DNA of 57,837 nucleotides from a virus: IMG/VR virus record IMGVR_UViG_3300022745_000038, positions 1 to 57,837 of that record; one strand, 5' to 3'. A model generated the notes under the pieces. The model saw only the letters and a program-made list of their open reading frames with translations. It had not been told where the DNA came from and did not search any database. Each line of letters starts with the position of its first letter. Position 1 is the first letter of the stretch. The translations under genes and the position numbers were made by a program. Positions 1 through 57,837 of this stretch are shown here, piece by piece.

Positions 1-119
1 AAAAGCGCCTTGCCAAAGGCCGCGCATACTGGTGCGGCAAAGACGATCGCCGCGAAGTCATGGCGGCGCTGGATTACGCGGAGGCGATCGCCAAAATTCG
101 CGGTTGGAAAACCGAATAG
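1..119 (+). CDS. C-terminal fragment of an unidentified protein
   Basis: The frame ending at the TAG at 117-119 is open from the window edge and reads as the last 38 residues of a basic protein (ending ...KIRGWKTE). The 5' part lies outside the window. It ends 8 nt before the next GTG start, so it looks like the upstream member of the same plus-strand operon. No family is recognised from this tail. Joining position 57837 to 1 would place a TAA in this frame at the junction, which argues that the gene continues on a longer molecule. Confidence 0.55.
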   Translation, partial: KRLAKGRAYWCGKDDRREVMAALDYAEAIAKIRGWKTE

Positions 120-127
120 GGGGGGGC

Positions 128-949
128 GTGAGCACAACCTTGTTGGCAGTGCCGGAGAAGATCAAGGCCGTCGTTGCGGTCGCTGGCGATGTTCGAGAAA
201 CCGCAGCCGATCTCGTGATCGAAGGTCGGGAAGACGCCGCATTCGCCATGCAACTGGCGGGCGAGTGGAAGGCCCACTACAAGACCCTGGAGTCGGAGCG
301 CAAGCGAGCCCTCGCCGAGATCAAGGTGGTATCCGATCGGCTCAAGGGGTTCTATGACCCGCCGATGGAGGCGCTCGAAGCGGCGGCGAAACTGGCCACC
401 GTGAAAGTGGGCAACTGGCAGCAGGAACAGCGCCGACTCGCCGCCATCGAGGAAGCGCGGGCCCGCGAGGCGGCCGAAGCCGAACGTCGCCGCATCGAAG
501 AAGCGCGAGAAGCCGAAGCGCGAGAAGCCGAAGCCAGAGCCAATTCGGCCATGGAGCAGGCAGAGCAAGCCTTCGCCACCGGGGACGAAGAGCAGGGCGA
601 GGCGATGGCGCAGCAGGCCGCGGCCGCAGAGCAGACAGCGATGGCAGTCCGCGATGTGTCACGGCTCGAGCAAACTGTGGTCATGGAGTCCGTTGGCACG
701 ATCAAGGCCGAAGCGGTTGCCGGCCTGGCCCTGCGTAAGACGTGGGCGGTCGAGGCGGTGGACGGCGACGAGAACAAGGCTCTGGCCATGCTGGTGGCAG
801 CCGTCGCAAGTGACCAGCGCCTGCTCGCCTATCTGTCGATCGATTGGGTGGCGGTGCGCAAGGAATGCACCGCGAAGGCCCCCAAGGGCATGTTCGACGT
901 TCCAGGATTCGTGGCCATCCTGAAGGAGACTGCAGTCAACCGTGCGTGA
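128..949 (+). CDS. Coiled-coil phage protein of the SSB operon, function unknown
   Basis: 273-residue protein. The GTG start at 128 is chosen because a G-rich Shine-Dalgarno run sits directly upstream and the protein then begins MSTTLLAVPEKI; longer starts run into the preceding gene. Residues about 40-180 are almost entirely helical, with long Ala/Glu/Arg stretches (repeated EAREAEAR) typical of a coiled coil, followed by a compact C-terminal domain of about 90 residues ending ...FVAILKETAVNRA. It lies upstream of SSB and a MazG-like gene, a position often held by recombination or replication accessory proteins in phages. That role is inference from context only. Confidence 0.75.
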   Translation: MSTTLLAVPEKIKAVVAVAGDVRETAADLVIEGREDAAFAMQLAGEWKAHYKTLESERKRALAEIKVVSDRLKGFYDPPMEALEAAAKLATVKVGNWQQEQRRLAAIEEARAREAAEAERRRIEEAREAEAREAEARANSAMEQAEQAFATGDEEQGEAMAQQAAAAEQTAMAVRDVSRLEQTVVMESVGTIKAEAVAGLALRKTWAVEAVDGDENKALAMLVAAVASDQRLLAYLSIDWVAVRKECTAKAPKGMFDVPGFVAILKETAVNRA

Positions 950-957
950 TGTCCGTC

Positions 958-974
958 ACCGCCACAGTGGCGGA
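958..974. repeat. Dispersed palindrome, copy 1 (intergenic, one mismatch)
   Basis: Reads ACCGCCACAGTGGCGGA; the first base differs from the 17-bp consensus TCCGCCACAGTGGCGGA. It lies between the coiled-coil gene and the secreted-protein gene, 44 nt before the next start codon. Confidence 0.85.
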
Positions 975-1018
975 CTCCAGATAGAGTCTGCACGCCTTTC
1001 CAACAACCCGAGGGGAAA

Positions 1019-1516
1019 ATGAAAACCGTACTCGCAATGATCGCCGCAGCACTGACATCGATGAACGCGCTCGCAACTGGCCCGTCCCCAGCGGCCCCAG
1101 CCATCAACCAATCGCCATCCATCCAGCAGACCGTATCGCCAACCGTGGCGCCGGTCATTGCCCCGCAAACGATCGGGGCATCAGACAACCACTTCGACAA
1201 CCACCAGCGTACGGTGGCCATCGGTCTGGCGGCTTCGGTATCGGCCGCGACCTGCTACGGGTCCATCCTCGGCGGGCTCGCAGTGTGGTCGAGCGAGCCG
1301 TGCGTCCGGCACTTCAAGTTCCTGCAATTCCTTGGTTCGCAGAATTTCCCGGCCGCGCATGAATTTCTGTGCCAAGACGACGACCAGCGCGCCGCGATCC
1401 TCGCCGCTGGCCAACAATGCAAGGGCGAGAAAAAGCGGTCCGGCCCGATCTTCCAGACCGGCGCGGAAGGGGATCACGGCTGGACTGCATACAGGCCATT
1501 CCGCCAAGAGCAGTAA
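1019..1516 (+). CDS. Putative secreted protein
   Basis: 165 residues with a Sec-type signal peptide (MKTVLAMIAAALTSMNALA, cleavage likely after ALA). A Pro/Ala/Gln-rich linker follows (about 20-50), then a cysteine-containing domain with a short glycine-rich hydrophobic stretch around residues 68-88. The start at 1019 is preceded by GAGGGGAAA. The export signal implies action in the periplasm or at the envelope. No family is recognised. It lies between the recombination-type genes and SSB, and a dispersed palindrome occupies its 5' leader. Confidence 0.65.
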   Translation: MKTVLAMIAAALTSMNALATGPSPAAPAINQSPSIQQTVSPTVAPVIAPQTIGASDNHFDNHQRTVAIGLAASVSAATCYGSILGGLAVWSSEPCVRHFKFLQFLGSQNFPAAHEFLCQDDDQRAAILAAGQQCKGEKKRSGPIFQTGAEGDHGWTAYRPFRQEQ

Positions 1517-1743
1517 CCAGGTTCCCGGGGCGACCCGGGGTGCCTGAATTTGCCCATTCCGTTGCGACTCCTTCGGCTCTAACCTCCGAGAGCCTCCTCC
1601 TGTAGTGCCGTGGGAGTGGAGTGGGTAATTTCAGGCGCAGTGCGGGCGTGCTGCCACGCGGGCAGCAGAGGTTCTCCTGCCTCGGTGACCGGCCGGCAAC
1701 CCGGCCCCGCCTGCTGCCTGACCACCAACCACTGGAGACCTGA
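1517..1743 (+). promoter_or_regulatory. Leader region with hairpins upstream of SSB
   Basis: 227 bp without a convincing gene. It contains two CCCGGGG blocks separated by CGA (1525-1545 region) and a GC hairpin of the form CTGCC-N5-GGCAG around 1650. No U-tract follows either, so these are not clear intrinsic terminators. The SSB ribosome site (GGAGA) is at the 3' end. Confidence 0.3.
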
Positions 1744-2217
1744 ATGGCTTCGCTGAATCAAGTGAATCTGCTCGGCAATTGCGGCCGGGACCCGGATGTT
1801 CGATACACCACGGATGGCGCAGCGATCACGAACGTATCGATCGCGACCACCCGCTCGTGGAAGAACAAGGAAGGCGAGAAGCAAGAGGAGACCGAGTGGC
1901 ACCGCCTCTCGTTCTTCGGTCGACTCGCAGAGATCGCCGCCGAATACCTGAAGAAGGGGGACCCGGTCCTCGTCACCGGCCGCCTGCGAACCCGCAAGTG
2001 GGAAGACAAGGACGGCAACGAGCGGCATACCACCGAGATCGTGGTCGAGCAGATGCAGTTGCTGGGCGGCAAGCGCCGTGCCGGAGACGATGAGCCAGAT
2101 GACCGACCGCGCGCCAGCAGCAAGAAGAACGAGTCCAGGCAGGGATCGACGCCTTTGGGGCCTGATGATGACATCCCGTTCAACGGCGTGGACAAGCGCC
2201 TTGCCCTGATCCTTTGA
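1744..2217 (+). CDS. ssb: Single-stranded DNA-binding protein
   Basis: 157 residues with the bacterial/phage SSB OB-fold: N-terminal MASLNQVNLLGNCGRDPD, then the conserved stretch around TEWHRLSFFGRLAEIAAEYL and GRLRTRKWEDKDG (residues about 1-110). A charged disordered linker follows. The canonical partner-binding tip DDDIPF is present but is followed by 11 extra residues (NGVDKRLALIL), so it is not terminal as in most SSBs. A GGAGA ribosome site lies 8 nt before the ATG. It coats ssDNA in phage replication/recombination and is followed closely by the MazG-like gene. Confidence 0.95.
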   Translation: MASLNQVNLLGNCGRDPDVRYTTDGAAITNVSIATTRSWKNKEGEKQEETEWHRLSFFGRLAEIAAEYLKKGDPVLVTGRLRTRKWEDKDGNERHTTEIVVEQMQLLGGKRRAGDDEPDDRPRASSKKNESRQGSTPLGPDDDIPFNGVDKRLALIL

Positions 2218-2228
2218 CCGAGGAACCC

Positions 2229-2786
2229 ATGAACATCCGTGACTACCAATCCGCCGCGATGCAATTCCTGAATGACGACGTTCCGGATCCGATCAAGTTG
2301 ATCCACGGCCCGTTGGGCATGGCGAACGAAGCAGGCGAGGTGCTCGGTCTGTACAAGAAGCACCTGATCTACGGGAAGCCTCTCGACCTGCAGGAGGTGT
2401 GCAAGGAAGTCGGCGACGTCATGTGGTATGCCGCGCGGACGGCGCACGCCCACGGGTTCGGTCTCGGCGATTGGGGGGGCTCGGCGAGGATCATGTCCAA
2501 GGCCGATCGAAACCGAGGTCTGCTCCACTACCCCTCGGCACTCGCAGTGCGAACCGCGGCCCTACTCGACTCAGCCGAATCGGCGATGACGATTCGGCTG
2601 CCGATGGGGCTGGAAGACGTGGGCCTCGCGGTCGGGGTGATCGTCGTACGCTGCACGCAGATCCTTGACCGTCATGCCGTGTCGATCATCGACGCCATGG
2701 AGATGAACATCGAGAAGCTGTCCAAGCGCTACCCGAAGGGCACGTTCTCCGCATCCGACGCAATGGCCAAGGCGGACGAGCGGTGA
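2229..2786 (+). CDS. MazG-like nucleotide pyrophosphohydrolase
   Basis: 185 residues. The start at ATG 2229 has GAGGA 5 nt upstream; an in-frame TTG at 2214 is less likely. The N-terminal half holds the all-alpha NTP-PPase signature: NEAGEV at about 38-43, then KKHLIYGKPLD and KEVGDVMWY, which supply the Glu/Asp metal ligands (ExxE...ExxD pattern). The family hydrolyses (d)NTPs to monophosphates and adjusts nucleotide pools. The second half is longer than a minimal MazG domain and is unassigned. It follows SSB directly. Confidence 0.85.
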   Translation: MNIRDYQSAAMQFLNDDVPDPIKLIHGPLGMANEAGEVLGLYKKHLIYGKPLDLQEVCKEVGDVMWYAARTAHAHGFGLGDWGGSARIMSKADRNRGLLHYPSALAVRTAALLDSAESAMTIRLPMGLEDVGLAVGVIVVRCTQILDRHAVSIIDAMEMNIEKLSKRYPKGTFSASDAMAKADER

Positions 2787-2962
2787 TGGACCCTTATCAG
2801 GTCCTGCGATTCATCCTCTTCGCCATGGCGATCGGAGCGGGAGGATGGACGTTCATCCAGATACTGGAGTGGTGGTGCGAGACTCGGGAACAACGACGCT
2901 CATCACGTCGTGAAAGTTCTCCGCGTCGAACGCCGTCGAGTGGCCCCAGCCGTCATGCCTGA
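2786..2962 (+). CDS. Small membrane protein
   Basis: 58 residues starting at an ATG that overlaps the previous stop (TGATG). Residues 8-28 form one hydrophobic segment (FILFAMAIGAGGWTFIQIL) followed by a very basic tail. The last 110 nt overlap the 3' end of the convergent hydrolase gene, so the tail may be partly a shadow. Translational coupling and the clean membrane helix support it. No family recognised. Confidence 0.45.
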   Translation: MDPYQVLRFILFAMAIGAGGWTFIQILEWWCETREQRRSSRRESSPRRTPSSGPSRHA

Positions 2963-3470
2963 CCACCTGAATCGGAACGTTGGTTTTCACGTTCTGAGGG
3001 CCACGCCGACCGAGGTCATCGAATCCGAGTGCGTGGCCAATCAGCGTGTCAGCAATCACCATCGCCATGTCGGCCGTGCCGATGTGGATGGAGATGAGAT
3101 CCGCCTGAATCATGTTGATGCCGTTCGCGTCGCAATCCTCCGGGCACGCCGGGGAGATCAGGCTGACCTGGCCGAGCTTCGGCCATCCGAGTTCATCCAG
3201 CGCAAGACGCACCACGTTCGCTCCGTTGGAGTGGGCGACGATGTCAACCATCCAACCGGCGTCAAGGTAATACCCGATCTTCTTCGCCAACTTCGATCCG
3301 CGGTATGCCGTCACCGCTCCACGGGAAAGGGCATCCGTGAAGTACTCGAACGACTCAGCGCGATGATCAGGCCGGTTCAGGTGCGTCCAAGTCACCGCCC
3401 GGCTGGTCCAGTTCGACGTGTCCCCTGGTTTCGTGAAGATGCCGCAGACGTGGATGGCTACTCGTTGCAT
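2853..3470 (-). CDS. Alpha/beta hydrolase (lipase/esterase-like)
   Basis: 205 residues. The nucleophile elbow is VAHSNGANV (Ser in an H-S-N-G turn, a variant of GxSxG) after a predicted strand WMVDI. A C-terminal His lies in GWGHSTAF and acidic candidates lie in between, giving a plausible Ser-Asp-His triad. The N-terminus MQRVAIHVCGIFTKPGD resembles short cytosolic alpha/beta hydrolases that lack signal peptides. It is the last gene of the minus-strand late operon, just past the giant virion protein, so it could be a virion or lysis accessory enzyme. The substrate is unknown. Confidence 0.75.
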   Translation of the reverse strand: MQRVAIHVCGIFTKPGDTSNWTSRAVTWTHLNRPDHRAESFEYFTDALSRGAVTAYRGSKLAKKIGYYLDAGWMVDIVAHSNGANVVRLALDELGWPKLGQVSLISPACPEDCDANGINMIQADLISIHIGTADMAMVIADTLIGHALGFDDLGRRGPQNVKTNVPIQVVRHDGWGHSTAFDAENFHDVMSVVVPESRTTTPVSG

Positions 3471-3481
3471 TGGGACCTCTC

Positions 3482-3691
3482 GTGGAGTTGATCTTCATCT
3501 CCGTCGTGCTTGCCATGGCCATCATGAAGTCTCTGGAGATGATCGGACCACGATGGCGGGCGGCCCTTGGTGGCGCCGCCCTCGCGTTCATTCTGGCCGC
3601 CGGCATTCTGCGCGCTACTGACGCATCGCCGCGCGTTGCAATTCCACAGTCCGGGCAATCTGGGCCCGTTGCTGAGACAGCCGGTCGATGA
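3482..3691 (+). CDS. Possible small two-helix membrane protein
   Basis: 69 residues from GTG 3482 on the plus strand, filling the 144-bp gap between two minus-strand genes and overlapping the 3' end of the giant gene by 77 nt. Two hydrophobic segments are visible (LVELIFISVVLAMAIM and ALGGAALAFILAAGIL). It could be a holin-like or accessory membrane protein, but it may also be a shadow. The evidence is the hydropathy pattern and the otherwise empty gap. Confidence 0.35.
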   Translation: MELIFISVVLAMAIMKSLEMIGPRWRAALGGAALAFILAAGILRATDASPRVAIPQSGQSGPVAETAGR

Positions 3692-6600
3692 CCTCGCGCT
3701 TCTCGCTCGGATCCATGGCTCGGTACTGAGCGAGGCGCAGTGCCTTGTTGATCTCGCCGATCTTCTTCTCCGCCTGCGTGTAGGCCTTGTTGAGAACGAT
3801 CTTGTCCTCATTCTCGGCCGCGAGACGGGTGGCCTTCTCCAGTTCTCCCAGTTCGCGCGCCTGCTTGATGTCGGCCATCACTTCGTGGACTGCTTTCGCC
3901 TGCTTGTAGAAGTCCTCGACATAGCGTGAACGGTTGGACGGGACTTCCTTCACGAAGTCACCGATCACAAACGTCTCATCCCACCGGCGCGTGGCGTGCG
4001 TTCTCCCGCGGAGGGGATCCGCCGCCATGGTGTCCACCCCCATCGCGATGTGCGAGCCAAGCCACCCGAAGTAGGCTCGGATCAAGTGGTCAACCTGCAC
4101 GGGAGAGATCCCGGTCGTGTCGCCAGCAGCGCCCAGCGTCTCGGCGATCCACGAGGTGTTGTAACTCTTTCGCTCGCTCTTCGAGAACCGTTCCATGCCC
4201 TTGGTTTCGATCTGCCGCCCGGTGAACGAGTCCTTGTTGGCGTACAGGTCGAGCGCCGGCTTGAACAGTTGCGGCACCGGGTTCATGGCGAAGGTGTCCT
4301 TGACCATGGACGCCATACGCTCACCCAACCGCTTCCCGGTCATCTCGTCGGAGATGACAAACTCCCAGGAGCGCTCCGCGATCGTACCAAGGGCACCAAT
4401 CTCGAATGGCTTGGGAATCCGGAACGCAGTGTCGCCGATCTTGAACCACCAATAGGCGTCCCGGTCCCAGTCCTCCCGGGCCTTCCAGTCGTCGTCGTCT
4501 GCGTAGGCGAGCAGTAGTCCGATCGACGCCAGCGCCACTGCGGCGGACACCGCGAACAGCCGGGTCGGGTCTTCCTTGCCGGCTCGCCCGAGTTTGTAGA
4601 GGCCCTGCGCGCGAGCGTTCAGGAACGGGACCACCTGAGACAGGAAACGCATGGCCACGAACGATCCCTGGAGTTGGAAGTCCAGGAAGTCGCGCGCCTG
4701 GTAGGCAGCCTCGAGCGGGGGCACACCGCGGGCGATCAGTTGCTTGTAGAGGGCCGCCCGGTTGATGTTCTCCATCCGGTCGCCGAAGTCCTGGTACGAG
4801 TCCCAGACCTTGCCGAAGGCGGCTTTGATCTTCTCCGGGGTGCTCAGGATGGTGTTCGCATCCACGCCCTGCTCGATCAGCCGCTTGGCGTGCTCGGCGT
4901 GGTCATCGTTGAACTGGCCGAAGCGCATCATTGCTCCGCCAAACAGCATCTGGGCGTACTCGGTCGAGTCCTTGCGCGTGCCCTGCCAGCCCTCCACCAG
5001 GTTCTTCGCCACGTTGTAGGACATGTCGTTCTGGCCGATCGCCGCCAGCGAATCCCGGATCAGGTTGCGGATCTTGAACGATGGGGAGATGGTCGTGCCG
5101 ATAGTCAGGGTGCGTTTGGCCTTGGACATCCAGTCCATCGCCCAGCCGCGCAGCGGGCCAGCCTCGAGGGCGGTGATGGCATCCAGCACGAACGGATCGC
5201 CCACCACCATCCAGTGCTCCTTGCCCTGGTCCATGAAGTAGGTCGCGCTTCCCTTGCCAGACGTGCGTTTGGCGATCTGGCGAGCCGTGTCGGCGTCAGC
5301 GGTGATCGCCACGCCCTGCCGCTCCGCCTCGGTCAGCGAAGCCGCAGCGGCTTGATTCGCCATGCTGGCGGAGATCAGGTGTGACCAGTTGCGCAGCGTG
5401 TTTTCCATCAGGTCGCCAAGGTTCTCCTCGCCACCCTTCAGTTTCTGGAACGCGCGCTGCCGCACCAAACCCTTGACCATCCCCGGGCCGCTGATCTCGT
5501 TGCCCTCCATCTCGCGATAGAAGGGGACGTAGAACTCCGATTCCCAGACGGCTCGACCGACCGGGTCGATCAGGCCGGTCTTTTCGGCGATGTCGAGCAC
5601 CGACTTGTTGTAGTCCTGCAACGTCTGTAGCGCCCGCGCGTAGGCCTGCGCACGCGAGGATCCGTCCGGCATGTTGCCCCGGTTCGCGCCTTGCAACGCC
5701 GCGATCTCGGCCGGCGTGAACAGGTGCTCCCTGCCCTCGATCATCAGTTTGGCCGACCGATTGCCGGCGACCCACGCGAGGAACCGGTCGTGCTCGCCAT
5801 TGAGCGCCTGCATGGCGCCCAGGAAGCCCTTGCCGTCGAGATCCCCGTAGATGTGTCCATCGGCATGCATCACCGGCTTGCCGTGCAGCAGGAGGCCTTC
5901 CAGAACCCCGTCCGCGCTTTTCGACATCCGCGCCAGGACGTAGGCCTTGTGGCTGAGTTTCTCCAGCGGGCGGAACTGGTCGAACACGCCCTGCACAAGG
6001 CGCGTCTTCCAGTTGTCCATCATCCCTGACACCTTCTCGCGCAGGGTCTTCTTCGGGGCGTAGGTGTCGATCTTGCCGGTGGCCGATTCAAGGGCGGCAT
6101 TGCCCTTGGCCCAGTCCGGCGTGCGCGAGACGGAGGCCATCACTTCCGGTCGTTGGCGTTCCGGTTGAGGTTGGCCGCGAACTCTCTCGCCACCTTCAGG
6201 GACCACGCCCTGTGGTTCCTGGCGATTCGAGGAGGCTGAGGTGCCGCGGTAGACGGCTTCGGAGATTCGACCTTGGGCGTATTCACTTTCGAGTGCCTCG
6301 CGCAATGATTGTCCGACGTTTTCATCAACGGCCGGGACGGAGGATCTGGCCACCACTGCTGCCTTCCCCTTGCCCCTGCCGTTGTCCACAACCACAATTG
6401 TCACGCGATCGTTGCCGCGATACCTATCGGCCAATTGGTCTACGACCTTTCTGGCTCCGACGTGGGTCTTCGCGTGCTCGTTCATCGGCACGGTCCGCCC
6501 CATACGCATTGCGCGCGGCAAAGCGCCATGCACCAGGGCCTCGACCGGGTCCCGGTACGTGTAGAGGATCGTCACGTCACGGCCGGACTTCAGGGCTGCC

Positions 6601-9600
6601 TCTATCTTGGACACGCTGCTTGGCAGCGCGTTCATGTTCGTGTCGTAGATAATCTCCGCCCGGTCGGCCGCGCCGGCCAATATCCTCAGGCCAGTCGACT
6701 TTCCGGCCCCGGTTCCTCCGGCGGTGAAAAGAACGACAGGGTCGCGGTTGGCTGGCGTGGGGGCCGCCAACATGTCGGCATAGCGCCGCTTGACGAAAGC
6801 AGAAGCTGGTTCATGAACCGCGGCCGACAGCGTGCGGTCCTCGCGGTACTCCGGGGACAACTCGCGGGCCAGGTCGGTATTGAGCACCCGACCGCCCATC
6901 GCATCGGGCAGTGCGTTGTACTCAGCAACGGCCGCTTCGTAGTCAGAGTCGATCTTCGCCTGCAGGCGATCTTCGATCTGCCTGTTGGTCAATTTCGGAG
7001 CGACGGAAGCGACCGCCTCATCGCCAGCGGCCCGCTCGCTGACATCGACGCCACCAAGCATTTCCGCGATCTTGGATCGTTCCTTGGGCGTCGACTTCCT
7101 GGACATCGGGAACGACGCGCCATCTTCAGACCTGGTGACCGCTCCCACCGGATCAGAAAGGAACATCCGCACCGCGGCCAGCGCTTTCTGCGTGTCCGAT
7201 ACCGGAACGGCAACATTCAGGACGAAGCGTCCCCTGCCAGTAGCGGCGCTCCCTTGGTCCGAAGGGCCGCCCGCATTTCCGCTCTTGACTCCGCGTCCAG
7301 CGGCTCCTGCAAACCCGACATTTCCAGCCAGTTCGCTTCGGTAACTGGAAGACGGAGCCTTTCCAGTTCGGCCACTATCGGATCCCTCCCAGCTTGGGGG
7401 GTCAATACGCCCAGCGCGCTGGACGATTTCGTTCCGCGCTTCATCAGTGGTCACCTCGCCAGCGTCGACTCGACGCCAGATGTTGTCGATCGCCTGAACA
7501 TTCGACTTCTTGGCCTTGAACGTGGGTTTGAACAGCCCGCGCACGGCCTCCCAGGTAATAGACTGCATTTCCCGAGGAAAGATCCCTCGAACAGCCGCTG
7601 CCCTACGGTATGCCTCGGCATAGATCCCATAGGTCCCTTGCGCACCGGTTATCGAGGAACTCGCAACTCCACCGCTGCCGAAGTTGTGGGTCACCTCCGC
7701 AGAACTCCCGGACATGCCACGGAGCAGTCCAGCGGCGACGGCATGGGTGTCGATCGTCACCGAACCACCTTCGTCGTTCGGCTCAGTGATGTTGTTGAAG
7801 AACGACCTGACCTTGTGCTGATCTCCCAAAAGGGCGCTGATGTTTTCGCGGCTGCCATCCGTCAATGCGGAGATGGCCTTGCCGATCTCTGAAAACGACC
7901 CCCACGCAAGTTTGCTGTTGCTCCCCTTCCCCGTCTTCATCCACCCTATGAATGCCCCAGTCGGAGCGCTCATCCGGTAACTGCGCGGGTTGTGGGCCTG
8001 GTCGTACACCCGAATCCAGGCGGCTTTCTGCACCAACGTCTTCAACTGCGAAAGACGTTTCCCGGCCACCTGGCCGCGCAGACTCTTGGGCAGGATCTTT
8101 CCGGCGATCATGTCCATTGCCGGATCCCAACGATGCTGCTGCTGGTCGTGCCAAACGTCGAGCACCCGCTCGGCGGCCGTCACGTTCATGTACCAGTCCT
8201 TCTGCGGGGACATCGCAGCGATCACTGCGGCGGACTGGTCTCTAGTCACCCCGTACTTCGCAGCCCATGCGTCAGCCAATTTGCGAGCGCCGTCGTACCA
8301 CTGCTTGGAATTCGCCCGGGTAGCCGCCGGCACCTGATCGTGCAACCAGAGAAGGTTGTCCGTGATGCGCTGTACGATCTGCTCGGCGCGCTCGTCCGGG
8401 GTCCCGGCGATCCCGCCCATGCCCGGATACTCGGACATGATGTCGATATTCTTGGCGAACGCCGCCTCTCCGGACCGGCGCATTGCGTCCAGGTCGATCT
8501 GCAGGCTTTCGGCCAGAGGGTCTTCCGTGGCCTTCTTCGCGGTCGGCCGTCTTGCGCTGACGGTTGAGGCGACAGCCACCACATCGCCATCAGCGCCGCC
8601 CGCATATCGGTCTGACAAAATCTTTGTGTCCTCGGCGGAGAACACAACGTAGTTGCTCTCTTTGGGCTGAAGCGCATCAGCGTACTGGATTCCAAGCACG
8701 CCACGCGCCAACAGTTCCATGCTTGCGTCTCTTGCAGACCCTAGTTTCTGCGCCATCCCCCTGTATGCCGCTCCACCAGTCCCAGACTCTGGCAACCCAA
8801 AGCCAGACCAGGCTGCCTTGACAACGTCAGGCTGATCATTGAATCCCCTATCCCACCTAAGCATGTTCGTAGTTTCAGGAATATCTGCCGTGTACAAACC
8901 TCCGGCGTACTCCACCTTCATTTTCTTGAGGAGGGCGATTGCCGAATCAATTTCGGCATCACTGGCATCGTCCATCCATCCAGAATCTCTCTCCTTTGGA
9001 TCGCGCATCGCATCAAAGGTGTCACGAGCATCGACCAGCCCGTTGTCTACGGCATATCGCAAAGCCTCCCCGGGGACCTTGCCGAATTTCTCGACCGCCG
9101 TCTCGTAAAGTTCCTCAATTGGGACCAAGCCAAGCTTTGTTACCTCTTCCGACAGTTGCCTTCTATGCCATTCCGCGATTTCCGGCTTGCTCGTGAAATA
9201 CAAACCCCACCCATAGTCGTTATCGCCACTCCCTTCCCCAATTTTGGCAGTGTCGAATTTGGATATCCCTCGACGGCCGGAACCGTGGTAGGCAATCATG
9301 GCGGCCACCGACCCGTCGGCACCATGGAAATTATCGACGGCCGATTCGTTCGAGATTTCCCGAAGGAACGTCCGCACCTCGGCGTCGGTCGCGCCGTTGC
9401 TCTTGAACCATCCGCGCAACCAGTCCATGAACCGGCCAAGCATCGTGCGCGGCGTGCGCAGCGCGGTGGCGTTCACCCCGTACCGGTCTGCCAACCCTGA
9501 GAAGTCGCCCGTGGTGTCGGCGGCGATCAACTCCATCAAGGCCTCTTCCATCGACAGCCGACCGACCGCGATGCCACGGTCAGCCGCCACCGCCTCGGAA

Positions 9601-12600
9601 AGTGCCTGCACAGTCGCATTCGCGCGAAGCCCCTGCGCCCGGCGCATTGCCTCGCCACCGGTCGCCCGGTTCAATGCGTCGAACCCTCGGTGCCCGCCCT
9701 CGTGAGCCGCCACCCAGAGCGCACGCGCCCGGGATGGGATGGCCTCAGCAACAATGTAGACCCGGCCCGTGCCCTTGACGTAGGCGCCCTCAAGCACGTC
9801 TCCGCGCTGCAGCTTGAGCGCATCGCGAACATCGTCAGGCAGGTCAGCGGCCGTGGCCACCACTTCGACGTTCTTGCGTGGGCCGATCCATGCTCGGACT
9901 TGGGCGACCGTGGGGTTCTCGCTCCGCCGCGAGTCCGCCACAGTGGCGGACTGCTCCGACTCCGGCTGCGCCGCGGCGGGGGGCACCGCGCGATCGGTGG
10001 CGGCGCGCTGGGGGGCTCGGGGAGTCGTCCGCTCGCCGCCGGCCCACTTGGTCACCCGCTGGGTCGTATCGCCGTTGTCGAACCAGTCCTGCAGTTGCTC
10101 CGGCGTCATGCCGACCACACCACCGTGGCGGGCCGCGCCCTTCTCGTACTGCGCGCGGTACAGGCGCAGCGCCTCCTCGGCGTTCTGGGCCCCAGCCACG
10201 ATCTTGTGCTCGTCGAATCGACCGCCCTCAGTGTTCTGGTCGATGACGAAGAACTTCCCGCGCCACGACAGGGGCGTCCCCGCCTTGACGAAGATGTCGA
10301 TGTGGTCGCCGTCCTTGCCGCGCGGCACCCCGGTGATGTAGCCGTAGTGGACTCCGCGCATCTTCACGCGCCAGCGCTTGCCGTTCGGGTCGACTCCTGT
10401 GCGTTCCGATTCGTTCGGGTTCTCCACCGAGATGTTGAACCCAGCAAGGGAAAACTTTCCCTTTTTATAGTTGCCAGCCCGCGTCATTGGCTCGGTAGGC
10501 TGGGGCAGGTCGTTCTTCTTCGAGGTGGCCGCCTCGTGCGCAGCGCGATCGACCCGCGCGCCGCGCGCCGGCACGATGTCCTCCGGCATCTCGTTCGGCG
10601 CCGAAGGAATGCGCTCATCCTGCGACAGGGTGGCACGGGCGTCGGCCGCACGCTTCAGACGTTCCACCTCGAGCGAGGTGGCCTTGTTGGCAGCAATCCC
10701 TTCCCGGCGCAGTTCGGCCTCGAACCGGCGCACCGGATCAGCCACCCCCTCTTCAGACATCACGCGGGACAGGATCTGGTCGCGGCGGGCCGCAGCCTCA
10801 TGCCGGCGCGCTCCTTCCACGCGGGCGTCCACGTCTGCCGTGGTCGCAGTTCTGGCGGATTCGGCGGCAGTACGCGCAGCCGCCTCAGCCTCGGCCATGG
10901 CTACGCGATCGGAAGGCTCCGCGAGCGCTTGGGCCTTTGTCGCGTCCGATCGCTCTGCGGCCCTCTGGGCGGCTCCTGCGGCGTCTTCCGCGGCGGCCTC
11001 CTGGAGGGGGCGCTGGTCCTCGACCCGGTTGGCGCGGTTCGGAAGTTCGCCACCGTAGGTCGACACCTCCCCTTCGACCGTGCGCCCGGTCGGCCGCTCG
11101 CCCGTCTCGGCAGGAAGTCCGCCACTGTGGCGGACTGGCGCGACCGCCGTGCCCGGCCCAGCAGGGGCCTCCGGGGTGTTCTGCCCCATCACGAAGTCCG
11201 GCCGCTCGTTCCATGCCGTCAGCAGACGCTCGACCCCGTCAATCGCCTGCGTGCGCGTCACCTCGTCCAGGCGCGGGTTGCGCGCGATGGCAAGAGCCTG
11301 CATCAGTTCGTTGGTCGACTGCGGTCCGAACCGCTCGTCCTCGCGCATGCCGCGCAGGATGTCCCGATCGATCGCCGCATCGGCGAACTTCACCCGACCC
11401 TCGAGCGTGTCGTAGAACGGGGCCTCCGCCCCGCTCACCGCGTTGCTGGCAGCCTGGATGGCATCATCCACAGTGCCTGCGTTGGCTATGTCCGCCAACA
11501 CCTTGCGGGTCTTGTCCTCTTCGATCGCGCCCGCGCGCCTCGCAGGGGTCAGGACTGCGCCGGGCCCGGCAATGATGCCCTCTCGCGCCGAGTTGAGAAG
11601 GACGTCTTCGAACAGCCCCTGCTCCGGGCGAACCTTCTGCACGCCGACATTGGTGGCGAACTGCTCTGCACCACCCTGCAGGCCCTCGGATCCGACAGCC
11701 ACCACCGTGCGCGCGCCACGGCCGGCGATCCCAGTGACGCCGGCCGCCGAACCTTCCAGACCGAAGCGCCCGGTGATTGCGCCCATGCCGGCAGCCAATC
11801 CGATCGACGCCCACTCCTCAGCCGTGCGCGGCAGTCTCTGCCCCAGCGCCTTCTTGGCATCCGCCTCTGACATCGTCTGGCGCATCTCCTGGTACACAGG
11901 AGAGTTCGCCTGCAGGTCAGAGTCCTTCAGTTCCTGGATCTTGTCGTAGATGTTGCCGCGCACCTCGCCTGCGGCCATCCCGGCCCCAACGCCCTCGAGC
12001 ACGTGCCGCGCAGCGGCCTCGCCAACGCCGGCCCCCTTGAGAGCCAGCCCAAGGGCCTTGAACGGTCCAAAGTTGCCAGCGAAGTCAGCGACCAATGACA
12101 GCGGGTCCACCGTGGCAACATGCTTGGCCCAGATGGCGACCTTGTCCACCTCGCCGTCCGCACGCTCGAGTTGGTTCTGCAGGCGACGGTTCTGGACCTT
12201 CTGCCATTCCGACTGCTTCTCCTGCCCGCTCTTGATGAACTCCTCGAGGGCGTTGGAGATGAAGTTCCCCGGAGAAACCAGATCGGGGATGGTCTTGACC
12301 AGACCTACCGCAGCATTCGCGGTGTTGATGACCGTATCGTTGACCGCAGCCAGCGTCGATCGCTTCGGAGCGCCACCCTTCGCCTTGGGCGACAACGGGC
12401 TCGCGTCGATGTCGAACTCTTCCTCCGAAGGAGCAGTCTGCTGACCGCGCGCTTCTGGGAGTTCTGCGCCGGAAACCATGTCGAAGGCCTGCGCCAACTT
12501 CTGGCCGTACTTCGGGTCCTCAGCGTAGCCGCCCTGAACCATGCCCTGCACGAAACGGCTGATGTCGCCACCAGCCCCGACCGCCCCTCGATACCGCGGG

Positions 12601-12926
12601 TTGCTGCCGATCAGGTTGGCGTAGTCCTCGGCAAAGGCCTCCGGGGTGTCATAGGCCCGGTACTTGTCCACCGTGCCCAGCATGTTGTCGCGAGCCGGAG
12701 CAGAAGGGCCACCCCATCCTGTTGCCTTGATGTTCCCCAGGTTGTTGGTGCCCGGGATGACCGACCTCCCCCAACCAGTCTCAAGCCCCCACTGGGCGAG
12801 AATGGCCCGCGGGTCGACGCCCAACTTCGCGCCGGCCTCGGCTGCCGCTTGGCCATACGTGTCAACGAAGTCGGCTACGCCGCCGCCGGTCCGGGGGGCA
12901 AGTTCCAGCCCAAGGGTGTCGGCCAT
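3615..12926 (-). CDS. Giant polyvalent internal virion protein
   Basis: About 3,103 residues from ATG 12926 (TGATG overlap with the preceding stop). Domains in order: glucosaminidase/FlgJ-type murein hydrolase (about 18-155: LAQWGLETGWG, NNLGNIKA); hydrophobic region (about 200-450); coiled low-complexity region; pyrophosphatase-like polyvalent-associated domain (about 820-965: DGDHIDIFV); metallopeptidase-like HEGGH near 1075; ADP-ribosyltransferase-like domain from about 1213 (YHGS, GWGLYFT); a DUF7178-like segment near 1725 (KVRSFFNNI, VTIDTHAV); Zeta-toxin-like P-loop kinase near 2075 (GGTGAGKST); and a helical C-terminal polyvalent domain (about 2270-3000). Such proteins are ejected with the DNA: the N-terminal hydrolase opens the wall and the cargo domains act in the host. 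It contains two dispersed palindromes in linkers. Confidence 0.9.
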   Translation of the reverse strand: MADTLGLELAPRTGGGVADFVDTYGQAAAEAGAKLGVDPRAILAQWGLETGWGRSVIPGTNNLGNIKATGWGGPSAPARDNMLGTVDKYRAYDTPEAFAEDYANLIGSNPRYRGAVGAGGDISRFVQGMVQGGYAEDPKYGQKLAQAFDMVSGAELPEARGQQTAPSEEEFDIDASPLSPKAKGGAPKRSTLAAVNDTVINTANAAVGLVKTIPDLVSPGNFISNALEEFIKSGQEKQSEWQKVQNRRLQNQLERADGEVDKVAIWAKHVATVDPLSLVADFAGNFGPFKALGLALKGAGVGEAAARHVLEGVGAGMAAGEVRGNIYDKIQELKDSDLQANSPVYQEMRQTMSEADAKKALGQRLPRTAEEWASIGLAAGMGAITGRFGLEGSAAGVTGIAGRGARTVVAVGSEGLQGGAEQFATNVGVQKVRPEQGLFEDVLLNSAREGIIAGPGAVLTPARRAGAIEEDKTRKVLADIANAGTVDDAIQAASNAVSGAEAPFYDTLEGRVKFADAAIDRDILRGMREDERFGPQSTNELMQALAIARNPRLDEVTRTQAIDGVERLLTAWNERPDFVMGQNTPEAPAGPGTAVAPVRHSGGLPAETGERPTGRTVEGEVSTYGGELPNRANRVEDQRPLQEAAAEDAAGAAQRAAERSDATKAQALAEPSDRVAMAEAEAAARTAAESARTATTADVDARVEGARRHEAAARRDQILSRVMSEEGVADPVRRFEAELRREGIAANKATSLEVERLKRAADARATLSQDERIPSAPNEMPEDIVPARGARVDRAAHEAATSKKNDLPQPTEPMTRAGNYKKGKFSLAGFNISVENPNESERTGVDPNGKRWRVKMRGVHYGYITGVPRGKDGDHIDIFVKAGTPLSWRGKFFVIDQNTEGGRFDEHKIVAGAQNAEEALRLYRAQYEKGAARHGGVVGMTPEQLQDWFDNGDTTQRVTKWAGGERTTPRAPQRAATDRAVPPAAAQPESEQSATVADSRRSENPTVAQVRAWIGPRKNVEVVATAADLPDDVRDALKLQRGDVLEGAYVKGTGRVYIVAEAIPSRARALWVAAHEGGHRGFDALNRATGGEAMRRAQGLRANATVQALSEAVAADRGIAVGRLSMEEALMELIAADTTGDFSGLADRYGVNATALRTPRTMLGRFMDWLRGWFKSNGATDAEVRTFLREISNESAVDNFHGADGSVAAMIAYHGSGRRGISKFDTAKIGEGSGDNDYGWGLYFTSKPEIAEWHRRQLSEEVTKLGLVPIEELYETAVEKFGKVPGEALRYAVDNGLVDARDTFDAMRDPKERDSGWMDDASDAEIDSAIALLKKMKVEYAGGLYTADIPETTNMLRWDRGFNDQPDVVKAAWSGFGLPESGTGGAAYRGMAQKLGSARDASMELLARGVLGIQYADALQPKESNYVVFSAEDTKILSDRYAGGADGDVVAVASTVSARRPTAKKATEDPLAESLQIDLDAMRRSGEAAFAKNIDIMSEYPGMGGIAGTPDERAEQIVQRITDNLLWLHDQVPAATRANSKQWYDGARKLADAWAAKYGVTRDQSAAVIAAMSPQKDWYMNVTAAERVLDVWHDQQQHRWDPAMDMIAGKILPKSLRGQVAGKRLSQLKTLVQKAAWIRVYDQAHNPRSYRMSAPTGAFIGWMKTGKGSNSKLAWGSFSEIGKAISALTDGSRENISALLGDQHKVRSFFNNITEPNDEGGSVTIDTHAVAAGLLRGMSGSSAEVTHNFGSGGVASSSITGAQGTYGIYAEAYRRAAAVRGIFPREMQSITWEAVRGLFKPTFKAKKSNVQAIDNIWRRVDAGEVTTDEARNEIVQRAGRIDPPSWEGSDSGRTGKAPSSSYRSELAGNVGFAGAAGRGVKSGNAGGPSDQGSAATGRGRFVLNVAVPVSDTQKALAAVRMFLSDPVGAVTRSEDGASFPMSRKSTPKERSKIAEMLGGVDVSERAAGDEAVASVAPKLTNRQIEDRLQAKIDSDYEAAVAEYNALPDAMGGRVLNTDLARELSPEYREDRTLSAAVHEPASAFVKRRYADMLAAPTPANRDPVVLFTAGGTGAGKSTGLRILAGAADRAEIIYDTNMNALPSSVSKIEAALKSGRDVTILYTYRDPVEALVHGALPRAMRMGRTVPMNEHAKTHVGARKVVDQLADRYRGNDRVTIVVVDNGRGKGKAAVVARSSVPAVDENVGQSLREALESEYAQGRISEAVYRGTSASSNRQEPQGVVPEGGERVRGQPQPERQRPEVMASVSRTPDWAKGNAALESATGKIDTYAPKKTLREKVSGMMDNWKTRLVQGVFDQFRPLEKLSHKAYVLARMSKSADGVLEGLLLHGKPVMHADGHIYGDLDGKGFLGAMQALNGEHDRFLAWVAGNRSAKLMIEGREHLFTPAEIAALQGANRGNMPDGSSRAQAYARALQTLQDYNKSVLDIAEKTGLIDPVGRAVWESEFYVPFYREMEGNEISGPGMVKGLVRQRAFQKLKGGEENLGDLMENTLRNWSHLISASMANQAAAASLTEAERQGVAITADADTARQIAKRTSGKGSATYFMDQGKEHWMVVGDPFVLDAITALEAGPLRGWAMDWMSKAKRTLTIGTTISPSFKIRNLIRDSLAAIGQNDMSYNVAKNLVEGWQGTRKDSTEYAQMLFGGAMMRFGQFNDDHAEHAKRLIEQGVDANTILSTPEKIKAAFGKVWDSYQDFGDRMENINRAALYKQLIARGVPPLEAAYQARDFLDFQLQGSFVAMRFLSQVVPFLNARAQGLYKLGRAGKEDPTRLFAVSAAVALASIGLLLAYADDDDWKAREDWDRDAYWWFKIGDTAFRIPKPFEIGALGTIAERSWEFVISDEMTGKRLGERMASMVKDTFAMNPVPQLFKPALDLYANKDSFTGRQIETKGMERFSKSERKSYNTSWIAETLGAAGDTTGISPVQVDHLIRAYFGWLGSHIAMGVDTMAADPLRGRTHATRRWDETFVIGDFVKEVPSNRSRYVEDFYKQAKAVHEVMADIKQARELGELEKATRLAAENEDKIVLNKAYTQAEKKIGEINKALRLAQYRAMDPSEKREVIDRLSQQRAQIARTVELQRAAMRQ
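9934..9950. repeat. Dispersed palindrome, copy 2
   Basis: Exact TCCGCCACAGTGGCGGA on the plus strand, extended to a 21-bp palindrome by flanking AG/CT. Within the giant virion gene it encodes QSATVADS in a linker between two domains. Confidence 0.95.
11118..11134. repeat. Dispersed palindrome, copy 3
   Basis: Exact TCCGCCACTGTGGCGGA, extended by AG/CT to 21 bp. In the giant virion gene it is read in a different frame and encodes PVRHSGGL in low-complexity sequence. Confidence 0.95.
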
Positions 12927-14005
12927 CAAGTGTTCCCGTTGATCATGCCGCGAATTCGCCGGTTCTGTAGCCCATCGGCAGGTCCTCTATTCACGTCCCC
13001 CGTCCAAGGAACAAACGGCACATCGGTCGGATATTCATCTGACCTAGCCGCTTTCGGCTCATCGGGCGGGGAAGCCGCCGGTTGCGCCTGCTGCTGACCG
13101 CTGCGCCGAAGCCCATGCTGACGCATCCACTGGTCGAACTGGCGGTTGGACCGATTCAGGTACTCCTCGGAGCGCGCTTTGATGTACTCTTCCTTCGACA
13201 TGGATCTGTCACCAACATCGACCGAAGCGCTGCCACCCCAGCCCTTGCCGGGGTGCTCCATGTAATCCTTCTTCGCCGCGGCCTCGGCTTCCTTCTTGCT
13301 CGGCAACGGCGCACCCAGAGAGGCAGTCACCGCCTCCTCAGGGTTCATGCCGCCACGGACCAGCAGCCCGGCGATCTCCTTCCGGCCGGGCAAGGTGTCG
13401 GCGTCAATCTTCGGGCGTCCGAGATCATCCACTTCGGTCTTGAACGCCTTGTCGATGCCGGCCAACGCCGTGTTGACGTTGCGTTGCACCTGGGCATCGT
13501 TGGGCTTGGGTTGCTGGGATCCCCAGCGGGTGCCACGTTCGATCGCCCCAGTCTCTGCTTTGGTGCGTTCGGTCTGGGCGTCGATCAATCCCTCGTTTTT
13601 CTTGTAGACGCCAGCGTGCGCCCGGTACAGGTCAGCCTGCTCGGGCGTCAGCGGCGTTGGAGTTTTCTCCGGCCCATAGGTCGGCTCTGCTCCGGGCTCG
13701 CCCGTGTAGCGCGCCTGGTCAGGGGCCAGCGTGTAGGGCTTGGAACGCTCACGCTCGAGCAAGATCGGCGAGAGACGTTGCTGATGCTCGACATCGCGCG
13801 GCACAGCAGCGTCGGCCTCTTTCATCCGGAGCCCGGACTGCAGTTCAGCCAGCCGCGCCGACCGCGCCTCTTCCAGCGCCGACCGCTCGCGCGCAAGATC
13901 CAGTTCCGCACCCTTGCGGATCTCGGTGCGCGCCATCTCCCCGCCGACTTCGGCAAGGGCACCACCAGCACCGGCCGCAGCCTGCGAGAAGTTGAACGCC
14001 ATCAT
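12926..14005 (-). CDS. Putative internal virion/ejection protein
   Basis: 359 residues, starting MMAFNFSQAAAGAGGALAEV at an ATGA overlap with the upstream gene. After a Gly/Ala-rich N-terminus, residues 25-75 are a charged helical region (likely coiled coil), followed by a Pro/Thr-rich stretch and a polar C-terminus. There are no catalytic motifs. Its place directly before the giant polyvalent gene and after other Ala/Gln-rich proteins matches the internal (ejection) protein block of podoviruses. The role is inferred from context. Confidence 0.7.
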   Translation of the reverse strand: MMAFNFSQAAAGAGGALAEVGGEMARTEIRKGAELDLARERSALEEARSARLAELQSGLRMKEADAAVPRDVEHQQRLSPILLERERSKPYTLAPDQARYTGEPGAEPTYGPEKTPTPLTPEQADLYRAHAGVYKKNEGLIDAQTERTKAETGAIERGTRWGSQQPKPNDAQVQRNVNTALAGIDKAFKTEVDDLGRPKIDADTLPGRKEIAGLLVRGGMNPEEAVTASLGAPLPSKKEAEAAAKKDYMEHPGKGWGGSASVDVGDRSMSKEEYIKARSEEYLNRSNRQFDQWMRQHGLRRSGQQQAQPAASPPDEPKAARSDEYPTDVPFVPWTGDVNRGPADGLQNRRIRGMINGNT

Positions 14006-14550
14006 GCCTCCATCGGTTGCTCAGACTGCCCTGCTGGGGACGCCTGCTGAGTCTGGCCCATCAGCGCATTCTGCACCTGGTCCTTCTGCATGCCGATGCC
14101 TTGCATCACAGTCGCGGCAGCAAACTGCATCGCGCCCTTTCGGTCATCTTCCGATACCGGCTTGCCCGCCTCGGACACGAAATCCGCCACTTCGGCGGCC
14201 ACCTCGATCGCCGCAGCGACGACCGATGGCGCGGACACCTGCCCCTTTGCCGCCCGCAACACCATCCCCATGAGCCCGGCAGCGCCCTCGCCGATCATCT
14301 GCGCGGGCGGAACCTGTCTGGACATCTGCTGCATCACCAAGTCCTTCGCCTGCTCCGAGTACAGGATCTTGGCCGCCGCCATAACCAGCCGCTCGTACTC
14401 GGGCTTCAGTTCTGCCGGGATGGCATCCGCCGCCTTGGTGCGTGAACCGATTCCAGCCTGCGCGCGCTCCTGCTCCGGAGACTCCGCGCCTTCTTCCGAA
14501 TCTGGGTGGGGAGCCTCAGCTTCCGTCTGCTCGTCGATCATCCCGGCCAT
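14002..14550 (-). CDS. Putative internal virion protein
   Basis: 182 residues. The N-terminal 35 residues are strongly acidic and disordered; residues about 45-165 are Ala/Met/Gln-rich helices (AAAKILYSEQAKDLVMQQM, VMQGIGMQKDQVQ). The base composition of the helical part and its position between two other ejection-type proteins support a minor internal virion protein. The stretch near 14184 (TCCGCCACTTCGGCGG) resembles a decayed dispersed palindrome. No family recognised. Confidence 0.65.
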   Translation of the reverse strand: MAGMIDEQTEAEAPHPDSEEGAESPEQERAQAGIGSRTKAADAIPAELKPEYERLVMAAAKILYSEQAKDLVMQQMSRQVPPAQMIGEGAAGLMGMVLRAAKGQVSAPSVVAAAIEVAAEVADFVSEAGKPVSEDDRKGAMQFAAATVMQGIGMQKDQVQNALMGQTQQASPAGQSEQPMEA

Positions 14551-14553
14551 TGG

Positions 14554-15453
14554 TCACCCCTGAGAGTTGATCATCCCGACGCGAGGCATGTTCATTTGCC
14601 CGCCGGGGTACAGGTTCGTTTGCTGGTTCAGCCTGAACGGGATCCCGGGGATGTTGTTCTGCCGGGCCAGTTTCTGCTGGAGAAGTTCCAGTTCCATCGC
14701 GTCCTTCTCGCGCAGGTACTTCAGGCGCTCTTGATTCGGGTCCTTCGTGAATCCCTTCTCGACGAATCGCCCGCCCATGTTCAGCGCCGTGCTTGCGAGC
14801 AGCGGGTTTCCTTTCCCCCACTCCATGAGGCCATCGATCAGCCCGCCGGATGGCTTGCCGGCCGCCGTCGAAGGGGGGCCCTGAAACTGACCGGTGTTGT
14901 AGTCGCCAAGCCTGTCTTGCCACTGCGCGGCGTCCGATCCAGCCGGAGCGCCGCCGGACAGCTCGGCCGGGATCTGGGAGTCGATCATCCCCTTCCCAGC
15001 AAGCGATTGCTCGGCGAGCGGCTGGGATCCAACCGAATCCGCCACTGTGGCGGGCTGCGCGGCATCCACCCCGCCGGGCAACGGGGACTGCGCGACCTGG
15101 TCCTTCGCAGAAACTCCGAACGTCTGCACCCCTTCATTGGTCGGGGCAGTCGCCAACCCAGTGGCAGCGGTCGGGTCCTTCCCCGACAGGGTCGAGGTGG
15201 TCATTGCTTCCGTGGTCGTCGGGGCGGCAGCATCCGCCACTGTGGCGGACGTGCCGGCCTCAGCCCCCGCAGTGGCTGCGCCAGAAAGCAGCCCTGACCC
15301 GAGACTGATCACGGACCCAGCAAGAGCGACGTCCTTGTTATCCATGGCCGCACCAGCGGTCGCCACCACCGCACCAGCAATCATCGCGCCGGTGACCGCA
15401 ACCCCAGCCACTTCAGCGCCAACCAACATCAGGATCGGAATCGCTACTGCCAT
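14554..15453 (-). CDS. Putative internal virion protein with hydrophobic N-terminus
   Basis: 299 residues. ATG 15453 is chosen because GGAG lies 7 nt upstream; an upstream TTG at 15471 is possible. Residues 1-70 are Gly/Ala/Val-rich and strongly hydrophobic (VAVTGAMIAGAVVATAGAA, then SVISLGSGLLSGAATAGAE), as in membrane-penetrating ejection proteins. A long Ser/Thr/Ala/Pro linker follows and carries two dispersed palindromes (SATVAD, PATVAD), then a polar helical C-terminal third. The function is inferred from its place among internal virion genes. Confidence 0.7.
   Translation of the reverse strand: MAVAIPILMLVGAEVAGVAVTGAMIAGAVVATAGAAMDNKDVALAGSVISLGSGLLSGAATAGAEAGTSATVADAAAPTTTEAMTTSTLSGKDPTAATGLATAPTNEGVQTFGVSAKDQVAQSPLPGGVDAAQPATVADSVGSQPLAEQSLAGKGMIDSQIPAELSGGAPAGSDAAQWQDRLGDYNTGQFQGPPSTAAGKPSGGLIDGLMEWGKGNPLLASTALNMGGRFVEKGFTKDPNQERLKYLREKDAMELELLQQKLARQNNIPGIPFRLNQQTNLYPGGQMNMPRVGMINSQG
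15038..15054. repeat. Dispersed palindrome, copy 4 (one mismatch)
   Basis: TCCGCCACTGTGGCGGG; the last base differs from consensus. It encodes QPATVADS in the linker of the 14554-15453 gene. Confidence 0.85.
15233..15249. repeat. Dispersed palindrome, copy 5
   Basis: Exact TCCGCCACTGTGGCGGA, encoding TSATVADA in the same linker as copy 4, 178 bp away. Confidence 0.95.
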
Positions 15454-15863
15454 GAAGGTCTCCAATAGCAACGGACCGGGATAAACCCCTCTTCGCGTGC
15501 CCAGCGGTCATACCTCTTGTCCGGGTTCAGGGTCAAGAACTCCCCGTCGGCTCCCTGACCTCGCGCCCATGTCTCAAGTTCGGAAAGGCATTCGCTGCCG
15601 CCCTTCCCCGTCAACGCAACGACCTGCAGCTGTTTCCCGCGCAACCAAGGGTGATCGACCACGATCCCGGCGGCAACGGAAAGAAGAGCGCCGCCCTCTT
15701 CTCCAACCATCGCGCAGACGTCGCCTTGCGCAGAGCAAAACGCCTTGACGAACCTGCGCAACTTCTCCGGGTCGACGTGCCTTTCGTGCCCAATGCCACT
15801 GGTCACCAACGAGAGGAGAGCGTCTCCATCGCCATCTGCTGCAGTTGCTCGTCGGACAATCAT
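15444..15863 (-). CDS. GNAT-like acetyltransferase domain protein
   Basis: 139 residues from ATG 15863, which forms an ATGA overlap with the upstream gene. The pattern fits a small GNAT fold: N-terminal MIVRRATAADGDGDALLSLV, a central strand pair (DVCAMVGEEGGALLSVAAGIVVDHPWL), a motif-A-like GKQLQVVALTGKGGSECLSEL and a C-terminal GFIPVRCYWR. Similar small acetyltransferases sit among internal virion genes in several podoviruses. The target is unknown. Its 3' end overlaps the next gene by 10 nt. Confidence 0.65.
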   Translation of the reverse strand: MIVRRATAADGDGDALLSLVTSGIGHERHVDPEKLRRFVKAFCSAQGDVCAMVGEEGGALLSVAAGIVVDHPWLRGKQLQVVALTGKGGSECLSELETWARGQGADGEFLTLNPDKRYDRWAREEGFIPVRCYWRPSWQ

Positions 15864-16690
15864 CCTCCCGTGCCTGCATCGACATAACCCGGTTGCGGTG
15901 GCGGAGAAACCTTGTCGAGTCTCGTGTTCAGATCCTTCAGCCACTGCGGCTCCGCGTTCGGCGCGGACGTTGTCGTCTGTCCAAGCGTATCAGCAAGGCC
16001 CTTGTCGAAGGTCAGGAGGGAGTCCATGCCGGGGATGTTGCTGATCTTCCCGATAATCCCCAGCCCCGCCTGCAACAGATTCGACTGCTGCTGAAGCGCG
16101 GCCACCTTCGCCTCACCAGACAGGTCCGATGTCATGATCTTGTTCATCGCGTCGGTGGCCTGCTGGTACAGCTTGCTCGCGCCCTCGTTGCTCGAGATCA
16201 ACGTCTTGTACCCGGCCTCAATCCCGGCCAAGTCCTTGGACTGCGCCCCCCTGAGGGACTGCAACGAGAAGTCCTGAAGTCCTTTGTATCCCTGCGAAAA
16301 CGTGTCCTGCTGGCCCTTCAGGTTCTGCATGCCGAATGCGGCGGCCGTGCCGGCATCCGCTTGCGCGATTGGAAGTGCGGCGCTCATCGCCGCCATCTCG
16401 CCGGCCTGAACTCCCATGCTGCTGTTGATCAGGCCCCGGCTGTTCGCTGCCTGCGCCGCCCGCGTGCGCGCGCCGGTCAGCAGCGGGTTGTCCGACCCCA
16501 TGATGTTGGTGAACCGCTTCTCGACCGACATGTCATCGGTCATAGCTCCCGCAGGAGCCCCGGCGGCTTGCGACTGCACCTGGCCGAGAGCAGCGCTGTT
16601 CACCAGACCGGTCGCGGCTTGAGGCGTCGGCTGCGCTCCGCCGATCTGCTTGATCGCGTCCGTGCCGAAGAGATCGTCTGTGGTTGCCAT
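15860..16690 (-). CDS. Putative internal/structural virion protein
   Basis: 276 residues, Ala/Gln/Ser-rich and largely helical, with no membrane segments. The middle (about 85-200) is rich in Gln, Ala and Met, as in P22-type ejection proteins, and the C-terminus is a Pro-rich tail (SPPPQPGYVDAGTGG). It lies between the tail-fibre gene and the acetyltransferase-like gene in the structural block. Function is by context. Confidence 0.65.
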   Translation of the reverse strand: MATTDDLFGTDAIKQIGGAQPTPQAATGLVNSAALGQVQSQAAGAPAGAMTDDMSVEKRFTNIMGSDNPLLTGARTRAAQAANSRGLINSSMGVQAGEMAAMSAALPIAQADAGTAAAFGMQNLKGQQDTFSQGYKGLQDFSLQSLRGAQSKDLAGIEAGYKTLISSNEGASKLYQQATDAMNKIMTSDLSGEAKVAALQQQSNLLQAGLGIIGKISNIPGMDSLLTFDKGLADTLGQTTTSAPNAEPQWLKDLNTRLDKVSPPPQPGYVDAGTGG

Positions 16691-16693
16691 GGA

Positions 16694-18418
16694 TTATGAC
16701 CTGAGGTATGCGTAGGCGCTCGCACCGAATAGAACCAAGAGTGGGTCCCCAGCGGACCCTCCGAACGATGTGCCGGCGGTAAAAGTCACAATCGTGCCAG
16801 AAGGGCCATCGGCATTGGCCCCGATCGTCAACGCTCCAGTGATCGTGACCATCGTCGACGTTTTCAGGTTGTATGCCGCCACAGTGTTCCCGGTCGGCGT
16901 TCCGCTGGCCGAATGCCACGTCGGAGAAGAATGCACAACGCTGGCCACGTTCGCCATTTGTGCGGAAGGCGGGCGAGAGACAAAGACGTGAATGAGCGCC
17001 GTCCCCTCGCGGAATGCATGGAACCCGCACCGCTGCGTGGTGGCGGTCGAAAGTCTTCCATCGAACACCCGGATTGCATAGTCCATCAACAGCAATCTGG
17101 TCAAGTCATGAGGCGGGCTCTCGTACTCGGTCTTGCTGCTTCCGCGCTCGATCTGCACCTTCGCGATGTCAAGAGTCGCCCCGGAAACCTCCCCAAGCAA
17201 TGTATGGGACGGGAGAAAAGATGTCGCGGAGGCAGAAACGGCCCATCCCTCGCTACCTCCGAGAAAGTTGCTCCCCGCATTCAGGACCAGCGACCAGAAA
17301 ACTCGACCATCGAACGTCCCGGACGCTCCAGAAGTCAATGGCGGAATCGTTATCGTCAAGTCTGTCCAGTTGGTTGCGTCCAAAGTAACGGACGCGAGGT
17401 AACGATAATCAAGCCCGCCAAAGTAGAAGCCAATCCCAAGAATGGCCCCATTTATGCTGGACCTCATCTTGAGAGAGACGGTGATGAATTCGGCGGCAGA
17501 GTTGTTTATCAACAGCCCTGGCAAATACCCTGACCCGTTGAACTGCACACCGAGCGAAGTACTCGCCGGAGGAGATACCGAAGACTCCGACGTCAGTCGA
17601 ATGTAGTACGACTCACCATCTGGGCCGCCCGCAATGCGTTGAGCGGTTGGAGATTGTCCTCCAGTGCTACTGCCAGTGAAGTAGTACCCGTCCATGGCAG
17701 GCTGATACGAACTCCCTGCCACCCTGGTGTAGGCGGCCCCCGCGTTGACGGTATCAATCGCGCATGATGGGTTACGCGCCCCGTTCCTGAGAGACCAGGA
17801 AAACAGCGGGATGTTGTGCCCGAGTGCGTTCTTGACGGGACCGCCGAGAGTCGTCGTACCTGTCGTGGTGACGTCGCCAACGAAGGTCTGGTCTCCGTTG
17901 ATGATCTGGTTGCCCTCGGTCATCATCCCGATCTGCGAGATCGGATAGATCACCCAACTTGACGACGTCTCGCCTTGATTCAGTGCCGCGGTGACACTGA
18001 TCGTCAGTTGGTCTCCTACGTAACCATCGATCGCCCCCTGCATGAGGAACGCATTGTTGGTCGAACTGATGATCTCAAGACGCATCCCGACAGACCACGC
18101 CCTGTCAGCCCCCTCAGCGATCGTGAAGACCTTTGACCCGAGATCAATCGTCACGCTCGTCACCGATGTCCCAACCGCGAGTGTTGCCCCGATCTGCGCT
18201 TGAAAGAGCCCGAGCGTGACAGCATGCTTCGAGTGAGTCGGTGACCCAACAAGAACTGGCGTGCTGAACCCCTTGTGCCCGCCGCCAGTGGTGGTGTCTC
18301 TCGTCGGGAGAAGGTCGAACGCGGCATCGACCGCGCTGTCGATTGCGTTGGTGTCCGCGGCCTTCACGAGCCCGCCAGCAACGACATCGGTCTGCGGGGT
18401 GTAGAACTGGTTTGCCAT
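16694..18418 (-). CDS. Tail fibre or tailspike protein
   Basis: 574 residues from ATG 18418 (TAATG overlap with the previous stop). The N-terminus MANQFYTPQTDVVAGGLVKA resembles virion-attachment domains of podoviral fibres. A collagen-poor, Gly/Thr/Ser-rich beta region follows (GNQIINGDQTFVGDVTTTGTT near 185-210), and the C-terminal half contains a beta-sandwich-like region (about 250-450; AEFITVSLKMRSS, LTITIPPLTSGASGTFDG) typical of carbohydrate-binding modules. It probably binds the host surface. A catalytic depolymerase motif was not recognised. Confidence 0.7.
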   Translation of the reverse strand: MANQFYTPQTDVVAGGLVKAADTNAIDSAVDAAFDLLPTRDTTTGGGHKGFSTPVLVGSPTHSKHAVTLGLFQAQIGATLAVGTSVTSVTIDLGSKVFTIAEGADRAWSVGMRLEIISSTNNAFLMQGAIDGYVGDQLTISVTAALNQGETSSSWVIYPISQIGMMTEGNQIINGDQTFVGDVTTTGTTTLGGPVKNALGHNIPLFSWSLRNGARNPSCAIDTVNAGAAYTRVAGSSYQPAMDGYYFTGSSTGGQSPTAQRIAGGPDGESYYIRLTSESSVSPPASTSLGVQFNGSGYLPGLLINNSAAEFITVSLKMRSSINGAILGIGFYFGGLDYRYLASVTLDATNWTDLTITIPPLTSGASGTFDGRVFWSLVLNAGSNFLGGSEGWAVSASATSFLPSHTLLGEVSGATLDIAKVQIERGSSKTEYESPPHDLTRLLLMDYAIRVFDGRLSTATTQRCGFHAFREGTALIHVFVSRPPSAQMANVASVVHSSPTWHSASGTPTGNTVAAYNLKTSTMVTITGALTIGANADGPSGTIVTFTAGTSFGGSAGDPLLVLFGASAYAYLRS

Positions 18419-21255
18419 TACCTCTCCAGCCGCCTCGGCGAATAATGGAGCGTCGCCCCAGTGATGACGTGCGACGGCTCGCATCGCGAAGAATTCGCGA
18501 ACAGGAACCCAACATTCCGCCCGACGCCATCGAGTTTGTACCTCACCCGGGAAAACGGCGGCGAGTCGTAGAAGGTCTGATTGTAGTAGGCATTGACGTC
18601 GTAGTACCCGCCCCCGCCATACACCACCTCGGTCGCACTGTTCGGAGCGGCCGGGTCCGATTCTCCGTACGACAGATCGGCTTGGATCTGTAGGGTCGCT
18701 CTGGCCGCGACCTTCGTCTCGAACACAGCCAGACGGTAGCGCTTCCGGAGCTCCGGGGATCGCGAGTGCTGGAACGACAGCCGAAGGGACGCTGGCAGCG
18801 TGAGCCCATCAAACGATGTCCCCCTCTCCATCTCGTAGACGAATCCGTTCGTCGACCCGAAGAAGATCCTCTCCGTCCCGTTGCTGTCCTCGCTCGTCCA
18901 CGCACACGTTGCCGGGTTGGTCAACGCGAGCTGGGCAATCCCAAGGATCTTCCTCCCCTCCATCGTCACAGCCGCCACAGATCCGTCCGAGAAGAACAAG
19001 CGGTACTGATTCCTCGATGGCAAGACCGTGCTCGCCACGGCCGTTCCTCGGCGAGCGTCGAAGAATCGCTGCGTCTTCCTGCTGACAGAGGAGTGCTCGA
19101 AGTTCCCGAACTCCTGCACGCTCCTCATCAACATCAGGCCTCGATCATCGAGGTACATGGCGATGCCGATGTTCTGCGCTGTCCACTCCAGCGCCCCAGT
19201 GTCGGGCGACGAAGTAACGAGGTTCCAGTCCGACGAACTCGAGCCGTAGAGCATCCTCGTGGAGTTTCTCGAAAACACCGCCAAAGCGCCGGACGAACCG
19301 TCGTTCGAAACCTGGGAGATGATGCTGGTAATCGTGTCGCCGACATTCAGTTCCGCCGCCCCGGTGAGCAACGTCCAAGACCAAGGGTTGCCGATCGCCG
19401 AGTGCTGGAGAGACCCGGCATAACTCAGGAACAGGTGCTTCTTGTGAATCGCGACGTGCGTGGGGAACTGCGTGGCAGGCATCCCGGTGTCAATGAAGGC
19501 GGCCGTTGTACCGTCGAACTCCACCGGGCGGTTGTTTCCGCCAACGATGTACAACTTCTGGCCATCCGTACCGCCCGTGATGTTGCCGATGGCGAAGTCC
19601 ATCCTCCGCCCCTCCGGCGCCGTGTCGAAGGCCCAAAACACCCCCGTGCCAAACGGATCATCAGTAGTCGCCGAGACGTTCGCCGTTATCCCTGCGGTGA
19701 ACGCTCCGACCGCGAAAGTTCCGGATGGCGATGTGTCCGCGCCATACAGCCGGCCGACGGCGTTCCCCCCGGCGAAGGAGCCGGACAGGATGACGATCCT
19801 GTCGAGCCGCATCGTCTGGGCTCCCTGCGTCAACGTCGCGCCGACAGCGGGCGGCGTTCCGGATCCGGTGTCGAACGTCAGATACCACCATGGCCCGAGA
19901 ACAGTCCACCCGGTTGTCGGATGAGACTTGAACATGTGCAAGCCGCCTTCCGCAGCGACCCGCCGGAAGGCGTACACGACATCGTTGTAACGGACGACGC
20001 CAAGCACCGGCCCGGTGCCCGGAACGGCCGCAATGGCGGTTCTCGTCGCGTCTGCCGCGAGGCACTTGTATGCCAAGTGCAAGTCGATGGTGTCGGCCCC
20101 GTCTTCGGTGACGTTCGATATGACACCGCCGCCGCTCGAAGCGCTGATCTTGACGAACATGCCAGACGCGGCCCAATCGCTCGACCATTCACCGTCGCCA
20201 ATGTCCCACGTGATCGTGGTGTTTGACATGATGAACTTGTAGACGTGCTCAGCGCCGATGCTGACGGTCGCATCCTCCTGCTTGAACATCGTCGTCCAAG
20301 TCGAGTCGGAGATGATGTTGATCCCCGGGTCAGGGGATCCACCTCCGCCGCTTCCGTTCGTGGAGATCCCGGCGAACGCGATCGAGTGAGTATGACCGGT
20401 GGGGCCGGTCGACGTCATGATCGGATCGGTGCCGAATCCTGAATTCCCCATCCCCGCAACCGCAGACGCTTCTACCACCCAGTCAGCATCGTTGGCGATC
20501 AGCCGAGGCAACTCGCGGTGATCAACGAACTCGAGAACCGTCATCGAGCCGTTGAACGTTGTTCCGCAGACGAACTGCACGGTGACCACCGGCGCATCGT
20601 TGTCTTGGTTCGTCGTGTACCAACACCCGCTCGCCGTCTCGATGAGGGGGTTGTTCCATATTTCACACGTCCAAGACTGGCCCTTGGAATCAGAAACCCA
20701 GCCGTTCTCCGCGCTCAATATGGACCCTGTCCCGGGGTACAACTTCCACACGGAAATGATCGCGACGAACAGGCTCTTCTTGTAGGTCGGCGTGATGGTG
20801 ACGGAAAGGCTAGTTACGTCCGCGCCCTGCGCCGTGTCGTATGAGACGACCTCAGCAAACGTCGCTGGGTCGATGCCAACAGGGTCAGGCGTAGCACCGA
20901 TAGACTCGCCATTCAGGAACGTCCCCGTCACGAGACCAACAACCTGCTGCCCTGTTGGCTGATCGAGCACGACCGCAGTCGCCCCAGAAGAGGACCCGGT
21001 GATCGTGTCGCCGACAGTTGCGGCGATGGTCCCGGTCATGTTCATGACCGTGTAGTGCGCATCCGATGGGCGCGGACGGCCATCGAACCGTTCGTACCCA
21101 TCGATCCTTCGATACCCACCATGGACTGCCACATCGTAGTTCTGCGACCCGATGATGCTCCCTGGGCGCGTCACGATCGGCGGAGACTCCTCGTCCAACC
21201 CACCGACCAGAGGGAAGAAATCCTGCGCGACCCGAGCGAAGGCTTGATCCGCCAT
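18418..21255 (-). CDS. Large tail/nozzle structural protein
   Basis: 945 residues from ATG 21255 (ATGA overlap). The N-terminus MADQAFARVAQDFFPLVGG leads into a Gly/Thr-rich beta protein with repeated blade-like strands in the C-terminal 500 residues (e.g. KLYIVGGNNRPVEFDG, HKKHLFLSYAGSLQHSAIG, RNQYRLFFSDGSVAAVTMEG), as in the beta-propeller tail proteins of podoviruses. An inserted lectin-like region lies at about 190-420. Its place after the adaptor gene and before the fibre fits a tail tube/nozzle or tail-closing protein. Identity with P22 gp10 or T7 gp12 cannot be fixed by eye. Confidence 0.7.
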   Translation of the reverse strand: MADQAFARVAQDFFPLVGGLDEESPPIVTRPGSIIGSQNYDVAVHGGYRRIDGYERFDGRPRPSDAHYTVMNMTGTIAATVGDTITGSSSGATAVVLDQPTGQQVVGLVTGTFLNGESIGATPDPVGIDPATFAEVVSYDTAQGADVTSLSVTITPTYKKSLFVAIISVWKLYPGTGSILSAENGWVSDSKGQSWTCEIWNNPLIETASGCWYTTNQDNDAPVVTVQFVCGTTFNGSMTVLEFVDHRELPRLIANDADWVVEASAVAGMGNSGFGTDPIMTSTGPTGHTHSIAFAGISTNGSGGGGSPDPGINIISDSTWTTMFKQEDATVSIGAEHVYKFIMSNTTITWDIGDGEWSSDWAASGMFVKISASSGGGVISNVTEDGADTIDLHLAYKCLAADATRTAIAAVPGTGPVLGVVRYNDVVYAFRRVAAEGGLHMFKSHPTTGWTVLGPWWYLTFDTGSGTPPAVGATLTQGAQTMRLDRIVILSGSFAGGNAVGRLYGADTSPSGTFAVGAFTAGITANVSATTDDPFGTGVFWAFDTAPEGRRMDFAIGNITGGTDGQKLYIVGGNNRPVEFDGTTAAFIDTGMPATQFPTHVAIHKKHLFLSYAGSLQHSAIGNPWSWTLLTGAAELNVGDTITSIISQVSNDGSSGALAVFSRNSTRMLYGSSSSDWNLVTSSPDTGALEWTAQNIGIAMYLDDRGLMLMRSVQEFGNFEHSSVSRKTQRFFDARRGTAVASTVLPSRNQYRLFFSDGSVAAVTMEGRKILGIAQLALTNPATCAWTSEDSNGTERIFFGSTNGFVYEMERGTSFDGLTLPASLRLSFQHSRSPELRKRYRLAVFETKVAARATLQIQADLSYGESDPAAPNSATEVVYGGGGYYDVNAYYNQTFYDSPPFSRVRYKLDGVGRNVGFLFANSSRCEPSHVITGATLHYSPRRLER

Positions 21256-21941
21256 CAGCGCACCAAAGGCGGAGCGGTCCGCATCTGCGGAAGGTACTTC
21301 CGTCGCATCCTCTGCAGCATCCTCCGATAGTTGTTCTTCGCCCGGGTGAAAGCCTCCGGGGCCGACTCGAACTCCCCATACGACATCAGGGCCCGCCAGA
21401 CGATGATCATGTGCAGATCTGGAGACCAAGCGGGCGTGTCGGCATTTGCCGACAGCGCAACCGCCTGCTTCCAGTACTCGAAGGTGATGTCGAACACAGC
21501 GTTCGGAGTCGGGGCCAAGATGATCGAGAAATCATCCGGCAACACCGCGAACGCAGTCGGCCTGCCAGTGTTCGCGGCCTGAGCGCCGAAGTCATACACC
21601 TCCCGGAACTGGTCGTACAGCCAGTAGTCGAGCGGCTGCTCATCGGCCCTTCCCACAGATGCCAGACTCGCCCGGAACGATCCCTCGACCCATCGGCTGA
21701 AGGTGCCCTCGATGCCAATGTTGTCGGTCGTGTAGGTCTTCGTCCCGGACACCGTCGCAAACGAGTCCCTCGTGCGCAGGAACGTCCAGTCCTGGTGGAG
21801 GGTGGATATCTCGAGGTGAGCGTCCCGAGTCCACTCGACGATCCTCAAGTACTCCCCCCTTTGCCCAGACGTGCTCGGCGGGCCGGAGTCTGAAACCCCA
21901 GCCTCGAGCGCCACCCGCCGGCAAAGGTCGAGAAAGTTCAC
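21255..21941 (-). CDS. Head-tail/tail adaptor protein
   Basis: 228 residues: MNFLDLCRRVALEAGVSDSGPP, then helical bundle segments and a Tyr/Trp-rich middle (DYWLYDQFREVYDF). This pattern is seen in podoviral tail-tube A/adaptor proteins that join portal and nozzle. ATGA overlaps link it to genes on both sides. It sits between a small structural gene and the large nozzle-like protein, consistent with the family order adaptor then nozzle. The assignment rests on pattern and context. Confidence 0.65.
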   Translation of the reverse strand: MNFLDLCRRVALEAGVSDSGPPSTSGQRGEYLRIVEWTRDAHLEISTLHQDWTFLRTRDSFATVSGTKTYTTDNIGIEGTFSRWVEGSFRASLASVGRADEQPLDYWLYDQFREVYDFGAQAANTGRPTAFAVLPDDFSIILAPTPNAVFDITFEYWKQAVALSANADTPAWSPDLHMIIVWRALMSYGEFESAPEAFTRAKNNYRRMLQRMRRKYLPQMRTAPPLVR

Positions 21942-22414
21942 GCGGCTTGCCTTGCGGCCCGCTCGGTGAGTCGCTCAAACCATGAGCGACCGCGCGGGTT
22001 GGTGTCTTCCACCAAGGCAACGGGGAACGTGTGAGTGGTCCGCGGGACCATCGAGATCTGGTCCGGGGCGGCTGGGTTCTGCACCGTCTGGTTGTAGCTC
22101 GTGGTCACCGTATGAACGAGCGCCTCAAGGTACTTCCGCTTGACGACTTGGGTAAGGCCGCGGACGATCGGCTGTTGGATGCCGTTCACCGAAGGTGAGA
22201 TCACCGCCAGTTCGCCGTCACCCTGCCCCTGCGACACCAGGATCTTCACCTTCTCGTTCATGAACGCCTCGTCTTCAGCGAGCTTCATGAAGTCCGCATC
22301 GCGGTCGGGGATCTCCAGACTCGCGGATCCCGCGCCGATCTCCTCAAGCGGTATCGGATCGTCCTTGGGCTTGAACACGTCTCGGATGTCGATCTCTTTG
22401 CGCTGCTTGGCCAT
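21938..22414 (-). CDS. Small structural protein, unassigned
   Basis: 158 residues starting MAKQRKEIDIRDVFKP at ATG 22414; upstream in-frame codons cross a terminator-like hairpin and are unlikely to be coding. The protein is mixed alpha/beta with a charged N-terminus, and the C-terminal RGRSWFERLTERAARQAA is basic and helical. It is the first gene after the capsid-block hairpin and is coupled to the adaptor gene. It may be a head-completion or connector component; no motif proves this. Confidence 0.6.
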   Translation of the reverse strand: MAKQRKEIDIRDVFKPKDDPIPLEEIGAGSASLEIPDRDADFMKLAEDEAFMNEKVKILVSQGQGDGELAVISPSVNGIQQPIVRGLTQVVKRKYLEALVHTVTTSYNQTVQNPAAPDQISMVPRTTHTFPVALVEDTNPRGRSWFERLTERAARQAA

Positions 22415-22430
22415 TGTTTCCTCTGATGTA

Positions 22431-22453
22431 GAAAGGGGGCCCGAAAGCCCCCT
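22431..22453 (-). terminator. Putative partial terminator after the capsid block
   Basis: On the minus strand the stem AGGGGGC/GCCCCCT (22434-22440 with 22447-22453) encloses a 6-nt loop and is followed by TTTC. It lies between the end of the capsid-proximal genes and the next structural gene, where partial termination would set capsid proteins above tail proteins. Confidence 0.55.
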
Positions 22454-22476
22454 CCTGAATGCCCGTCCAGTACCGA

Positions 22477-22929
22477 TTACGACGTCAGCGGACGGGTCGG
22501 GCTTGACGAAGTGTTGTACAGGGTTGCCGTGATGCCGGAAGCGCTGAAGTCGGTGCTGTTGGCCGTGAAGGTCGCCGACGCGCTGGTCTCGATCCGGATC
22601 GCCCCGACCATCACCTTGCCCGCCTGCGCACTCGGCCACTCCAGAACGGCAGCGCCGGACGCCAGCTCGGTCGAGGAGACAATCTTCGCCTGCGTGGTCG
22701 TCACCGCCCCGGCCGTGTCCAGATGTACGCCGAACAGGCACACCTGAGAGTTCCCGAGCGTCGTGTGAGCGGAAGAGAACGGCAGATTGTCCGTCGCGCT
22801 CTTGGCGAAGATCCGGCCGTCGATGGCGTAGGTGATCGTTGCAGCAGTCTTGAACGTGTTCGCATTCGTGCCTTCGGCAAGTCCGCCGGAGGTAAATGCC
22901 ATCGTCACGCCTTGCATTTCTTGGTACAT
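22477..22929 (-). CDS. Small capsid-associated protein (possible decoration protein)
   Basis: 150 residues. ATG 22929 is supported by AAGGA upstream. The protein is almost purely beta/Ser-Thr-Ala-rich without charged clusters (GAVTTTQAKIVSSTEL, ASATFTANSTDFSASGITAT), as in head-decoration or fibre-knob proteins. It is encoded just downstream of the capsid gene and before a terminator-like hairpin, fitting a highly expressed head protein. A specific family was not recognised. Confidence 0.55.
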   Translation of the reverse strand: MYQEMQGVTMAFTSGGLAEGTNANTFKTAATITYAIDGRIFAKSATDNLPFSSAHTTLGNSQVCLFGVHLDTAGAVTTTQAKIVSSTELASGAAVLEWPSAQAGKVMVGAIRIETSASATFTANSTDFSASGITATLYNTSSSPTRPLTS

Positions 22930-22964
22930 GAGAATTCCTTTCGAGGTTGCTGTCGACGTGTCGG

Positions 22965-23177
22965 TTACGACGTGGTCGTGAGCGCGGCCGGGTTCGTGAG
23001 CGATGCGTAGTTCGTGTCCGCCACCCCGGTATCCGCGTCCAACTTCGCGGTGATGGCGACGACAGCCGCACGCAACGCCGTGAGATCGGCGAGGACGGTG
23101 GTCAGTAGCGGACGGATCTCCCTGACAGTCACCCGGTCGGGGACTGTTGCGAGCCGCTGCGCGATGCTTTCAGGCAT
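22965..23177 (-). CDS. Small helical protein downstream of capsid
   Basis: 70 residues with GGGAG before the ATG. Residues 15-50 form one or two amphipathic helices with heptad-like Leu/Val/Ala spacing (LTTVLADLTALRAAVVAITAKL), and the C-terminus is Thr/Ala-rich. It lies between capsid and the beta-rich small protein. It may be a structural trimerisation or assembly peptide. Unassigned. Confidence 0.6.
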   Translation of the reverse strand: MPESIAQRLATVPDRVTVREIRPLLTTVLADLTALRAAVVAITAKLDADTGVADTNYASLTNPAALTTTS

Positions 23178-23188
23178 TGATATCTCCC

Positions 23189-23204
23189 GGGCCCCGTAGG
23201 GCCC
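23189..23204 (-). terminator. GC hairpin directly after the capsid gene
   Basis: GGGCCC-CGTA-GGGCCC in the 33-bp capsid/next-gene junction. There is no U-tract, so it is more likely an mRNA-stabilising or processing hairpin than a full terminator. Confidence 0.4.
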
Positions 23205-23210
23205 ATTGCA

Positions 23211-24254
23211 TTACAGCGCGGTGACGGCGTGCTCGATGCGGACCATCCAGTTCTCGTTGAGACGGACGGCCGCAGTCCACGTGCTGGCACCAACGTACCC
23301 GAACATGCCCAGCGGGTTGGCGTGATTGAGCTGGTCGACCGGCACCATGCGAGGCGTGATCGATCCCATTCCCTTCAGCGCAACCGAGCCCCACGCATCT
23401 TCCGCGCAGATGATCATCGGGTACACGTCGGCTGCCGACCCGCCGTTCGACTTGACCGTCGATCCCGGCGTGCCGCCTGCGTCCAAGAACGGCGCGAACA
23501 GCGGCGACGACACGAACCGGAAGTCCTCGACAGACCCGACTTCATGCGGATCGATGACCTTGCGACGCCCGTACTCAGCGACCTTCGTGAAGCCCGGCAG
23601 GTTGCGGATGTCCGCGACCGCATCCGGGTGGATGTAGGCGACGTAACCCGCCTCGACCGACGAGGTGCCGTAGTTCGGCCCGGCGTCGAGGATCGTCGTC
23701 ACGCGCATCGCGCGGTTGCTCTCCAAGCCACGGACTGCGGCACGGAGTTTGTTCAGCGAGATGACCGTGTTGACCGAAGACCGCGCGGAGCCGTTGGTGT
23801 AGACCACCGCGGTGCCGGCCTTGTACGCGCCGTATCGGACCAGTTCCACGACCTCGGCGAGACGTTGCGCGATCAGGCGCTGCATGTCCGCCGGGATGTC
23901 GTCCTCGTACAGGTGCTTGACCTTGCTCGAGAACTTGTACAGGCAGCCGTAGTTCTGCAGCGTCACCGACACATCGGTGTAGCTCATCGTGTCCGGCGCG
24001 GGGTTCGTACCCTCCTGCAGGACATGCGCCGATGCGCTGATCACCGGGGTGCCGGAGTAGCCGGATGCCGGGTTCGACAGTTGGGTCGCCCCGTAGGGGA
24101 CGAGCCGGCGGAACACAACCGTGTCGGTCATGTTCTTCGGCTGCTCTTTCTGCGTGCCGGTTCGGCCGAGCACTTGGATCGTGTCGGCGTACCGGAGCAT
24201 CTGCCGCTCCGCCCGGATGAGATTCCGGGATACTGCGGTGCTGTACTGTTGCAT
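23211..24254 (-). CDS. Major capsid protein, N4-gp56 family
   Basis: 347 residues. The HK97-like N4-gp56 pattern is visible: N-terminal MQQYSTAVSRNLIRAERQML, then FRRLVPYGATQLSNPASGYSG, EGTNPAPDTMSYTDVSVTLQ, the helical spine AQRLAEVVELVRYGAYKAG and a C-terminal SITPRMVPVDQLNHANPLGMFGYVG. It forms the icosahedral shell, with the 306-residue scaffold encoded upstream. The length is normal for the family. Confidence 0.9.
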   Translation of the reverse strand: MQQYSTAVSRNLIRAERQMLRYADTIQVLGRTGTQKEQPKNMTDTVVFRRLVPYGATQLSNPASGYSGTPVISASAHVLQEGTNPAPDTMSYTDVSVTLQNYGCLYKFSSKVKHLYEDDIPADMQRLIAQRLAEVVELVRYGAYKAGTAVVYTNGSARSSVNTVISLNKLRAAVRGLESNRAMRVTTILDAGPNYGTSSVEAGYVAYIHPDAVADIRNLPGFTKVAEYGRRKVIDPHEVGSVEDFRFVSSPLFAPFLDAGGTPGSTVKSNGGSAADVYPMIICAEDAWGSVALKGMGSITPRMVPVDQLNHANPLGMFGYVGASTWTAAVRLNENWMVRIEHAVTAL

Positions 24255-24257
24255 GGT

Positions 24258-24395
24258 CTACTTTTTCCCTGGAGGGTTGGGTTTCTGCTCGCGCATGGCC
24301 CGGTTGATGATTCCGACAGGGAGTGACGGCTTGGCCTTCGCCGGAGCGGCGGCCCTTGCAACGTTTCGCGACGGCGTCGTGCTGTACGTTTGCAT
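24258..24395 (-). CDS. 45-residue protein between scaffold and capsid
   Basis: Starts at an ATG overlapping the scaffold stop (TGATG) and ends 3 bp before the capsid start. It is highly basic and Pro/Ala-rich (MQTYSTTPSRNVARAAAPAK...), with no predicted structure. Translational coupling and the exact fit in the gap argue that it is real. It may be an assembly cofactor or nucleic-acid-binding peptide of the head. No family recognised. Confidence 0.6.
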   Translation of the reverse strand: MQTYSTTPSRNVARAAAPAKAKPSLPVGIINRAMREQKPNPPGKK

Positions 24396-25315
24396 CACCT
24401 TCGACGGGATTTCTCCGCGTCTTCCCTATCCATTTCAGCCCAGATTTCTTCCTTCGTCTTCAGCGCATCCGGCTTCGCCGCCACTGGGCGTGAACTGCCC
24501 ATTGAGGGTGCCGCTGCGTTGTCGAGTCGGGACTGCCTGTTGCGCTGAACTGTCGTCGGGTCGGGCTGCGAGCCCTTCCAGGATTGATACAGATCCAGCA
24601 TTCGAATCGCGTCCCTCGGATCGTCGCTCGCTCCAAGCGCATTCACTGCTTGCGGTTGGGATTGACGCCACGACACGAAGTCTGCCGACTTCACGATCGT
24701 CTTCCAGTCCGAATGCTTGAACTCCACCAGAAGGTCGCGGGTTGATTGCAACTCCCCTGCGAGGTTCTGGTGAGACTCCAGAAGCGTACTGACTGCAGAC
24801 TTCAACTCTTCCGGCTCCGGATTGGTCGACCCGAGAACGGCGTCGATCAACTCCTCTGCGCCGGAAGCGATGTCCGGGAAATCTTCAGCAACACGTTGCC
24901 ACTTGTCCGGCCTCTTTGGCAATCGTTGAGTCGGAGACTTCGGCGGCTCTTCCTTCGCCTTCTCCGCCTTGGCCAAGGCTGACTGAAGAGCAGACACCCG
25001 CCCAGCGGTGCGCTTCAGTTCTTGGTCTCGCGCAAGATCGCGCTGCTGCAGTTCGTTGACCAGCTTGTGGAGCTTTGCCAACTCGTCATTCGATTGGTCC
25101 GCCACAGTGGCGGATGCCTTTTCTTTCGGCGCCGGTTCATCGCGAGGTGCGTCATCGCGGTCTTCGGCATCGTCTGCATCGTCATCGGCGTCATTCGCCG
25201 GCTCAGGGCTCGCGGCTTGAATGACAGCCTCATCACCCTTCTCGTCCATCTCGTCCCACACAGCGGCCGCCTCGGCGTCGCTCAGGTGTTTCTTGTTGAG
25301 ATCTTCGGTCGCCAT
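24395..25315 (-). CDS. Scaffolding protein
   Basis: 306 residues: MATEDLNKKHLSDAEAAAVW, then a long acidic Asp/Glu/Ala stretch (about 25-65), a coiled coil (about 75-115; NDELAKLHKLVNELQQRD), a central helical domain and a basic C-terminal tail with helix KTKEEIWAEMDREDAEKSRRR (about 285-306). A basic helical tail that contacts the capsid protein is the hallmark of phage scaffolds, and the gene lies upstream of the capsid gene. One dispersed palindrome (SATVAD) lies between the acidic linker and the coiled coil. Confidence 0.85.
   Translation of the reverse strand: MATEDLNKKHLSDAEAAAVWDEMDEKGDEAVIQAASPEPANDADDDADDAEDRDDAPRDEPAPKEKASATVADQSNDELAKLHKLVNELQQRDLARDQELKRTAGRVSALQSALAKAEKAKEEPPKSPTQRLPKRPDKWQRVAEDFPDIASGAEELIDAVLGSTNPEPEELKSAVSTLLESHQNLAGELQSTRDLLVEFKHSDWKTIVKSADFVSWRQSQPQAVNALGASDDPRDAIRMLDLYQSWKGSQPDPTTVQRNRQSRLDNAAAPSMGSSRPVAAKPDALKTKEEIWAEMDREDAEKSRRR
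25098..25114. repeat. Dispersed palindrome, copy 6
   Basis: Exact TCCGCCACAGTGGCGGA. In the scaffold gene it encodes KASATVADQ at the border of the acidic linker and the coiled coil. Confidence 0.95.
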
Positions 25316-25318
25316 GCA

Positions 25319-25525
25319 CTACCCCATCTGTTGCCGTGCGATCTCTTTCTTCGCCAAGGTCTCCGGCAATCGAATGAGATCGGACAGTTCTGCAATGCGC
25401 CCACGGAGGACCTGTGACTGGTCATGCGTGAGCCCCGTTTTCGCAAGGTCGTTGAGCAGGCTTTCCTTGCGCGCCTTTGCGTGCGAAACCACGCTGTGCC
25501 ATACCGTGGTGTTCGGATCGATCAC
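25319..25525 (-). CDS. Small helical protein upstream of scaffold
   Basis: 68 residues: MIDPNTTVWHSVVSHAKARKESLLNDL..., two charged helices without membrane segments or cysteines, ending LAKKEIARQQMG. It lies 3 bp upstream of the scaffold gene. Unassigned; similar short helical proteins precede scaffold or portal genes in several phages. Confidence 0.6.
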   Translation of the reverse strand: MIDPNTTVWHSVVSHAKARKESLLNDLAKTGLTHDQSQVLRGRIAELSDLIRLPETLAKKEIARQQMG

Positions 25526-25533
25526 CGGAACAG

Positions 25534-25959
25534 TTACCCCTCGTGCTTTCTGTCCGTCCGATCATCCCGCATGTCCGCCCTGTTCCGCTTCTTGATGGGC
25601 ACGCCGAAGGACTCGGCCTTGGCCTTGAGGGCCCACCATGCAAGGTCGAGCGCCTCCTTCGCGTAGACGCAGACGATCCCAGCGATGAGATATCCGAGAG
25701 GGGAGTCCGCGTACCCAACCCAGCGCATCGCGAGCCAGACCAGCAACCCCACGAACCCGGACACCAAGCTCTTCCGCAGGAGGTGGCCGACGTGGGACGC
25801 GATCCTCGAGTCAACGAGCCGCCTCTCCACTGCCCGGATGTATGACACGATCCCCGCGACCGTCGAGATCAGGATGTAGCCGACCGCAGTCGCGGCGGCC
25901 CCAAGCGCGTCTACAGCACGCTGCGCATCCAGAATCAACTCAGTGAAGAATTTCGCCAC
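25534..25959 (-). CDS. Membrane protein, possible holin
   Basis: 141 residues from GTG 25959. Hydrophobic segments lie at about 20-42 (LGAAATAVGYILISTVAGIV), 65-80 (SGFVGLLVWLAMRWVG) and 86-110, and the C-terminus is basic and charged (KKRNRADMRDDRTDRKHEG). Three helices with a charged cytoplasmic tail fit a phage holin, but it lies in the head block, far from the endolysin gene. Its 5' end overlaps the upstream membrane-protein gene by 25 nt. A decayed dispersed palindrome covers the start codon. Confidence 0.55.
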   Translation of the reverse strand: MAKFFTELILDAQRAVDALGAAATAVGYILISTVAGIVSYIRAVERRLVDSRIASHVGHLLRKSLVSGFVGLLVWLAMRWVGYADSPLGYLIAGIVCVYAKEALDLAWWALKAKAESFGVPIKKRNRADMRDDRTDRKHEG

Positions 25960-26345
25960 AGTGGCTCATCCCGCCGCATTTCGACGACCTTGAGGATAAG
26001 GCTCATGGCCGCCATCGACGGGGGCATGACTGTGGAAAATGCCCAATACCACCCACGATCAAGCATCGCGACTGACATCGCCGCCCACACCATCATCGAC
26101 AGCACGAGCGCGGTTCGGTACAGCCATGTGCACTTCGGGTGACGCAACGTTCCTGCAGCCAGGAACGCGCCAACAGCCATCATGACGTATGGCCACTCCC
26201 AGCCGAAATCATGGTCGATCTTCTGCGCCACCGCGGCAATGGCAGACCCGCTCCCGAACTCAAGGAGAGCGCCCCATGACATCAGGGCCAGAGAGATTCC
26301 GAAGGCGATAGGCATCCTCAGAGCATAGAAAATGTCCGTCCTCAT
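25935..26345 (-). CDS. Multi-helix membrane protein
   Basis: 136 residues from ATG 26345 (ATGA overlap with the repeat-protein gene). Four hydrophobic segments are visible: about 7-28 (ALRMPIAFGISLALMSWGALL), 50-67 (WPYVMMAVGAFLAAGTL), 77-95 and 102-122. It pairs with the next gene, also a membrane protein, suggesting a two-component membrane unit (holin/antiholin or superinfection exclusion). Function is inference. Confidence 0.55.
   Translation of the reverse strand: MRTDIFYALRMPIAFGISLALMSWGALLEFGSGSAIAAVAQKIDHDFGWEWPYVMMAVGAFLAAGTLRHPKCTWLYRTALVLSMMVWAAMSVAMLDRGWYWAFSTVMPPSMAAMSLILKVVEMRRDEPLWRNSSLS
25952..25968. repeat. Decayed copy of the dispersed palindrome
   Basis: TTCGCCACAGTGGCTCA matches the consensus at 14 of 17 positions and keeps the GCCAC-A-GTGGC core. 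It overlaps the GTG start of the 25534-25959 gene. Confidence 0.4.
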
Positions 26346-27637
26346 CGTCGACCCTTCCGGACGTGCCATGTGCGCTTCCACTCGGTGATGAACGCGCCGC
26401 CAGTCGTCGGGTCGAGCGTCGTGGTGGCGCTGCCATCGTCCTGACGGCTCAAGCTCTGCCCGCGTCGCATGTACCCGCGCACGACGTCCTCTTGGTAGAA
26501 CCTCGGGCTGACGGCATAGATGCCAAGGAATGCTGCGCCCTCCACGACCGGCGCGACGGCACGCTTGGCAGATGCGCGCGGCCGCTCATCTTGCCCGCGG
26601 AACGGCGGCATCCTGTGAAACGGAGACATCTGCGCGTCTTCGTTCGGCCGCGCCGGGCGTCGCTGAAGCGTCTGCCTCTCATCTGGCGCGATGAGTGGCG
26701 GGCTCCTGAAGGTCGAGAACGATGACGGATCATCCCAGCGCAGAGACACGCGCTTCTGGACCGGGCGATCGTCCGACGACGATTGGAATGGCGCAGCAGG
26801 CGACCCCGGAAGCAGAGCGCCCTTTTCGTCGAATCTCGTTGGAGCCTGAGCGCGACGCGGCCGCCCTTGGTCCTCTCCTGTGAATGGCAGCCCTGAATCA
26901 AGCAACAGAAGAGATTTGACCTGCTGCTCATCCCTCCCTGCGAGGAGCGGCCGCCTCTGCTGACGGGGAGAATCGGCATCGAAGAACGGGGCCGCTGGCC
27001 ACCCCGGCAGCATCGTCTGCTGATCGTCTGCTCGAACAACGTAAGTCCGCCGGATCGGCCGTCCATCATCTGCCCCGACAAATGGGGCCGAGATGACCAC
27101 CGCAGTCAGCGTCAGACCCGGCGCGTCATCGAAACGGCGAGCAATCCGTCGAATCGACGGCTGGATATCACCAGAGTCGGCGAAGACCGCCACTGTGGCG
27201 GATTGCGCGAAGGTCGACGCAGAGACGTCATCAGGTCGCTGCGGACGCGTCCGAGATCCTTGGCGAACGTTCTCCTCGAAGAACGGAGATCGCGTTGTGA
27301 ACGCCGTCAGGAGCGGCGATGACGCATCGTCCTGGCGCTGCTGGATCCGGCGAGATGCCGCGCGGATATCGCCGTCATTCGCGAACGGCGCAGATGCAGA
27401 AGACGTGAACGTCAGCGCGGCCGCGTCATCGACAACGGCCCTTGCCGTTCGCTTCGAAGGATGGCTGTCATCACCCCCAACGAACGGAGACGCGGCCACA
27501 ACGGCCAGCGTCGTCAGCAGTATCGCTGGGGCGTCTTCTATGAAACCGCGCTGACCACGCAGTCGCGGGCGGCCCTCCTCTTGGGCCTTGAATGGAGATG
27601 CTGCAGGCGTCCCGCCGCTGTTGAGCAGAAGGGACAT
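26342..27637 (-). CDS. Tandem-repeat structural protein
   Basis: 431 residues built from about 11 degenerate units of 31-35 residues. Each unit has a hydrophobic xPF turn, a short D/E pair, a basic pair (RR/KR) about 8-10 residues later, then an acidic pair (DD/DE) and a hydrophobic stretch (e.g. APFVGADDGRPIRRTYVV, APFFDADSPRQQRRPLL, PPFRGQDERPRASAKR). The last about 40 residues (TTTLDPTTGGAFITEWKRTWH) are different. One unit has absorbed a dispersed palindrome (QSATVAVF). No family recognised. The repeats suggest a fibrous or multivalent binding protein in the fibre/head cluster. Confidence 0.7.
   Translation of the reverse strand: MSLLLNSGGTPAASPFKAQEEGRPRLRGQRGFIEDAPAILLTTLAVVAASPFVGGDDSHPSKRTARAVVDDAAALTFTSSASAPFANDGDIRAASRRIQQRQDDASSPLLTAFTTRSPFFEENVRQGSRTRPQRPDDVSASTFAQSATVAVFADSGDIQPSIRRIARRFDDAPGLTLTAVVISAPFVGADDGRPIRRTYVVRADDQQTMLPGWPAAPFFDADSPRQQRRPLLAGRDEQQVKSLLLLDSGLPFTGEDQGRPRRAQAPTRFDEKGALLPGSPAAPFQSSSDDRPVQKRVSLRWDDPSSFSTFRSPPLIAPDERQTLQRRPARPNEDAQMSPFHRMPPFRGQDERPRASAKRAVAPVVEGAAFLGIYAVSPRFYQEDVVRGYMRRGQSLSRQDDGSATTTLDPTTGGAFITEWKRTWHVRKGRR
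27186..27202. repeat. Dispersed palindrome, copy 7 (one mismatch)
   Basis: ACCGCCACTGTGGCGGA, inside one repeat unit of the 26342-27637 gene, encoding SATVAV instead of SATVAD. Confidence 0.85.
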
Positions 27638-27648
27638 GGGCTACTCGG

Positions 27649-27846
27649 TCAGACTGCCCCGGCAAACACGGCCGTCGTCACATCCGTTTCCCGGATCAGG
27701 TACTTCCACTCGACGCCATCAGCGTCGGAGACGATGATTTCCGCTTCACCCTCGATGAAAACAGGGTCGCACTCGTGCTCAACCCCGCCAAGATTCCCGC
27801 CGCTCAGCACGACCTTCACGTTGAACTCCTGTCGCCATTTCTGCAT
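27649..27846 (-). CDS. Small protein of the fibre cluster
   Basis: 65 residues from ATG 27846, supported by GGAG 5 nt upstream; a GTG at 27894 overlapping the fibre stop is an alternative. The sequence is beta-rich (FNVKVVLSGGNLGGVEHECD, EIIVSDADGVEWKYLIRETD) and compact, without membrane segments. It may be a fibre chaperone or small structural protein. Unassigned. Confidence 0.6.
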   Translation of the reverse strand: MQKWRQEFNVKVVLSGGNLGGVEHECDPVFIEGEAEIIVSDADGVEWKYLIRETDVTTAVFAGAV

Positions 27847-27890
27847 GAACACTCCGCGCCTGCACAATGGCAGGTCGGAGAACCATTGCC

Positions 27891-29342
27891 TCACTCGAAA
27901 TACCCATTGAACGATGCCACCCCGCGAACGACCTGCGATGCAGTCGCCGCGCCACTCACGTTCTTCATGGCAAGAACAAATTGTCTTCCAGGGTCACAAA
28001 CATGCGGACTATCGAATCTCACGTTGATCGAATTCGTAGCTCGCTGCCCTATGGCCGCATTGATCGGGATCTCTTGCAGGCCAAGCGCGATTCTTGAATG
28101 AGCAACGCCCAACAAGTTCGCCGTGTTGCCACTTGGAGAGAGAAACCACTGCATGACCGTTGGCACGGTCGCGCTGTTTGCCGCGCCCATGTTGATCGCA
28201 TCGATCGTCACGCCAGTGCAGCAGAACTGCCACGGCGCAGGATTCGCGAAAGCAAACCAAGAATTGTCCTGCTCTGCGCTTGCCACCGCAGCGAACTGCC
28301 ACTGACCAGCAAGCGTCGTGTAGGCCGCTGCCGAGTTGCTACGCGTGCCTGATGCCGGAGCGGCGCTGTTGCTGTAGTTGGCAGACTGCGTCCCGCCCTG
28401 CTGCCATGCGCTGCCTTGGTTTTGGCCGGCGGCGACGCTTTCCCAAGGGGCGTTGCGGTTGCCACGCAGGGTTGAGACGTGCCACTCCGATGTCGCGAAT
28501 TGCGGCCCACTCAGCGCTAAGAAAACGGAGTTATTGAAAACTCGCACAGACCAAGGGAGCCGCGTTAGGTTCGCGAAACGCGCTTGCCCTTTCGCGAAGC
28601 CTATCCTCTGCCTCGAGATCACATCCCCATACCCAGGGCGGACGCAAGAAAAGACAAAAGCATCCGGCCACCACTCCACAACCCATTCGAGGAACATTCT
28701 CCGCCAGTCCCCCAAGACATTGAGTGCTGGGACAATATCCGAGCCAATAGAGATTGCAGCCGCAGAAGATGCAGACCCGTCGTAAATGACTTGAGGTGTA
28801 ATAGAGCCATCAGACCCGAATATCCACTTAGGCCCTGGAATGCCTGGATTGGCTACAAACGGAACGAAGAACCCTATTTCAGCCACTGATCCATGGCTGA
28901 TATCTGCTCGAGCTGTCGCAGAACCGCGCACCGGATACCCAAATCCTGAATACCTCTGGTTGGTAGTCAAAATATGGTGACTACCTGATGAAGTCGATGT
29001 AGTCCCTGTCATGTTCGAAGAACAACCGGCCACGACGGATGCGAACACAGAGGTCGTAAAAGGGAACTCTATCGAGTTAATCGTCGCGCCCTGACTCCCT
29101 GTCAGATACCCCCAATGCATCGGCACCCACTGATTGATGCCGATGTTCCCCATCCGATCAGCGACGGGCAGCATGCCGGTGTTCGCTGCCTTCCACGCCT
29201 TCATCAGCGCTCGCGGAGATCCGATCGCGCCGTTGCGCAGCACCGCCAGATCGCTGCCCGCAGAGTCCTTGCCGCGAACGAACAGGCTCCCGCTGGAATC
29301 GCCAGCAGTGACCTGCGTCCCGGTCTGTAGAGACAGGCTCAC
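27891..29342 (-). CDS. Fibre-like structural protein, paralogue 2
   Basis: 483 residues from GTG 29342, which overlaps the stop of its paralogue (GTGA). It shares with the upstream gene an N-terminal segment (GSDLAVLRNG versus GADLAVANAG; ADRMGNIGI versus GDRMGNIGI) and most of the C-terminal 180 residues (QSANYSNSAAP, INMGAANSATVPT, SGAATASQVVRGVASFNGYF), while the middle (about 75-290) diverges and reads as AT-richer. This suggests an anciently duplicated, possibly receptor-binding protein with a swapped central domain. The binding role is inference. Confidence 0.65.
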   Translation of the reverse strand: MSLSLQTGTQVTAGDSSGSLFVRGKDSAGSDLAVLRNGAIGSPRALMKAWKAANTGMLPVADRMGNIGINQWVPMHWGYLTGSQGATINSIEFPFTTSVFASVVAGCSSNMTGTTSTSSGSHHILTTNQRYSGFGYPVRGSATARADISHGSVAEIGFFVPFVANPGIPGPKWIFGSDGSITPQVIYDGSASSAAAISIGSDIVPALNVLGDWRRMFLEWVVEWWPDAFVFSCVRPGYGDVISRQRIGFAKGQARFANLTRLPWSVRVFNNSVFLALSGPQFATSEWHVSTLRGNRNAPWESVAAGQNQGSAWQQGGTQSANYSNSAAPASGTRSNSAAAYTTLAGQWQFAAVASAEQDNSWFAFANPAPWQFCCTGVTIDAINMGAANSATVPTVMQWFLSPSGNTANLLGVAHSRIALGLQEIPINAAIGQRATNSINVRFDSPHVCDPGRQFVLAMKNVSGAATASQVVRGVASFNGYFE

Positions 29343-30787
29343 TCGTAGTACCCGTTGATGCCGCAGACACCACGAATGACCTGCGATGCCGTCGCAGCAC
29401 CGCTGATGCACTTCATGATCAGGATCAGCAGACGCCCTTGGTCCGTCACGAGCGGTGATGGGAACTGGACGTTGATCGAGTTCGTTCCCAACTGACCGAT
29501 CACAGCCGACGCCGCGATACCTGAGATGCCAACCGGCACGCGCGAGAGCGTTGCAGTCGAGAGGTTGATCGCCGACGAGTTCACGCCCACCGCCCAACTG
29601 CACGTGGTCGGCGTTGCAGCATTCGCCGCGCCGGTGTTGATCAGGTCGATCGTGATGCCCTGGCAGTAGAACGAGTACGGGCTCGGCACCGTGAACCCGA
29701 ACAGCGCGTAGTCCGTCTCCGCGCCAGCCACCGCGGCCCACTGGAACTGCCCGCCGAGGGTCGTGTAGCCTGCCGCCGTGTTCGACAGCGTCGCGCTCGT
29801 CGGGGCCGCGCTGTTGGTGTAGTTGGCAGACTGCGCCGCCGTGGTCGGCAGCCACGCTCCACCGAGTTGCATGCCCGCAACCACGTGCGACCACGCCTTG
29901 TTCAGATTCATGTCCAAGGCCTGCACCATGACGTCCGTCACGATGAACACTGGAGCAGAGGCCGGTGCAGAGCCGCCGTTGTACACACGGGCGAAGACCG
30001 GCAGATGCGAGACGGCCAGCAGGCGCGCGCTCGCGAGATCCATCGTCAACGTCTGGCGGCTGACGATCAGGCCGGTGTTGCTGTCCTGCACGATGAAGAT
30101 GGCCTGGTCGTCATCGATGATGATGTCGTAGGACCAGTATCGCGTCTTCCACGCCGCATCGATCGTGTTCAGACTCGCGACCACGTCAGAGCCGGAGCGA
30201 TTCTCCGAGCCGTTGAACGCGATGAACGGCTTCACCGTGCCGTCCGACCCGAACCGCCAGAAGGCACCGTTCGCGATCGCCGACGTGCCGGACGGAGCGC
30301 CGAAGCCCCAATCCGCAGTGCTGTTGGTGACCAGGTTGTGGTTGAGGCGGAAGTGCCCATGCAGGGGCTGCCGCGCCACCTTCAGGAACTGGCGGCTGCT
30401 CGTGATGTTCTGCACAGCGTTGATCGTCGTGACCGCGCCGCTGTTCAGGTTGATACCAACCGCCGTCTGCGCGAGCGTGAACGTCGTCGCCGCTGCCGTC
30501 CATCGCACCGAGTGAAACGTCGTGCTCTCAACCGGCTCGTGGAACATCGGCGTGCCGTAAGCGATCCCGATGTTGCCCATCCGGTCGCCGCGAGCGAGGA
30601 TCGCATTCACGCCGTCGTCGGCCAGGATCATCGGCAGGCCGCGCGTCGTGGACGACACCGTGCCCGCATTGGCGACGGCGAGATCCGCGCCGGTCGAGTC
30701 CTTCAGCCGGACGTTGACGTTGCCGTTCGCATCGCCGGTGACATCAGTCGGGGTTCCGCTGACGCTGACTGCTACAGGAATTCCCAT
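29339..30787 (-). CDS. Fibre-like structural protein, paralogue 1
   Basis: 482 residues starting MGIPVAVSVSGTPTDVTGDA. The beta-rich, Ser/Thr/Asn/Gly composition has no catalytic signature. The C-terminal region mirrors the next gene (QSANYTNSAAP, INTGAANAATPTT, SGAATASQVIRGVCGINGYY) and the two are nearly equal in length. It is encoded between small structural genes and its paralogue, in the portal-to-scaffold interval. It is probably a fibre, spike or surface lectin. Confidence 0.65.
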   Translation of the reverse strand: MGIPVAVSVSGTPTDVTGDANGNVNVRLKDSTGADLAVANAGTVSSTTRGLPMILADDGVNAILARGDRMGNIGIAYGTPMFHEPVESTTFHSVRWTAAATTFTLAQTAVGINLNSGAVTTINAVQNITSSRQFLKVARQPLHGHFRLNHNLVTNSTADWGFGAPSGTSAIANGAFWRFGSDGTVKPFIAFNGSENRSGSDVVASLNTIDAAWKTRYWSYDIIIDDDQAIFIVQDSNTGLIVSRQTLTMDLASARLLAVSHLPVFARVYNGGSAPASAPVFIVTDVMVQALDMNLNKAWSHVVAGMQLGGAWLPTTAAQSANYTNSAAPTSATLSNTAAGYTTLGGQFQWAAVAGAETDYALFGFTVPSPYSFYCQGITIDLINTGAANAATPTTCSWAVGVNSSAINLSTATLSRVPVGISGIAASAVIGQLGTNSINVQFPSPLVTDQGRLLILIMKCISGAATASQVIRGVCGINGYYE

Positions 30788-30788
30788 G

Positions 30789-31103
30789 TCATCCGTTCCA
30801 TGCGTAGGCGATGTTCCACGGGCCCTTCAGCTTCGTGGACAACGATTGTCCGTAGATCGTGAACCCGGTGTTGTTGACGATGGAAGAAACCGGGGCTGTC
30901 ACGCGGAAGAGGCCGGCGTAGTGGGCCGCAGCGTGCTCGTCCTCGGTGTGGCCATTCGCCGACCCGGAAGTGTCCCGCGGGAAAATCCAGACCTCGACAA
31001 GCGCGGCCGTGGTGATCCCTGTCTGACCAGTAACCACCACGCTCGCCGCATTCGCCCCAGAGCCGCCAAAGTCCAGGGACACTGAACCTTGACCGCTCGC
31101 CAC
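30789..31103 (-). CDS. Small beta-rich structural protein
   Basis: 104 residues with strands and few charged residues (MASGQGSVSLDFGGSG, ASVVVTGQTGITTAALVEVW, GFTIYGQSLSTKLKG). It ends 1 bp before the fibre-like gene and overlaps the upstream gene by one base. It is probably a small virion component such as a fibre-attachment or decoration protein. No family recognised. Confidence 0.6.
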   Translation of the reverse strand: MASGQGSVSLDFGGSGANAASVVVTGQTGITTAALVEVWIFPRDTSGSANGHTEDEHAAAHYAGLFRVTAPVSSIVNNTGFTIYGQSLSTKLKGPWNIAYAWNG

Positions 31104-31606
31104 TACACCACCTCGTACTTGACCGTGCCACCGACAGGGCCAGCGCCAGATCCGGTGAACGCCGAGAACGACACCTCACCGAGCGAAGCGGTGTTGCCGA
31201 TGGTCGTCCATTCCTCGCCCGGGTTCGCCCAGAGCCGCCCGCTTGCCCCGAATGCGTTGAAGCTCAGGTCGCCCAAGTGAAGGGTGGCCGATCTCTGCGG
31301 CTTGGTCGTCGACACCTGGCCGAACACCGCGATGGTGCCGGGCGCGGTCGCCGATCCATCATTCAGCGCGTTGAACAGCGTGCCGGCGCCGATCGACGTG
31401 GCTGCCACGGTCGAATCCCGGGCGAACTTGCCGATGATGACGCTGGATGCCGTCGCCTCGCCGCCGATGTAGACCTCCGAGACCTTGCACTGCATGGTGC
31501 CACTGCCGCCCTGCAGGAAGAACCCGTAGCCCGAGTCAGTGAAGGCGGCAGCGTTCGCCACCGGAGTGAGGGTGACGCTATGCCACGAAAGGGTGTACTT
31601 CGCCAT
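31103..31606 (-). CDS. Beta-rich structural protein
   Basis: 167 residues: MAKYTLSWHSVTLTPVANAA, then Gly/Ser/Thr-rich strands with little helix (TMQCKVSEVYIGGEATASSV, SATLHLGDLSFNAFG). Composition and location next to other beta-rich small genes suggest a head or fibre surface protein. Unassigned. Confidence 0.6.
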   Translation of the reverse strand: MAKYTLSWHSVTLTPVANAAAFTDSGYGFFLQGGSGTMQCKVSEVYIGGEATASSVIIGKFARDSTVAATSIGAGTLFNALNDGSATAPGTIAVFGQVSTTKPQRSATLHLGDLSFNAFGASGRLWANPGEEWTTIGNTASLGEVSFSAFTGSGAGPVGGTVKYEVV

Positions 31607-31614
31607 GATTGCTC

Positions 31615-31959
31615 CTACACGGAAAGGATGATGGAGCGCTGTTGCGCCTGAGTGGCGGCTTCAAGCGCATCGTCGACTACCTTCTTCCAGGGGACGCAGT
31701 CCGCTCCTGCCGCCTTTCTGGCACCGCACTCGTCACAGATCAGGTGATCGCACTTGGCGCAGTACGCCCGGTCACGATTCCTGAGCGGATTGATGACGAC
31801 CGTGAACTGGCAGTGGGAGCAGTTGTACGTTGCAGCTTCAAACAGCCCCCGGCCAGCCCCGGCCGGCAACCCTTGGGCGACCATGATCTCGTCAGGCACG
31901 CCCTCGTTGTTTCGATGATCGAGGAGGATCGCCCCCTCTGCGGCACGATGCGATCTCAC
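31615..31959 (-). CDS. Zinc-ribbon protein
   Basis: 114 residues with four or more paired cysteines: NCSHC near 47-50, then YCAKCDHLICDECG near 67-80, a CxxC...CxxC...CxxC arrangement able to bind one or two zinc ions. The flanks are helical and charged. It lies among structural genes and overlaps the coiled-coil gene (ATGA). It could act in assembly or bind nucleic acid. Confidence 0.65.
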   Translation of the reverse strand: MRSHRAAEGAILLDHRNNEGVPDEIMVAQGLPAGAGRGLFEAATYNCSHCQFTVVINPLRNRDRAYCAKCDHLICDECGARKAAGADCVPWKKVVDDALEAATQAQQRSIILSV

Positions 31960-32555
31960 GCCGGCACCCCGAGCTTCGCCTTGATCGCGTCAATCGCTGC
32001 GACCAACTCGTCCCGCTCACGCGCCCTCGACTCGACTTGATCCACCATGCCGGAGAGCACCTCGCGCTGGGCCTCGACCTCGGCCTTGACCTTGGCCAGT
32101 TCCTCCGCGGCTTTGGACACTCGAGCATCCACCATGGCCTTCTTCTCGGCCGCATAGTCGGCAGCGGCCTCCTTGGCTCTGCGCGCGATCTCTGCGGCAT
32201 CAGCGCGCGCCTCGTCTCGAAGCGCCTTCATCTGGTTCTCGGTCTTGATGACGTTGTCAGCGCACGTGGCCTTCAGGTCTTCCGCGTCCGCCTCTGCCTT
32301 GATGCGGGCATCGATCGCGACCTGCGCCATGTCCCGCAATTGGCTCACTCGCGCCTCGAGTTCCCGCCTTGTGTTGTCCCACGTCGTAATGTCCTTCGCC
32401 GCAGCGGACAACTGAAGGACTCCGTCGAGCATGCGCTTGAACGCATCCACGCTTTCGGCCGCCTCGAGTAGCCCCGGAAACATCGGCCCATCAGGGAAAT
32501 TCGTCGGATCCGCCACAGTGGCGGATTCCGCCTGCGTTGCCTTCTTCGTCGCCAT
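31956..32555 (-). CDS. Coiled-coil protein
   Basis: 199 residues. After a disordered start containing a dispersed palindrome (ESATVADPTN), residues about 45-190 are continuous charged helix with heptad character (RELEARVSQLRDMAQVAIDA, EELAKVKAEVEAQREVLSGM). It lies downstream of portal and a small structural gene. It could be a structural rod or assembly factor; no family recognised. Confidence 0.65.
   Translation of the reverse strand: MATKKATQAESATVADPTNFPDGPMFPGLLEAAESVDAFKRMLDGVLQLSAAAKDITTWDNTRRELEARVSQLRDMAQVAIDARIKAEADAEDLKATCADNVIKTENQMKALRDEARADAAEIARRAKEAAADYAAEKKAMVDARVSKAAEELAKVKAEVEAQREVLSGMVDQVESRARERDELVAAIDAIKAKLGVPA
32509..32525. repeat. Dispersed palindrome, copy 8
   Basis: Exact TCCGCCACAGTGGCGGA with AT flanks extending the symmetry to 19 bp. 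It encodes ESATVADP near the N-terminus of the coiled-coil protein. Confidence 0.95.
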
Positions 32556-32926
32556 TACACGCCCCTTCCAGACGGACCACGACGGCAGAACAAGATCACC
32601 GTCACGCTCTGAGAACCGGCACCACCGGAAGCCAGCGGCCGCATGTACCGGGCCGATTCGTAGATCTGCTTCAGCCCGGCCGCAGTCATCGAAGCGTTCC
32701 CGCCGAGCCCGTCGTGCAGGATCGCATAGGTCGTCCGGTCATTCGACCCGACGATCGAAACCGTCGCCGAGTCGAACGTGCCGGACACTTGGAACGATCG
32801 ATCCGCGAAGTCGAGAAACTGAGAATCGACCTCCCCCGCGAAGGTGTCGGCATTGGTGACGTTCGTCCAAGTGAAAATGACCGAACGGTCACCCTCCACC
32901 AGGACTGTCGGCTTGATCGCTGCCAT
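32555..32926 (-). CDS. Small structural protein after portal
   Basis: 123 residues: MAAIKPTVLVEGDRSVIFTW, then a beta-rich fold with FADRSFQVSGTFDSATVSIV and a C-terminal SQSVTVILFCRRG. The pattern resembles small head-tail joining or decoration proteins encoded next to portal genes. It is coupled to the coiled-coil gene by a one-base overlap. Unassigned. Confidence 0.6.
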   Translation of the reverse strand: MAAIKPTVLVEGDRSVIFTWTNVTNADTFAGEVDSQFLDFADRSFQVSGTFDSATVSIVGSNDRTTYAILHDGLGGNASMTAAGLKQIYESARYMRPLASGGAGSQSVTVILFCRRGPSGRGV

Positions 32927-32935
32927 TCTTTGCCT

Positions 32936-35176
32936 CTACGTGATTGCGACGGTCTTGGCACCACGTGCCTCGGCCTCGCGGTCGTTTCGGATCTGAAGCG
33001 CCTGCTGCGCCAGCTTGACCTTGTCGCTGCTCAAGGCCTTGCGCTCCGCATGGTCACGGTCGCGCTGCTTGTCCTCTGCATCCACGCCGCGCATCAGCAT
33101 GTCATGCTCGGCCTGCTGTCGACGCTCCTCGGCATCGGCCTGCAACTCTGCCGCAGTGCGCTGGTTCAGGCCCTGCTCCTTCAGTTGCGCGACCTGCATG
33201 GCAGTCTGCGCCTTCACCATCGTGTCTGGGGTCGGGGTTGGCTTCTGCTGCTGCATCTGCTCGCGCCGCTTCTTGATCTCATCCGGCTCGCGAAGTACGT
33301 CGTCCGGGGAAATGGAGTCGGCGGTCAGCGCCTTGCGAACCATCTTCTCGTCGTCAAACATGTAGGAGATCGCCGGGTTGGTCAGGGCAGCGAGCCACTT
33401 GACCATCGCCTGGTTCGCCAAATCGCGTTGCATGAGCGTCGTCGAACCGCGGGCGTCCACCTCGTAGTCACCCTTGATCTCTTCCTTCGGGTTGTACTGC
33501 ATGTTCCAGTCGTAGTACCGCCGGAGGTGCGGCCGGGTGATGTCGTCGTCGTAGCGCTTCACCAGGCGCCGCAGGACCACGGTCGCAGAGTTCATCAGCA
33601 TTTGCATGCTGCCAACCTGCGCGGGCGCATCGCCGCGCTCGCCGGCCATGATCATCGGGAAGGCGATCTCTTCGTCCGCGAACTTGAGCGCCAGTTCGAT
33701 GATCTTCAGGAAGTGTTCCGTGTGCGGATCAATCGTGTACAGGCCGAAGGCCTTGGTCACGTCCGCCATCTCCGCTTCGCCGGTCAGGCCCCAGAGTTTC
33801 GTGCCGCCGCCGACCGTCCAATTCCCATCCTTCGGCTCGATGTGGTCCGACATCACGATCTGGGCGCCGGCTGACATCCCGGCGTTGTCCATGATCTGCC
33901 GAGTGGCGGCCGTCACCATGCGCTGCGCCGACTGCCGCAGAAGGTACGGAATGCCGTAGCCGAAGATCCGATTCTGCGCCGGCTCCCATACGAGCACGTC
34001 GTAGGGGAGGTCGCCGCTCTCGAGCGGGTTCAGGTACGCCTTGACCGGGCGATCGTTGATGATCACCAGGCACCCGCTGATCGACATCAGTGGGTCGACC
34101 TCGCCGACATCGCACCCGCACATCTCGAGCACTCGCGGGTCGATGTCCCCATGCCGCTCCCAAACCTCGTACTGCCGGTCCTGAGGAGGAACGTAGCCGT
34201 TCTCGTCGCGTCGCTCTCCCTGCTGCGAGGTGAGGTAACTACGCTGTGGGCCCTCGACCAAGCATTCTCGGATCGCGTCGGCGTTGTAGCCTGGGGCTCG
34301 CGCCAGTTGTCGCAGCTTCCGCTTCGAGATGAAGCGCCGCTCCCAGATCGCCTCGGCGTTGCGGATGTCATTGCCGCACGCCATGTCTGGGAAGAAGTCC
34401 TCCGGGTTCACGCGCTCAGTGACCGGGACCTTCGATTCATTGAACTGCAGGACGTGGACAACCCCGCTTGGCGTTTCGTGCCTCTTCCAGGATTTCTCCC
34501 GCCTCGCGCGGACAACGGGGCCCTTGACGATACCGGTCCCGTACAGCACGGCGTCATGAATCATGGACCGCGAGGTGCCGTTGAACGAGCACTCCGTGAG
34601 CTGGTCCTCGATCTCCCGCTCCATGGCCTTGGAGCGCTCTGTCGCCAGACGGGTCAACTCGTTGGCGTAGTCCCGCGCCTGCATTTGGCGCTGCCCGCTC
34701 TCCTCGCCATCATCGGGGACCATGATCGGCTCGCCCTGATGCACCAGCGGGGTGTCGTCGTTGGCCAGTTCCGCCAACTCTGGGACTGGCGTGGGCTTGA
34801 TGCCCCAGTTCTTCTCGTCATGCGGGAAGAGCATGTCGGCCAGACGCGCCTCGGCGCTGTTGGCCTTGGGCCGGGTGATGTTCGGAGATACCCGGCTCTT
34901 GGTGATCGTCTCGTCGTCACGATTTGGCCGGCCGCCTCGCTCGCCGCGGGTGGCTATGGCCTGCATCATGTCACCGTCGAGGTTCGCCTCGTCCTTGCCG
35001 TGGTAGTACTGGATGTCAAGTGACCACTGCAATTCCACACCAGACGCGGCGCGGTCGCGGACGTACTCGTCGCGCTCCTTGACGTAGGCGTTGACGAGCG
35101 ATCGCATCAACTCATCGTCGTATGCGCTCTCGTCATCTTCCCTCTCGGGAACGGCCTGTAGTTGGGTGGCAGCCAT
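32936..35176 (-). CDS. Portal protein, P22-like
   Basis: 746 residues from ATG 35176 (MAATQLQAVPEREDDE). The N-terminal helix-rich part matches long podoviral portals (LMRSLVNAYVKERDEYVRDR, WSLDIQYYHGKDEANLDGD, NITRPKANSAEARLADMLFP), followed by the wing and stem regions (QIMDNAGMSAGAQIVMSDH) and a long coiled C-terminal barrel (AELQADAEERRQQAEHDMLM). The portal forms the dodecameric DNA gate and binds the terminase. Its position after the terminase, and its length (700+), point to the P22 rather than the HK97 portal family. Confidence 0.85.
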   Translation of the reverse strand: MAATQLQAVPEREDDESAYDDELMRSLVNAYVKERDEYVRDRAASGVELQWSLDIQYYHGKDEANLDGDMMQAIATRGERGGRPNRDDETITKSRVSPNITRPKANSAEARLADMLFPHDEKNWGIKPTPVPELAELANDDTPLVHQGEPIMVPDDGEESGQRQMQARDYANELTRLATERSKAMEREIEDQLTECSFNGTSRSMIHDAVLYGTGIVKGPVVRARREKSWKRHETPSGVVHVLQFNESKVPVTERVNPEDFFPDMACGNDIRNAEAIWERRFISKRKLRQLARAPGYNADAIRECLVEGPQRSYLTSQQGERRDENGYVPPQDRQYEVWERHGDIDPRVLEMCGCDVGEVDPLMSISGCLVIINDRPVKAYLNPLESGDLPYDVLVWEPAQNRIFGYGIPYLLRQSAQRMVTAATRQIMDNAGMSAGAQIVMSDHIEPKDGNWTVGGGTKLWGLTGEAEMADVTKAFGLYTIDPHTEHFLKIIELALKFADEEIAFPMIMAGERGDAPAQVGSMQMLMNSATVVLRRLVKRYDDDITRPHLRRYYDWNMQYNPKEEIKGDYEVDARGSTTLMQRDLANQAMVKWLAALTNPAISYMFDDEKMVRKALTADSISPDDVLREPDEIKKRREQMQQQKPTPTPDTMVKAQTAMQVAQLKEQGLNQRTAAELQADAEERRQQAEHDMLMRGVDAEDKQRDRDHAERKALSSDKVKLAQQALQIRNDREAEARGAKTVAIT

Positions 35177-35218
35177 CGCGTGAGGCTGCCACATGTCCGC
35201 CCTTCAGGTCACCACTTG

Positions 35219-35815
35219 CTACTCCGAACAGCCCCGCAATTGGCCGGCAATCGGTCCGATTCCAACGCGAGACTCGCCATGAATGGCCCGGCCGCATTGG
35301 TCGTACAGGTCCGCAATCGCCTGCGCGTGCTTCTCCCCCAACGGGTCGTCCGCCGAGGCTATCGGCGGCAATTGAATCTTCTGCGTCCGAGCGAACTGAT
35401 CCACCTCCGCGAGCGTCGGCGACCTCGGAATCAGCGCCCGCTGCGTCATCTGGCCCGCACCTCGGTGCCCCGCCAACGCATACGCCGCTGCGTCGCTCGC
35501 GTCCGACGATGACATCTTCCAGCCGGGTTGGCCGTAAATGTCCGCAATCGCCTGTTGGTCGTACTGGTCCTGAAGCACAAGGAATGCGATCTGTTGATCC
35601 TTCGGCATTGCGCTCCAAAGCTCCATCATTACGTCCGCCATTGTCGCGCCAGGGTTCGCCTGCTGCGCCTGCTTCATCTGCTGTTGGAACCAGTGCCAGA
35701 CAGCGCTGTTCTGCGCCTGCCGATCGGCTGCGTCCGTTGCGCTCTGCTTCTTCTGCTCGGCCGATTTCGCCTGCTCGTCGAGCACTCGCATCCTGCGTTC
35801 CCATGGCATTTCCAT
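35219..35815 (-). CDS. Helical protein upstream of portal
   Basis: 198 residues: MEMPWERRMRVLDEQAKSAE and a Gln/Ala-rich helical first half (about 10-75, likely coiled coil), then a mixed region with short helices (WKMSSSDASDAAAYALAG, AQAIADLYDQCGRAI). No membrane segment or catalytic motif. The gene fills most of the interval between portal and the small terminase-linked genes. Unassigned. Confidence 0.6.
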   Translation of the reverse strand: MEMPWERRMRVLDEQAKSAEQKKQSATDAADRQAQNSAVWHWFQQQMKQAQQANPGATMADVMMELWSAMPKDQQIAFLVLQDQYDQQAIADIYGQPGWKMSSSDASDAAAYALAGHRGAGQMTQRALIPRSPTLAEVDQFARTQKIQLPPIASADDPLGEKHAQAIADLYDQCGRAIHGESRVGIGPIAGQLRGCSE

Positions 35816-35831
35816 CAGTCGCTCCAGTATG

Positions 35832-36041
35832 TCACCGCTCGAGTTTTGCCCCGATCTGCACGCAAGAGACCCTCACCTCTCGGCTCGGCGAAACCTTGCG
35901 CATGTTTATCGCCGTCGCTTCACCAACTACCTCGCATGCCCCCTTGTCTGGAAGGCCGTAGAGGTTGTGGAGAACCGGCGTGGCCGTTCCCATCCCCCCT
36001 ATGTAGACCGTGAGGATCCAGGTGCCGATCAGCGTCGACAT
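35832..36041 (-). CDS. Small exported-type protein
   Basis: 69 residues with an N-terminal hydrophobic stretch (LIGTWILTVYIGGMGTATPV) that could be a weak signal or anchor, two cysteines (ACEVV, RVSCVQ) and a basic C-terminus. It overlaps the next gene upstream by one base (TGATG). It may be a periplasmic or membrane-associated peptide. Unassigned. Confidence 0.5.
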   Translation of the reverse strand: MSTLIGTWILTVYIGGMGTATPVLHNLYGLPDKGACEVVGEATAINMRKVSPSREVRVSCVQIGAKLER

Positions 36042-36367
36042 CAGTGCCCCACCACCAGCGCGCGATCAGGCGACAGGATCGCCGACTCCGGCTCCGCGGC
36101 CTTCAGCGGCTGGATTGTCGCCATCAGAAGCAGCGTCATGTGGGCCCGATGCGCGGCGTCGGTCATGATTTCAGATATCGTCAGGTCGTAACTGTCGCCG
36201 TGGTCGGAGAGCAGGCTCAGGTTGGACTTGATCAAGTCACGCATGTAGTCCCGGACCAACTCCTCGCGCAGAGTCAGGCCGCTCGAGACGATCCGGTCGC
36301 CGAGCTTGTTCGCCGCGTCCAGGTTGTCATCCACGTTGATGTTGCTGTTCGTGAGTTTCGATTCCAT
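36041..36367 (-). CDS. Small helical protein after large terminase
   Basis: 108 residues from ATG 36367 (MESKLTNSNINVDDNLDAAN). A dispersed palindrome and the terminase stop lie immediately upstream, so longer starts would read through the repeat. The protein is helical with charged residues (LREELVRDYMRDLIKSNLSL) and a mild hydrophobic segment MTLLLMATIQPL. Unassigned. Confidence 0.6.
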   Translation of the reverse strand: MESKLTNSNINVDDNLDAANKLGDRIVSSGLTLREELVRDYMRDLIKSNLSLLSDHGDSYDLTISEIMTDAAHRAHMTLLLMATIQPLKAAEPESAILSPDRALVVGH

Positions 36368-36378
36368 TTTCCCCTCAG

Positions 36379-36395
36379 TCCGCCACAGTGGCGGA
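36379..36395. repeat. Dispersed palindrome, copy 9 (intergenic)
   Basis: Exact TCCGCCACAGTGGCGGA, filling most of the 28 bp between the large-terminase stop (36396) and the next start codon (36367). Confidence 0.95.
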
Positions 36396-38840
36396 TCAGT
36401 ACCCCACCAACGGGTCAAGAATGGTATTCGCCGCCACACGCTTCGGGCGGCCGGAAGGCATCAGCGCAGCACGCTTCAGCCCAGTCATGACGAGATACCG
36501 CAAGGCGTCCATCAGGTGGTCGTTGTCCTTCACGATCCGCCCCTTCTCGTCCCTCCGATAGACCCGGTACTCCATGAAAAAGTTCTGGCAGGACGCAAAG
36601 ACTTTGATCCGCCCGGTCGAGATCCTCCCCCAGACGTTGTAGATCCCAGCCTCCACCGCGTTCTCGGCGTCGGTCAGGTGCAGCCCCTCCGCCCGCAGCA
36701 TGCGCTTGACCAGCGAGCCGTCAACCTGCGACCCGCCGCCAGCAGGGTCGATCACGCCCGGGATCCATGGCCCTCTGGCTTTCACCGCGCTGGCAATGAC
36801 CGGTGGCTCAGCGTTTGAGCGATACAGCTCCGAGTAGATGTACAGGGTGTCGTTCGCGAGATCCACCGCCCCCCACAGACCAGCCGTCCGCTTCCACCCA
36901 ACGTCGAGCGCATACACCCGCGGCCAATGGTCAGGCACCTCGAAGTCCTTGACCTTGATATCGCTCTCGGCGATCGGGTAGATGACCCCCGATCCCAGCG
37001 TCGGGGTGCCGTTCTCGCGCGCCTCGCGCAGATGCGGCGGAGTCTCCGATCGCATCCTCTCCTTCGTGGCCTCGTCCAAGTGGGGGACGTGGTTCCAGCC
37101 GGCCTGGACCATCACACGACCATCGCGAACGGTCACCCCGTAGTCCTCGACGATCTTGGCGCCCTTGCCCATGTAGTGCTCCACGATGGCCGTCCGGCCT
37201 TTGAGTGGGGTGAAAGTCTCGATCAGCAGGCCGCCGGTCGTCATCAGGCGCAGCACCGCCTCGTTGCGAACATCCTCCGGCCCTTCCTCGTCCAGCCCCA
37301 CGCCGTCCTTCGCCGTCCCCTGCCACGCGCGCCGGCCCTGGTCGTAGGATTTCATCCCGAGACGAGACATGCCGCCGCTCTTGTGGCGGATCAAGGCGTA
37401 GTCGATCGCGCGGCCCGTGTTAGGGCGCACCGTGGGCTGGCCGATGATCAGGTCGCCGGGGATCATCCCGGTGCCCCATTGACCTTGGTCGCCGAACATC
37501 GCGACCTGCAAGATGTCCCGGACCGTCTCGGAGGTGTCACCCCCCATCCACCAATCCACCGGCTTGTCGAAGCGGTGACCGCTCCACCAGTCGGGGTAGA
37601 GGCCGGTCAGGTGGAGCGTCGTCTCGTAGGCGTTGACAACGGTGTTGTGGTGGACGACCCCGGCGCAGAAGTAATTCCGGTGGGTCTCGACCTCGAAGTC
37701 GAACACTTCATGCGAGCCAATAGAGTAGACTGCGACCACCCGCACGCCCAAAGGAAGCCGCAATGGACATTGACCAAGTTCGATCTCTAGTGGCTCGCAT
37801 GCCACACCGGCAAGCCGCCGAGATTCTTGGCGTGAGCATCCAGCGTCTGGCGACGTTCTGCTCAAAACACGGGATCCTTCGCCGGCCTCAGTCGAAGAAA
37901 ACCCCGAGTTTCGACCCCGCGCTCCTGAAGAAGATGATCGAAGTGGATCTGCTAACCCAAGAGCAGGCCGCCGCCCAACTTGGCGTGAATCGGACAACGG
38001 TAGAGCAATGGTGCTGTCGGCTGAAATTACAGACCCAAAGGACTGGCCCTCGAGGAGGTGAACTCCACCCATCATGGACCGGAGGCGTGACCATTCGTCG
38101 GGGGTATCGATATCTCCACAGGCCCAATCACCCCAACGCGATAAAGCAGGGCTACGTCGCCGAGCACCGACTGGTGATGGAAGAAAAATTGGGCAGACTG
38201 CTGCTGCCCCGCGAGGTTGTCCATCACCGTAACGGGGATCCTTTGGACAATCGCCCGGAGAACCTTGAGTTGTTTCGTTCCAATGGCGAGCATCTACGGC
38301 ACGAACTGACTGGCCGTATCCCCAACTGGACAGAATCGGGTCGTCAGGCAATCCTGATCGGCGTCGAGAAAGCTGTACGTAATCGCCGAGATGCAGCCAT
38401 CCGTCGACGGTCAGGATCCGGTGACCCAGCGCAGCCTCAAACCACCGACCATTCGACAGATGCACCCGAAGGCACGGCTCCGGCTTCGGCTTGATGAACG
38501 GGGCAGAGGCGCGCGCCACAACGCGCTTCTCGCCATCCCACGCCATTACATCGAATGGGCGACCAGCGTCAACCAACCTGGCCAGAGGAATGTCGCCTTC
38601 AGGGGCCTCGATTGAGTTGACAATTGTGCAACATTTTCCAATCCTGTTGCCCGCAATGAAGGCTCGGGTCTTGAAGTCCCGCCCGGCGCTGAAGAACAGC
38701 ATGTGCCGCGGATAGAGGTGCCGCGCATGCGCCCCATCCTCCGGGAACCAGACGAACAGCTTCTGCCGCGAGCGGCGATACTCAAGCTCCGCCAGAAGCT
38801 CGATCAGCGCTTCTTGTTCGTCCCTTGTGGTTGCTCCCAT
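36396..38840 (-). CDS. Terminase large subunit, interrupted by an intein
   Basis: 814-residue precursor from ATG 38840. Removing the 330-residue intein gives a 484-residue terminase, the usual size. The N-extein ends at GNRIGK and the C-extein begins T-VVNAYE, so splicing restores the Walker A motif GNRIGKT. Walker B is GVGLDEE. The C-terminal RNase-H-like nuclease has candidate acidic residues in VYALDVGWKR, IDPAGGG and LMDALRYL. The enzyme pumps and cuts DNA at the portal. Endolysin and a small gene lie upstream, and the 38804-39040 gene overlaps its start. Confidence 0.93.
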   Translation of the reverse strand: MGATTRDEQEALIELLAELEYRRSRQKLFVWFPEDGAHARHLYPRHMLFFSAGRDFKTRAFIAGNRIGKCCTIVNSIEAPEGDIPLARLVDAGRPFDVMAWDGEKRVVARASAPFIKPKPEPCLRVHLSNGRWFEAALGHRILTVDGWLHLGDYVQLSRRRSGLPDDPILSSWGYGQSVRAVDARHWNETTQGSPGDCPKDPRYGDGQPRGAAAVCPIFLPSPVGARRRSPALSRWGDWACGDIDTPDEWSRLRSMMGGVHLLEGQSFGSVISADSTIALPLSDSRQVGRRPALGLADPLRSSSSGARGRNSGFSSTEAGEGSRVLSRTSPDAGCSRQESRRLAGVACEPLEIELGQCPLRLPLGVRVVAVYSIGSHEVFDFEVETHRNYFCAGVVHHNTVVNAYETTLHLTGLYPDWWSGHRFDKPVDWWMGGDTSETVRDILQVAMFGDQGQWGTGMIPGDLIIGQPTVRPNTGRAIDYALIRHKSGGMSRLGMKSYDQGRRAWQGTAKDGVGLDEEGPEDVRNEAVLRLMTTGGLLIETFTPLKGRTAIVEHYMGKGAKIVEDYGVTVRDGRVMVQAGWNHVPHLDEATKERMRSETPPHLREARENGTPTLGSGVIYPIAESDIKVKDFEVPDHWPRVYALDVGWKRTAGLWGAVDLANDTLYIYSELYRSNAEPPVIASAVKARGPWIPGVIDPAGGGSQVDGSLVKRMLRAEGLHLTDAENAVEAGIYNVWGRISTGRIKVFASCQNFFMEYRVYRRDEKGRIVKDNDHLMDALRYLVMTGLKRAALMPSGRPKRVAANTILDPLVGY
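37644..38633 (-). other. Intein in the large terminase P-loop
   Basis: 330 codons. Residue 1 is Cys (CCTIVNS); a block-B-like segment at about 53-79 (CLRVHLSNGRW...HRILTVDGW) keeps a His but not a clear TxxH. C-terminal blocks F and G are VFDFEVETHRNYFCAG and VVHHN, followed by Thr+1. Residues about 90-295 have no recognisable endonuclease motif in this frame. They are instead the antisense of a complete HNH gene. Insertion is exactly between Lys and Thr of Walker A. Splicing is predicted from the motifs, not proven. Confidence 0.88.
37763..38494 (+). CDS. HNH homing endonuclease encoded antisense inside the terminase intein
   Basis: 243 residues on the opposite strand to the terminase, with AAGGAAG 5 nt before the ATG. 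Two helix-turn-helix-like elements lie at about 15-34 (RQAAEILGVSIQRLATFC) and 66-85 (QEQAAAQLGVNRTTVEQWC). The HNH_3-type core is at 131-180: EHRLVMEEKLGR, VVHHRNGDPLDNRPENLEL, with a late His in GEHLRH. The catalytic His pair (154-155), Asn (157, 163, 167) and distal His (177) are all present. The gene lies wholly inside intein codons about 47-291. It probably cleaves inteinless terminase genes to spread the element. A promoter of its own is not clear. Confidence 0.88.
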   Translation: MDIDQVRSLVARMPHRQAAEILGVSIQRLATFCSKHGILRRPQSKKTPSFDPALLKKMIEVDLLTQEQAAAQLGVNRTTVEQWCCRLKLQTQRTGPRGGELHPSWTGGVTIRRGYRYLHRPNHPNAIKQGYVAEHRLVMEEKLGRLLLPREVVHHRNGDPLDNRPENLELFRSNGEHLRHELTGRIPNWTESGRQAILIGVEKAVRNRRDAAIRRRSGSGDPAQPQTTDHSTDAPEGTAPASA

Positions 38841-39040
38841 GGCCTCGTCTTCAGCATGTGATCGAGCAGCAGCGCCTCTTGCGCGCACTGCGTCCACACT
38901 GATCGTGCCACACCGCACCGGTCCGGTTCGCCAGGGCGGACAGCCGTCGAACGGATGATCCCGTCAGCAGCGAGCGCGACGGTCATGTAGCAGACGATGC
39001 CAGCGCGCAGCCACTCCTCGTCTTGGATGTCGTCGATCAT
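38804..39040 (-). CDS. Small protein upstream of large terminase
   Basis: 78 residues from ATG 39040 (MIDDIQDEEWLRAGIVCYMT), overlapping the endolysin stop (ATGA) and the terminase start by 37 nt. Helical, with three cysteines (VCYM, RCGV, QCAQ). Unassigned; the coupling suggests co-translation with endolysin and terminase. Confidence 0.6.
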   Translation of the reverse strand: MIDDIQDEEWLRAGIVCYMTVALAADGIIRSTAVRPGEPDRCGVARSVWTQCAQEALLLDHMLKTRPWEQPQGTNKKR

Positions 39041-39681
39041 CCCAGTGCTTTCAGGATCCGCACGGCGTTGTCTGAGAATTCCTTCAGCCCGATCGACCCG
39101 CCGTTCCACACCTTCCGGAACCCCTGAAGATCCCACTGGTCCGCGAGGATCGGGAGGCGGCCAGCGCCGGCCCACGACCAGAACCACGCCGCCACCATGG
39201 CCCCGGGGCGCGGCCGAGACACCTTGTCCGGATCCTCGACAAGGTCCAAGCGGAGCGCGAGCCCGGCACGAACGTATGCATCACGTCCGGTCAACTGCGG
39301 GAACCCACGGCCGCGGAACTTCCAGCCGTCGCCGCTCGCCTCGTCACCGTTGCCCATGCGGCCGGCGTACACGAGGTTGGCCAACTTCTCCGGGGCCATG
39401 GCGTAGTCGAGCGGATTCGCCCGGTGGCCGTCAGGCTGGCCCAGCGGGTGGAACCGGGTAGGCCACACCTCGGGCAGTCTCGCGGCCCGGTAGTACAGGC
39501 TCTCGGACAGCCTAGACAGCGCGCCCGTCTCAACTTGCCCCGTGGCGAGGAAGCACGCGATGCGCCGCGGCGTCGTGATCTGCGCCCACCCCATCGCGGC
39601 GTCAAGTGGGGAAGCCCAGTCGTCGGCCGCCTCCTGGCTGCACCGGACCAACTCGACCAGCAGGCTCGGGGTCAACATCAT
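39037..39681 (-). CDS. GH19 family endolysin
   Basis: 214 residues from ATG 39681. The chitinase-class GH19 lysozyme pattern is clear: a catalytic Glu in FLATGQVETGALSRLSESLYY, then WPTRFHPLG, KLANLVYAGRMGNGDE and the hallmark GDGWKFRGRGFPQLTGRDAY. It cleaves peptidoglycan glycan strands. There is no signal peptide or SAR segment, so a holin would be needed for release. It overlaps the upstream gene by 80 nt and the downstream small gene by 4. Confidence 0.9.
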   Translation of the reverse strand: MMLTPSLLVELVRCSQEAADDWASPLDAAMGWAQITTPRRIACFLATGQVETGALSRLSESLYYRAARLPEVWPTRFHPLGQPDGHRANPLDYAMAPEKLANLVYAGRMGNGDEASGDGWKFRGRGFPQLTGRDAYVRAGLALRLDLVEDPDKVSRPRPGAMVAAWFWSWAGAGRLPILADQWDLQGFRKVWNGGSIGLKEFSDNAVRILKALG

Positions 39682-40105
39682 GTGCGTGGTCCGGCGTTGA
39701 ACTGGCCGGATTATGCACGCCGTCCGCCACTGTGGCGGACTGTTCGCTAGGCATAGGGGGGACCATGGCCTCAGCCATGCGATAGGCCATATCCCTGACG
39801 TCCGCGATGATGTCGTCAGCCCAATCCGGAGTAGCCCGAACGGACATCCGCGCCCATGGAAGCAGGTCGCCCGCGTACCGCATCGCCCACTCCGCAACTC
39901 GCAGCGCTCGATCGGATCCAGCCTTCTCCTGCCACGCGGATAATTTTCGCCTCTCCTCGGCCAAGTCTTTCTCGACCCGGTCCAAGACCTCCTTGCGAAC
40001 AAGATCAACTGGCCCACGACCAGGAATTACGAGGCAAGACGTGCCACATCCTTCGTTGCAAAGCCCCCCCACCATCACGCACAACTTGATCACCCCCGGC
40101 TCCAT
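39602..40105 (-). CDS. Cys-rich N-terminus, unassigned protein
   Basis: 167 residues from ATG 40105 (TGATG overlap with the zinc-ribbon gene). The N-terminus has four cysteines (LCVMVGGLCNEGCGTSC), the centre is helical (VRKEVLDRVEKDLAEERRKL) and the C-terminus is a Pro/Gly-rich tail that begins with a dispersed palindrome (QSATVADG) and overlaps the endolysin start. The tail beyond the palindrome looks like an added extension. Function unknown. Confidence 0.6.
   Translation of the reverse strand: MEPGVIKLCVMVGGLCNEGCGTSCLVIPGRGPVDLVRKEVLDRVEKDLAEERRKLSAWQEKAGSDRALRVAEWAMRYAGDLLPWARMSVRATPDWADDIIADVRDMAYRMAEAMVPPMPSEQSATVADGVHNPASSTPDHAHDVDPEPAGRVGPVQPGGGRRLGFPT
39723..39739. repeat. Dispersed palindrome, copy 10
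   Basis: Exact TCCGCCACTGTGGCGGA with GT/AC giving 19-bp symmetry. It encodes QSATVADG near the C-terminus of the 39602-40105 gene, 42 bp upstream of the endolysin start. Confidence 0.95.
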
Positions 40106-40281
40106 CACTTCTCCCCCTTCCCCGTCTTCGGCTTCACCTTCCCGGAGCATTCAGCGCATCGCCACTGCGGCATGCCGTTGCGCAGCACGACACGTTGCGT
40201 GCCCTTGGCCGTGCGGCATCGCGAGCAGATCGCTCCTGCTGTCGCGGTGAGGCGTGCTGCATCGATCTGCCATTGCCTCAT
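40105..40281 (-). CDS. 58-residue zinc-ribbon protein
   Basis: ATG 40281 gives MRQWQIDAARLTATAGAICS..., with two CxxC knuckles (ICSRCRT and WRCAECSG) spaced about 20 residues apart, and a lysine-rich tail. It overlaps neighbours on both sides by 1-4 nt, so it is clearly part of the operon. It probably binds zinc; partner unknown. Confidence 0.7.
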   Translation of the reverse strand: MRQWQIDAARLTATAGAICSRCRTAKGTQRVVLRNGMPQWRCAECSGKVKPKTGKGEK

Positions 40282-40499
40282 GAGTCGTCCTTGAGGATGC
40301 CGCGCCAGCGGTCCTCGTGGACTTCACCGAACGCGGACTCGAAAACTGACAGCTCGGTGTATTTCCATGTTTTCCCTGTCCACCACATCTGGTCATTTGG
40401 CACCTGGCACAGCCAGCCAGCCCACCGCACTTCGTAAAAACCTGGCCGACCAGGCATCGGCGGCTGCTTCTTGGCTGAGAACCACGGAGTCCGTTTCAT
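40278..40499 (-). CDS. Small Trp-rich protein
   Basis: 73 residues, MKRTPWFSAKKQPPMPGRPG, with six or more tryptophans (VRWAGWLCQV, MWWTGKTWKY, EDRWRG). The spaced W/Y strands suggest a small beta fold, as in other phage proteins of this size. ATGA overlaps on both sides. Unassigned. Confidence 0.6.
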   Translation of the reverse strand: MKRTPWFSAKKQPPMPGRPGFYEVRWAGWLCQVPNDQMWWTGKTWKYTELSVFESAFGEVHEDRWRGILKDDS

Positions 40500-40945
40500 G
40501 TGCGCTCCAGCATGGTGACGGAGACGTAGTCCAGCGGCCCGCAGTCAGGGACGCATATATGCGCTGCCGAAAGTTCTATGTCGGTCACTTCGTCGAACTT
40601 GCACACCCGCACGCTGACCACGGGGTAGCGGTGGCGGGCGAGGGCCTTGGGCATCGTGACGGCGCTACGCCAGTGGAAGAGGGCGGCGTCTGCTTCTGGA
40701 AGATCGACACGGTAGGCCGATCGCGGGCGGGCCAAGATCCGCTGGCCGGGGACGCACCACACCTCCCTGCCGATCAGTACGTCGCCGGCCTGCCACTTGT
40801 CGCGTCGCTGCTGTGCCGTGACGATTGTTCCGTCTGGATCGATGCGCAGCACGCCGGTTGCAAGCGGCCGTATCAGGCACGTCGCGCCGTCCGCCCACGC
40901 GCGGGCCTCGGCGGCGGAGAGGTTGAGGCAGATCTTGCGGCTCAT
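40496..40945 (-). CDS. ASCH/PUA-like domain protein
   Basis: 149 residues from ATG 40945 (MSRKICLNLSAAEAR). The pattern REVWCVPG, YRVDLPEADA, FHWRSAVTMPKALARHRYPV, VRVCKFDEVTDIE follows the phage ASCH-like family (typically LWVRETW..., WRPSIHMPRWASRI..., VTDVRVERLQDI). ASCH/PUA folds bind RNA or modified nucleotides; the phage members have no settled role. It is coupled to neighbours by 4-nt overlaps. Confidence 0.65.
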   Translation of the reverse strand: MSRKICLNLSAAEARAWADGATCLIRPLATGVLRIDPDGTIVTAQQRRDKWQAGDVLIGREVWCVPGQRILARPRSAYRVDLPEADAALFHWRSAVTMPKALARHRYPVVSVRVCKFDEVTDIELSAAHICVPDCGPLDYVSVTMLERT

Positions 40946-41178
40946 CGCGTAGGCGCCTTCCGTATCGGCCACCAGCCTGCGACCTCCCGCAGATCGACAG
41001 CCTTGCGCTTGTGGTAGATCACGATCCCCGATTCGCCTGACCACACGACCGTGACTTGCGTGGCAATGCAGTCGTCCAGGCGGGTGCCGTCTTTCATGAG
41101 CAGCGTCACACGCTGACCGGCACGCGGCAGTTTGGTGATCGGTCGGTGGCCGATCGTTTGAATGGCGGCCTTGCTCAC
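40942..41178 (-). CDS. Small beta-barrel-like protein
   Basis: 78 residues from GTG 41178, which overlaps the upstream stop (GTGA). A compact beta pattern (GQRVTLLMKDGTRLDDCIAT, QVTVVWSGESGIVIYHKRKA) resembles short SH3-like or Sm-like phage proteins. The C-terminal VAGWWPIRKAPTR is aromatic. Unassigned. Confidence 0.6.
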   Translation of the reverse strand: MSKAAIQTIGHRPITKLPRAGQRVTLLMKDGTRLDDCIATQVTVVWSGESGIVIYHKRKAVDLREVAGWWPIRKAPTR

Positions 41179-41555
41179 GGTGTCACTCCCGGCATTTCCG
41201 GCATCGGCATCAGTGCGCCGCGCCGCGTGGTCCACTTCCGGCGCATGCCGACGATCAGGCGCGCGAGGCGGATGTCGCCCTTGTCGATCCAGTGATCGAG
41301 CACGTCTTCGCGGACGCCGCCGTACAGCCAGCCGCCGCACTCGTCCCACAGCCAGCCTCGCGCGACCATGCAGTGCGGGCAGGTCTTGTGGTTTTTGATG
41401 TTCCTGTTGTCGTCCAGGAACGTCTCGTTGTGATACCGCTCGCCAGCGCGGATCGTGCGTCTGCACTCGTTGCAGCGGTGCTCTTTGCGCGCCTTGACGT
41501 AGCGGCCTATGTCGATGTGGGTGACGGGACCGTCGCTATCGTCGATCATGCACAT
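41175..41555 (-). CDS. Zinc-binding protein
   Basis: 126 residues from ATG 41555 (MCMIDDSDGPVTHIDIGR). It has a CxxC...H...CxxC set: RCNECRRTIRAGERYHNE, then NHKTCPHCMVARGW, and a further Cys in DECGGW. This is a treble-clef-like zinc site similar to those in HNH-adjacent phage proteins, but no HNH catalytic motif is seen. The C-terminus is basic. Coupled to the next gene by GTGA. Confidence 0.65.
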   Translation of the reverse strand: MCMIDDSDGPVTHIDIGRYVKARKEHRCNECRRTIRAGERYHNETFLDDNRNIKNHKTCPHCMVARGWLWDECGGWLYGGVREDVLDHWIDKGDIRLARLIVGMRRKWTTRRGALMPMPEMPGVTP

Positions 41556-41998
41556 GGGTCCACCTCGATGCGGTGCCGGCGTGGGCAGTACCGGCACATG
41601 ATGTCGTCAGGGGCGTGGTCCTCATCGCATCCGGGGACTGGTCGGTAACTCGCTTGGCACTCCGCATCCATCGCCGCGTTGTGCGCTGCGATCTTCGCGC
41701 GATCGGCCGCCAGTCGAACGGTGTTAGCCAGTGCCCCAACGAGCGCATCGCGGGCAACCTTCATGTCCTCAATGGCCGCTCGCCGCGATTCCTGCGTCGT
41801 GCGCAACTCATCCCGCAGCCGGGCGATCTCGGCGTCGCACTGGTATTCGATGATGCGTGCAGCGGTCGTTGCCAACGCTCGCCAGTCCGTGTTTTCAAAC
41901 GTTGGGAATGCTTCCTGCTCCGGGTCTGCCAAGGAGTTCAGGCGACTCAGGAACGCCGTGACATCGTGCGGTTCGCAATGGTGTGGTGTGTCGCTCAT
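41546..41998 (-). CDS. Coiled-coil protein with C-terminal Cys motif
   Basis: 150 residues from ATG 41998 (MSDTPHHCEPHDVTAFLSRL). The middle (about 50-110) is a charged helix (AEIARLRDELRTTQESRRAA), and the end carries CRYCPRRHRIEVDPCA, a short CxxC site. The start overlaps the upstream stop by one base. Unassigned early-type protein. Confidence 0.6.
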   Translation of the reverse strand: MSDTPHHCEPHDVTAFLSRLNSLADPEQEAFPTFENTDWRALATTAARIIEYQCDAEIARLRDELRTTQESRRAAIEDMKVARDALVGALANTVRLAADRAKIAAHNAAMDAECQASYRPVPGCDEDHAPDDIMCRYCPRRHRIEVDPCA

Positions 41999-42387
41999 CA
42001 CTTGCCTCCTGCGATGGCGCCGCGCATTTCGTCTGCTACTGCGTCTAGCGTATCGTGTAGAGAAGCATCGACCATTGACCAGACGCGGCGGAGCGGAAGG
42101 TGTCCACGCGCCGGCAACTGTCGATAGCCCATGTATTTGCGCAATTCGCGGTATCGCTCTGCATCCGCCCGCAGGGCATCCCGCTCGGCCCGCAGCCGCA
42201 CGCTCTCCGCGAGCAGCGCAGGGGCGTCGGCGATCAGGCGGGCATCGGCTGGTGACAAGACCCATGCGTAATGTATGGCGCTTCCGCGCATGAGCCTTGC
42301 ACCCCATTGGACGATCGCCGGCGACGGCGGCAATGTTCTGTCCCACGGACCCGGCGTGTGTCCCTCGTACTTCGTCAGATCGCTCAT
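41998..42387 (-). CDS. HTPGPW-motif phage protein
   Basis: 129 residues from ATG 42387. It begins MSDLTKYEGHTPGPWDRTLP, matching the short phage protein group that carries a conserved HTPGPW near the N-terminus, followed by a strand region and then ADARLIADAPALLAESVRLR and a helical tail. These proteins are common in phages and have no assigned function. ATGA overlap with the upstream gene. Confidence 0.7.
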   Translation of the reverse strand: MSDLTKYEGHTPGPWDRTLPPSPAIVQWGARLMRGSAIHYAWVLSPADARLIADAPALLAESVRLRAERDALRADAERYRELRKYMGYRQLPARGHLPLRRVWSMVDASLHDTLDAVADEMRGAIAGGK

Positions 42388-42605
42388 GCCGTCCTCCACA
42401 CCCGGCCGTCGTAGTAGATCAGGCCGCGCTTCTTGAGGGCTTGCAGCCGGCCGTCCAAGATGCGCGCGTCGTCCCTGCCGAGAAGTCGCGCGAGCCGCAA
42501 GATATCTCCTTCGACGTCATCCTCCGACCACAGTGCGGTGAAATTCATCGGCGTCTTGCGCAGCGCCTTGACGATCAGGCGGTCGAGAGTGTCGTATTGG
42601 CTCAT
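42384..42605 (-). CDS. Small winged-helix-like protein
   Basis: 73 residues from ATG 42605 (MSQYDTLDRLIVKALRKTPM). The helix-helix-helix-wing pattern DILRLARLLGRDDARILDGR, LQALKKRGLIYYDGRVWRTA is typical of a winged-helix DNA-binding domain. It is the first gene downstream of the thermonuclease and the intergenic palindrome at 42660. Possible regulator. Confidence 0.6.
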   Translation of the reverse strand: MSQYDTLDRLIVKALRKTPMNFTALWSEDDVEGDILRLARLLGRDDARILDGRLQALKKRGLIYYDGRVWRTA

Positions 42606-42659
42606 TTCTCTTCCTCGAATTGGTGAACGCAAGGTAGGACCGGCACGGCCGGAGGAAGT

Positions 42660-42676
42660 TCCGCCACAGTGGCGGA
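42660..42676. repeat. Dispersed palindrome, copy 11 (intergenic, nuclease 3' flank)
   Basis: Exact TCCGCCACAGTGGCGGA directly adjoining the thermonuclease stop codon (42677-42679). Its centre base is opposite in orientation to copy 12, which lies upstream of the same gene. Confidence 0.95.
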
Positions 42677-43144
42677 TCAGCCACGCTGCCCAGCACGCCA
42701 GACCCACGGCGGCGTCTGCTGACCGTTCGCCCAAATGCCCATGCGATCCTCTCGAGCGCGCCGCTCGATCGCCACGAGACCTGCGTCCCGGTTGTGCTGG
42801 CGGTACACCCACGCCCAGCCCGCGGCCACAAGAGCTCGGCCGGCGTTGACGTCGCCGCACATCACGACTGCGACGCTCCTGCCGTACCGGTCCACATCCA
42901 TCACCTCGGCCCTGGCCCACTTCCCCGAGCAGATTGACACGAGCGCCGCCTTGGCCTGCACTCCGCCTTCCTGCGCCAGTTCCGGTGCGTCGATGTTCGC
43001 GATGCGGACGGTGCGCGCTCCGATCCTCAGGGTGTCGCCATCGTGGATTGACATGACGGGGCCTTCAACCCGATCTTTGGCGACGGCAGGCGGGCCCCAA
43101 AGCGCGGCGACAATGGCAGCCGCGGGGAAGACCCATCTCATCAT
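42677..43144 (-). CDS. Secreted thermonuclease (SNase family)
   Basis: 155 residues from ATG 43144 (GGAG 5 nt upstream). A Sec signal peptide (MMRWVFPAAAIVAALWGPPAVA) precedes an SNase domain: VMSIHDGDTLRIG, VRIANIDAPELAQ (Arg and Glu at the Arg35/Glu43 positions), DRYGRSVAVV (the Arg87 position) and AGWAWVYRQH. It cleaves DNA and RNA with calcium, outside the cytoplasm. It is bracketed by two copies of the dispersed palindrome in inverted orientation, suggesting a cassette. Confidence 0.88.
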   Translation of the reverse strand: MMRWVFPAAAIVAALWGPPAVAKDRVEGPVMSIHDGDTLRIGARTVRIANIDAPELAQEGGVQAKAALVSICSGKWARAEVMDVDRYGRSVAVVMCGDVNAGRALVAAGWAWVYRQHNRDAGLVAIERRAREDRMGIWANGQQTPPWVWRAGQRG

Positions 43145-43156
43145 CGTCACTCCGAG

Positions 43157-43173
43157 TCCGCCACTGTGGCGGA
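43157..43173. repeat. Dispersed palindrome, copy 12 (intergenic, nuclease 5' flank)
   Basis: Exact TCCGCCACTGTGGCGGA with AG/CT flanks (21-bp symmetry), 13 bp upstream of the thermonuclease start. Confidence 0.95.
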
Positions 43174-43247
43174 CTGGCTTAGGCCGGACAAACCACAACA
43201 TGTAGTAGGAGATCCGGTCGTAAAACGCACTTCCTCGGCACCAACCA

Positions 43248-43394
43248 CTACATCTTGTGGTTGTCGGCATCTTCCGCAACCTCGACCGAATCGAATTCGG
43301 CATCGAAAATGATGACCAGGTCGCGCACGAACCGGTCCTCGGAGAACATCAGGACCGCCTCCTCAACCCGCTCCTCGTGCGTCTTCTCGATCAT
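43248..43394 (-). CDS. 48-residue acidic protein
   Basis: ATG 43394 overlaps the upstream stop (ATGA). The product MIEKTHEERVEEAVLMFSED... is acidic and helical, with a central hydrophobic strand (FVRDLVIIFDAEF) and ends DNHKM. Coupled translation supports it. Unassigned. Confidence 0.6.
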   Translation of the reverse strand: MIEKTHEERVEEAVLMFSEDRFVRDLVIIFDAEFDSVEVAEDADNHKM

Positions 43395-43669
43395 CGGGAA
43401 CAGAACGCGCAGACGAAGTACTGCCCCGGGAACGCGATCGCCTCAATGGCGGTCTTGCGGCAAACGACGCAAACCATCCTCGTCATGGTGTACGGGGCCG
43501 GCGCGGACGGCGTCTCAGCCCCGTCCGCAGGCTCCGGCCACCCCTTCACATCCACGCTGTAGAGTGGCCTCGAGTCAGGCACCGTCCCGATCACTGGCGG
43601 CAGGTCCTTCTCCTTGATCCGCTCGTCAAGCAGGTCGATCTTGCGCTGAAGTCGATCCAGGTCGTTCAT
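43391..43669 (-). CDS. Small zinc-ribbon protein
   Basis: 92 residues from ATG 43669 (MNDLDRLQRKIDLLDERIKE). An N-terminal coiled-coil helix is followed by a Pro-rich linker and a C-terminal two-knuckle ribbon (MVCVVCRKTAIE and FVCAFCSR). It overlaps neighbours on both sides. Unassigned. Confidence 0.65.
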   Translation of the reverse strand: MNDLDRLQRKIDLLDERIKEKDLPPVIGTVPDSRPLYSVDVKGWPEPADGAETPSAPAPYTMTRMVCVVCRKTAIEAIAFPGQYFVCAFCSR

Positions 43670-44280
43670 GCGCCCTCCCTCGCCCAAGCCTTGTAGTGGC
43701 TCACCACGTGAGCCAGCCTTGCCCTTGCCTCGTCGAGAAACCTTTCTGGGTCGTCCGTGACGTCGAAAGGGGCCTGGCCCAGAGCGATAGCCCAATCCCA
43801 GAACATCCGCCTGTCGAGTGCGATGGCGTCGTACTCCGACCTGAGCAGGTCGTGCATCTGCTCCCAGTGCGCGGCGTCATTCTGAGCCGCTTCGAAGGCT
43901 GTTTGCAGAGATGCCCTGGCGTCGAACTGGATGTGGTACTCCGTCTTCAGCCTGTCGCGGTCTCGAACTGTGCCAGCCAAGTCGTCGTACATGGCCTGGA
44001 GTTTCTTCTCGGCATCTTCATGCCGGTCCTTCGCGGCATTGAGATCGACCAGCCTGAGATCTGCGATCGCTTTCTGCCGCTCGGCCTCGTTTCGCCAAGT
44101 GACGAGGCGCGACGACAAGATCTTGATCTCTTCTTCGCCTTTCGCGAGGCTCGCTCTGGACTCTGCCAGTTCGGCGTGAACGACCTTGGTGTGGAGAGCG
44201 ACGATGATCAAGGCCGCCGATACGGCGATCAGAACGAGCAGGGCGTAGAACGCCCACGGAGTGCTGAGGTAGGGATGCAT
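43666..44280 (-). CDS. Membrane-anchored coiled-coil protein, possible inner-membrane spanin
   Basis: 204 residues. One N-terminal transmembrane helix (AFYALLVLIAVSAALIIVAL, about 10-30) is followed by a long periplasm-directed coiled coil (about 33-140, AELAESRASLAKGEEEIKIL). An N-terminal anchor plus long coiled coil is the layout of i-spanins, but no embedded o-spanin reading frame was found; the 45356-45721 lipoprotein could be a partner. The C-terminal about 60 residues are globular. The role is tentative. Confidence 0.55.
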   Translation of the reverse strand: MHPYLSTPWAFYALLVLIAVSAALIIVALHTKVVHAELAESRASLAKGEEEIKILSSRLVTWRNEAERQKAIADLRLVDLNAAKDRHEDAEKKLQAMYDDLAGTVRDRDRLKTEYHIQFDARASLQTAFEAAQNDAAHWEQMHDLLRSEYDAIALDRRMFWDWAIALGQAPFDVTDDPERFLDEARARLAHVVSHYKAWAREGA

Positions 44281-44349
44281 GTCTTCACGTCTCCTGTTGG
44301 TCCGCGTGGCGCGGTGGAGGGTGTGACATGGTGGCGCTACGGGAGTTCC

Positions 44350-44910
44350 CTACGCCTTGCCGGAGAGGTCGATGCCGAGCGCCTTGGCCTTCGCCCGGAT
44401 CTGCTCGACCAGCGCCGCCTCGGGGAGATCTCCGTATGGGCGACGCAGGTTCTGCCGATCTTCGACGTGGAGACCGTGGAGTTTGGTCTTCAACTCAACC
44501 GCCTTCATCACAGCCGACGGGTTGACGTTCTCGATCGCGAACGCCTTGGCCTCGTCGATCTCTGCGATCGCCTCCTTCAGGCCGTACTTGTACTCTTCCT
44601 GGGCCGCGGCAACGGCCTCAGCCTGGGCCTGCGCGACCATTGCGGCGATCTTGGGGTGCTTGGCCAGCACGCTCGCCTTCTCCCATACCATCTTGCGCTC
44701 GTAGGTCTGGGCCGCAGGAAAGGCCTTCAGGTAGGCCTCCGTCTGGTTGGCCCCGGCGATGAGGGCCAAAGCGAACTGCAGTTGAGCCGGGGTCAGCGGG
44801 CGAGTATCGGATGGCTTGTGGTACGGGGTCTTGTCGACCGGCTTCTTTCGGCCACCCTTGCCTGCCGCATCGATCAGGATCGACTTCGATGCCTTCGACC
44901 GCTCAGACAT
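44350..44910 (-). CDS. Terminase small subunit
   Basis: 186 residues. After a basic start, the small-terminase helix-turn-helix pattern is clear: LTPAQLQFALALIAGANQTE, AYLKAFPAAQTY, KASVLAKHPKIAAMVAQAQA, followed by a helical oligomerisation region and a C-terminal LHGLHVEDRQNLRRPYGD. It binds pac/cos DNA and activates the large subunit. About 5.5 kb of small genes and endolysin separate it from the large terminase, an unusually wide gap. Confidence 0.85.
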   Translation of the reverse strand: MSERSKASKSILIDAAGKGGRKKPVDKTPYHKPSDTRPLTPAQLQFALALIAGANQTEAYLKAFPAAQTYERKMVWEKASVLAKHPKIAAMVAQAQAEAVAAAQEEYKYGLKEAIAEIDEAKAFAIENVNPSAVMKAVELKTKLHGLHVEDRQNLRRPYGDLPEAALVEQIRAKAKALGIDLSGKA

Positions 44911-45142
44911 GGGACCACTTCCGGCCCGTCACAGCCTCGTGGACCGTGCTCTTCCCAACACGCCATTTCGCGGCCAGCCACCGGATAGTGATCCGCGTTC
45001 CATCGGGGAGGGTCCTGCCGTACTCCTTGCGCATTTGCCGCACCGCGTCTTCGTCGAGTTTCGCCTGCGCATTGCAGGACCCGCGGGTGCTCCGCTTCGC
45101 TGTGGTCGTCATTGTCATGGTCAGCCGGACGATTGCCGACAT
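44903..45142 (-). CDS. Small HTH protein
   Basis: 79 residues from ATG 45142, with alternatives at 45118 and 45187. The C-terminal ITIRWLAAKWRVGKSTVHEA is a helix-turn-helix, preceded by a basic helix (DAVRQMRKEYGRT). It overlaps the small-terminase start by 8 nt. It may be a regulator or a DNA-binding packaging accessory. Confidence 0.6.
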   Translation of the reverse strand: MSAIVRLTMTMTTTAKRSTRGSCNAQAKLDEDAVRQMRKEYGRTLPDGTRITIRWLAAKWRVGKSTVHEAVTGRKWSHV

Positions 45143-45146
45143 AGGT

Positions 45147-45359
45147 TCAGCCGTCGAGGGCCTTCCGCGCCGAGGCGGCAGCGTCATCCATCATCGCGTT
45201 CCACCGGTCTGCCGGGATCGCCGACAATCCTGCCGCCGTAGCTGCGCCACGCTCCGCGATGAAGCGCTCCCGCATGCGCTGCATGACAGCCGTGCCATGC
45301 TGGGTCAGGATCCCCGCCGCCAGGACGGCGTCGATCACCTCGAGGGTCTGATCGTTCAC
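45147..45359 (-). CDS. Small helical protein
   Basis: 70 residues: MNDQTLEVIDAVLAAGILTQ, mostly amphipathic helix with no Cys or membrane segment. It overlaps the lipoprotein gene by 4 nt (ATGA). Unassigned. Confidence 0.6.
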   Translation of the reverse strand: MNDQTLEVIDAVLAAGILTQHGTAVMQRMRERFIAERGAATAAGLSAIPADRWNAMMDDAAASARKALDG

Positions 45360-45721
45360 TTCGCGCTCCTCGATGACAACTCGCCCCGCAGGACGACCAG
45401 CGCCCGCAACGCGGTCGCGAACGCAGCCTGGACATCGGCCGGCGGGGCGGCACCGCTCGCCGCCGCAGCGCGGAACGTGGTCACCGCGCCGTAGTGCTCA
45501 CGCAGCCTGGTCCTGACCCCGGAGGCTTCGGCTGGATCCATGATGCCAGCCCGCTCGAGATCTCGCACGGTGAGCGCGGCCGCCTCGATCATCCCGTAGG
45601 CCCGCACGACCTGGGCCTCCGGGGACTGCGGCATCTCGTCGTTGACGGTGCCGCAGCCCCCGATCGCCAGCCCGGCGAGGACCGCGAAGAACGCCCAGAG
45701 AAGGAATTGACGGGCCCTCAC
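45356..45721 (-). CDS. Lipoprotein, possible lysis accessory or o-spanin
   Basis: 121 residues with a lipoprotein signal: MRARQFLLWAFFAVLAGLAI followed by GGC (lipobox-like IGGC, acylated Cys at about 23). The mature part is a helical domain (AQVVRAYGMIEAAALTVRDL). Its place right after the holin-like gene suggests a lysis function, for example an outer-membrane spanin, though it is longer than typical Rz1. Confidence 0.7.
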   Translation of the reverse strand: MRARQFLLWAFFAVLAGLAIGGCGTVNDEMPQSPEAQVVRAYGMIEAAALTVRDLERAGIMDPAEASGVRTRLREHYGAVTTFRAAAASGAAPPADVQAAFATALRALVVLRGELSSRSAK

Positions 45722-45957
45722 TGCTTGGGCTCCGCCTGGGCATCTGGCGTGGGCTGATTGAGCAACGCGGCCTTGATGCCATCGATGGAGGTCGGCAGGG
45801 CTCGCACGAATGCGACGACCAGCGTGGCTGCGATCCAGAACTTGTCACCCATGCTGGTGACCTTCTGGACAATCGCCGAGACGTCCCAGCCGAACAGCGC
45901 TGCGACGGCGGCCACGACGGTGCCGGCGGAGATGAGGAACGCAGTCAATGGGTTCAC
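45718..45957 (-). CDS. Small two-helix membrane protein, likely holin
   Basis: 79 residues from GTG 45957 (AAGGA 6 nt upstream). Two hydrophobic segments are visible, about 3-23 (PLTAFLISAGTVVAAVAALF) and 41-57 (FWIAATLVVAFVRALP), with a short polar C-terminus. It is the first gene of the minus-strand late operon, followed by the lipoprotein. This fits a class II-type holin that would release the GH19 endolysin encoded 6 kb downstream. Confidence 0.65.
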   Translation of the reverse strand: MNPLTAFLISAGTVVAAVAALFGWDVSAIVQKVTSMGDKFWIAATLVVAFVRALPTSIDGIKAALLNQPTPDAQAEPKQ

Positions 45958-46017
45958 GTTGGTCCTTGAAGTTGCACGGAGCGGCCGAATTGTCCGCCTT
46001 GTCCGCCCTATCAGGCA

Positions 46018-46044
46018 AGAAAAAGGCAGGCCCGAGGGCCCGCC
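46018..46044 (-). terminator. Intrinsic terminator/attenuator in the late-operon leader
   Basis: Read on the minus strand, GGCGGGCCC and GGGCCTGCC pair (one G-U) and are followed immediately by TTTTTCT. It lies about 60 bp upstream of the first late gene, where it can only act on leftward transcripts heading into the late operon. That position resembles a lambda tR'-type leader terminator. Confidence 0.65.
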
Positions 46045-46067
46045 GAAACACCAAAGGAGACAACGAT

Positions 46068-46086
46068 GGCCGCGAGGGGCGCGGCC
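46068..46086. promoter_or_regulatory. Second hairpin in the divergent region
   Basis: A perfect GGCCGCG-AGGGG-CGCGGCC stem of 7 bp. On the plus strand it lies inside a 9-codon reading frame (ATG 46066 to TGA 46092) with AGGAG upstream; this could be a leader peptide or chance. Confidence 0.4.
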
Positions 46087-46169
46087 GAGTGAATGGTCTC
46101 ACATATCCGGCCGAGCGGATTCCGCGTCATGTAGTCATTCCCTTACACAATATTCCACGTATGGATGAC

Positions 46170-46198
46170 ATACAGACCGTTCCGACTTCGGTACAATT
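46170..46198 (+). promoter_or_regulatory. Early promoter P1
   Basis: CATACA, 17 bp, TACAAT, with the shared spacer block TTCCGACTTCGG. It is 35 bp before the first early gene and followed by the shared leader CACCAACAGGAGA. One of four related rightward promoters. Confidence 0.65.
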
Positions 46199-46232
46199 GG
46201 TTCTGCAGTGATCACCAACAGGAGAGACCAAG

Positions 46233-46766
46233 ATGAGCAACACCAAGATTCGATTCCGTGTCTCGATCAGAGACGTCGATGGCACCGGCTATTCGAATTA
46301 CAGAAGCCTCAGCCGCGCGGCCGCGCGGTTCGAAGCACTGGCCGGACATAGCGTCAAGGAGAGCTTCGATTTCATCCAAGGGGAGACTCCATATCCAGCG
46401 CCAGACCAACTCCTCTCCGTGAGGGGCGTGTCGAACTACGGGACGCAGGTGGTGATAAAGGCCCTCGACGAAGAAGGGCGATCGGAGCTGGCACGACTCG
46501 CCGCGCCGAGGCCGAAGAGACCCGTCGATATGTCCGACGCCGAATTGGTCGCGGCCGAGGAAGACCTCGCCGAATCCATCGACTGCGATCAGCGCCTGGG
46601 CGACGGCGAGCCGACCCCGAAGGCGATACTCGACGAGTACAACGCCCTGTGCGACGAGTGCCGCGCCCGCAACATCCCCGGCTTCAAGCCAGCGCCCTTC
46701 GAGTTCCCCACCACGGGGTGCAACCCCACGAACGCCCAGTTCGCCAACTGCGACCTGCCTTTCTGA
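46233..46766 (+). CDS. First early protein, unassigned
   Basis: 177 residues: MSNTKIRFRVSIRDVDGTGY, mixed alpha/beta N-terminal half with FEALAGHSVKESFDFIQGE, acidic middle and a Cys-containing C-terminus (CDECRARNIPGFKP, GCNPTNAQFANCDLPF). It is the first gene after early promoter P1 with a consensus AGGAGA ribosome site. Being first in the early block, it may be a host-takeover protein; no family recognised. Confidence 0.65.
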   Translation: MSNTKIRFRVSIRDVDGTGYSNYRSLSRAAARFEALAGHSVKESFDFIQGETPYPAPDQLLSVRGVSNYGTQVVIKALDEEGRSELARLAAPRPKRPVDMSDAELVAAEEDLAESIDCDQRLGDGEPTPKAILDEYNALCDECRARNIPGFKPAPFEFPTTGCNPTNAQFANCDLPF

Positions 46767-46842
46767 CCATCGCCCATGCCGCTGCCAGTCGGCGGCATCA
46801 ACGAGCGCCAGCACCGACGCAGCGCCGACACAGGAGATCGAC

Positions 46843-47043
46843 ATGCGAATCAAACACACACCGCAGCGCACCGAAACCAAGCCTTTCTCCGGCCCAGTTC
46901 ACGACCCGATCCGCGCAGAGCCGAGGGCGCACGGCGGGTGCACTTTGGTCCAGCATTGCAAGTGCGGCGCTTGGCGAGAGATCAACGCGAGCGCTGGGTA
47001 TCGAGAGGTCGGGCGCTGGTTGCCTCCGCAGCCCCGTCCGTAG
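46843..47043 (+). CDS. Small Cys-motif phage protein
   Basis: 66 residues with AGGAGA before the ATG. The conserved-looking core HGGCTLVQHCKCGAWREIN and GYREVGRW matches a short phage protein type with a CxC/CxxxxCxC site and a G-x-x-E-x-G-x-W ending. The N-terminus is basic. Probably zinc-binding; function unknown. Confidence 0.65.
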   Translation: MRIKHTPQRTETKPFSGPVHDPIRAEPRAHGGCTLVQHCKCGAWREINASAGYREVGRWLPPQPRP

Positions 47044-47065
47044 ACCCGCCGCCACAGGAGTCATC

Positions 47066-47191
47066 ATGTACCGCTACGCAAACTCACCACGGATTCGGTC
47101 CGCCGGGCTCGCTGCCTGCGGGATCGCCCTCGTGGCGGCCGGGATCGCCGGCTCGATCGTCTTCGCAACAATCATCATCATCGGGGGATGA
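47066..47191 (+). CDS. 41-residue membrane peptide
   Basis: ATG 47066 with ACAGGAG upstream. After MYRYANSPRIRSAGLAACG comes one long hydrophobic helix (IALVAAGIAGSIVFATIIII). It ends 1 bp before the next gene. A small inner-membrane peptide; function unknown. Confidence 0.6.
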   Translation: MYRYANSPRIRSAGLAACGIALVAAGIAGSIVFATIIIIGG

Positions 47192-47192
47192 A

Positions 47193-47447
47193 ATGAGCAT
47201 CGAAAGCGCATGCATTTTCGGGGTCAGGTCCCCGGTGGCCGGGCTGGTCGCGCGATTCCTGACCGCCACCGACGCCCTGTGCTTCGTGCAGCACGTGAAC
47301 AGCACGTTCCGGATGGGATACGAGTGCTACGTGATCAGCACCGGCACGACATTCACCACCATCTCCGGGGCGTATGCCGACGAGATCGCCGGCAGGTTCG
47401 AGCGAGCCGCGGAAATCGCGGAGGCAGCAAAGCCTGGGGGGGGTTGA
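47193..47447 (+). CDS. Small early protein
   Basis: 84 residues starting MSIESACIFGVRSPVAGLVA. A compact mixed fold with cysteines (LCFVQH, YECYVI) and strands YVISTGTTFTTISGAYADEI, ending in a helix (RFERAAEIAEAAK). The stop overlaps promoter P2. Unassigned. Confidence 0.6.
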   Translation: MSIESACIFGVRSPVAGLVARFLTATDALCFVQHVNSTFRMGYECYVISTGTTFTTISGAYADEIAGRFERAAEIAEAAKPGGG

Positions 47448-47472
47448 CTAACTAATCCGAATTGGGTACAGT
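47444..47472 (+). promoter_or_regulatory. Early promoter P2
   Basis: TTGACT, 17 bp, TACAGT, with the shared block ATCCGAATTGGG before the -10. It overlaps the previous stop codon. The shared leader ACCAACACAGGAGAG precedes the next start. Confidence 0.7.
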
Positions 47473-47502
47473 TCCTATGCGTCACCAACACAGGAGAGAG
47501 GC

Positions 47503-47736
47503 ATGAACGTAGCCACCAAGCCCAGCGACACACTCCAGGCGCGTATTTTCGTCAGCGATGGGTCAACCTTCGTCATGGCGCAGTCCGATGAATTCCAGTC
47601 CTCATTCAAGGTCCGCAGCGCGGGAACCGCCGCTCAAGATCTACTTGATGAATCCAACCGACTGGAGTCTCACATTCGACTGTGCGCGAAGCGACTTGCC
47701 CGACTGCGCCTCATCGCAGCAAAACTGGAGGGATGA
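47503..47736 (+). CDS. Small early helical protein
   Basis: 77 residues: MNVATKPSDTLQARIFVSDG, a short strand region and then a long basic helix (NRLESHIRLCAKRLARLRLI). First gene after promoter P2. Unassigned. Confidence 0.6.
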   Translation: MNVATKPSDTLQARIFVSDGSTFVMAQSDEFQSSFKVRSAGTAAQDLLDESNRLESHIRLCAKRLARLRLIAAKLEG

Positions 47737-47738
47737 CT

Positions 47739-48374
47739 ATGTGGACCAACCAAGCCCGCAAGATGTACGACCGTCGCGCCGAGTTCAACGCCTCGACCTC
47801 GTCAGACGACCAAGAGCCGCGCCCGAGCGACAACAACCTCGAAGCGTGGGCCGTATTCCTGAAGACCTACCCGGACGTCGCTGACTGGATCTGGAGCAAC
47901 TCGGCGCGGAACGATTTCGCCAAGTCGCTGTACGCGCAGGCGGTGTCGCGCGGCTTTCTGTCGGCCAAGCAAATCGACGCCGTGCGCGCCAACATCTCCC
48001 GAGGGTCAGCAATCCGCCACAGTGGCGGACTCGGACTTCAGAAACTGTTCACCGTCCTGCAGAAGCACTCGAAGTTCTACGCCGATCGGTTGACGATCAC
48101 GCGCAAGAACGGCGACACCCTCTGCTGGGTGCTCTGGGACGAGACATGCGTCGGCAAGATCGAGCGCGGCACCGGGACCCTGTTCGCCAAGCGGGCCGGG
48201 CAGGATCTGCAGGAGATCCGCGCCCTGCTCGAGGAGTTCGAGGAGGACCCGCTGGCCGCAGCGGTGAAGTACGGGAAACTCACCGGCCGTTGTTGCTCAT
48301 GCTCCCGCGAATTGACGGCAGATGGCAGCATCGAGGCAGGCATCGGCCCGATCTGCGCCCAGAAGTTCGGTTGA
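47739..48374 (+). CDS. DUF6011-type early protein
   Basis: 211 residues; ATG 47739 has GGAGG at a proper distance (ATG 47733 is too close to it). A helical N-terminal half (NNLEAWAVFLKTYPDVADWI, SARNDFAKSLYAQAVSRGFL) is followed by a beta region and the C-terminal zinc-knuckle-like motif GRCCSCSRELTADGSIEAGI, GPICAQKFG, which matches the DUF6011 pattern. A dispersed palindrome encodes AIRHSGGL in the linker between the two parts. Function of the family is unknown. Confidence 0.75.
   Translation: MWTNQARKMYDRRAEFNASTSSDDQEPRPSDNNLEAWAVFLKTYPDVADWIWSNSARNDFAKSLYAQAVSRGFLSAKQIDAVRANISRGSAIRHSGGLGLQKLFTVLQKHSKFYADRLTITRKNGDTLCWVLWDETCVGKIERGTGTLFAKRAGQDLQEIRALLEEFEEDPLAAAVKYGKLTGRCCSCSRELTADGSIEAGIGPICAQKFG
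48013..48029. repeat. Dispersed palindrome, copy 13
   Basis: Exact TCCGCCACAGTGGCGGA in the DUF6011-type gene, encoding AIRHSGGL between the helical and the C-terminal parts. Confidence 0.95.
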
Positions 48375-48385
48375 CCGACTGCAAA

Positions 48386-48403
48386 GCCCCGCTCCGGCGG
48401 GGC
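48386..48403 (+). terminator. GC hairpin between early genes
   Basis: GCCCCGC-TCCG-GCGGGGC in the 40-bp gap after the DUF6011-type gene. No U-tract follows on the plus strand, so it may attenuate or stabilise the mRNA rather than terminate. Confidence 0.4.
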
Positions 48404-48414
48404 AGGAGACCTCC

Positions 48415-48591
48415 ATGACCAGCCCCTACGTCCTCTTCGTCGCCGCCGCCTTGGCCGCCGCCCCCGTCCTCACCATGGAACTGGACGAGAGCACGAACGC
48501 CATCCTGGCAGCGATCTGCCTTGCCTTCGGCTACGGAGGATTCGAGGCGCTCGCTTCGCGTAAGGCAAATTCCTACAACACGAAGTTGTGA
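48415..48591 (+). CDS. 58-residue membrane protein
   Basis: ATG 48415 with GGAG upstream. Two hydrophobic stretches (MTSPYVLFVAAALAAAPVLT and ILAAICLAFGYGGFEAL) flank a short acidic loop. Likely two-pass inner-membrane peptide. Unassigned. Confidence 0.6.
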   Translation: MTSPYVLFVAAALAAAPVLTMELDESTNAILAAICLAFGYGGFEALASRKANSYNTKL

Positions 48592-48599
48592 TACCTGAC

Positions 48600-48627
48600 T
48601 TTTCAACTATTCCGATTCAGGTACAAT
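48600..48627 (+). promoter_or_regulatory. Early promoter P3
   Basis: TTTTCA, 16 bp, TACAAT, with the shared block ATTCCGATTCAGG. It is followed by TTTGTTCTG (compare TTGGTTCTG at P1) and the shared leader CACCAACAGGAGA. Confidence 0.65.
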
Positions 48628-48673
48628 TTGTTCTGTGGTTGCAGCGATTCAGAAACACCAACAGGAGAACACC

Positions 48674-48964
48674 ATGTCCGCACTGAAGAAGCCCGCCCCC
48701 GTCTCTGGCTTCGACGTCGATCGCCTCGGCACCCTGCTCGCCAGCATCGCCGATCTCGAGAAGCAGGCCAACGCGATCAAGGGCCGGATCAAGGACCAGG
48801 TCGCCGTGAAGCTCGAGGGCGCGCTGTTCGAGGCGACCGTCGTCCGCTCCGAGCGCCTGACCGTCAACCGCGATGCAGTCGAGGCCATCCTCGGTGACCG
48901 CATGGCCGAAGTCCTGAAGTCGACCGAAGTCGTGGCAGTGAAGGTCGTCTCCCGCAAGGCCTGA
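48674..48964 (+). CDS. Small early protein
   Basis: 96 residues from ATG 48674 (AGGAGA upstream). A helix-rich N-terminus (DVDRLGTLLASIADLEKQAN) is followed by KLEGALFEATVVRSERLTVN and a C-terminal strand (VVAVKVVSRKA). The pattern resembles short phage proteins in early regions, sometimes near siphovirus Gp157-like genes, but no family is firm. Driven by promoter P3. Confidence 0.6.
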   Translation: MSALKKPAPVSGFDVDRLGTLLASIADLEKQANAIKGRIKDQVAVKLEGALFEATVVRSERLTVNRDAVEAILGDRMAEVLKSTEVVAVKVVSRKA

Positions 48965-48974
48965 TCCACACCGG

Positions 48975-48991
48975 TCCGCCACAGTGGCGGA
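48975..48991. repeat. Dispersed palindrome, copy 14 (intergenic)
   Basis: Exact TCCGCCACAGTGGCGGA with GG/CC flanks making a 21-bp palindrome, between two early genes and 26 bp before the next start. Confidence 0.95.
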
Positions 48992-49016
48992 CCAACCCAC
49001 CAGACTGGAGAGCACC

Positions 49017-49292
49017 ATGGGCTACAAATACTTCAACGATCCCGGCCACGGCTGGGTCAAGGTCCCCGCTGCCGAGATCCTCGGCCTGGGCATCGCCGAC
49101 AAGATCAGCAGCTACTCGTACGTCTCTCCGTCAGGCAAGTTCGCCTACCTCGAAGAGGACCGAGACATGCAGGTCTGGTGGAACGCGAAGCGCGACCGCG
49201 GCGACGAGTGGAGCGTCGACAGCGTCAACAGCAAGGGCCCGTCTTCCATCCGCAACTACCCGCACTACTCGCCTCCGAAGCTGATTGCCTGA
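49017..49292 (+). CDS. Small early protein, unassigned
   Basis: 91 residues from ATG 49017 (GGAGAG upstream). MGYKYFNDPGHGWVKVPAAE begins a beta-rich compact protein with KISSYSYVSPSGKFAYLEED, which looks like a strand-turn motif, and a polar C-terminus. No membrane segment. Unassigned. Confidence 0.65.
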   Translation: MGYKYFNDPGHGWVKVPAAEILGLGIADKISSYSYVSPSGKFAYLEEDRDMQVWWNAKRDRGDEWSVDSVNSKGPSSIRNYPHYSPPKLIA

Positions 49293-49358
49293 TCCATGCC
49301 TACTGCCCGGCGTGCCGCGGCAGTGGGGATTGACCCGGAACCACCACAGGAGATTGCC

Positions 49359-49667
49359 ATGACCCAGAAAACCGCCGCCGAACTGGCCGAGGAATTCAAG
49401 GCCGCCGGCTTCCAGATTCTCAAGACCCAGAAGGTGCGCGCGATCAGCGCCATCGCCCGCGACATCAAGCGGGAGTGGAAGAACGTCTACTTCGGCGCCG
49501 TGCCATACCTCGATGCCATGATGTCGTTGGAAACGATCGCCGACAACTATGGATACGACGACGCGAAGTCGATCATCGCGTACTTCCTGTCCAACGCCAC
49601 CGGCTTCCGCGGCCCGGCCGCGCGCCTCCTCAAGGCCGAACTCAAAACCATCGCGGGGATCAAGTGA
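49359..49667 (+). CDS. Small early helical protein
   Basis: 102 residues from ATG 49359 (AGGAGA upstream). Helical throughout (KTAAELAEEFKAAGFQILKT, RAISAIARDIKREWKNVYFG), with a Tyr/Asp-rich middle and basic C-terminus. Coupled to the next gene by GTGA. Unassigned. Confidence 0.65.
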   Translation: MTQKTAAELAEEFKAAGFQILKTQKVRAISAIARDIKREWKNVYFGAVPYLDAMMSLETIADNYGYDDAKSIIAYFLSNATGFRGPAARLLKAELKTIAGIK

Positions 49668-49903
49668 GCGCCCCCTGGGTCAAGGTCTCGGACAGCCTAC
49701 CGCGTTTCAAGAGGCCGGAATGGAAAAACGGCCCATCGGAAACGGACGAAGTGCTCGTGGCCATGCGAGATGGCTTCTTCAAGATCGCGATCTGCGTGCG
49801 GTGGCCAGAAAGCCCGGCTCTGTGGAAGGAAACTCAGGAACACATGGACATCACCAAAAGCGTCACCCACTGGCAGTACATCACCACTCCGGAGAAGTTA
49901 TGA
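49664..49903 (+). CDS. DUF551-like protein
   Basis: 79 residues from GTG 49664, overlapping the upstream stop. The DUF551 pattern is visible: WVKVSDSLPRFK at the N-terminus (typically W-I-P-V-S-E-R-L-P), VLVAMRDGFFKIAI in the middle and VTHWQYITTPEKL at the end (typically V-T-H-W-x-P-L-P). These small phage/prophage proteins have no known function. The stop overlaps the next start. Confidence 0.7.
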   Translation: MSAPWVKVSDSLPRFKRPEWKNGPSETDEVLVAMRDGFFKIAICVRWPESPALWKETQEHMDITKSVTHWQYITTPEKL

Positions 49904-50091
49904 AGACCAAGATCAACAGCGGACGCCTCACCACCATCGACGGGAAGAAATTCGACGTGGAACTGTTCGTCGACGTCCGGGAGTTGATGGCCCGCCTGGC
50001 CATGCGCGCGATCGCGCAAGGGAAAGGTCGAGCCGCCCTCGTGCACGGGGAAGTCGTGGTCACCGTCAACGAAGTGCGAAAGTCCAGTTGA
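49900..50091 (+). CDS. Small early protein
   Basis: 63 residues, MKTKINSGRLTTIDGKKFDV, a short alpha/beta protein with a basic helix (LMARLAMRAIAQGKGRAALV). ATGA overlap with the DUF551-like gene; its stop overlaps promoter P4. Unassigned. Confidence 0.6.
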   Translation: MKTKINSGRLTTIDGKKFDVELFVDVRELMARLAMRAIAQGKGRAALVHGEVVVTVNEVRKSS

Positions 50092-50116
50092 CGTACAGAT
50101 CCGATTGCGGTATAGT
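50088..50116 (+). promoter_or_regulatory. Early promoter P4
   Basis: TTGACG, 17 bp, TATAGT, with the shared block ATCCGATTGCGG. It is the best -35/-10 pair of the four, followed by CATCAACAGGAGA. Confidence 0.75.
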
Positions 50117-50141
50117 AAAACCTCATCAACAGGAGATCGCC

Positions 50142-50577
50142 ATGGAACTGAAACGAGATCGCGACGGACTCGAGGCACTCGACAAGATCGTCCTCGACCC
50201 GCAGCACACGAACAGCGACGGCACTGTCGGCACACTCACCCTGCGGATCACAACCAGCAAGGCCTCGCGCGGCGGCATCGGCACCGCGGCGGTCTGTGTG
50301 CTCTACGTCGGCCCGGGAGAGAACTTCCAGTTCCGATACCCAGCGGACTTCATGGCTCAGGTTGCCGTTGACCGAAACGCCAGAGCGACGAAGAAGAACA
50401 TCATCACCCAACAGTCCGCCGCGATGGCCAACATCGCGGGAGGTTCTCCAGAAGGCCCGCGACTTCTACAAGATCCCGGCGCCGAAGCCGGTGCCGTTCA
50501 CCGGCCAGGACCCACAGGCCATGACCGACAAGGACGTGGCCGACTGGGAAGCCAGCTACCGGGCCTTCGCGGACTGA
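50142..50577 (+). pseudogene. Early gene split by a one-base frameshift
   Basis: From ATG 50142 the frame reads as a normal protein to about 50437 (MELKRDRDGLEALDKIVLDP ... QSAAMANI) and then becomes implausible. The +1 frame from there gives a natural ending (VLQKARDFYKIPAPKPVPF ... WEASYRAFAD) to the stop at 50577. Deleting one G of the GGG at 50438-50440 restores a continuous protein of about 144 residues (...MANIAEVLQKARDF). This may be a sequencing error, a true mutation, or +1 frameshifting at GCGGGAGG. Function unrecognised. Confidence 0.6.
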
Positions 50578-50579
50578 CC

Positions 50580-50714
50580 ATGCGAGACCTCGTCTCCACC
50601 ATCATCATCATCGCCGCCATGGGGGCGGCTTTTGCCATGGGCTATCGCGCAGGCGCCGGCCCTCAACCAGTGCCGGTGCAGTTGCCGGTCAACACAGGAT
50701 GGGTCGAAGCGTGA
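50580..50714 (+). CDS. 44-residue membrane peptide
   Basis: ATG 50580, 2 bp after the preceding stop. MRDLVSTIIIIAAMGAAFAM is one transmembrane helix, followed by a Pro/Gly-rich tail. GTGA overlap with the next gene. It happens to lie in the same frame as the broken gene upstream. Unassigned. Confidence 0.6.
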   Translation: MRDLVSTIIIIAAMGAAFAMGYRAGAGPQPVPVQLPVNTGWVEA

Positions 50715-50911
50715 AATCAATGGGAGTCACCGAGTTCGCGGCCAAGCTGGGCGTCTCAACGCGCCGGGCTCGCGCACTCTGCCAGCAAGGGCGCGTACGA
50801 GGCGCCCATCAGTCAGGCGGGATCTGGATCATCCCGCCCGATGCCGTGCTGACACCAGGGCGGAGCGGACCTGAGATGCGCATCGCGAGAGCGCGGTCCG
50901 ATCAGCGGTAG
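50711..50911 (+). CDS. Excisionase-like HTH protein
   Basis: 66 residues from GTG 50711 (GTGA overlap). TEFAAKLGVSTRRARALCQQ, GRVRGAHQSGGIWIIPPDAV is the MerR/excisionase-type helix-turn-helix with wing (HTH_17). It is probably a small DNA-binding regulator; no integrase is visible, so a true excisionase role is not supported. The 3' end overlaps the convergent gene by 83 bp. Confidence 0.7.
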   Translation: MKSMGVTEFAAKLGVSTRRARALCQQGRVRGAHQSGGIWIIPPDAVLTPGRSGPEMRIARARSDQR

Positions 50912-51212
50912 CGTGGCGACGTGGGGCATTCTCGACCGGAGCGGCCGTCGTCACGATCCACCACAGGACGGCGATCCGCAGCCCCACCTCGAAGGTCGTC
51001 GTCCTGTATCCCCTCGCCGTCTTTTGGCGGTTTTTCAGCAGCGCTTCGATATTCGCGCTCGTGCACCCCACCACTTCTGCGATCGACCCCGCGGTCCAAC
51101 CAGATCCCTTGATCGCGGACACGCAGTCGGACAGCTTTGACCCGGACCAGGCGGCGAATCCTTCCGGGAAGATCACCTTCCCGTCCACCCGACCGAGGCA
51201 AGCCTCAATCAT
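50829..51212 (-). CDS. Putative DNA-binding protein
   Basis: 127 residues from ATG 51212 (ATGA overlap with the DUF1364 gene). ATG 51305 has a better ribosome site (GGGAAGAG) but would overlap that gene by 97 nt. GWTAGSIAEVVGCTSANIEA is a candidate helix-turn-helix. A hydrophobic stretch LRIAVLWWIVTTAA follows, and the C-terminus is basic and partly convergent-overlapped. Last gene of the rightmost minus-strand operon. Possible regulator. Confidence 0.5.
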   Translation of the reverse strand: MIEACLGRVDGKVIFPEGFAAWSGSKLSDCVSAIKGSGWTAGSIAEVVGCTSANIEALLKNRQKTARGYRTTTFEVGLRIAVLWWIVTTAAPVENAPRRHATADRTALSRCASQVRSALVSARHRAG

Positions 51213-51550
51213 CTGACACTGTCGCAGGTAAGCGGATTGGTCGTAACCAACAGCCACTGGTTCGATACCAGGAAGCTCCAGGTTCTCACGACTCCTCGCA
51301 ACCATAACTCTTCCCTCTCGGTTCTTGATAGGACCGGATACGACCGGCCGTCGACTACGTCGTGACACTTCATGCAGCCGGCAGCGAAAACGTCGTCCGC
51401 CTTCAGGCCAACCCCTTTCCCGATCCACTGCCAATTTCCGTGGCATGGGATCAACCCGCCGGGAACGATGCCCATGCACCCGGGAGCGCGAATGGTGCAA
51501 CTTTGCATTTCATGCGCCAGGTCGAGCATGCGGCGGTTTCGCATATTCAT
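51209..51550 (-). CDS. DUF1364-like nuclease-fold protein
   Basis: 113 residues from ATG 51550. It follows the DUF1364 pattern: MRNRRMLDLAHEMQSCTIRA, PGGLIPCHGNWQWIGKGVGL, KADDVFAAGCMKCHDVVDGR, with Cys/His pairs (CH...C..CH) forming an HNH-like zinc site. It lies with NinB and DUF1064 genes, as in lambdoid nin regions. It is probably a nuclease or recombination accessory. Confidence 0.75.
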   Translation of the reverse strand: MNMRNRRMLDLAHEMQSCTIRAPGCMGIVPGGLIPCHGNWQWIGKGVGLKADDVFAAGCMKCHDVVDGRSYPVLSRTEREELWLRGVVRTWSFLVSNQWLLVTTNPLTCDSVR

Positions 51551-51954
51551 CCTCCACGCTCCAGCTTCACCCCGCGCTCGACCGCCACGGCGTGCAGAAA
51601 CTCCAGCCACTCGCTGAATTCCTTCTTGGAGAACCGCGATGTGCGCTGGCCGAGCAGGACCATGCCGCCACCGTAGAGCCCTGGCGCAACCCGAGGTTGG
51701 TACGTCTCGGCCCGGAACGCCGCGGTCAGGATGTCTTTCCACTCCTCCGCCGTCAGCGCTTCCTGAGCCCCGTTGACCGGCCAGGACAGTTGCCGCGAGA
51801 ACGCCTCGAGGATTGGCCACTGGGCGGCATTCTGGTCGAGCGTGCGCTTCGGCGGGCCGACTTCCACGACGGAGTCCGCCTCCGCCTCGTCGACAACGAA
51901 GCCAGCGCAGCGCATGCGGATCTCGCGATCACGAAGGACGAACGTGCGCTTCAC
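51547..51954 (-). CDS. ninB: NinB-like recombination protein
   Basis: 135 residues. It matches lambda NinB (Orf): N-terminal MKRTFVLRDREIRMRCAGFV, the conserved PPKRTLDQNAAQWPILEAF, TAEEWKDILTAAFRAE and the C-terminal LLGQRTSRFSKKEFSEWLEF. The family binds ssDNA and SSB and helps load recombinase. ATGA overlaps connect it to genes on both sides. Confidence 0.88.
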   Translation of the reverse strand: MKRTFVLRDREIRMRCAGFVVDEAEADSVVEVGPPKRTLDQNAAQWPILEAFSRQLSWPVNGAQEALTAEEWKDILTAAFRAETYQPRVAPGLYGGGMVLLGQRTSRFSKKEFSEWLEFLHAVAVERGVKLERGG

Positions 51955-52349
51955 ATCACCTCCTCGACCTTGATCCCAAGCACGGCACGCATCAGCTTCA
52001 CCTTGAGCCGGTACACTGGCAACTTGCGTGTGGCCACCGACTTCACGTCCTCCACCCGCAGCACGCCAGCGTCGTCCCTGTAGGCGAAGTCGGCCTCGTA
52101 TGTGCAGATCTTCTGCCCGTTGACCTCGATCGCGAACCGCGGCTGATGCTGCAGATTGGTGATCGTGCCAACCTCCTCGGCCATCCTCAGCAGCAGCCAG
52201 CGGCCGTATTCCTTCTTCGAGTCGAACGTCTTCCCGTCCGCTTCGACCTTGTGGTTCCCGTACTTCGAGCGCTTCGGCTCGGGCACTGGCTTGGCCGCGC
52301 GCTCCATGAAAGACTGCAGTTGTTCCTCAGTCCAACGCAGCCCGCTCAT
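51951..52349 (-). CDS. DUF1064 phage endonuclease-like protein
   Basis: 132 residues from ATG 52349 (MSGLRWTEEQLQSFMERAAK). The DUF1064 core is clear: SKYGNHKVEADGKTFDSKKE, QHQPRFAIEVNGQKICTYEA, DFAYRDDAGVLRVEDVKSVA, then YRLKVKLMRAVLGI. The fold is restriction-endonuclease-like (E...D...ExK) and these genes often replace RusA-type resolvases in phage recombination modules. Confidence 0.82.
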   Translation of the reverse strand: MSGLRWTEEQLQSFMERAAKPVPEPKRSKYGNHKVEADGKTFDSKKEYGRWLLLRMAEEVGTITNLQHQPRFAIEVNGQKICTYEADFAYRDDAGVLRVEDVKSVATRKLPVYRLKVKLMRAVLGIKVEEVM

Positions 52350-52711
52350 GCGATGACCCACGCAGTGACCTGCTTCGCCCTTGCTGCGATCCGCCTCGCG
52401 AGCCCCTCTTCCTCGAGATAGTTCAGGATCCTGACCGCCTCATGCCTGGTTCTGGAAAGCAACGCCGCAACGTCATCTGCGGTGACCTTGGACCGCCGCT
52501 CGCGCAGCGTGCCGACCAGCCCCGCAACGTCTGCAGGACGGTCCCCAAACGAGATCAACGAAGAAGCCTCGGAAATTCGGCGGATCACGTCCATCTGCTG
52601 CTCGACGGTGGCCTGGTCTCGGACGAGATACCCAACGCCATACCGCATGCACTGCGCCACGTTTCCTCTCCGGCCGCCTGCTCGTGTCTGGATGCATTGG
52701 GCAAAGTTCAT
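52346..52711 (-). CDS. Winged-helix-type protein
   Basis: 121 residues from ATG 52711 (MNFAQCIQTRAGGRRGNVAQ). The C-terminal part RRSKVTADDVAALLSRTRHE, AVRILNYLEEEGLARRIAAR is a winged-helix DNA-binding pattern, and the N-terminal half is a helical domain. Coupled to DUF1064 and to the envelope-protein gene by 4-nt overlaps. Probably a regulator. Confidence 0.65.
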   Translation of the reverse strand: MNFAQCIQTRAGGRRGNVAQCMRYGVGYLVRDQATVEQQMDVIRRISEASSLISFGDRPADVAGLVGTLRERRSKVTADDVAALLSRTRHEAVRILNYLEEEGLARRIAARAKQVTAWVIA

Positions 52712-53118
52712 CGGAACCTCCACGCGATTGACAGGATCGCCGTCGTTGGGTTGCCATACAGCGGCGGGACTACGGAGAGCATAGGCTGCACCATGCCGAT
52801 ATCCGCAACCACCGAAACGGCAGGAACGAGAACTGCTCCGTGTTCGTAGCCAGACGCGAGGATCAGAGATCCTCCCGCCCGCACTTGGCCGATTCGCACG
52901 GGCGTCCATCGCCCTGCAACATAGACCGACCCATGCCCAAGAGAGTTCCGCGTAATCGCCACGCCGGCGGCCAAGCGATCGTCGTACTCATGCGCCCACC
53001 CCAGCGTCGGGTGCGCCTCGTGGTGGACGCCGTGAGAGTGACGAGACACCGCCCCGCCAATGATCAAGTCACCAGCCATCGCGTTTCCGGCCAACAGCAT
53101 CAGGAGGGCCCGGATCAT
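52708..53118 (-). CDS. Small outer-membrane beta-barrel-like protein
   Basis: 136 residues with a Sec signal (MIRALLMLLAGNAMAG). The mature part alternates hydrophobic and polar residues in about eight strands (HPTLGWAHEYDDRLAAGVAI, VYVAGRWTPVRIGQVRAGGS) and ends in WRFR, close to the aromatic C-terminal signature of outer-membrane barrels. The final strands (LSVVPPLYGNPTTAILSIAW) recall PagP-type small barrels. It could alter the host surface (superinfection exclusion). Function is inference. Confidence 0.65.
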   Translation of the reverse strand: MIRALLMLLAGNAMAGDLIIGGAVSRHSHGVHHEAHPTLGWAHEYDDRLAAGVAITRNSLGHGSVYVAGRWTPVRIGQVRAGGSLILASGYEHGAVLVPAVSVVADIGMVQPMLSVVPPLYGNPTTAILSIAWRFR

Positions 53119-53459
53119 CTCTTCGTCCTCTTGCTGGCCACCACGGCCAACGCGCGCCGCGCGGTCGCCTCGGCATCAGCACGGCGCTTTGTGGCTGCGG
53201 CGTGGTTCTCCGCCACCCACGCCCGCACCCGCTCCGTCAGGTCGATCCCTCCGGCCATGCACTCGATCTCGCGCACCGTGGGTTCTGCCACCCCCACCAC
53301 CTCCGCCACTGTGGCGGATCTCGGATGCTGCCCGGGATCCTCTCGGAACAGTACAACCCGATCTCCGACAATCCGCCGCGTCACCCCGGGGCGTGGGGCG
53401 GCGCCGATGTTCAGGCTGTATGCGTACCGAATATCCGGTATCGGATTTGCTTCGCGCAT
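53115..53459 (-). CDS. Unassigned protein with HTH-like middle
   Basis: 114 residues from ATG 53459 (MREANPIPDIRYAYSLNIGA); ATG 53489 is an alternative. A Pro/Arg-rich N-terminus is followed by a dispersed palindrome (RSATVAEV), which runs straight into VVGVAEPTVREIECMAGG, a helix-turn-helix-like segment, and a helical Ala/Arg-rich tail. First gene after the noncoding gap. Possible regulator. Confidence 0.55.
   Translation of the reverse strand: MREANPIPDIRYAYSLNIGAAPRPGVTRRIVGDRVVLFREDPGQHPRSATVAEVVGVAEPTVREIECMAGGIDLTERVRAWVAENHAAATKRRADAEATARRALAVVASKRTKR
53302..53318. repeat. Dispersed palindrome, copy 15
   Basis: Exact TCCGCCACTGTGGCGGA; encodes RSATVAEV in the 53115-53459 gene. Confidence 0.95.
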
Positions 53460-53920
53460 AGCGATCTCCTTCGATGCATTGTTTCCCACCAGAGGCCCCC
53501 TACCCCAACGCCGGGTCAGGGCGGATGGGTTTGGAGGCTTGGCGCCACCCCCTCGCGGGGCGCTGCATGGGACAGATCTCGTCTGTCACCCCTGGGCGTG
53601 CAGCTACGGCCAGCCCGACGGATTTTTGCGGAATTGCACCGCCGGCCCACCATGGCCGGCCACCGTCTGCCGATTGGACGCAGCCCTTGCGGCTGGGCAT
53701 GTGATCTCACGCGCGTCCCGCGGACACCCCGGAAATGAGAACGCCCCGGTGTACTCAGGTGGGCGGTCTCCTTGACGGGGAGAACGTCTCTGTGCCGGAA
53801 ATGCCGACGCGCGAAGGCAAACAGCACAGTGGCGGTCTTCCGCCCACCTGAGCGCACTGGGGCGCTGCGCGTCTGATTTCTGCACAAACCGCCGGGCGTC
53901 ACCCCGACAGCGACGAAAAT
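53460..53920. other. Noncoding region with a long inverted repeat
   Basis: 461 bp without a convincing gene; the frames present are Arg/Pro-rich shadows. It contains imperfect inverted arms at 53742-53766 and 53840-53864 (22 of 25 pairs, core CTCAGGTGGGCGG) around a 73-nt spacer, plus several shorter GC hairpins. The spacer holds a half-copy of the dispersed palindrome (GCACAGTGGCGG at 53824-53835). It separates recombination genes from primase/helicase genes, so it is a candidate origin, regulatory RNA or promoter region. Confidence 0.5.
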
Positions 53921-54739
53921 CTACACCGACTGCATCAGATTGACAAGTGCTCTCACCCCCATTCTGCGGTGCATGTCGTTCGCATCCTCGCCCTCAAGCG
54001 GGGACATCACCCACGGCCGGCCGATTTTCTCTGCCGCTTCCTGCCCGCGCCGGCTCTCGTCATGATCGGCGAAGACCTTGGCGTCGCTGAAGTATGGCGC
54101 TACGTGCTCCATGTTGCCGGCAGAGAAGCAGACGATGACCTGCGTCGGCAGCATCATCGACTCTGCGGCCGCGCGAATCGACAGGCCCGTGGCGTAGCCT
54201 TCGCACAACCACTTCGATCGCACCGCCTTGCGGGGGCCCATGACGTGAACAGCGCCCTTGGCACGACCGCCCGGGAGGAACTTCTTGCCCCCGTCCTTGG
54301 CGATCCGCTGGACGTTGATCAGGTCGTCTGTCCGATGGTCCCGCATCGGGACGAGAAGAACATCGTCAAGGACGAACCCTGTAGCCTTCTGGAGGCCCTT
54401 GGCGACGAGATAGGCGTGCCCGGCCAGTTCGGCCTCTCCCATCATCCTGCGCGCCTCAGCGGCCGCCTGAGCGTGCTGGCGGGCCATTTTCTCGGCCTTC
54501 GCCCGCCGCTCCGCCACTGTGGCGGACCAGTCTGCCGGCGCGGCATCCTGGCCCTTCCACATCACGGGGGAATCCATGGTCGCCCAGTTCTGCGCCCAGC
54601 CAATGTTTCGTTCGAGCTTGTAGGCCCCGTTCCGGCGGTGCGCGTGATCTGCGGTCGGGACCCGGTGCCACGCGCCGTCTGCAATGAGTCGATCGATGAT
54701 CAGGCCATGCGCGAGCGCGAACGATCGGAAGTCGCTCAT
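53921..54739 (-). CDS. Toprim-domain DNA primase
   Basis: 272 residues. The C-terminal Toprim domain has the catalytic Glu in KWLCEGYATGLSIRAAAE and the DxD pair in VFADHDESRRGQEAAEK, then PLEGEDANDMHRR. The N-terminal half (FALAHGLIIDRLIADGAWHR) resembles the small primase-accessory region of plasmid and phage Toprim proteins and lacks an obvious zinc finger. It overlaps the helicase gene by 4 nt; together they form the replication initiation pair. One dispersed palindrome (SATVAERR) lies in the linker helix. Confidence 0.85.
   Translation of the reverse strand: MSDFRSFALAHGLIIDRLIADGAWHRVPTADHAHRRNGAYKLERNIGWAQNWATMDSPVMWKGQDAAPADWSATVAERRAKAEKMARQHAQAAAEARRMMGEAELAGHAYLVAKGLQKATGFVLDDVLLVPMRDHRTDDLINVQRIAKDGGKKFLPGGRAKGAVHVMGPRKAVRSKWLCEGYATGLSIRAAAESMMLPTQVIVCFSAGNMEHVAPYFSDAKVFADHDESRRGQEAAEKIGRPWVMSPLEGEDANDMHRRMGVRALVNLMQSV
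54510..54526. repeat. Dispersed palindrome, copy 16
   Basis: Exact TCCGCCACTGTGGCGGA in the primase gene, encoding DWSATVAERR at the start of a linker helix upstream of the Toprim domain. Confidence 0.95.
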
Positions 54740-57084
54740 GCCGCCCTCCGCGCTTTGCCGCGCGCCCAGCGGATTACGGCGGACTTGATATACGAGTAGA
54801 TGGCCGGATCAGGATGCGCTGCCGCGTGCGCCATCGAGTAGTCGCGAGGTGGCCAGTCGCCATAGATCGAGTGGTACTGCGCCTTTGCGAACCGCTCGGC
54901 CGATGACACGTCACCACGCTTCCAGTCGAGAGCCACCGCAGCGATCTCCTTCCAGGCGTAGAACTTGTTCTCCTGCCATGCGTGTTTGTTCTTCCGCTGG
55001 CCGATGTCCAGTTCGACCATGGTGCCGGCGACGTTCTCCACCATCGACAGCCGGGCCGGGCGCTCCCATCCGCAGGACGGGCACACTTTCGCCCCGCCAA
55101 GAGCATAGTGGCACGACGGGCAGGCGAACATCTCCCGCTCTTCCTCGGTCGGCTCCTTGCGCTCCTTGGCGTCGAGAGACTCCCCGGACAACTCCTGCAC
55201 GCCATGGGCGAACAGATCGATGGTGTCGTCGAAGAACCGGGCGAAATTGCCTGAGTGATCAAGCCACAGGGCGTACTCCTTGCCTTCGTGGGGCCGCATC
55301 ACCCGGCCCAACTGCTGGATGTGCGACGAGAACGACTTCCGGTAGGGGTGCGCGTCCACCCCACAGAGAATGTGCGTGGCATCGAACCCCTTGCCCAGCG
55401 CCACGCAGGAAATGAGCCCGACGATGTCACTGCCCGGGGCCTTGAAGTCCGCGATCAGTTGCGCGTTCTCTTCGTCCTTGTTGCGGTAGGACACCACCTG
55501 AAAGTTGTGGCCGGCAGCCTGAAACTGCCGCGCCAGTTCGATGCAATGATCCACCGTCGCGCCGAATACGATCGACGGAACCGGCCCGCCGAAGTGTTCC
55601 TGCGTCTTCGCAACCCACTCGGCAACCACGTCACCGACAATGGCCATTCCGCGCTCGGTCAGGGCCGCCTCGGTCCACTCACCGGTCGATGACACCTTGG
55701 CGCCGCGCATGTCGGCGGCAACCGCCAGATAGGGTCGGATCGGGGCGAGGTGTCCTTCCTCCACCAGTTGATCTGTCGTGGTGCAACTCACCACTTTGCT
55801 GAACAGGTCGCCGAGTCCCTTGGTGAAAGGCGTGGCGGTCAGGCCGACCACGAACACGTCAGGGTGCTCGCGCATGAATTCCGCAGTCGCCTTGAACGTG
55901 GTGTGGCAGTTGTGGACTAGCCTCCCATCAGCGAAGTAAGAAGGGTGCCCGGAGACGTGCAGGTTGTAGACAACCGCATCGCTTCCGCATTCTTCACGCG
56001 AAACACTGACCACCCTCTGGAACCAAGAAAGGCCGTCTTCCTCGCGTCCGCCTCCCGAACCTTCGTCGAATAGTGACTCCCCCCGTCTACCTCGATCGCC
56101 ACCATCATTGATGGACTCGCCAAGTCGATCTTGTAGTGCGACGGAAGCCCGCCCGCCCTCCTCTGCCCGGTCGGGACAATGAATTCTGCGCTCCAACCTT
56201 CCCCAAGAATCTGCAACAGCCGTTGCTGAGGAACGGAGAGAGGACTCCCATTCCCACCATGCACCTTTGGCTTGTGCCCAATCTTCCTCAACGTCGTCGA
56301 CATCTTCTGACGAACTTCTTGAGAGTGCATTGGGTTTTTCAATTTCTTGGCACAACTTTTGGAGCAGGTCACGCGCGCGACCCACACCACTCTTGATTCC
56401 GCCTGAACTGTTCCCCTGTGGTTTGGCCTGAACTGCGGCCTGTAAAGCACGCCACATTGCGGGCAAATCTTCGACTCTCGCAACGCGGTGACCTGCCAAC
56501 TCTCTCGCGGCGACCCATCCTCCATCCGTGAAGAACGGGTGCGAACCTGTGCAAACTGTTTCATGTCCATCCTCGAATGCGACGCGAACCATATCCCGTC
56601 GGCCTATGGGGGCGGCTACCGTTCCGCGAACAATCCCGCGTCCAACAGCGGTAAGAACGGCGTCTCCTGGCCTCACAGATTCTATAGCAACACCCCCGTC
56701 CGGGGTCATCACCTTCGTTCCAGCGACAAAGCACTCGTCCACAACCAGAAGATCAACCTGCTCCGGCCACCCGCGCCGGGCAACGGTCTGCGGGCTCGCC
56801 ACCTGGATGTACTCGTACCCGCGAGCGCGCCAGTGGTTGCCCTGGATCACCCCGTGTGGGATTCCGTACCGGTCGAGCGTTGCGCTGGTCTGGTCGATCA
56901 GGGAGATGCGATCGGCCATGAAGACGCCACGCCTCTTCCGTGACCAGCAGTTGTGCAGGAAGTGCGAGGCAACGACCGTTTTCCCTGCCCCGGTGGGCAG
57001 GTACAGCAGTTGATGCTTATCCGTGGGCGCGTTTGCCCGAAGCGTCGCTACGGCCTCTTCCTGATACGGTCTGAGTTCGACCAT
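54736..57084 (-). CDS. DEAD/DECH-type helicase, interrupted by an intein
   Basis: 782-residue precursor; excision of a 275-residue intein gives a 507-residue SF2 helicase. Motifs: N-terminal RPYQEEAVATLRAN, Walker A PTGAGKTVVAS (about 30-40), VASPQTVARRG, the split motif II VVDE/CH, then GLTATPFTKGLG (motif III), DHCIELARQFQAAGHNFQVV (motif IV), DIVGLISCVALGKGFD (motif V) and QQLGRVMRP (motif VI). A CxxC...CxxC zinc ribbon follows (ACPSCHYAL, VCPSCGWE). It unwinds DNA with the Toprim primase. Confidence 0.92.
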   Translation of the reverse strand: MVELRPYQEEAVATLRANAPTDKHQLLYLPTGAGKTVVASHFLHNCWSRKRRGVFMADRISLIDQTSATLDRYGIPHGVIQGNHWRARGYEYIQVASPQTVARRGWPEQVDLLVVDECFVAGTKVMTPDGGVAIESVRPGDAVLTAVGRGIVRGTVAAPIGRRDMVRVAFEDGHETVCTGSHPFFTDGGWVAARELAGHRVARVEDLPAMWRALQAAVQAKPQGNSSGGIKSGVGRARDLLQKLCQEIEKPNALSRSSSEDVDDVEEDWAQAKGAWWEWESSLRSSATAVADSWGRLERRIHCPDRAEEGGRASVALQDRLGESINDGGDRGRRGESLFDEGSGGGREEDGLSWFQRVVSVSREECGSDAVVYNLHVSGHPSYFADGRLVHNCHTTFKATAEFMREHPDVFVVGLTATPFTKGLGDLFSKVVSCTTTDQLVEEGHLAPIRPYLAVAADMRGAKVSSTGEWTEAALTERGMAIVGDVVAEWVAKTQEHFGGPVPSIVFGATVDHCIELARQFQAAGHNFQVVSYRNKDEENAQLIADFKAPGSDIVGLISCVALGKGFDATHILCGVDAHPYRKSFSSHIQQLGRVMRPHEGKEYALWLDHSGNFARFFDDTIDLFAHGVQELSGESLDAKERKEPTEEEREMFACPSCHYALGGAKVCPSCGWERPARLSMVENVAGTMVELDIGQRKNKHAWQENKFYAWKEIAAVALDWKRGDVSSAERFAKAQYHSIYGDWPPRDYSMAHAAAHPDPAIYSYIKSAVIRWARGKARRAA
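55909..56733 (-). other. Intein in the helicase DECH box
   Basis: 275 codons. Block A is CFVAGTKVMTPDGG (Cys1); block B is ETVCTGSHPFF with the TxxH pair; blocks F and G are VYNLHVSGHPSYFADG and RLVHN, followed by Cys+1 of the restored DECH box. Residues about 105-245 are acidic, low-complexity sequence without a LAGLIDADG or HNH domain in this frame. A separate endonuclease gene is overprinted on this stretch. Confidence 0.9.
55917..56564 (-). CDS. Vsr/PD-(D/E)xK-type homing endonuclease overprinted on the helicase intein
   Basis: 215 residues on the same strand as the helicase but in another frame, covering intein residues about 57-273, including splicing blocks B and F/G. ATG 56564 is preferred (GAGG 6 nt upstream). 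An N-terminal zinc-finger-like set (C34, C37, C67, C71: KICPQCGVLY, RVTCSKSCAKK) is followed by a C-terminal Vsr/DUF559-like core: HYKIDLAS, VAIEVDGGSHYST, ARKTAFLGSRGWSVFRV. Vsr-like enzymes are known intein/intron-associated homing endonucleases. It is likely the mobility enzyme of this intein. Confidence 0.85.
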   Translation of the reverse strand: MKQFAQVRTRSSRMEDGSPRESWQVTALRESKICPQCGVLYRPQFRPNHRGTVQAESRVVWVARVTCSKSCAKKLKNPMHSQEVRQKMSTTLRKIGHKPKVHGGNGSPLSVPQQRLLQILGEGWSAEFIVPTGQRRAGGLPSHYKIDLASPSMMVAIEVDGGSHYSTKVREADARKTAFLGSRGWSVFRVKNAEAMRLSTTCTSPGTLLTSLMGG

Positions 57085-57835
57085 TCTGTCTTTCCTTCCT
57101 CTGAGCGTTCTTCAACTCCGTCGTGAGACGCGCAACCCGGTCCATAAGTTCATCTCGCGCCGCTTTGAGCGCACGATTTTCTGCGCGCAGGCGCTGCATC
57201 TCCTCGAACTGCTCATTGTCCTCGAACGCCTTCGCGCTCGCCGCGAGATCGGTCATGTCGGCCAGATGGTCCTGACACTCCTGATACTTGATGAGCAACT
57301 CCTCGTATTCCGGTCCGAGTGGGGACTTTTCCTTCGAGGGTGGCGCGAACGGGGCCTCAGCTTCACGCACTCCAACCTCGCCTTGGAGCACCTTGTCGGC
57401 CATCCCCTCACGCACCAAGCGCTGCGCTCGCTCCATGGTCCGCTTGCCGACGTCGGCAGCTTCCGCCAACTCCTCGACCGTGGCGGGATTTCGGTCCGCC
57501 ACAGTGGCGGACTTGGAAGTGATTGATTTTCCAGACTTCTCTGATCCGCCACTGTGGCGGACTGGTTCCGTCATGCCGGTAATTTCCGCGACCTTGACGA
57601 TGGCAACCGCGATCTGGGTCTTGTTCTGGTGCCGGCGGCGCGCGTTCTTCGATATGACCCAAAGTCCCGGCCTTTTGTCGGCGAAGTCCTCAAACCATGG
57701 CTCGACTCCAACCTCACGGCACGCCAGATACCGGTGCCACCCGTCAAGGATCATCCCCTCGTACATCGTGATCGGCTCCAGAAGGCCCTGGCTCTCTATG
57801 TCCGATGCCAGCGCTTTCAGTTCCGCGGGCGTCAT
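57017..57835 (-). CDS. ParB-like nuclease/HTH protein, 5' end beyond the window
   Basis: At least 272 residues; the Met at 57835 is probably internal. N-terminal ParB/Srx domain: LLEPITMYEGMILDGWHRYL, KNARRRHQNKTQIAVAIVKV. After a linker carrying two dispersed palindromes (PVRHSGGS and KSATVADR) comes a helix-turn-helix (TVEELAEAADVGKRTMERAQ), then a coiled coil (MQRLRAENRALKAARDELMD). Phage ParB-like proteins act as DNA-binding or nicking factors. The 3' end overlaps the helicase start by 68 bp. Confidence 0.82.
   Translation of the reverse strand: MTPAELKALASDIESQGLLEPITMYEGMILDGWHRYLACREVGVEPWFEDFADKRPGLWVISKNARRRHQNKTQIAVAIVKVAEITGMTEPVRHSGGSEKSGKSITSKSATVADRNPATVEELAEAADVGKRTMERAQRLVREGMADKVLQGEVGVREAEAPFAPPSKEKSPLGPEYEELLIKYQECQDHLADMTDLAASAKAFEDNEQFEEMQRLRAENRALKAARDELMDRVARLTTELKNAQRKERQNGRTQTVSGRGRSDASGKRAHG
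57495..57511. repeat. Dispersed palindrome, copy 17
   Basis: Exact TCCGCCACAGTGGCGGA with GT/AC flanks. It encodes KSATVADR in the linker between the ParB domain and the HTH. Confidence 0.95.
57545..57561. repeat. Dispersed palindrome, copy 18
   Basis: Exact TCCGCCACTGTGGCGGA, 33 bp from copy 17 and in inverted orientation. It encodes PVRHSGGS in the same linker of the ParB-like protein, in a different frame from copy 17. Confidence 0.95.
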
Positions 57836-57837
57836 GT

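Follow-up and report, generated by a model that had tools for sequence, protein, structure and literature searches.

Canonical inteins that carry a homing endonuclease (HEN), of the PI-SceI type, hold an in-frame LAGLIDADG or HNH nuclease between splicing blocks B and F. The phage element described here resembles them in its Hint splicing domain, in the placement of the HEN between blocks B and F, and in its apparent homing into conserved nucleotide-binding motifs. It departs from them in that the HEN is Vsr-like, is encoded in another frame, is absent from the spliced-out protein, and runs over the splicing blocks. A second relevant arrangement is that of the fractured genes, which Dassa et al. 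reportedly described in 2009 together with split inteins and an I-Bth0305I-like HEN. The element shares with fractured genes the class of its HEN and its location in phage replication genes. However, in a fractured gene the host gene is broken and the HEN lies between the two halves of a split intein, whereas here gene and intein are unbroken and the whole of the HEN is overlapped.

A third arrangement consists of out-of-frame HNH genes within stop-free insertions of phage methylases, which are not inteins (Arsenault, Gosselin, Gogarten 2025; PMC11855218). Like the element described here, the ShiLan domain and the Pacc40 insertion of that report combine an out-of-frame gene for a homing-type endonuclease with a stop-free, in-frame insertion in a phage gene. 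They differ in that the nuclease is HNH, no intein blocks are detectable, the insertion may stay in the protein, and no ribosome binding site was found; our family overlaps a complete intein, encodes a DUF559 rather than an HNH nuclease, and is enriched in Shine-Dalgarno (SD) elements. For overlapping reading frames, PMC11855218 refers to a preprint that deals with non-canonical intein architecture in actinophages. Judging by its title and by that citation, this 2025 preprint may report overlapping HEN ORFs in actinophage inteins and may overlap in part with the present finding. Among the papers that our literature search covered, none was found to describe an overprinted nuclease in an intein. 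The paper on the Corynebacterium phages phi673 and phi674 mentions an intein, and the passages of it that were found mention no nested nuclease.

Layout of the intein and the nested gene

The window analyzed here comprises positions 1 to 57,837 of the IMG/VR virus record IMGVR_UViG_3300022745_000038 and also encodes a terminase, a portal, and a giant polyvalent protein. The latter (3,104 aa, window 3615-12929, minus strand) contains endolysin-like and DarB-like antirestriction segments. The locus of interest is a helicase ORF that, taken whole, matches the DNA helicase family phrog_16 (1.4e-64); RadD-like helicase models also match. Its features are as follows:

57084..54736, minus strand, helicase ORF of 782 aa near the right end of the window
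56734..57084, minus strand, N-extein of the helicase, Walker A to Walker B (...VVDE), ResIII 2.5e-15
55909..56733, minus strand, intein of 275 aa (C1...H274-N275), inserted at DE/CH
54736..55908, minus strand, C-extein of the helicase (C+1 HTTFK...), Helicase_C, RadD-like
55917..56570, minus strand, nested HEN ORF, 217 codons and TAG, in the +1 frame of the intein
56571..56574, minus strand, SD-like GAGG, 6 nt before the ATG at 56564 and within intein residues F-E-D-G
56539..56550, minus strand, intein block B (T62-x-x-H65), overlapped by the HEN N-terminus
56352..56465, minus strand, predicted zinc-binding module of the HEN (C34-x2-C37 ... C67-x3-C71), placed by Cys conservation
56035..56331, minus strand, intein middle (residues 135-233), a stop-free spacer that is predicted to be disordered and is near-neutral in the intein frame
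55989..56126, minus strand, predicted Vsr-like/DUF559 nuclease core of the HEN (D147, E158, D160, H164, D173, N192)
55909..55974, minus strand, intein blocks F/G (VVYNLHVSGHPSYFADGRLVHN), overlapped by the HEN C-terminus
55917..55919, minus strand, HEN stop TAG, spanning the Leu-Val codons of LVHN (cTA-Gtc) and leaving 8 nt to the intein end

As the first-pass annotation had recognized, the DECH box of the helicase is split by a complete intein of 275 codons (56733-55909, DE/C...HN/CH), and the interrupted Walker B motif reads VVDE/CFVAGTK...GRLVHN/CHTTFK. The nested HEN ORF lies wholly within the intein DNA and spans intein residues ~55/57-273. The extent first given for the nuclease gene, residues ~57-273 including block B and the last splicing blocks, agrees with these coordinates. 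The 8-nt gap from the HEN stop to the intein end is also found in the majority of 85 loci.

The window intein matches Hint_2 (8.7e-7), Intein_splicing (4.6e-6), and the NCBI models TIGR01445 and TIGR01443 for the N- and C-terminal parts of inteins. Among 74 inteins of the family, C1, the penultimate His, and the last Asn are each present in all, the TxxH of block B in 73, and the residue that follows the intein is Cys in 71 and Ser in 3; insertion is at a DE/C or DE/S boundary in 72. The AlphaFold (AF2) model of the window intein has well-defined ends (pLDDT >93), and residues 135-198 and 202-233 fall below 50. In Foldseek, this model matches the gp41-1 intein best (7.4e-7); DnaB inteins (MchDnaB-1, 3.5e-6) come next, along with other Hint structures. 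Judged by its sequence and model, the element would belong to the class 1 inteins, as C1 with block A, TxxH, His-Asn followed by Cys or Ser, and a predicted Hint fold all occur together. The acidic, low-complexity composition of the intein middle had been described as a property of the intein itself; the composition is there, but it is a by-product of the HEN gene read in another frame, and constraint on it is near neutral.

The window HEN matches DUF559 (1.4e-8) and has two Cys pairs in its N-terminal part. Profile matches include the DUF559 protein 3hrl (6.5e-7) and 3r3p (0.01), and the AlphaFold model (pLDDT 88) has as its top PDB match in Foldseek the catalytic domain of I-Bth0305I (3r3p; E 4.2e-3, probability 1.00). 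It should be noted that the alignments used for structure prediction left out three HEN and two intein rows from phage database records. As a fold match this is moderate, with E 4e-3 in Foldseek and 0.01 for the 3r3p profile, and the main support comes from DUF559 and the invariant predicted catalytic residues: D147, H164, D173, and N192 are present in 120 of 120 aligned HENs and E158 in 117, and the zinc-module cysteines are kept in 112-117 of the 120. The nested ORF is thus predicted to encode a zinc-binding, Vsr-like (DUF559/I-Bth0305I-type) homing endonuclease with a PD-(D/E)xK fold and, presumably, nuclease activity. Structure prediction of both frames, proposed by the first-pass annotation, returned an I-Bth0305I-like nuclease and intein ends with a Hint fold. 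We take the best PDB matches of the two frames, I-Bth0305I and gp41-1, to be both linked to the fractured-gene system. As a separate observation, the nucleases of L032, L040, and L164 have an apparently duplicated N-terminal Cys-rich module, and their inteins are correspondingly longer.

Stop avoidance and constraint among relatives

A nuclease gene of this kind, with a Cys-rich N-terminus and in full same-strand overlap with the intein, had been proposed from the window sequence; it is real and conserved in relatives. In a tblastn search against phages, the nuclease turned up in phages of Vibrio, Pseudomonas, and Corynebacterium, where the matching stretch is annotated as a helicase or as an unnamed host gene. 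The same nesting is present in 18 of 18 relatives, eight from cultivated phages and ten from IMG/VR. Among the phage matches listed, the nuclease match lies under a host-gene annotation, and the nuclease has no annotated gene in the eight cultivated-phage records examined, which exposes an annotation blind spot. Within the actinophages of the phage collection, only phi673 (two records) carries this intein/HEN family.

Against genome contigs, the window HEN as a single query gave no match, and a profile of near relatives gave seven. A nuclease-seeded scan yielded 80 loci, in all of which the intein frame is open across the match, with 2 to 22 stops in the third frame. An intein-seeded scan yielded 65 loci, nearly all with a +1 nuclease, and two scans with distant nuclease clades added 92 further distinct nucleases, of which 83 are overprinted. 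Counted by distinct nucleases, the overprinted loci number 201 (86 + 32 + 83) and derive from independent metagenomes, MAGs, and cultivated phages; four more loci, in which the frame is open and one intein end was not seen, stand outside this number. In every overprinted locus the HEN is exactly +1 of the helicase frame, and the in-frame HEN of canonical inteins was found in none, as the HEN is always +1 to the splicing domain. A sequencing or assembly artefact, by which compensating frameshift errors displaced the HEN of an in-frame intein, has nothing in its favor but the unusual layout; with 201 distinct, independent loci in the same frame relation, its probability is negligible and we regard it as refuted by that number.

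Stop codons were counted against an expectation obtained by shuffling synonymous codons with the amino-acid sequence and codon counts of each nuclease held fixed. For 86 distinct relatives, which fall into 75 clusters, this gave an expectation of ~725 stops in the intein frame along the HEN ORF, and 0 are observed; in the third frame the observed count is 1,233 and the expected one 1,168. The further 32 and 83 distinct loci likewise have 0 intein-frame stops over the HEN. L167 and L165 serve as controls, since neither HEN sits in a continuous intein; their stops in the equivalent frame number 19 and 23, respectively, close to the expected 26 and 28. Because about 200 distinct relatives share the double coding, the nested layout is an old, maintained design rather than an accident. 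These counts also bear on whether the middle of the helicase frame is translated as one chain at all, or whether the loci are really split (fractured) genes with an accidentally open middle. Fractured relatives do exist (L165, L175, L177, L178, and L179), but they contain 15-27 stops in the stretch that is kept stop-free in the overprinted loci, which indicates that an untranslated middle fills with stops. Set against 0 of ~725 in 86 loci, this makes such a split very improbable.

The first-pass annotation had also suggested comparing synonymous and nonsynonymous change in the two frames, and the comparison, made on fourteen pairs of relatives with each substitution class expressed per opportunity in both frames, distinguishes the middle of the intein from its ends. 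In the middle, the rate of HEN-synonymous, intein-changing substitutions is 0.232, compared with 0.066 for HEN-changing, intein-synonymous substitutions and 0.080 for those that change both. The HEN frame alone is constrained there, and the intein frame is a near-neutral spacer. At the ends, the rate of substitutions silent in both frames is 0.625 in block B and 0.388 in blocks F/G, with all other classes far lower, and both proteins are constrained. The AlphaFold models agree with this pattern: the nuclease and the intein ends are well modelled and the intein middle is of low confidence. Since the middle is constrained in the nuclease only, our inference is that the nuclease gene occupied that stretch first and that the intein spacer was overprinted on it; only at the two ends would the HEN ORF run over older, constrained splicing blocks. 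The initial description of a HEN overprinted on an intein thus holds at both ends and is reversed in the middle. A chance ORF was rejected on account of the stop avoidance, the frame-specific constraint, and the residue conservation across relatives.

As a case of gene overlap, the family is large and clean: it comprises ~200 distinct sequences, each of the two frames encodes a known protein family, and non-overlapping relatives serve as a control.

Synthesis of the nuclease and mobility of the element

In 74 of 74 loci, a stop codon within the intein blocks the HEN frame ahead of the first ATG, at a median distance of 4 codons. An SD-like element precedes the first HEN ATG in 41 of 75 loci, compared with 12.8% of control ATGs, taken out of frame within the same host genes (P 7e-18); the other 34 lack a clear SD before the first ATG, which makes the true start uncertain in those loci. 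In the window, the start is probably the second ATG, at 56564, giving a protein of 215 aa, and provided that this ATG is used, the start fits internal initiation. A different route would be a programmed frameshift, in which a +1 shift in the helicase transcript yields an intein-N::HEN fusion that needs no start codon of its own. The invariable +1 relation of the HEN to the helicase frame is what this route would predict. However, with the upstream stop so close to the ATG in 74 of 74 loci, the stretch left for a shift is very short, and SD elements are strongly enriched ahead of that ATG. The upstream in-frame stop and the SD enrichment favor internal initiation, and frameshifting is improbable.

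The element is mobile on several lines of evidence. Inteins that are 93-98% identical occur within helicases that are 56-70% identical on both sides of them (L007/L009 and L070/L072), and intein-less helicases are common. Corynebacterium phages phi673 (intein-positive) and phi674 (intein-negative) differ by a precise insertion of 906 nt (302 codons) with flanks ~99% identical. The codon after the insertion site encodes Cys in phi673 and Val in phi674, so that the +1 residue apparently arrives with the element. Across the family, HEN and extein distances are correlated globally with a Spearman coefficient of 0.16-0.29, which at this divergence is weak and carries no information, and close pairs were used instead. 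Host genes beyond the DExH helicases include SNF2 proteins and clamp-loader ATPases (Pfam), which suggests that the element has moved between the Walker B motifs of different genes.

Several hosts have further peculiarities. The SNF2 host of L151 (767-4681) has a second intein-like insertion with an in-frame HNH_3 domain, and the hosts of L076 (1766-5134) and L164 (272-4105) have one in the Walker A region that looks LAGLIDADG-like by eye. The hosts of L091 and L170 look terminase-like, with no Pfam domain beyond the intein.

Three mini-inteins of 143-152 aa (L149:2501-2941, L161:2501-2929, and L154:1599-2054) have intact splicing ends and a +1 HEN that is deleted or decayed, with a nuclease relic still present over block F. 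The first-pass annotation had named homologues with a decayed +1 gene and an intact intein as evidence against its reading. Such homologues do occur in these three loci, but they are the expected HEN-loss stage of the homing cycle and not evidence against dual coding, and the reading stands. The same three loci, as instances of HEN loss, would be in keeping with a HEN that is dead weight throughout the family, a decaying relic held open by constraint on the intein frame. This is highly unlikely, given that constraint in the middle acts on the HEN frame, that the predicted catalytic and zinc residues persist across 120 divergent HENs with few exceptions, and that near-identical inteins in diverged helicases point to recent homing-like transfers.

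Our preferred reading, to which we assign a probability of roughly 0.87, is that the phage helicase carries a mobile intein and that the HEN of this intein is a separate product, translated from an overlapping +1 gene. One ribosome would translate the helicase frame without a break into a long precursor, from which the 275-aa intein would be spliced out by class 1 chemistry (C1, TxxH, H-N, C+1), restoring the Walker B motif. A second ribosome would start at the SD-preceded ATG within the intein coding sequence and produce a free, 215-aa, zinc-binding, Vsr-like endonuclease. This enzyme may cut intein-less Walker B sites in co-infecting phages, in DExH helicases and, for relatives, in SNF2 and clamp-loader ATPase genes, and repair would then insert a copy of the element along with the C+1 codon it requires. 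The only role of the intein middle would be to provide the other gene with a stop-free spacer. Since nuclease and splicing protein would be separate, the splicing protein need not carry a nuclease domain. This would amount to a stable second way to build a mobile intein, in which a nuclease and its self-splicing cover are two proteins of one stretch of DNA.

Fractured and free-standing relatives

In the five fractured relatives, including L165 (2789-5080), a helicase-like host gene and its intein are in two ORFs that still share one frame, and the nuclease overlaps both, where the first ends and the second begins. In four of them (L165, L175, L177, and L178), the ATG that starts the C-half lies 118 nt before the end of the HEN ORF. 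The layout of a fractured gene with a split intein was found only in these five; in the window, the intein frame is open throughout. The five form one clade (SH-aLRT 100) placed among overprinted members of an unrooted tree in which the deeper joining branches are weak. On this unrooted tree, a change from overprinted to fractured is the simpler direction.

We give even odds to the proposal that fractured genes and natural split inteins evolved from continuous mobile inteins by way of overprinted ones. Once a HEN in the +1 frame had its own start, the intein middle would be merely a stop-free spacer. Were the C-half then to gain its own start codon, stops could accumulate in the middle. The outcome would be a split intein with the HEN between its halves, reached with no rearrangement. 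Natural split inteins are tools in wide use, and the proposal provides a testable account of how they could arise.

Free-standing relatives of the nuclease proved rare when sought, being represented by L167 and, doubtfully, L324. The gene at L167:3285-3896, from a Spirochaetaceae MAG, is a free-standing nuclease gene with no intein and lies directly upstream of an intein-less helicase.
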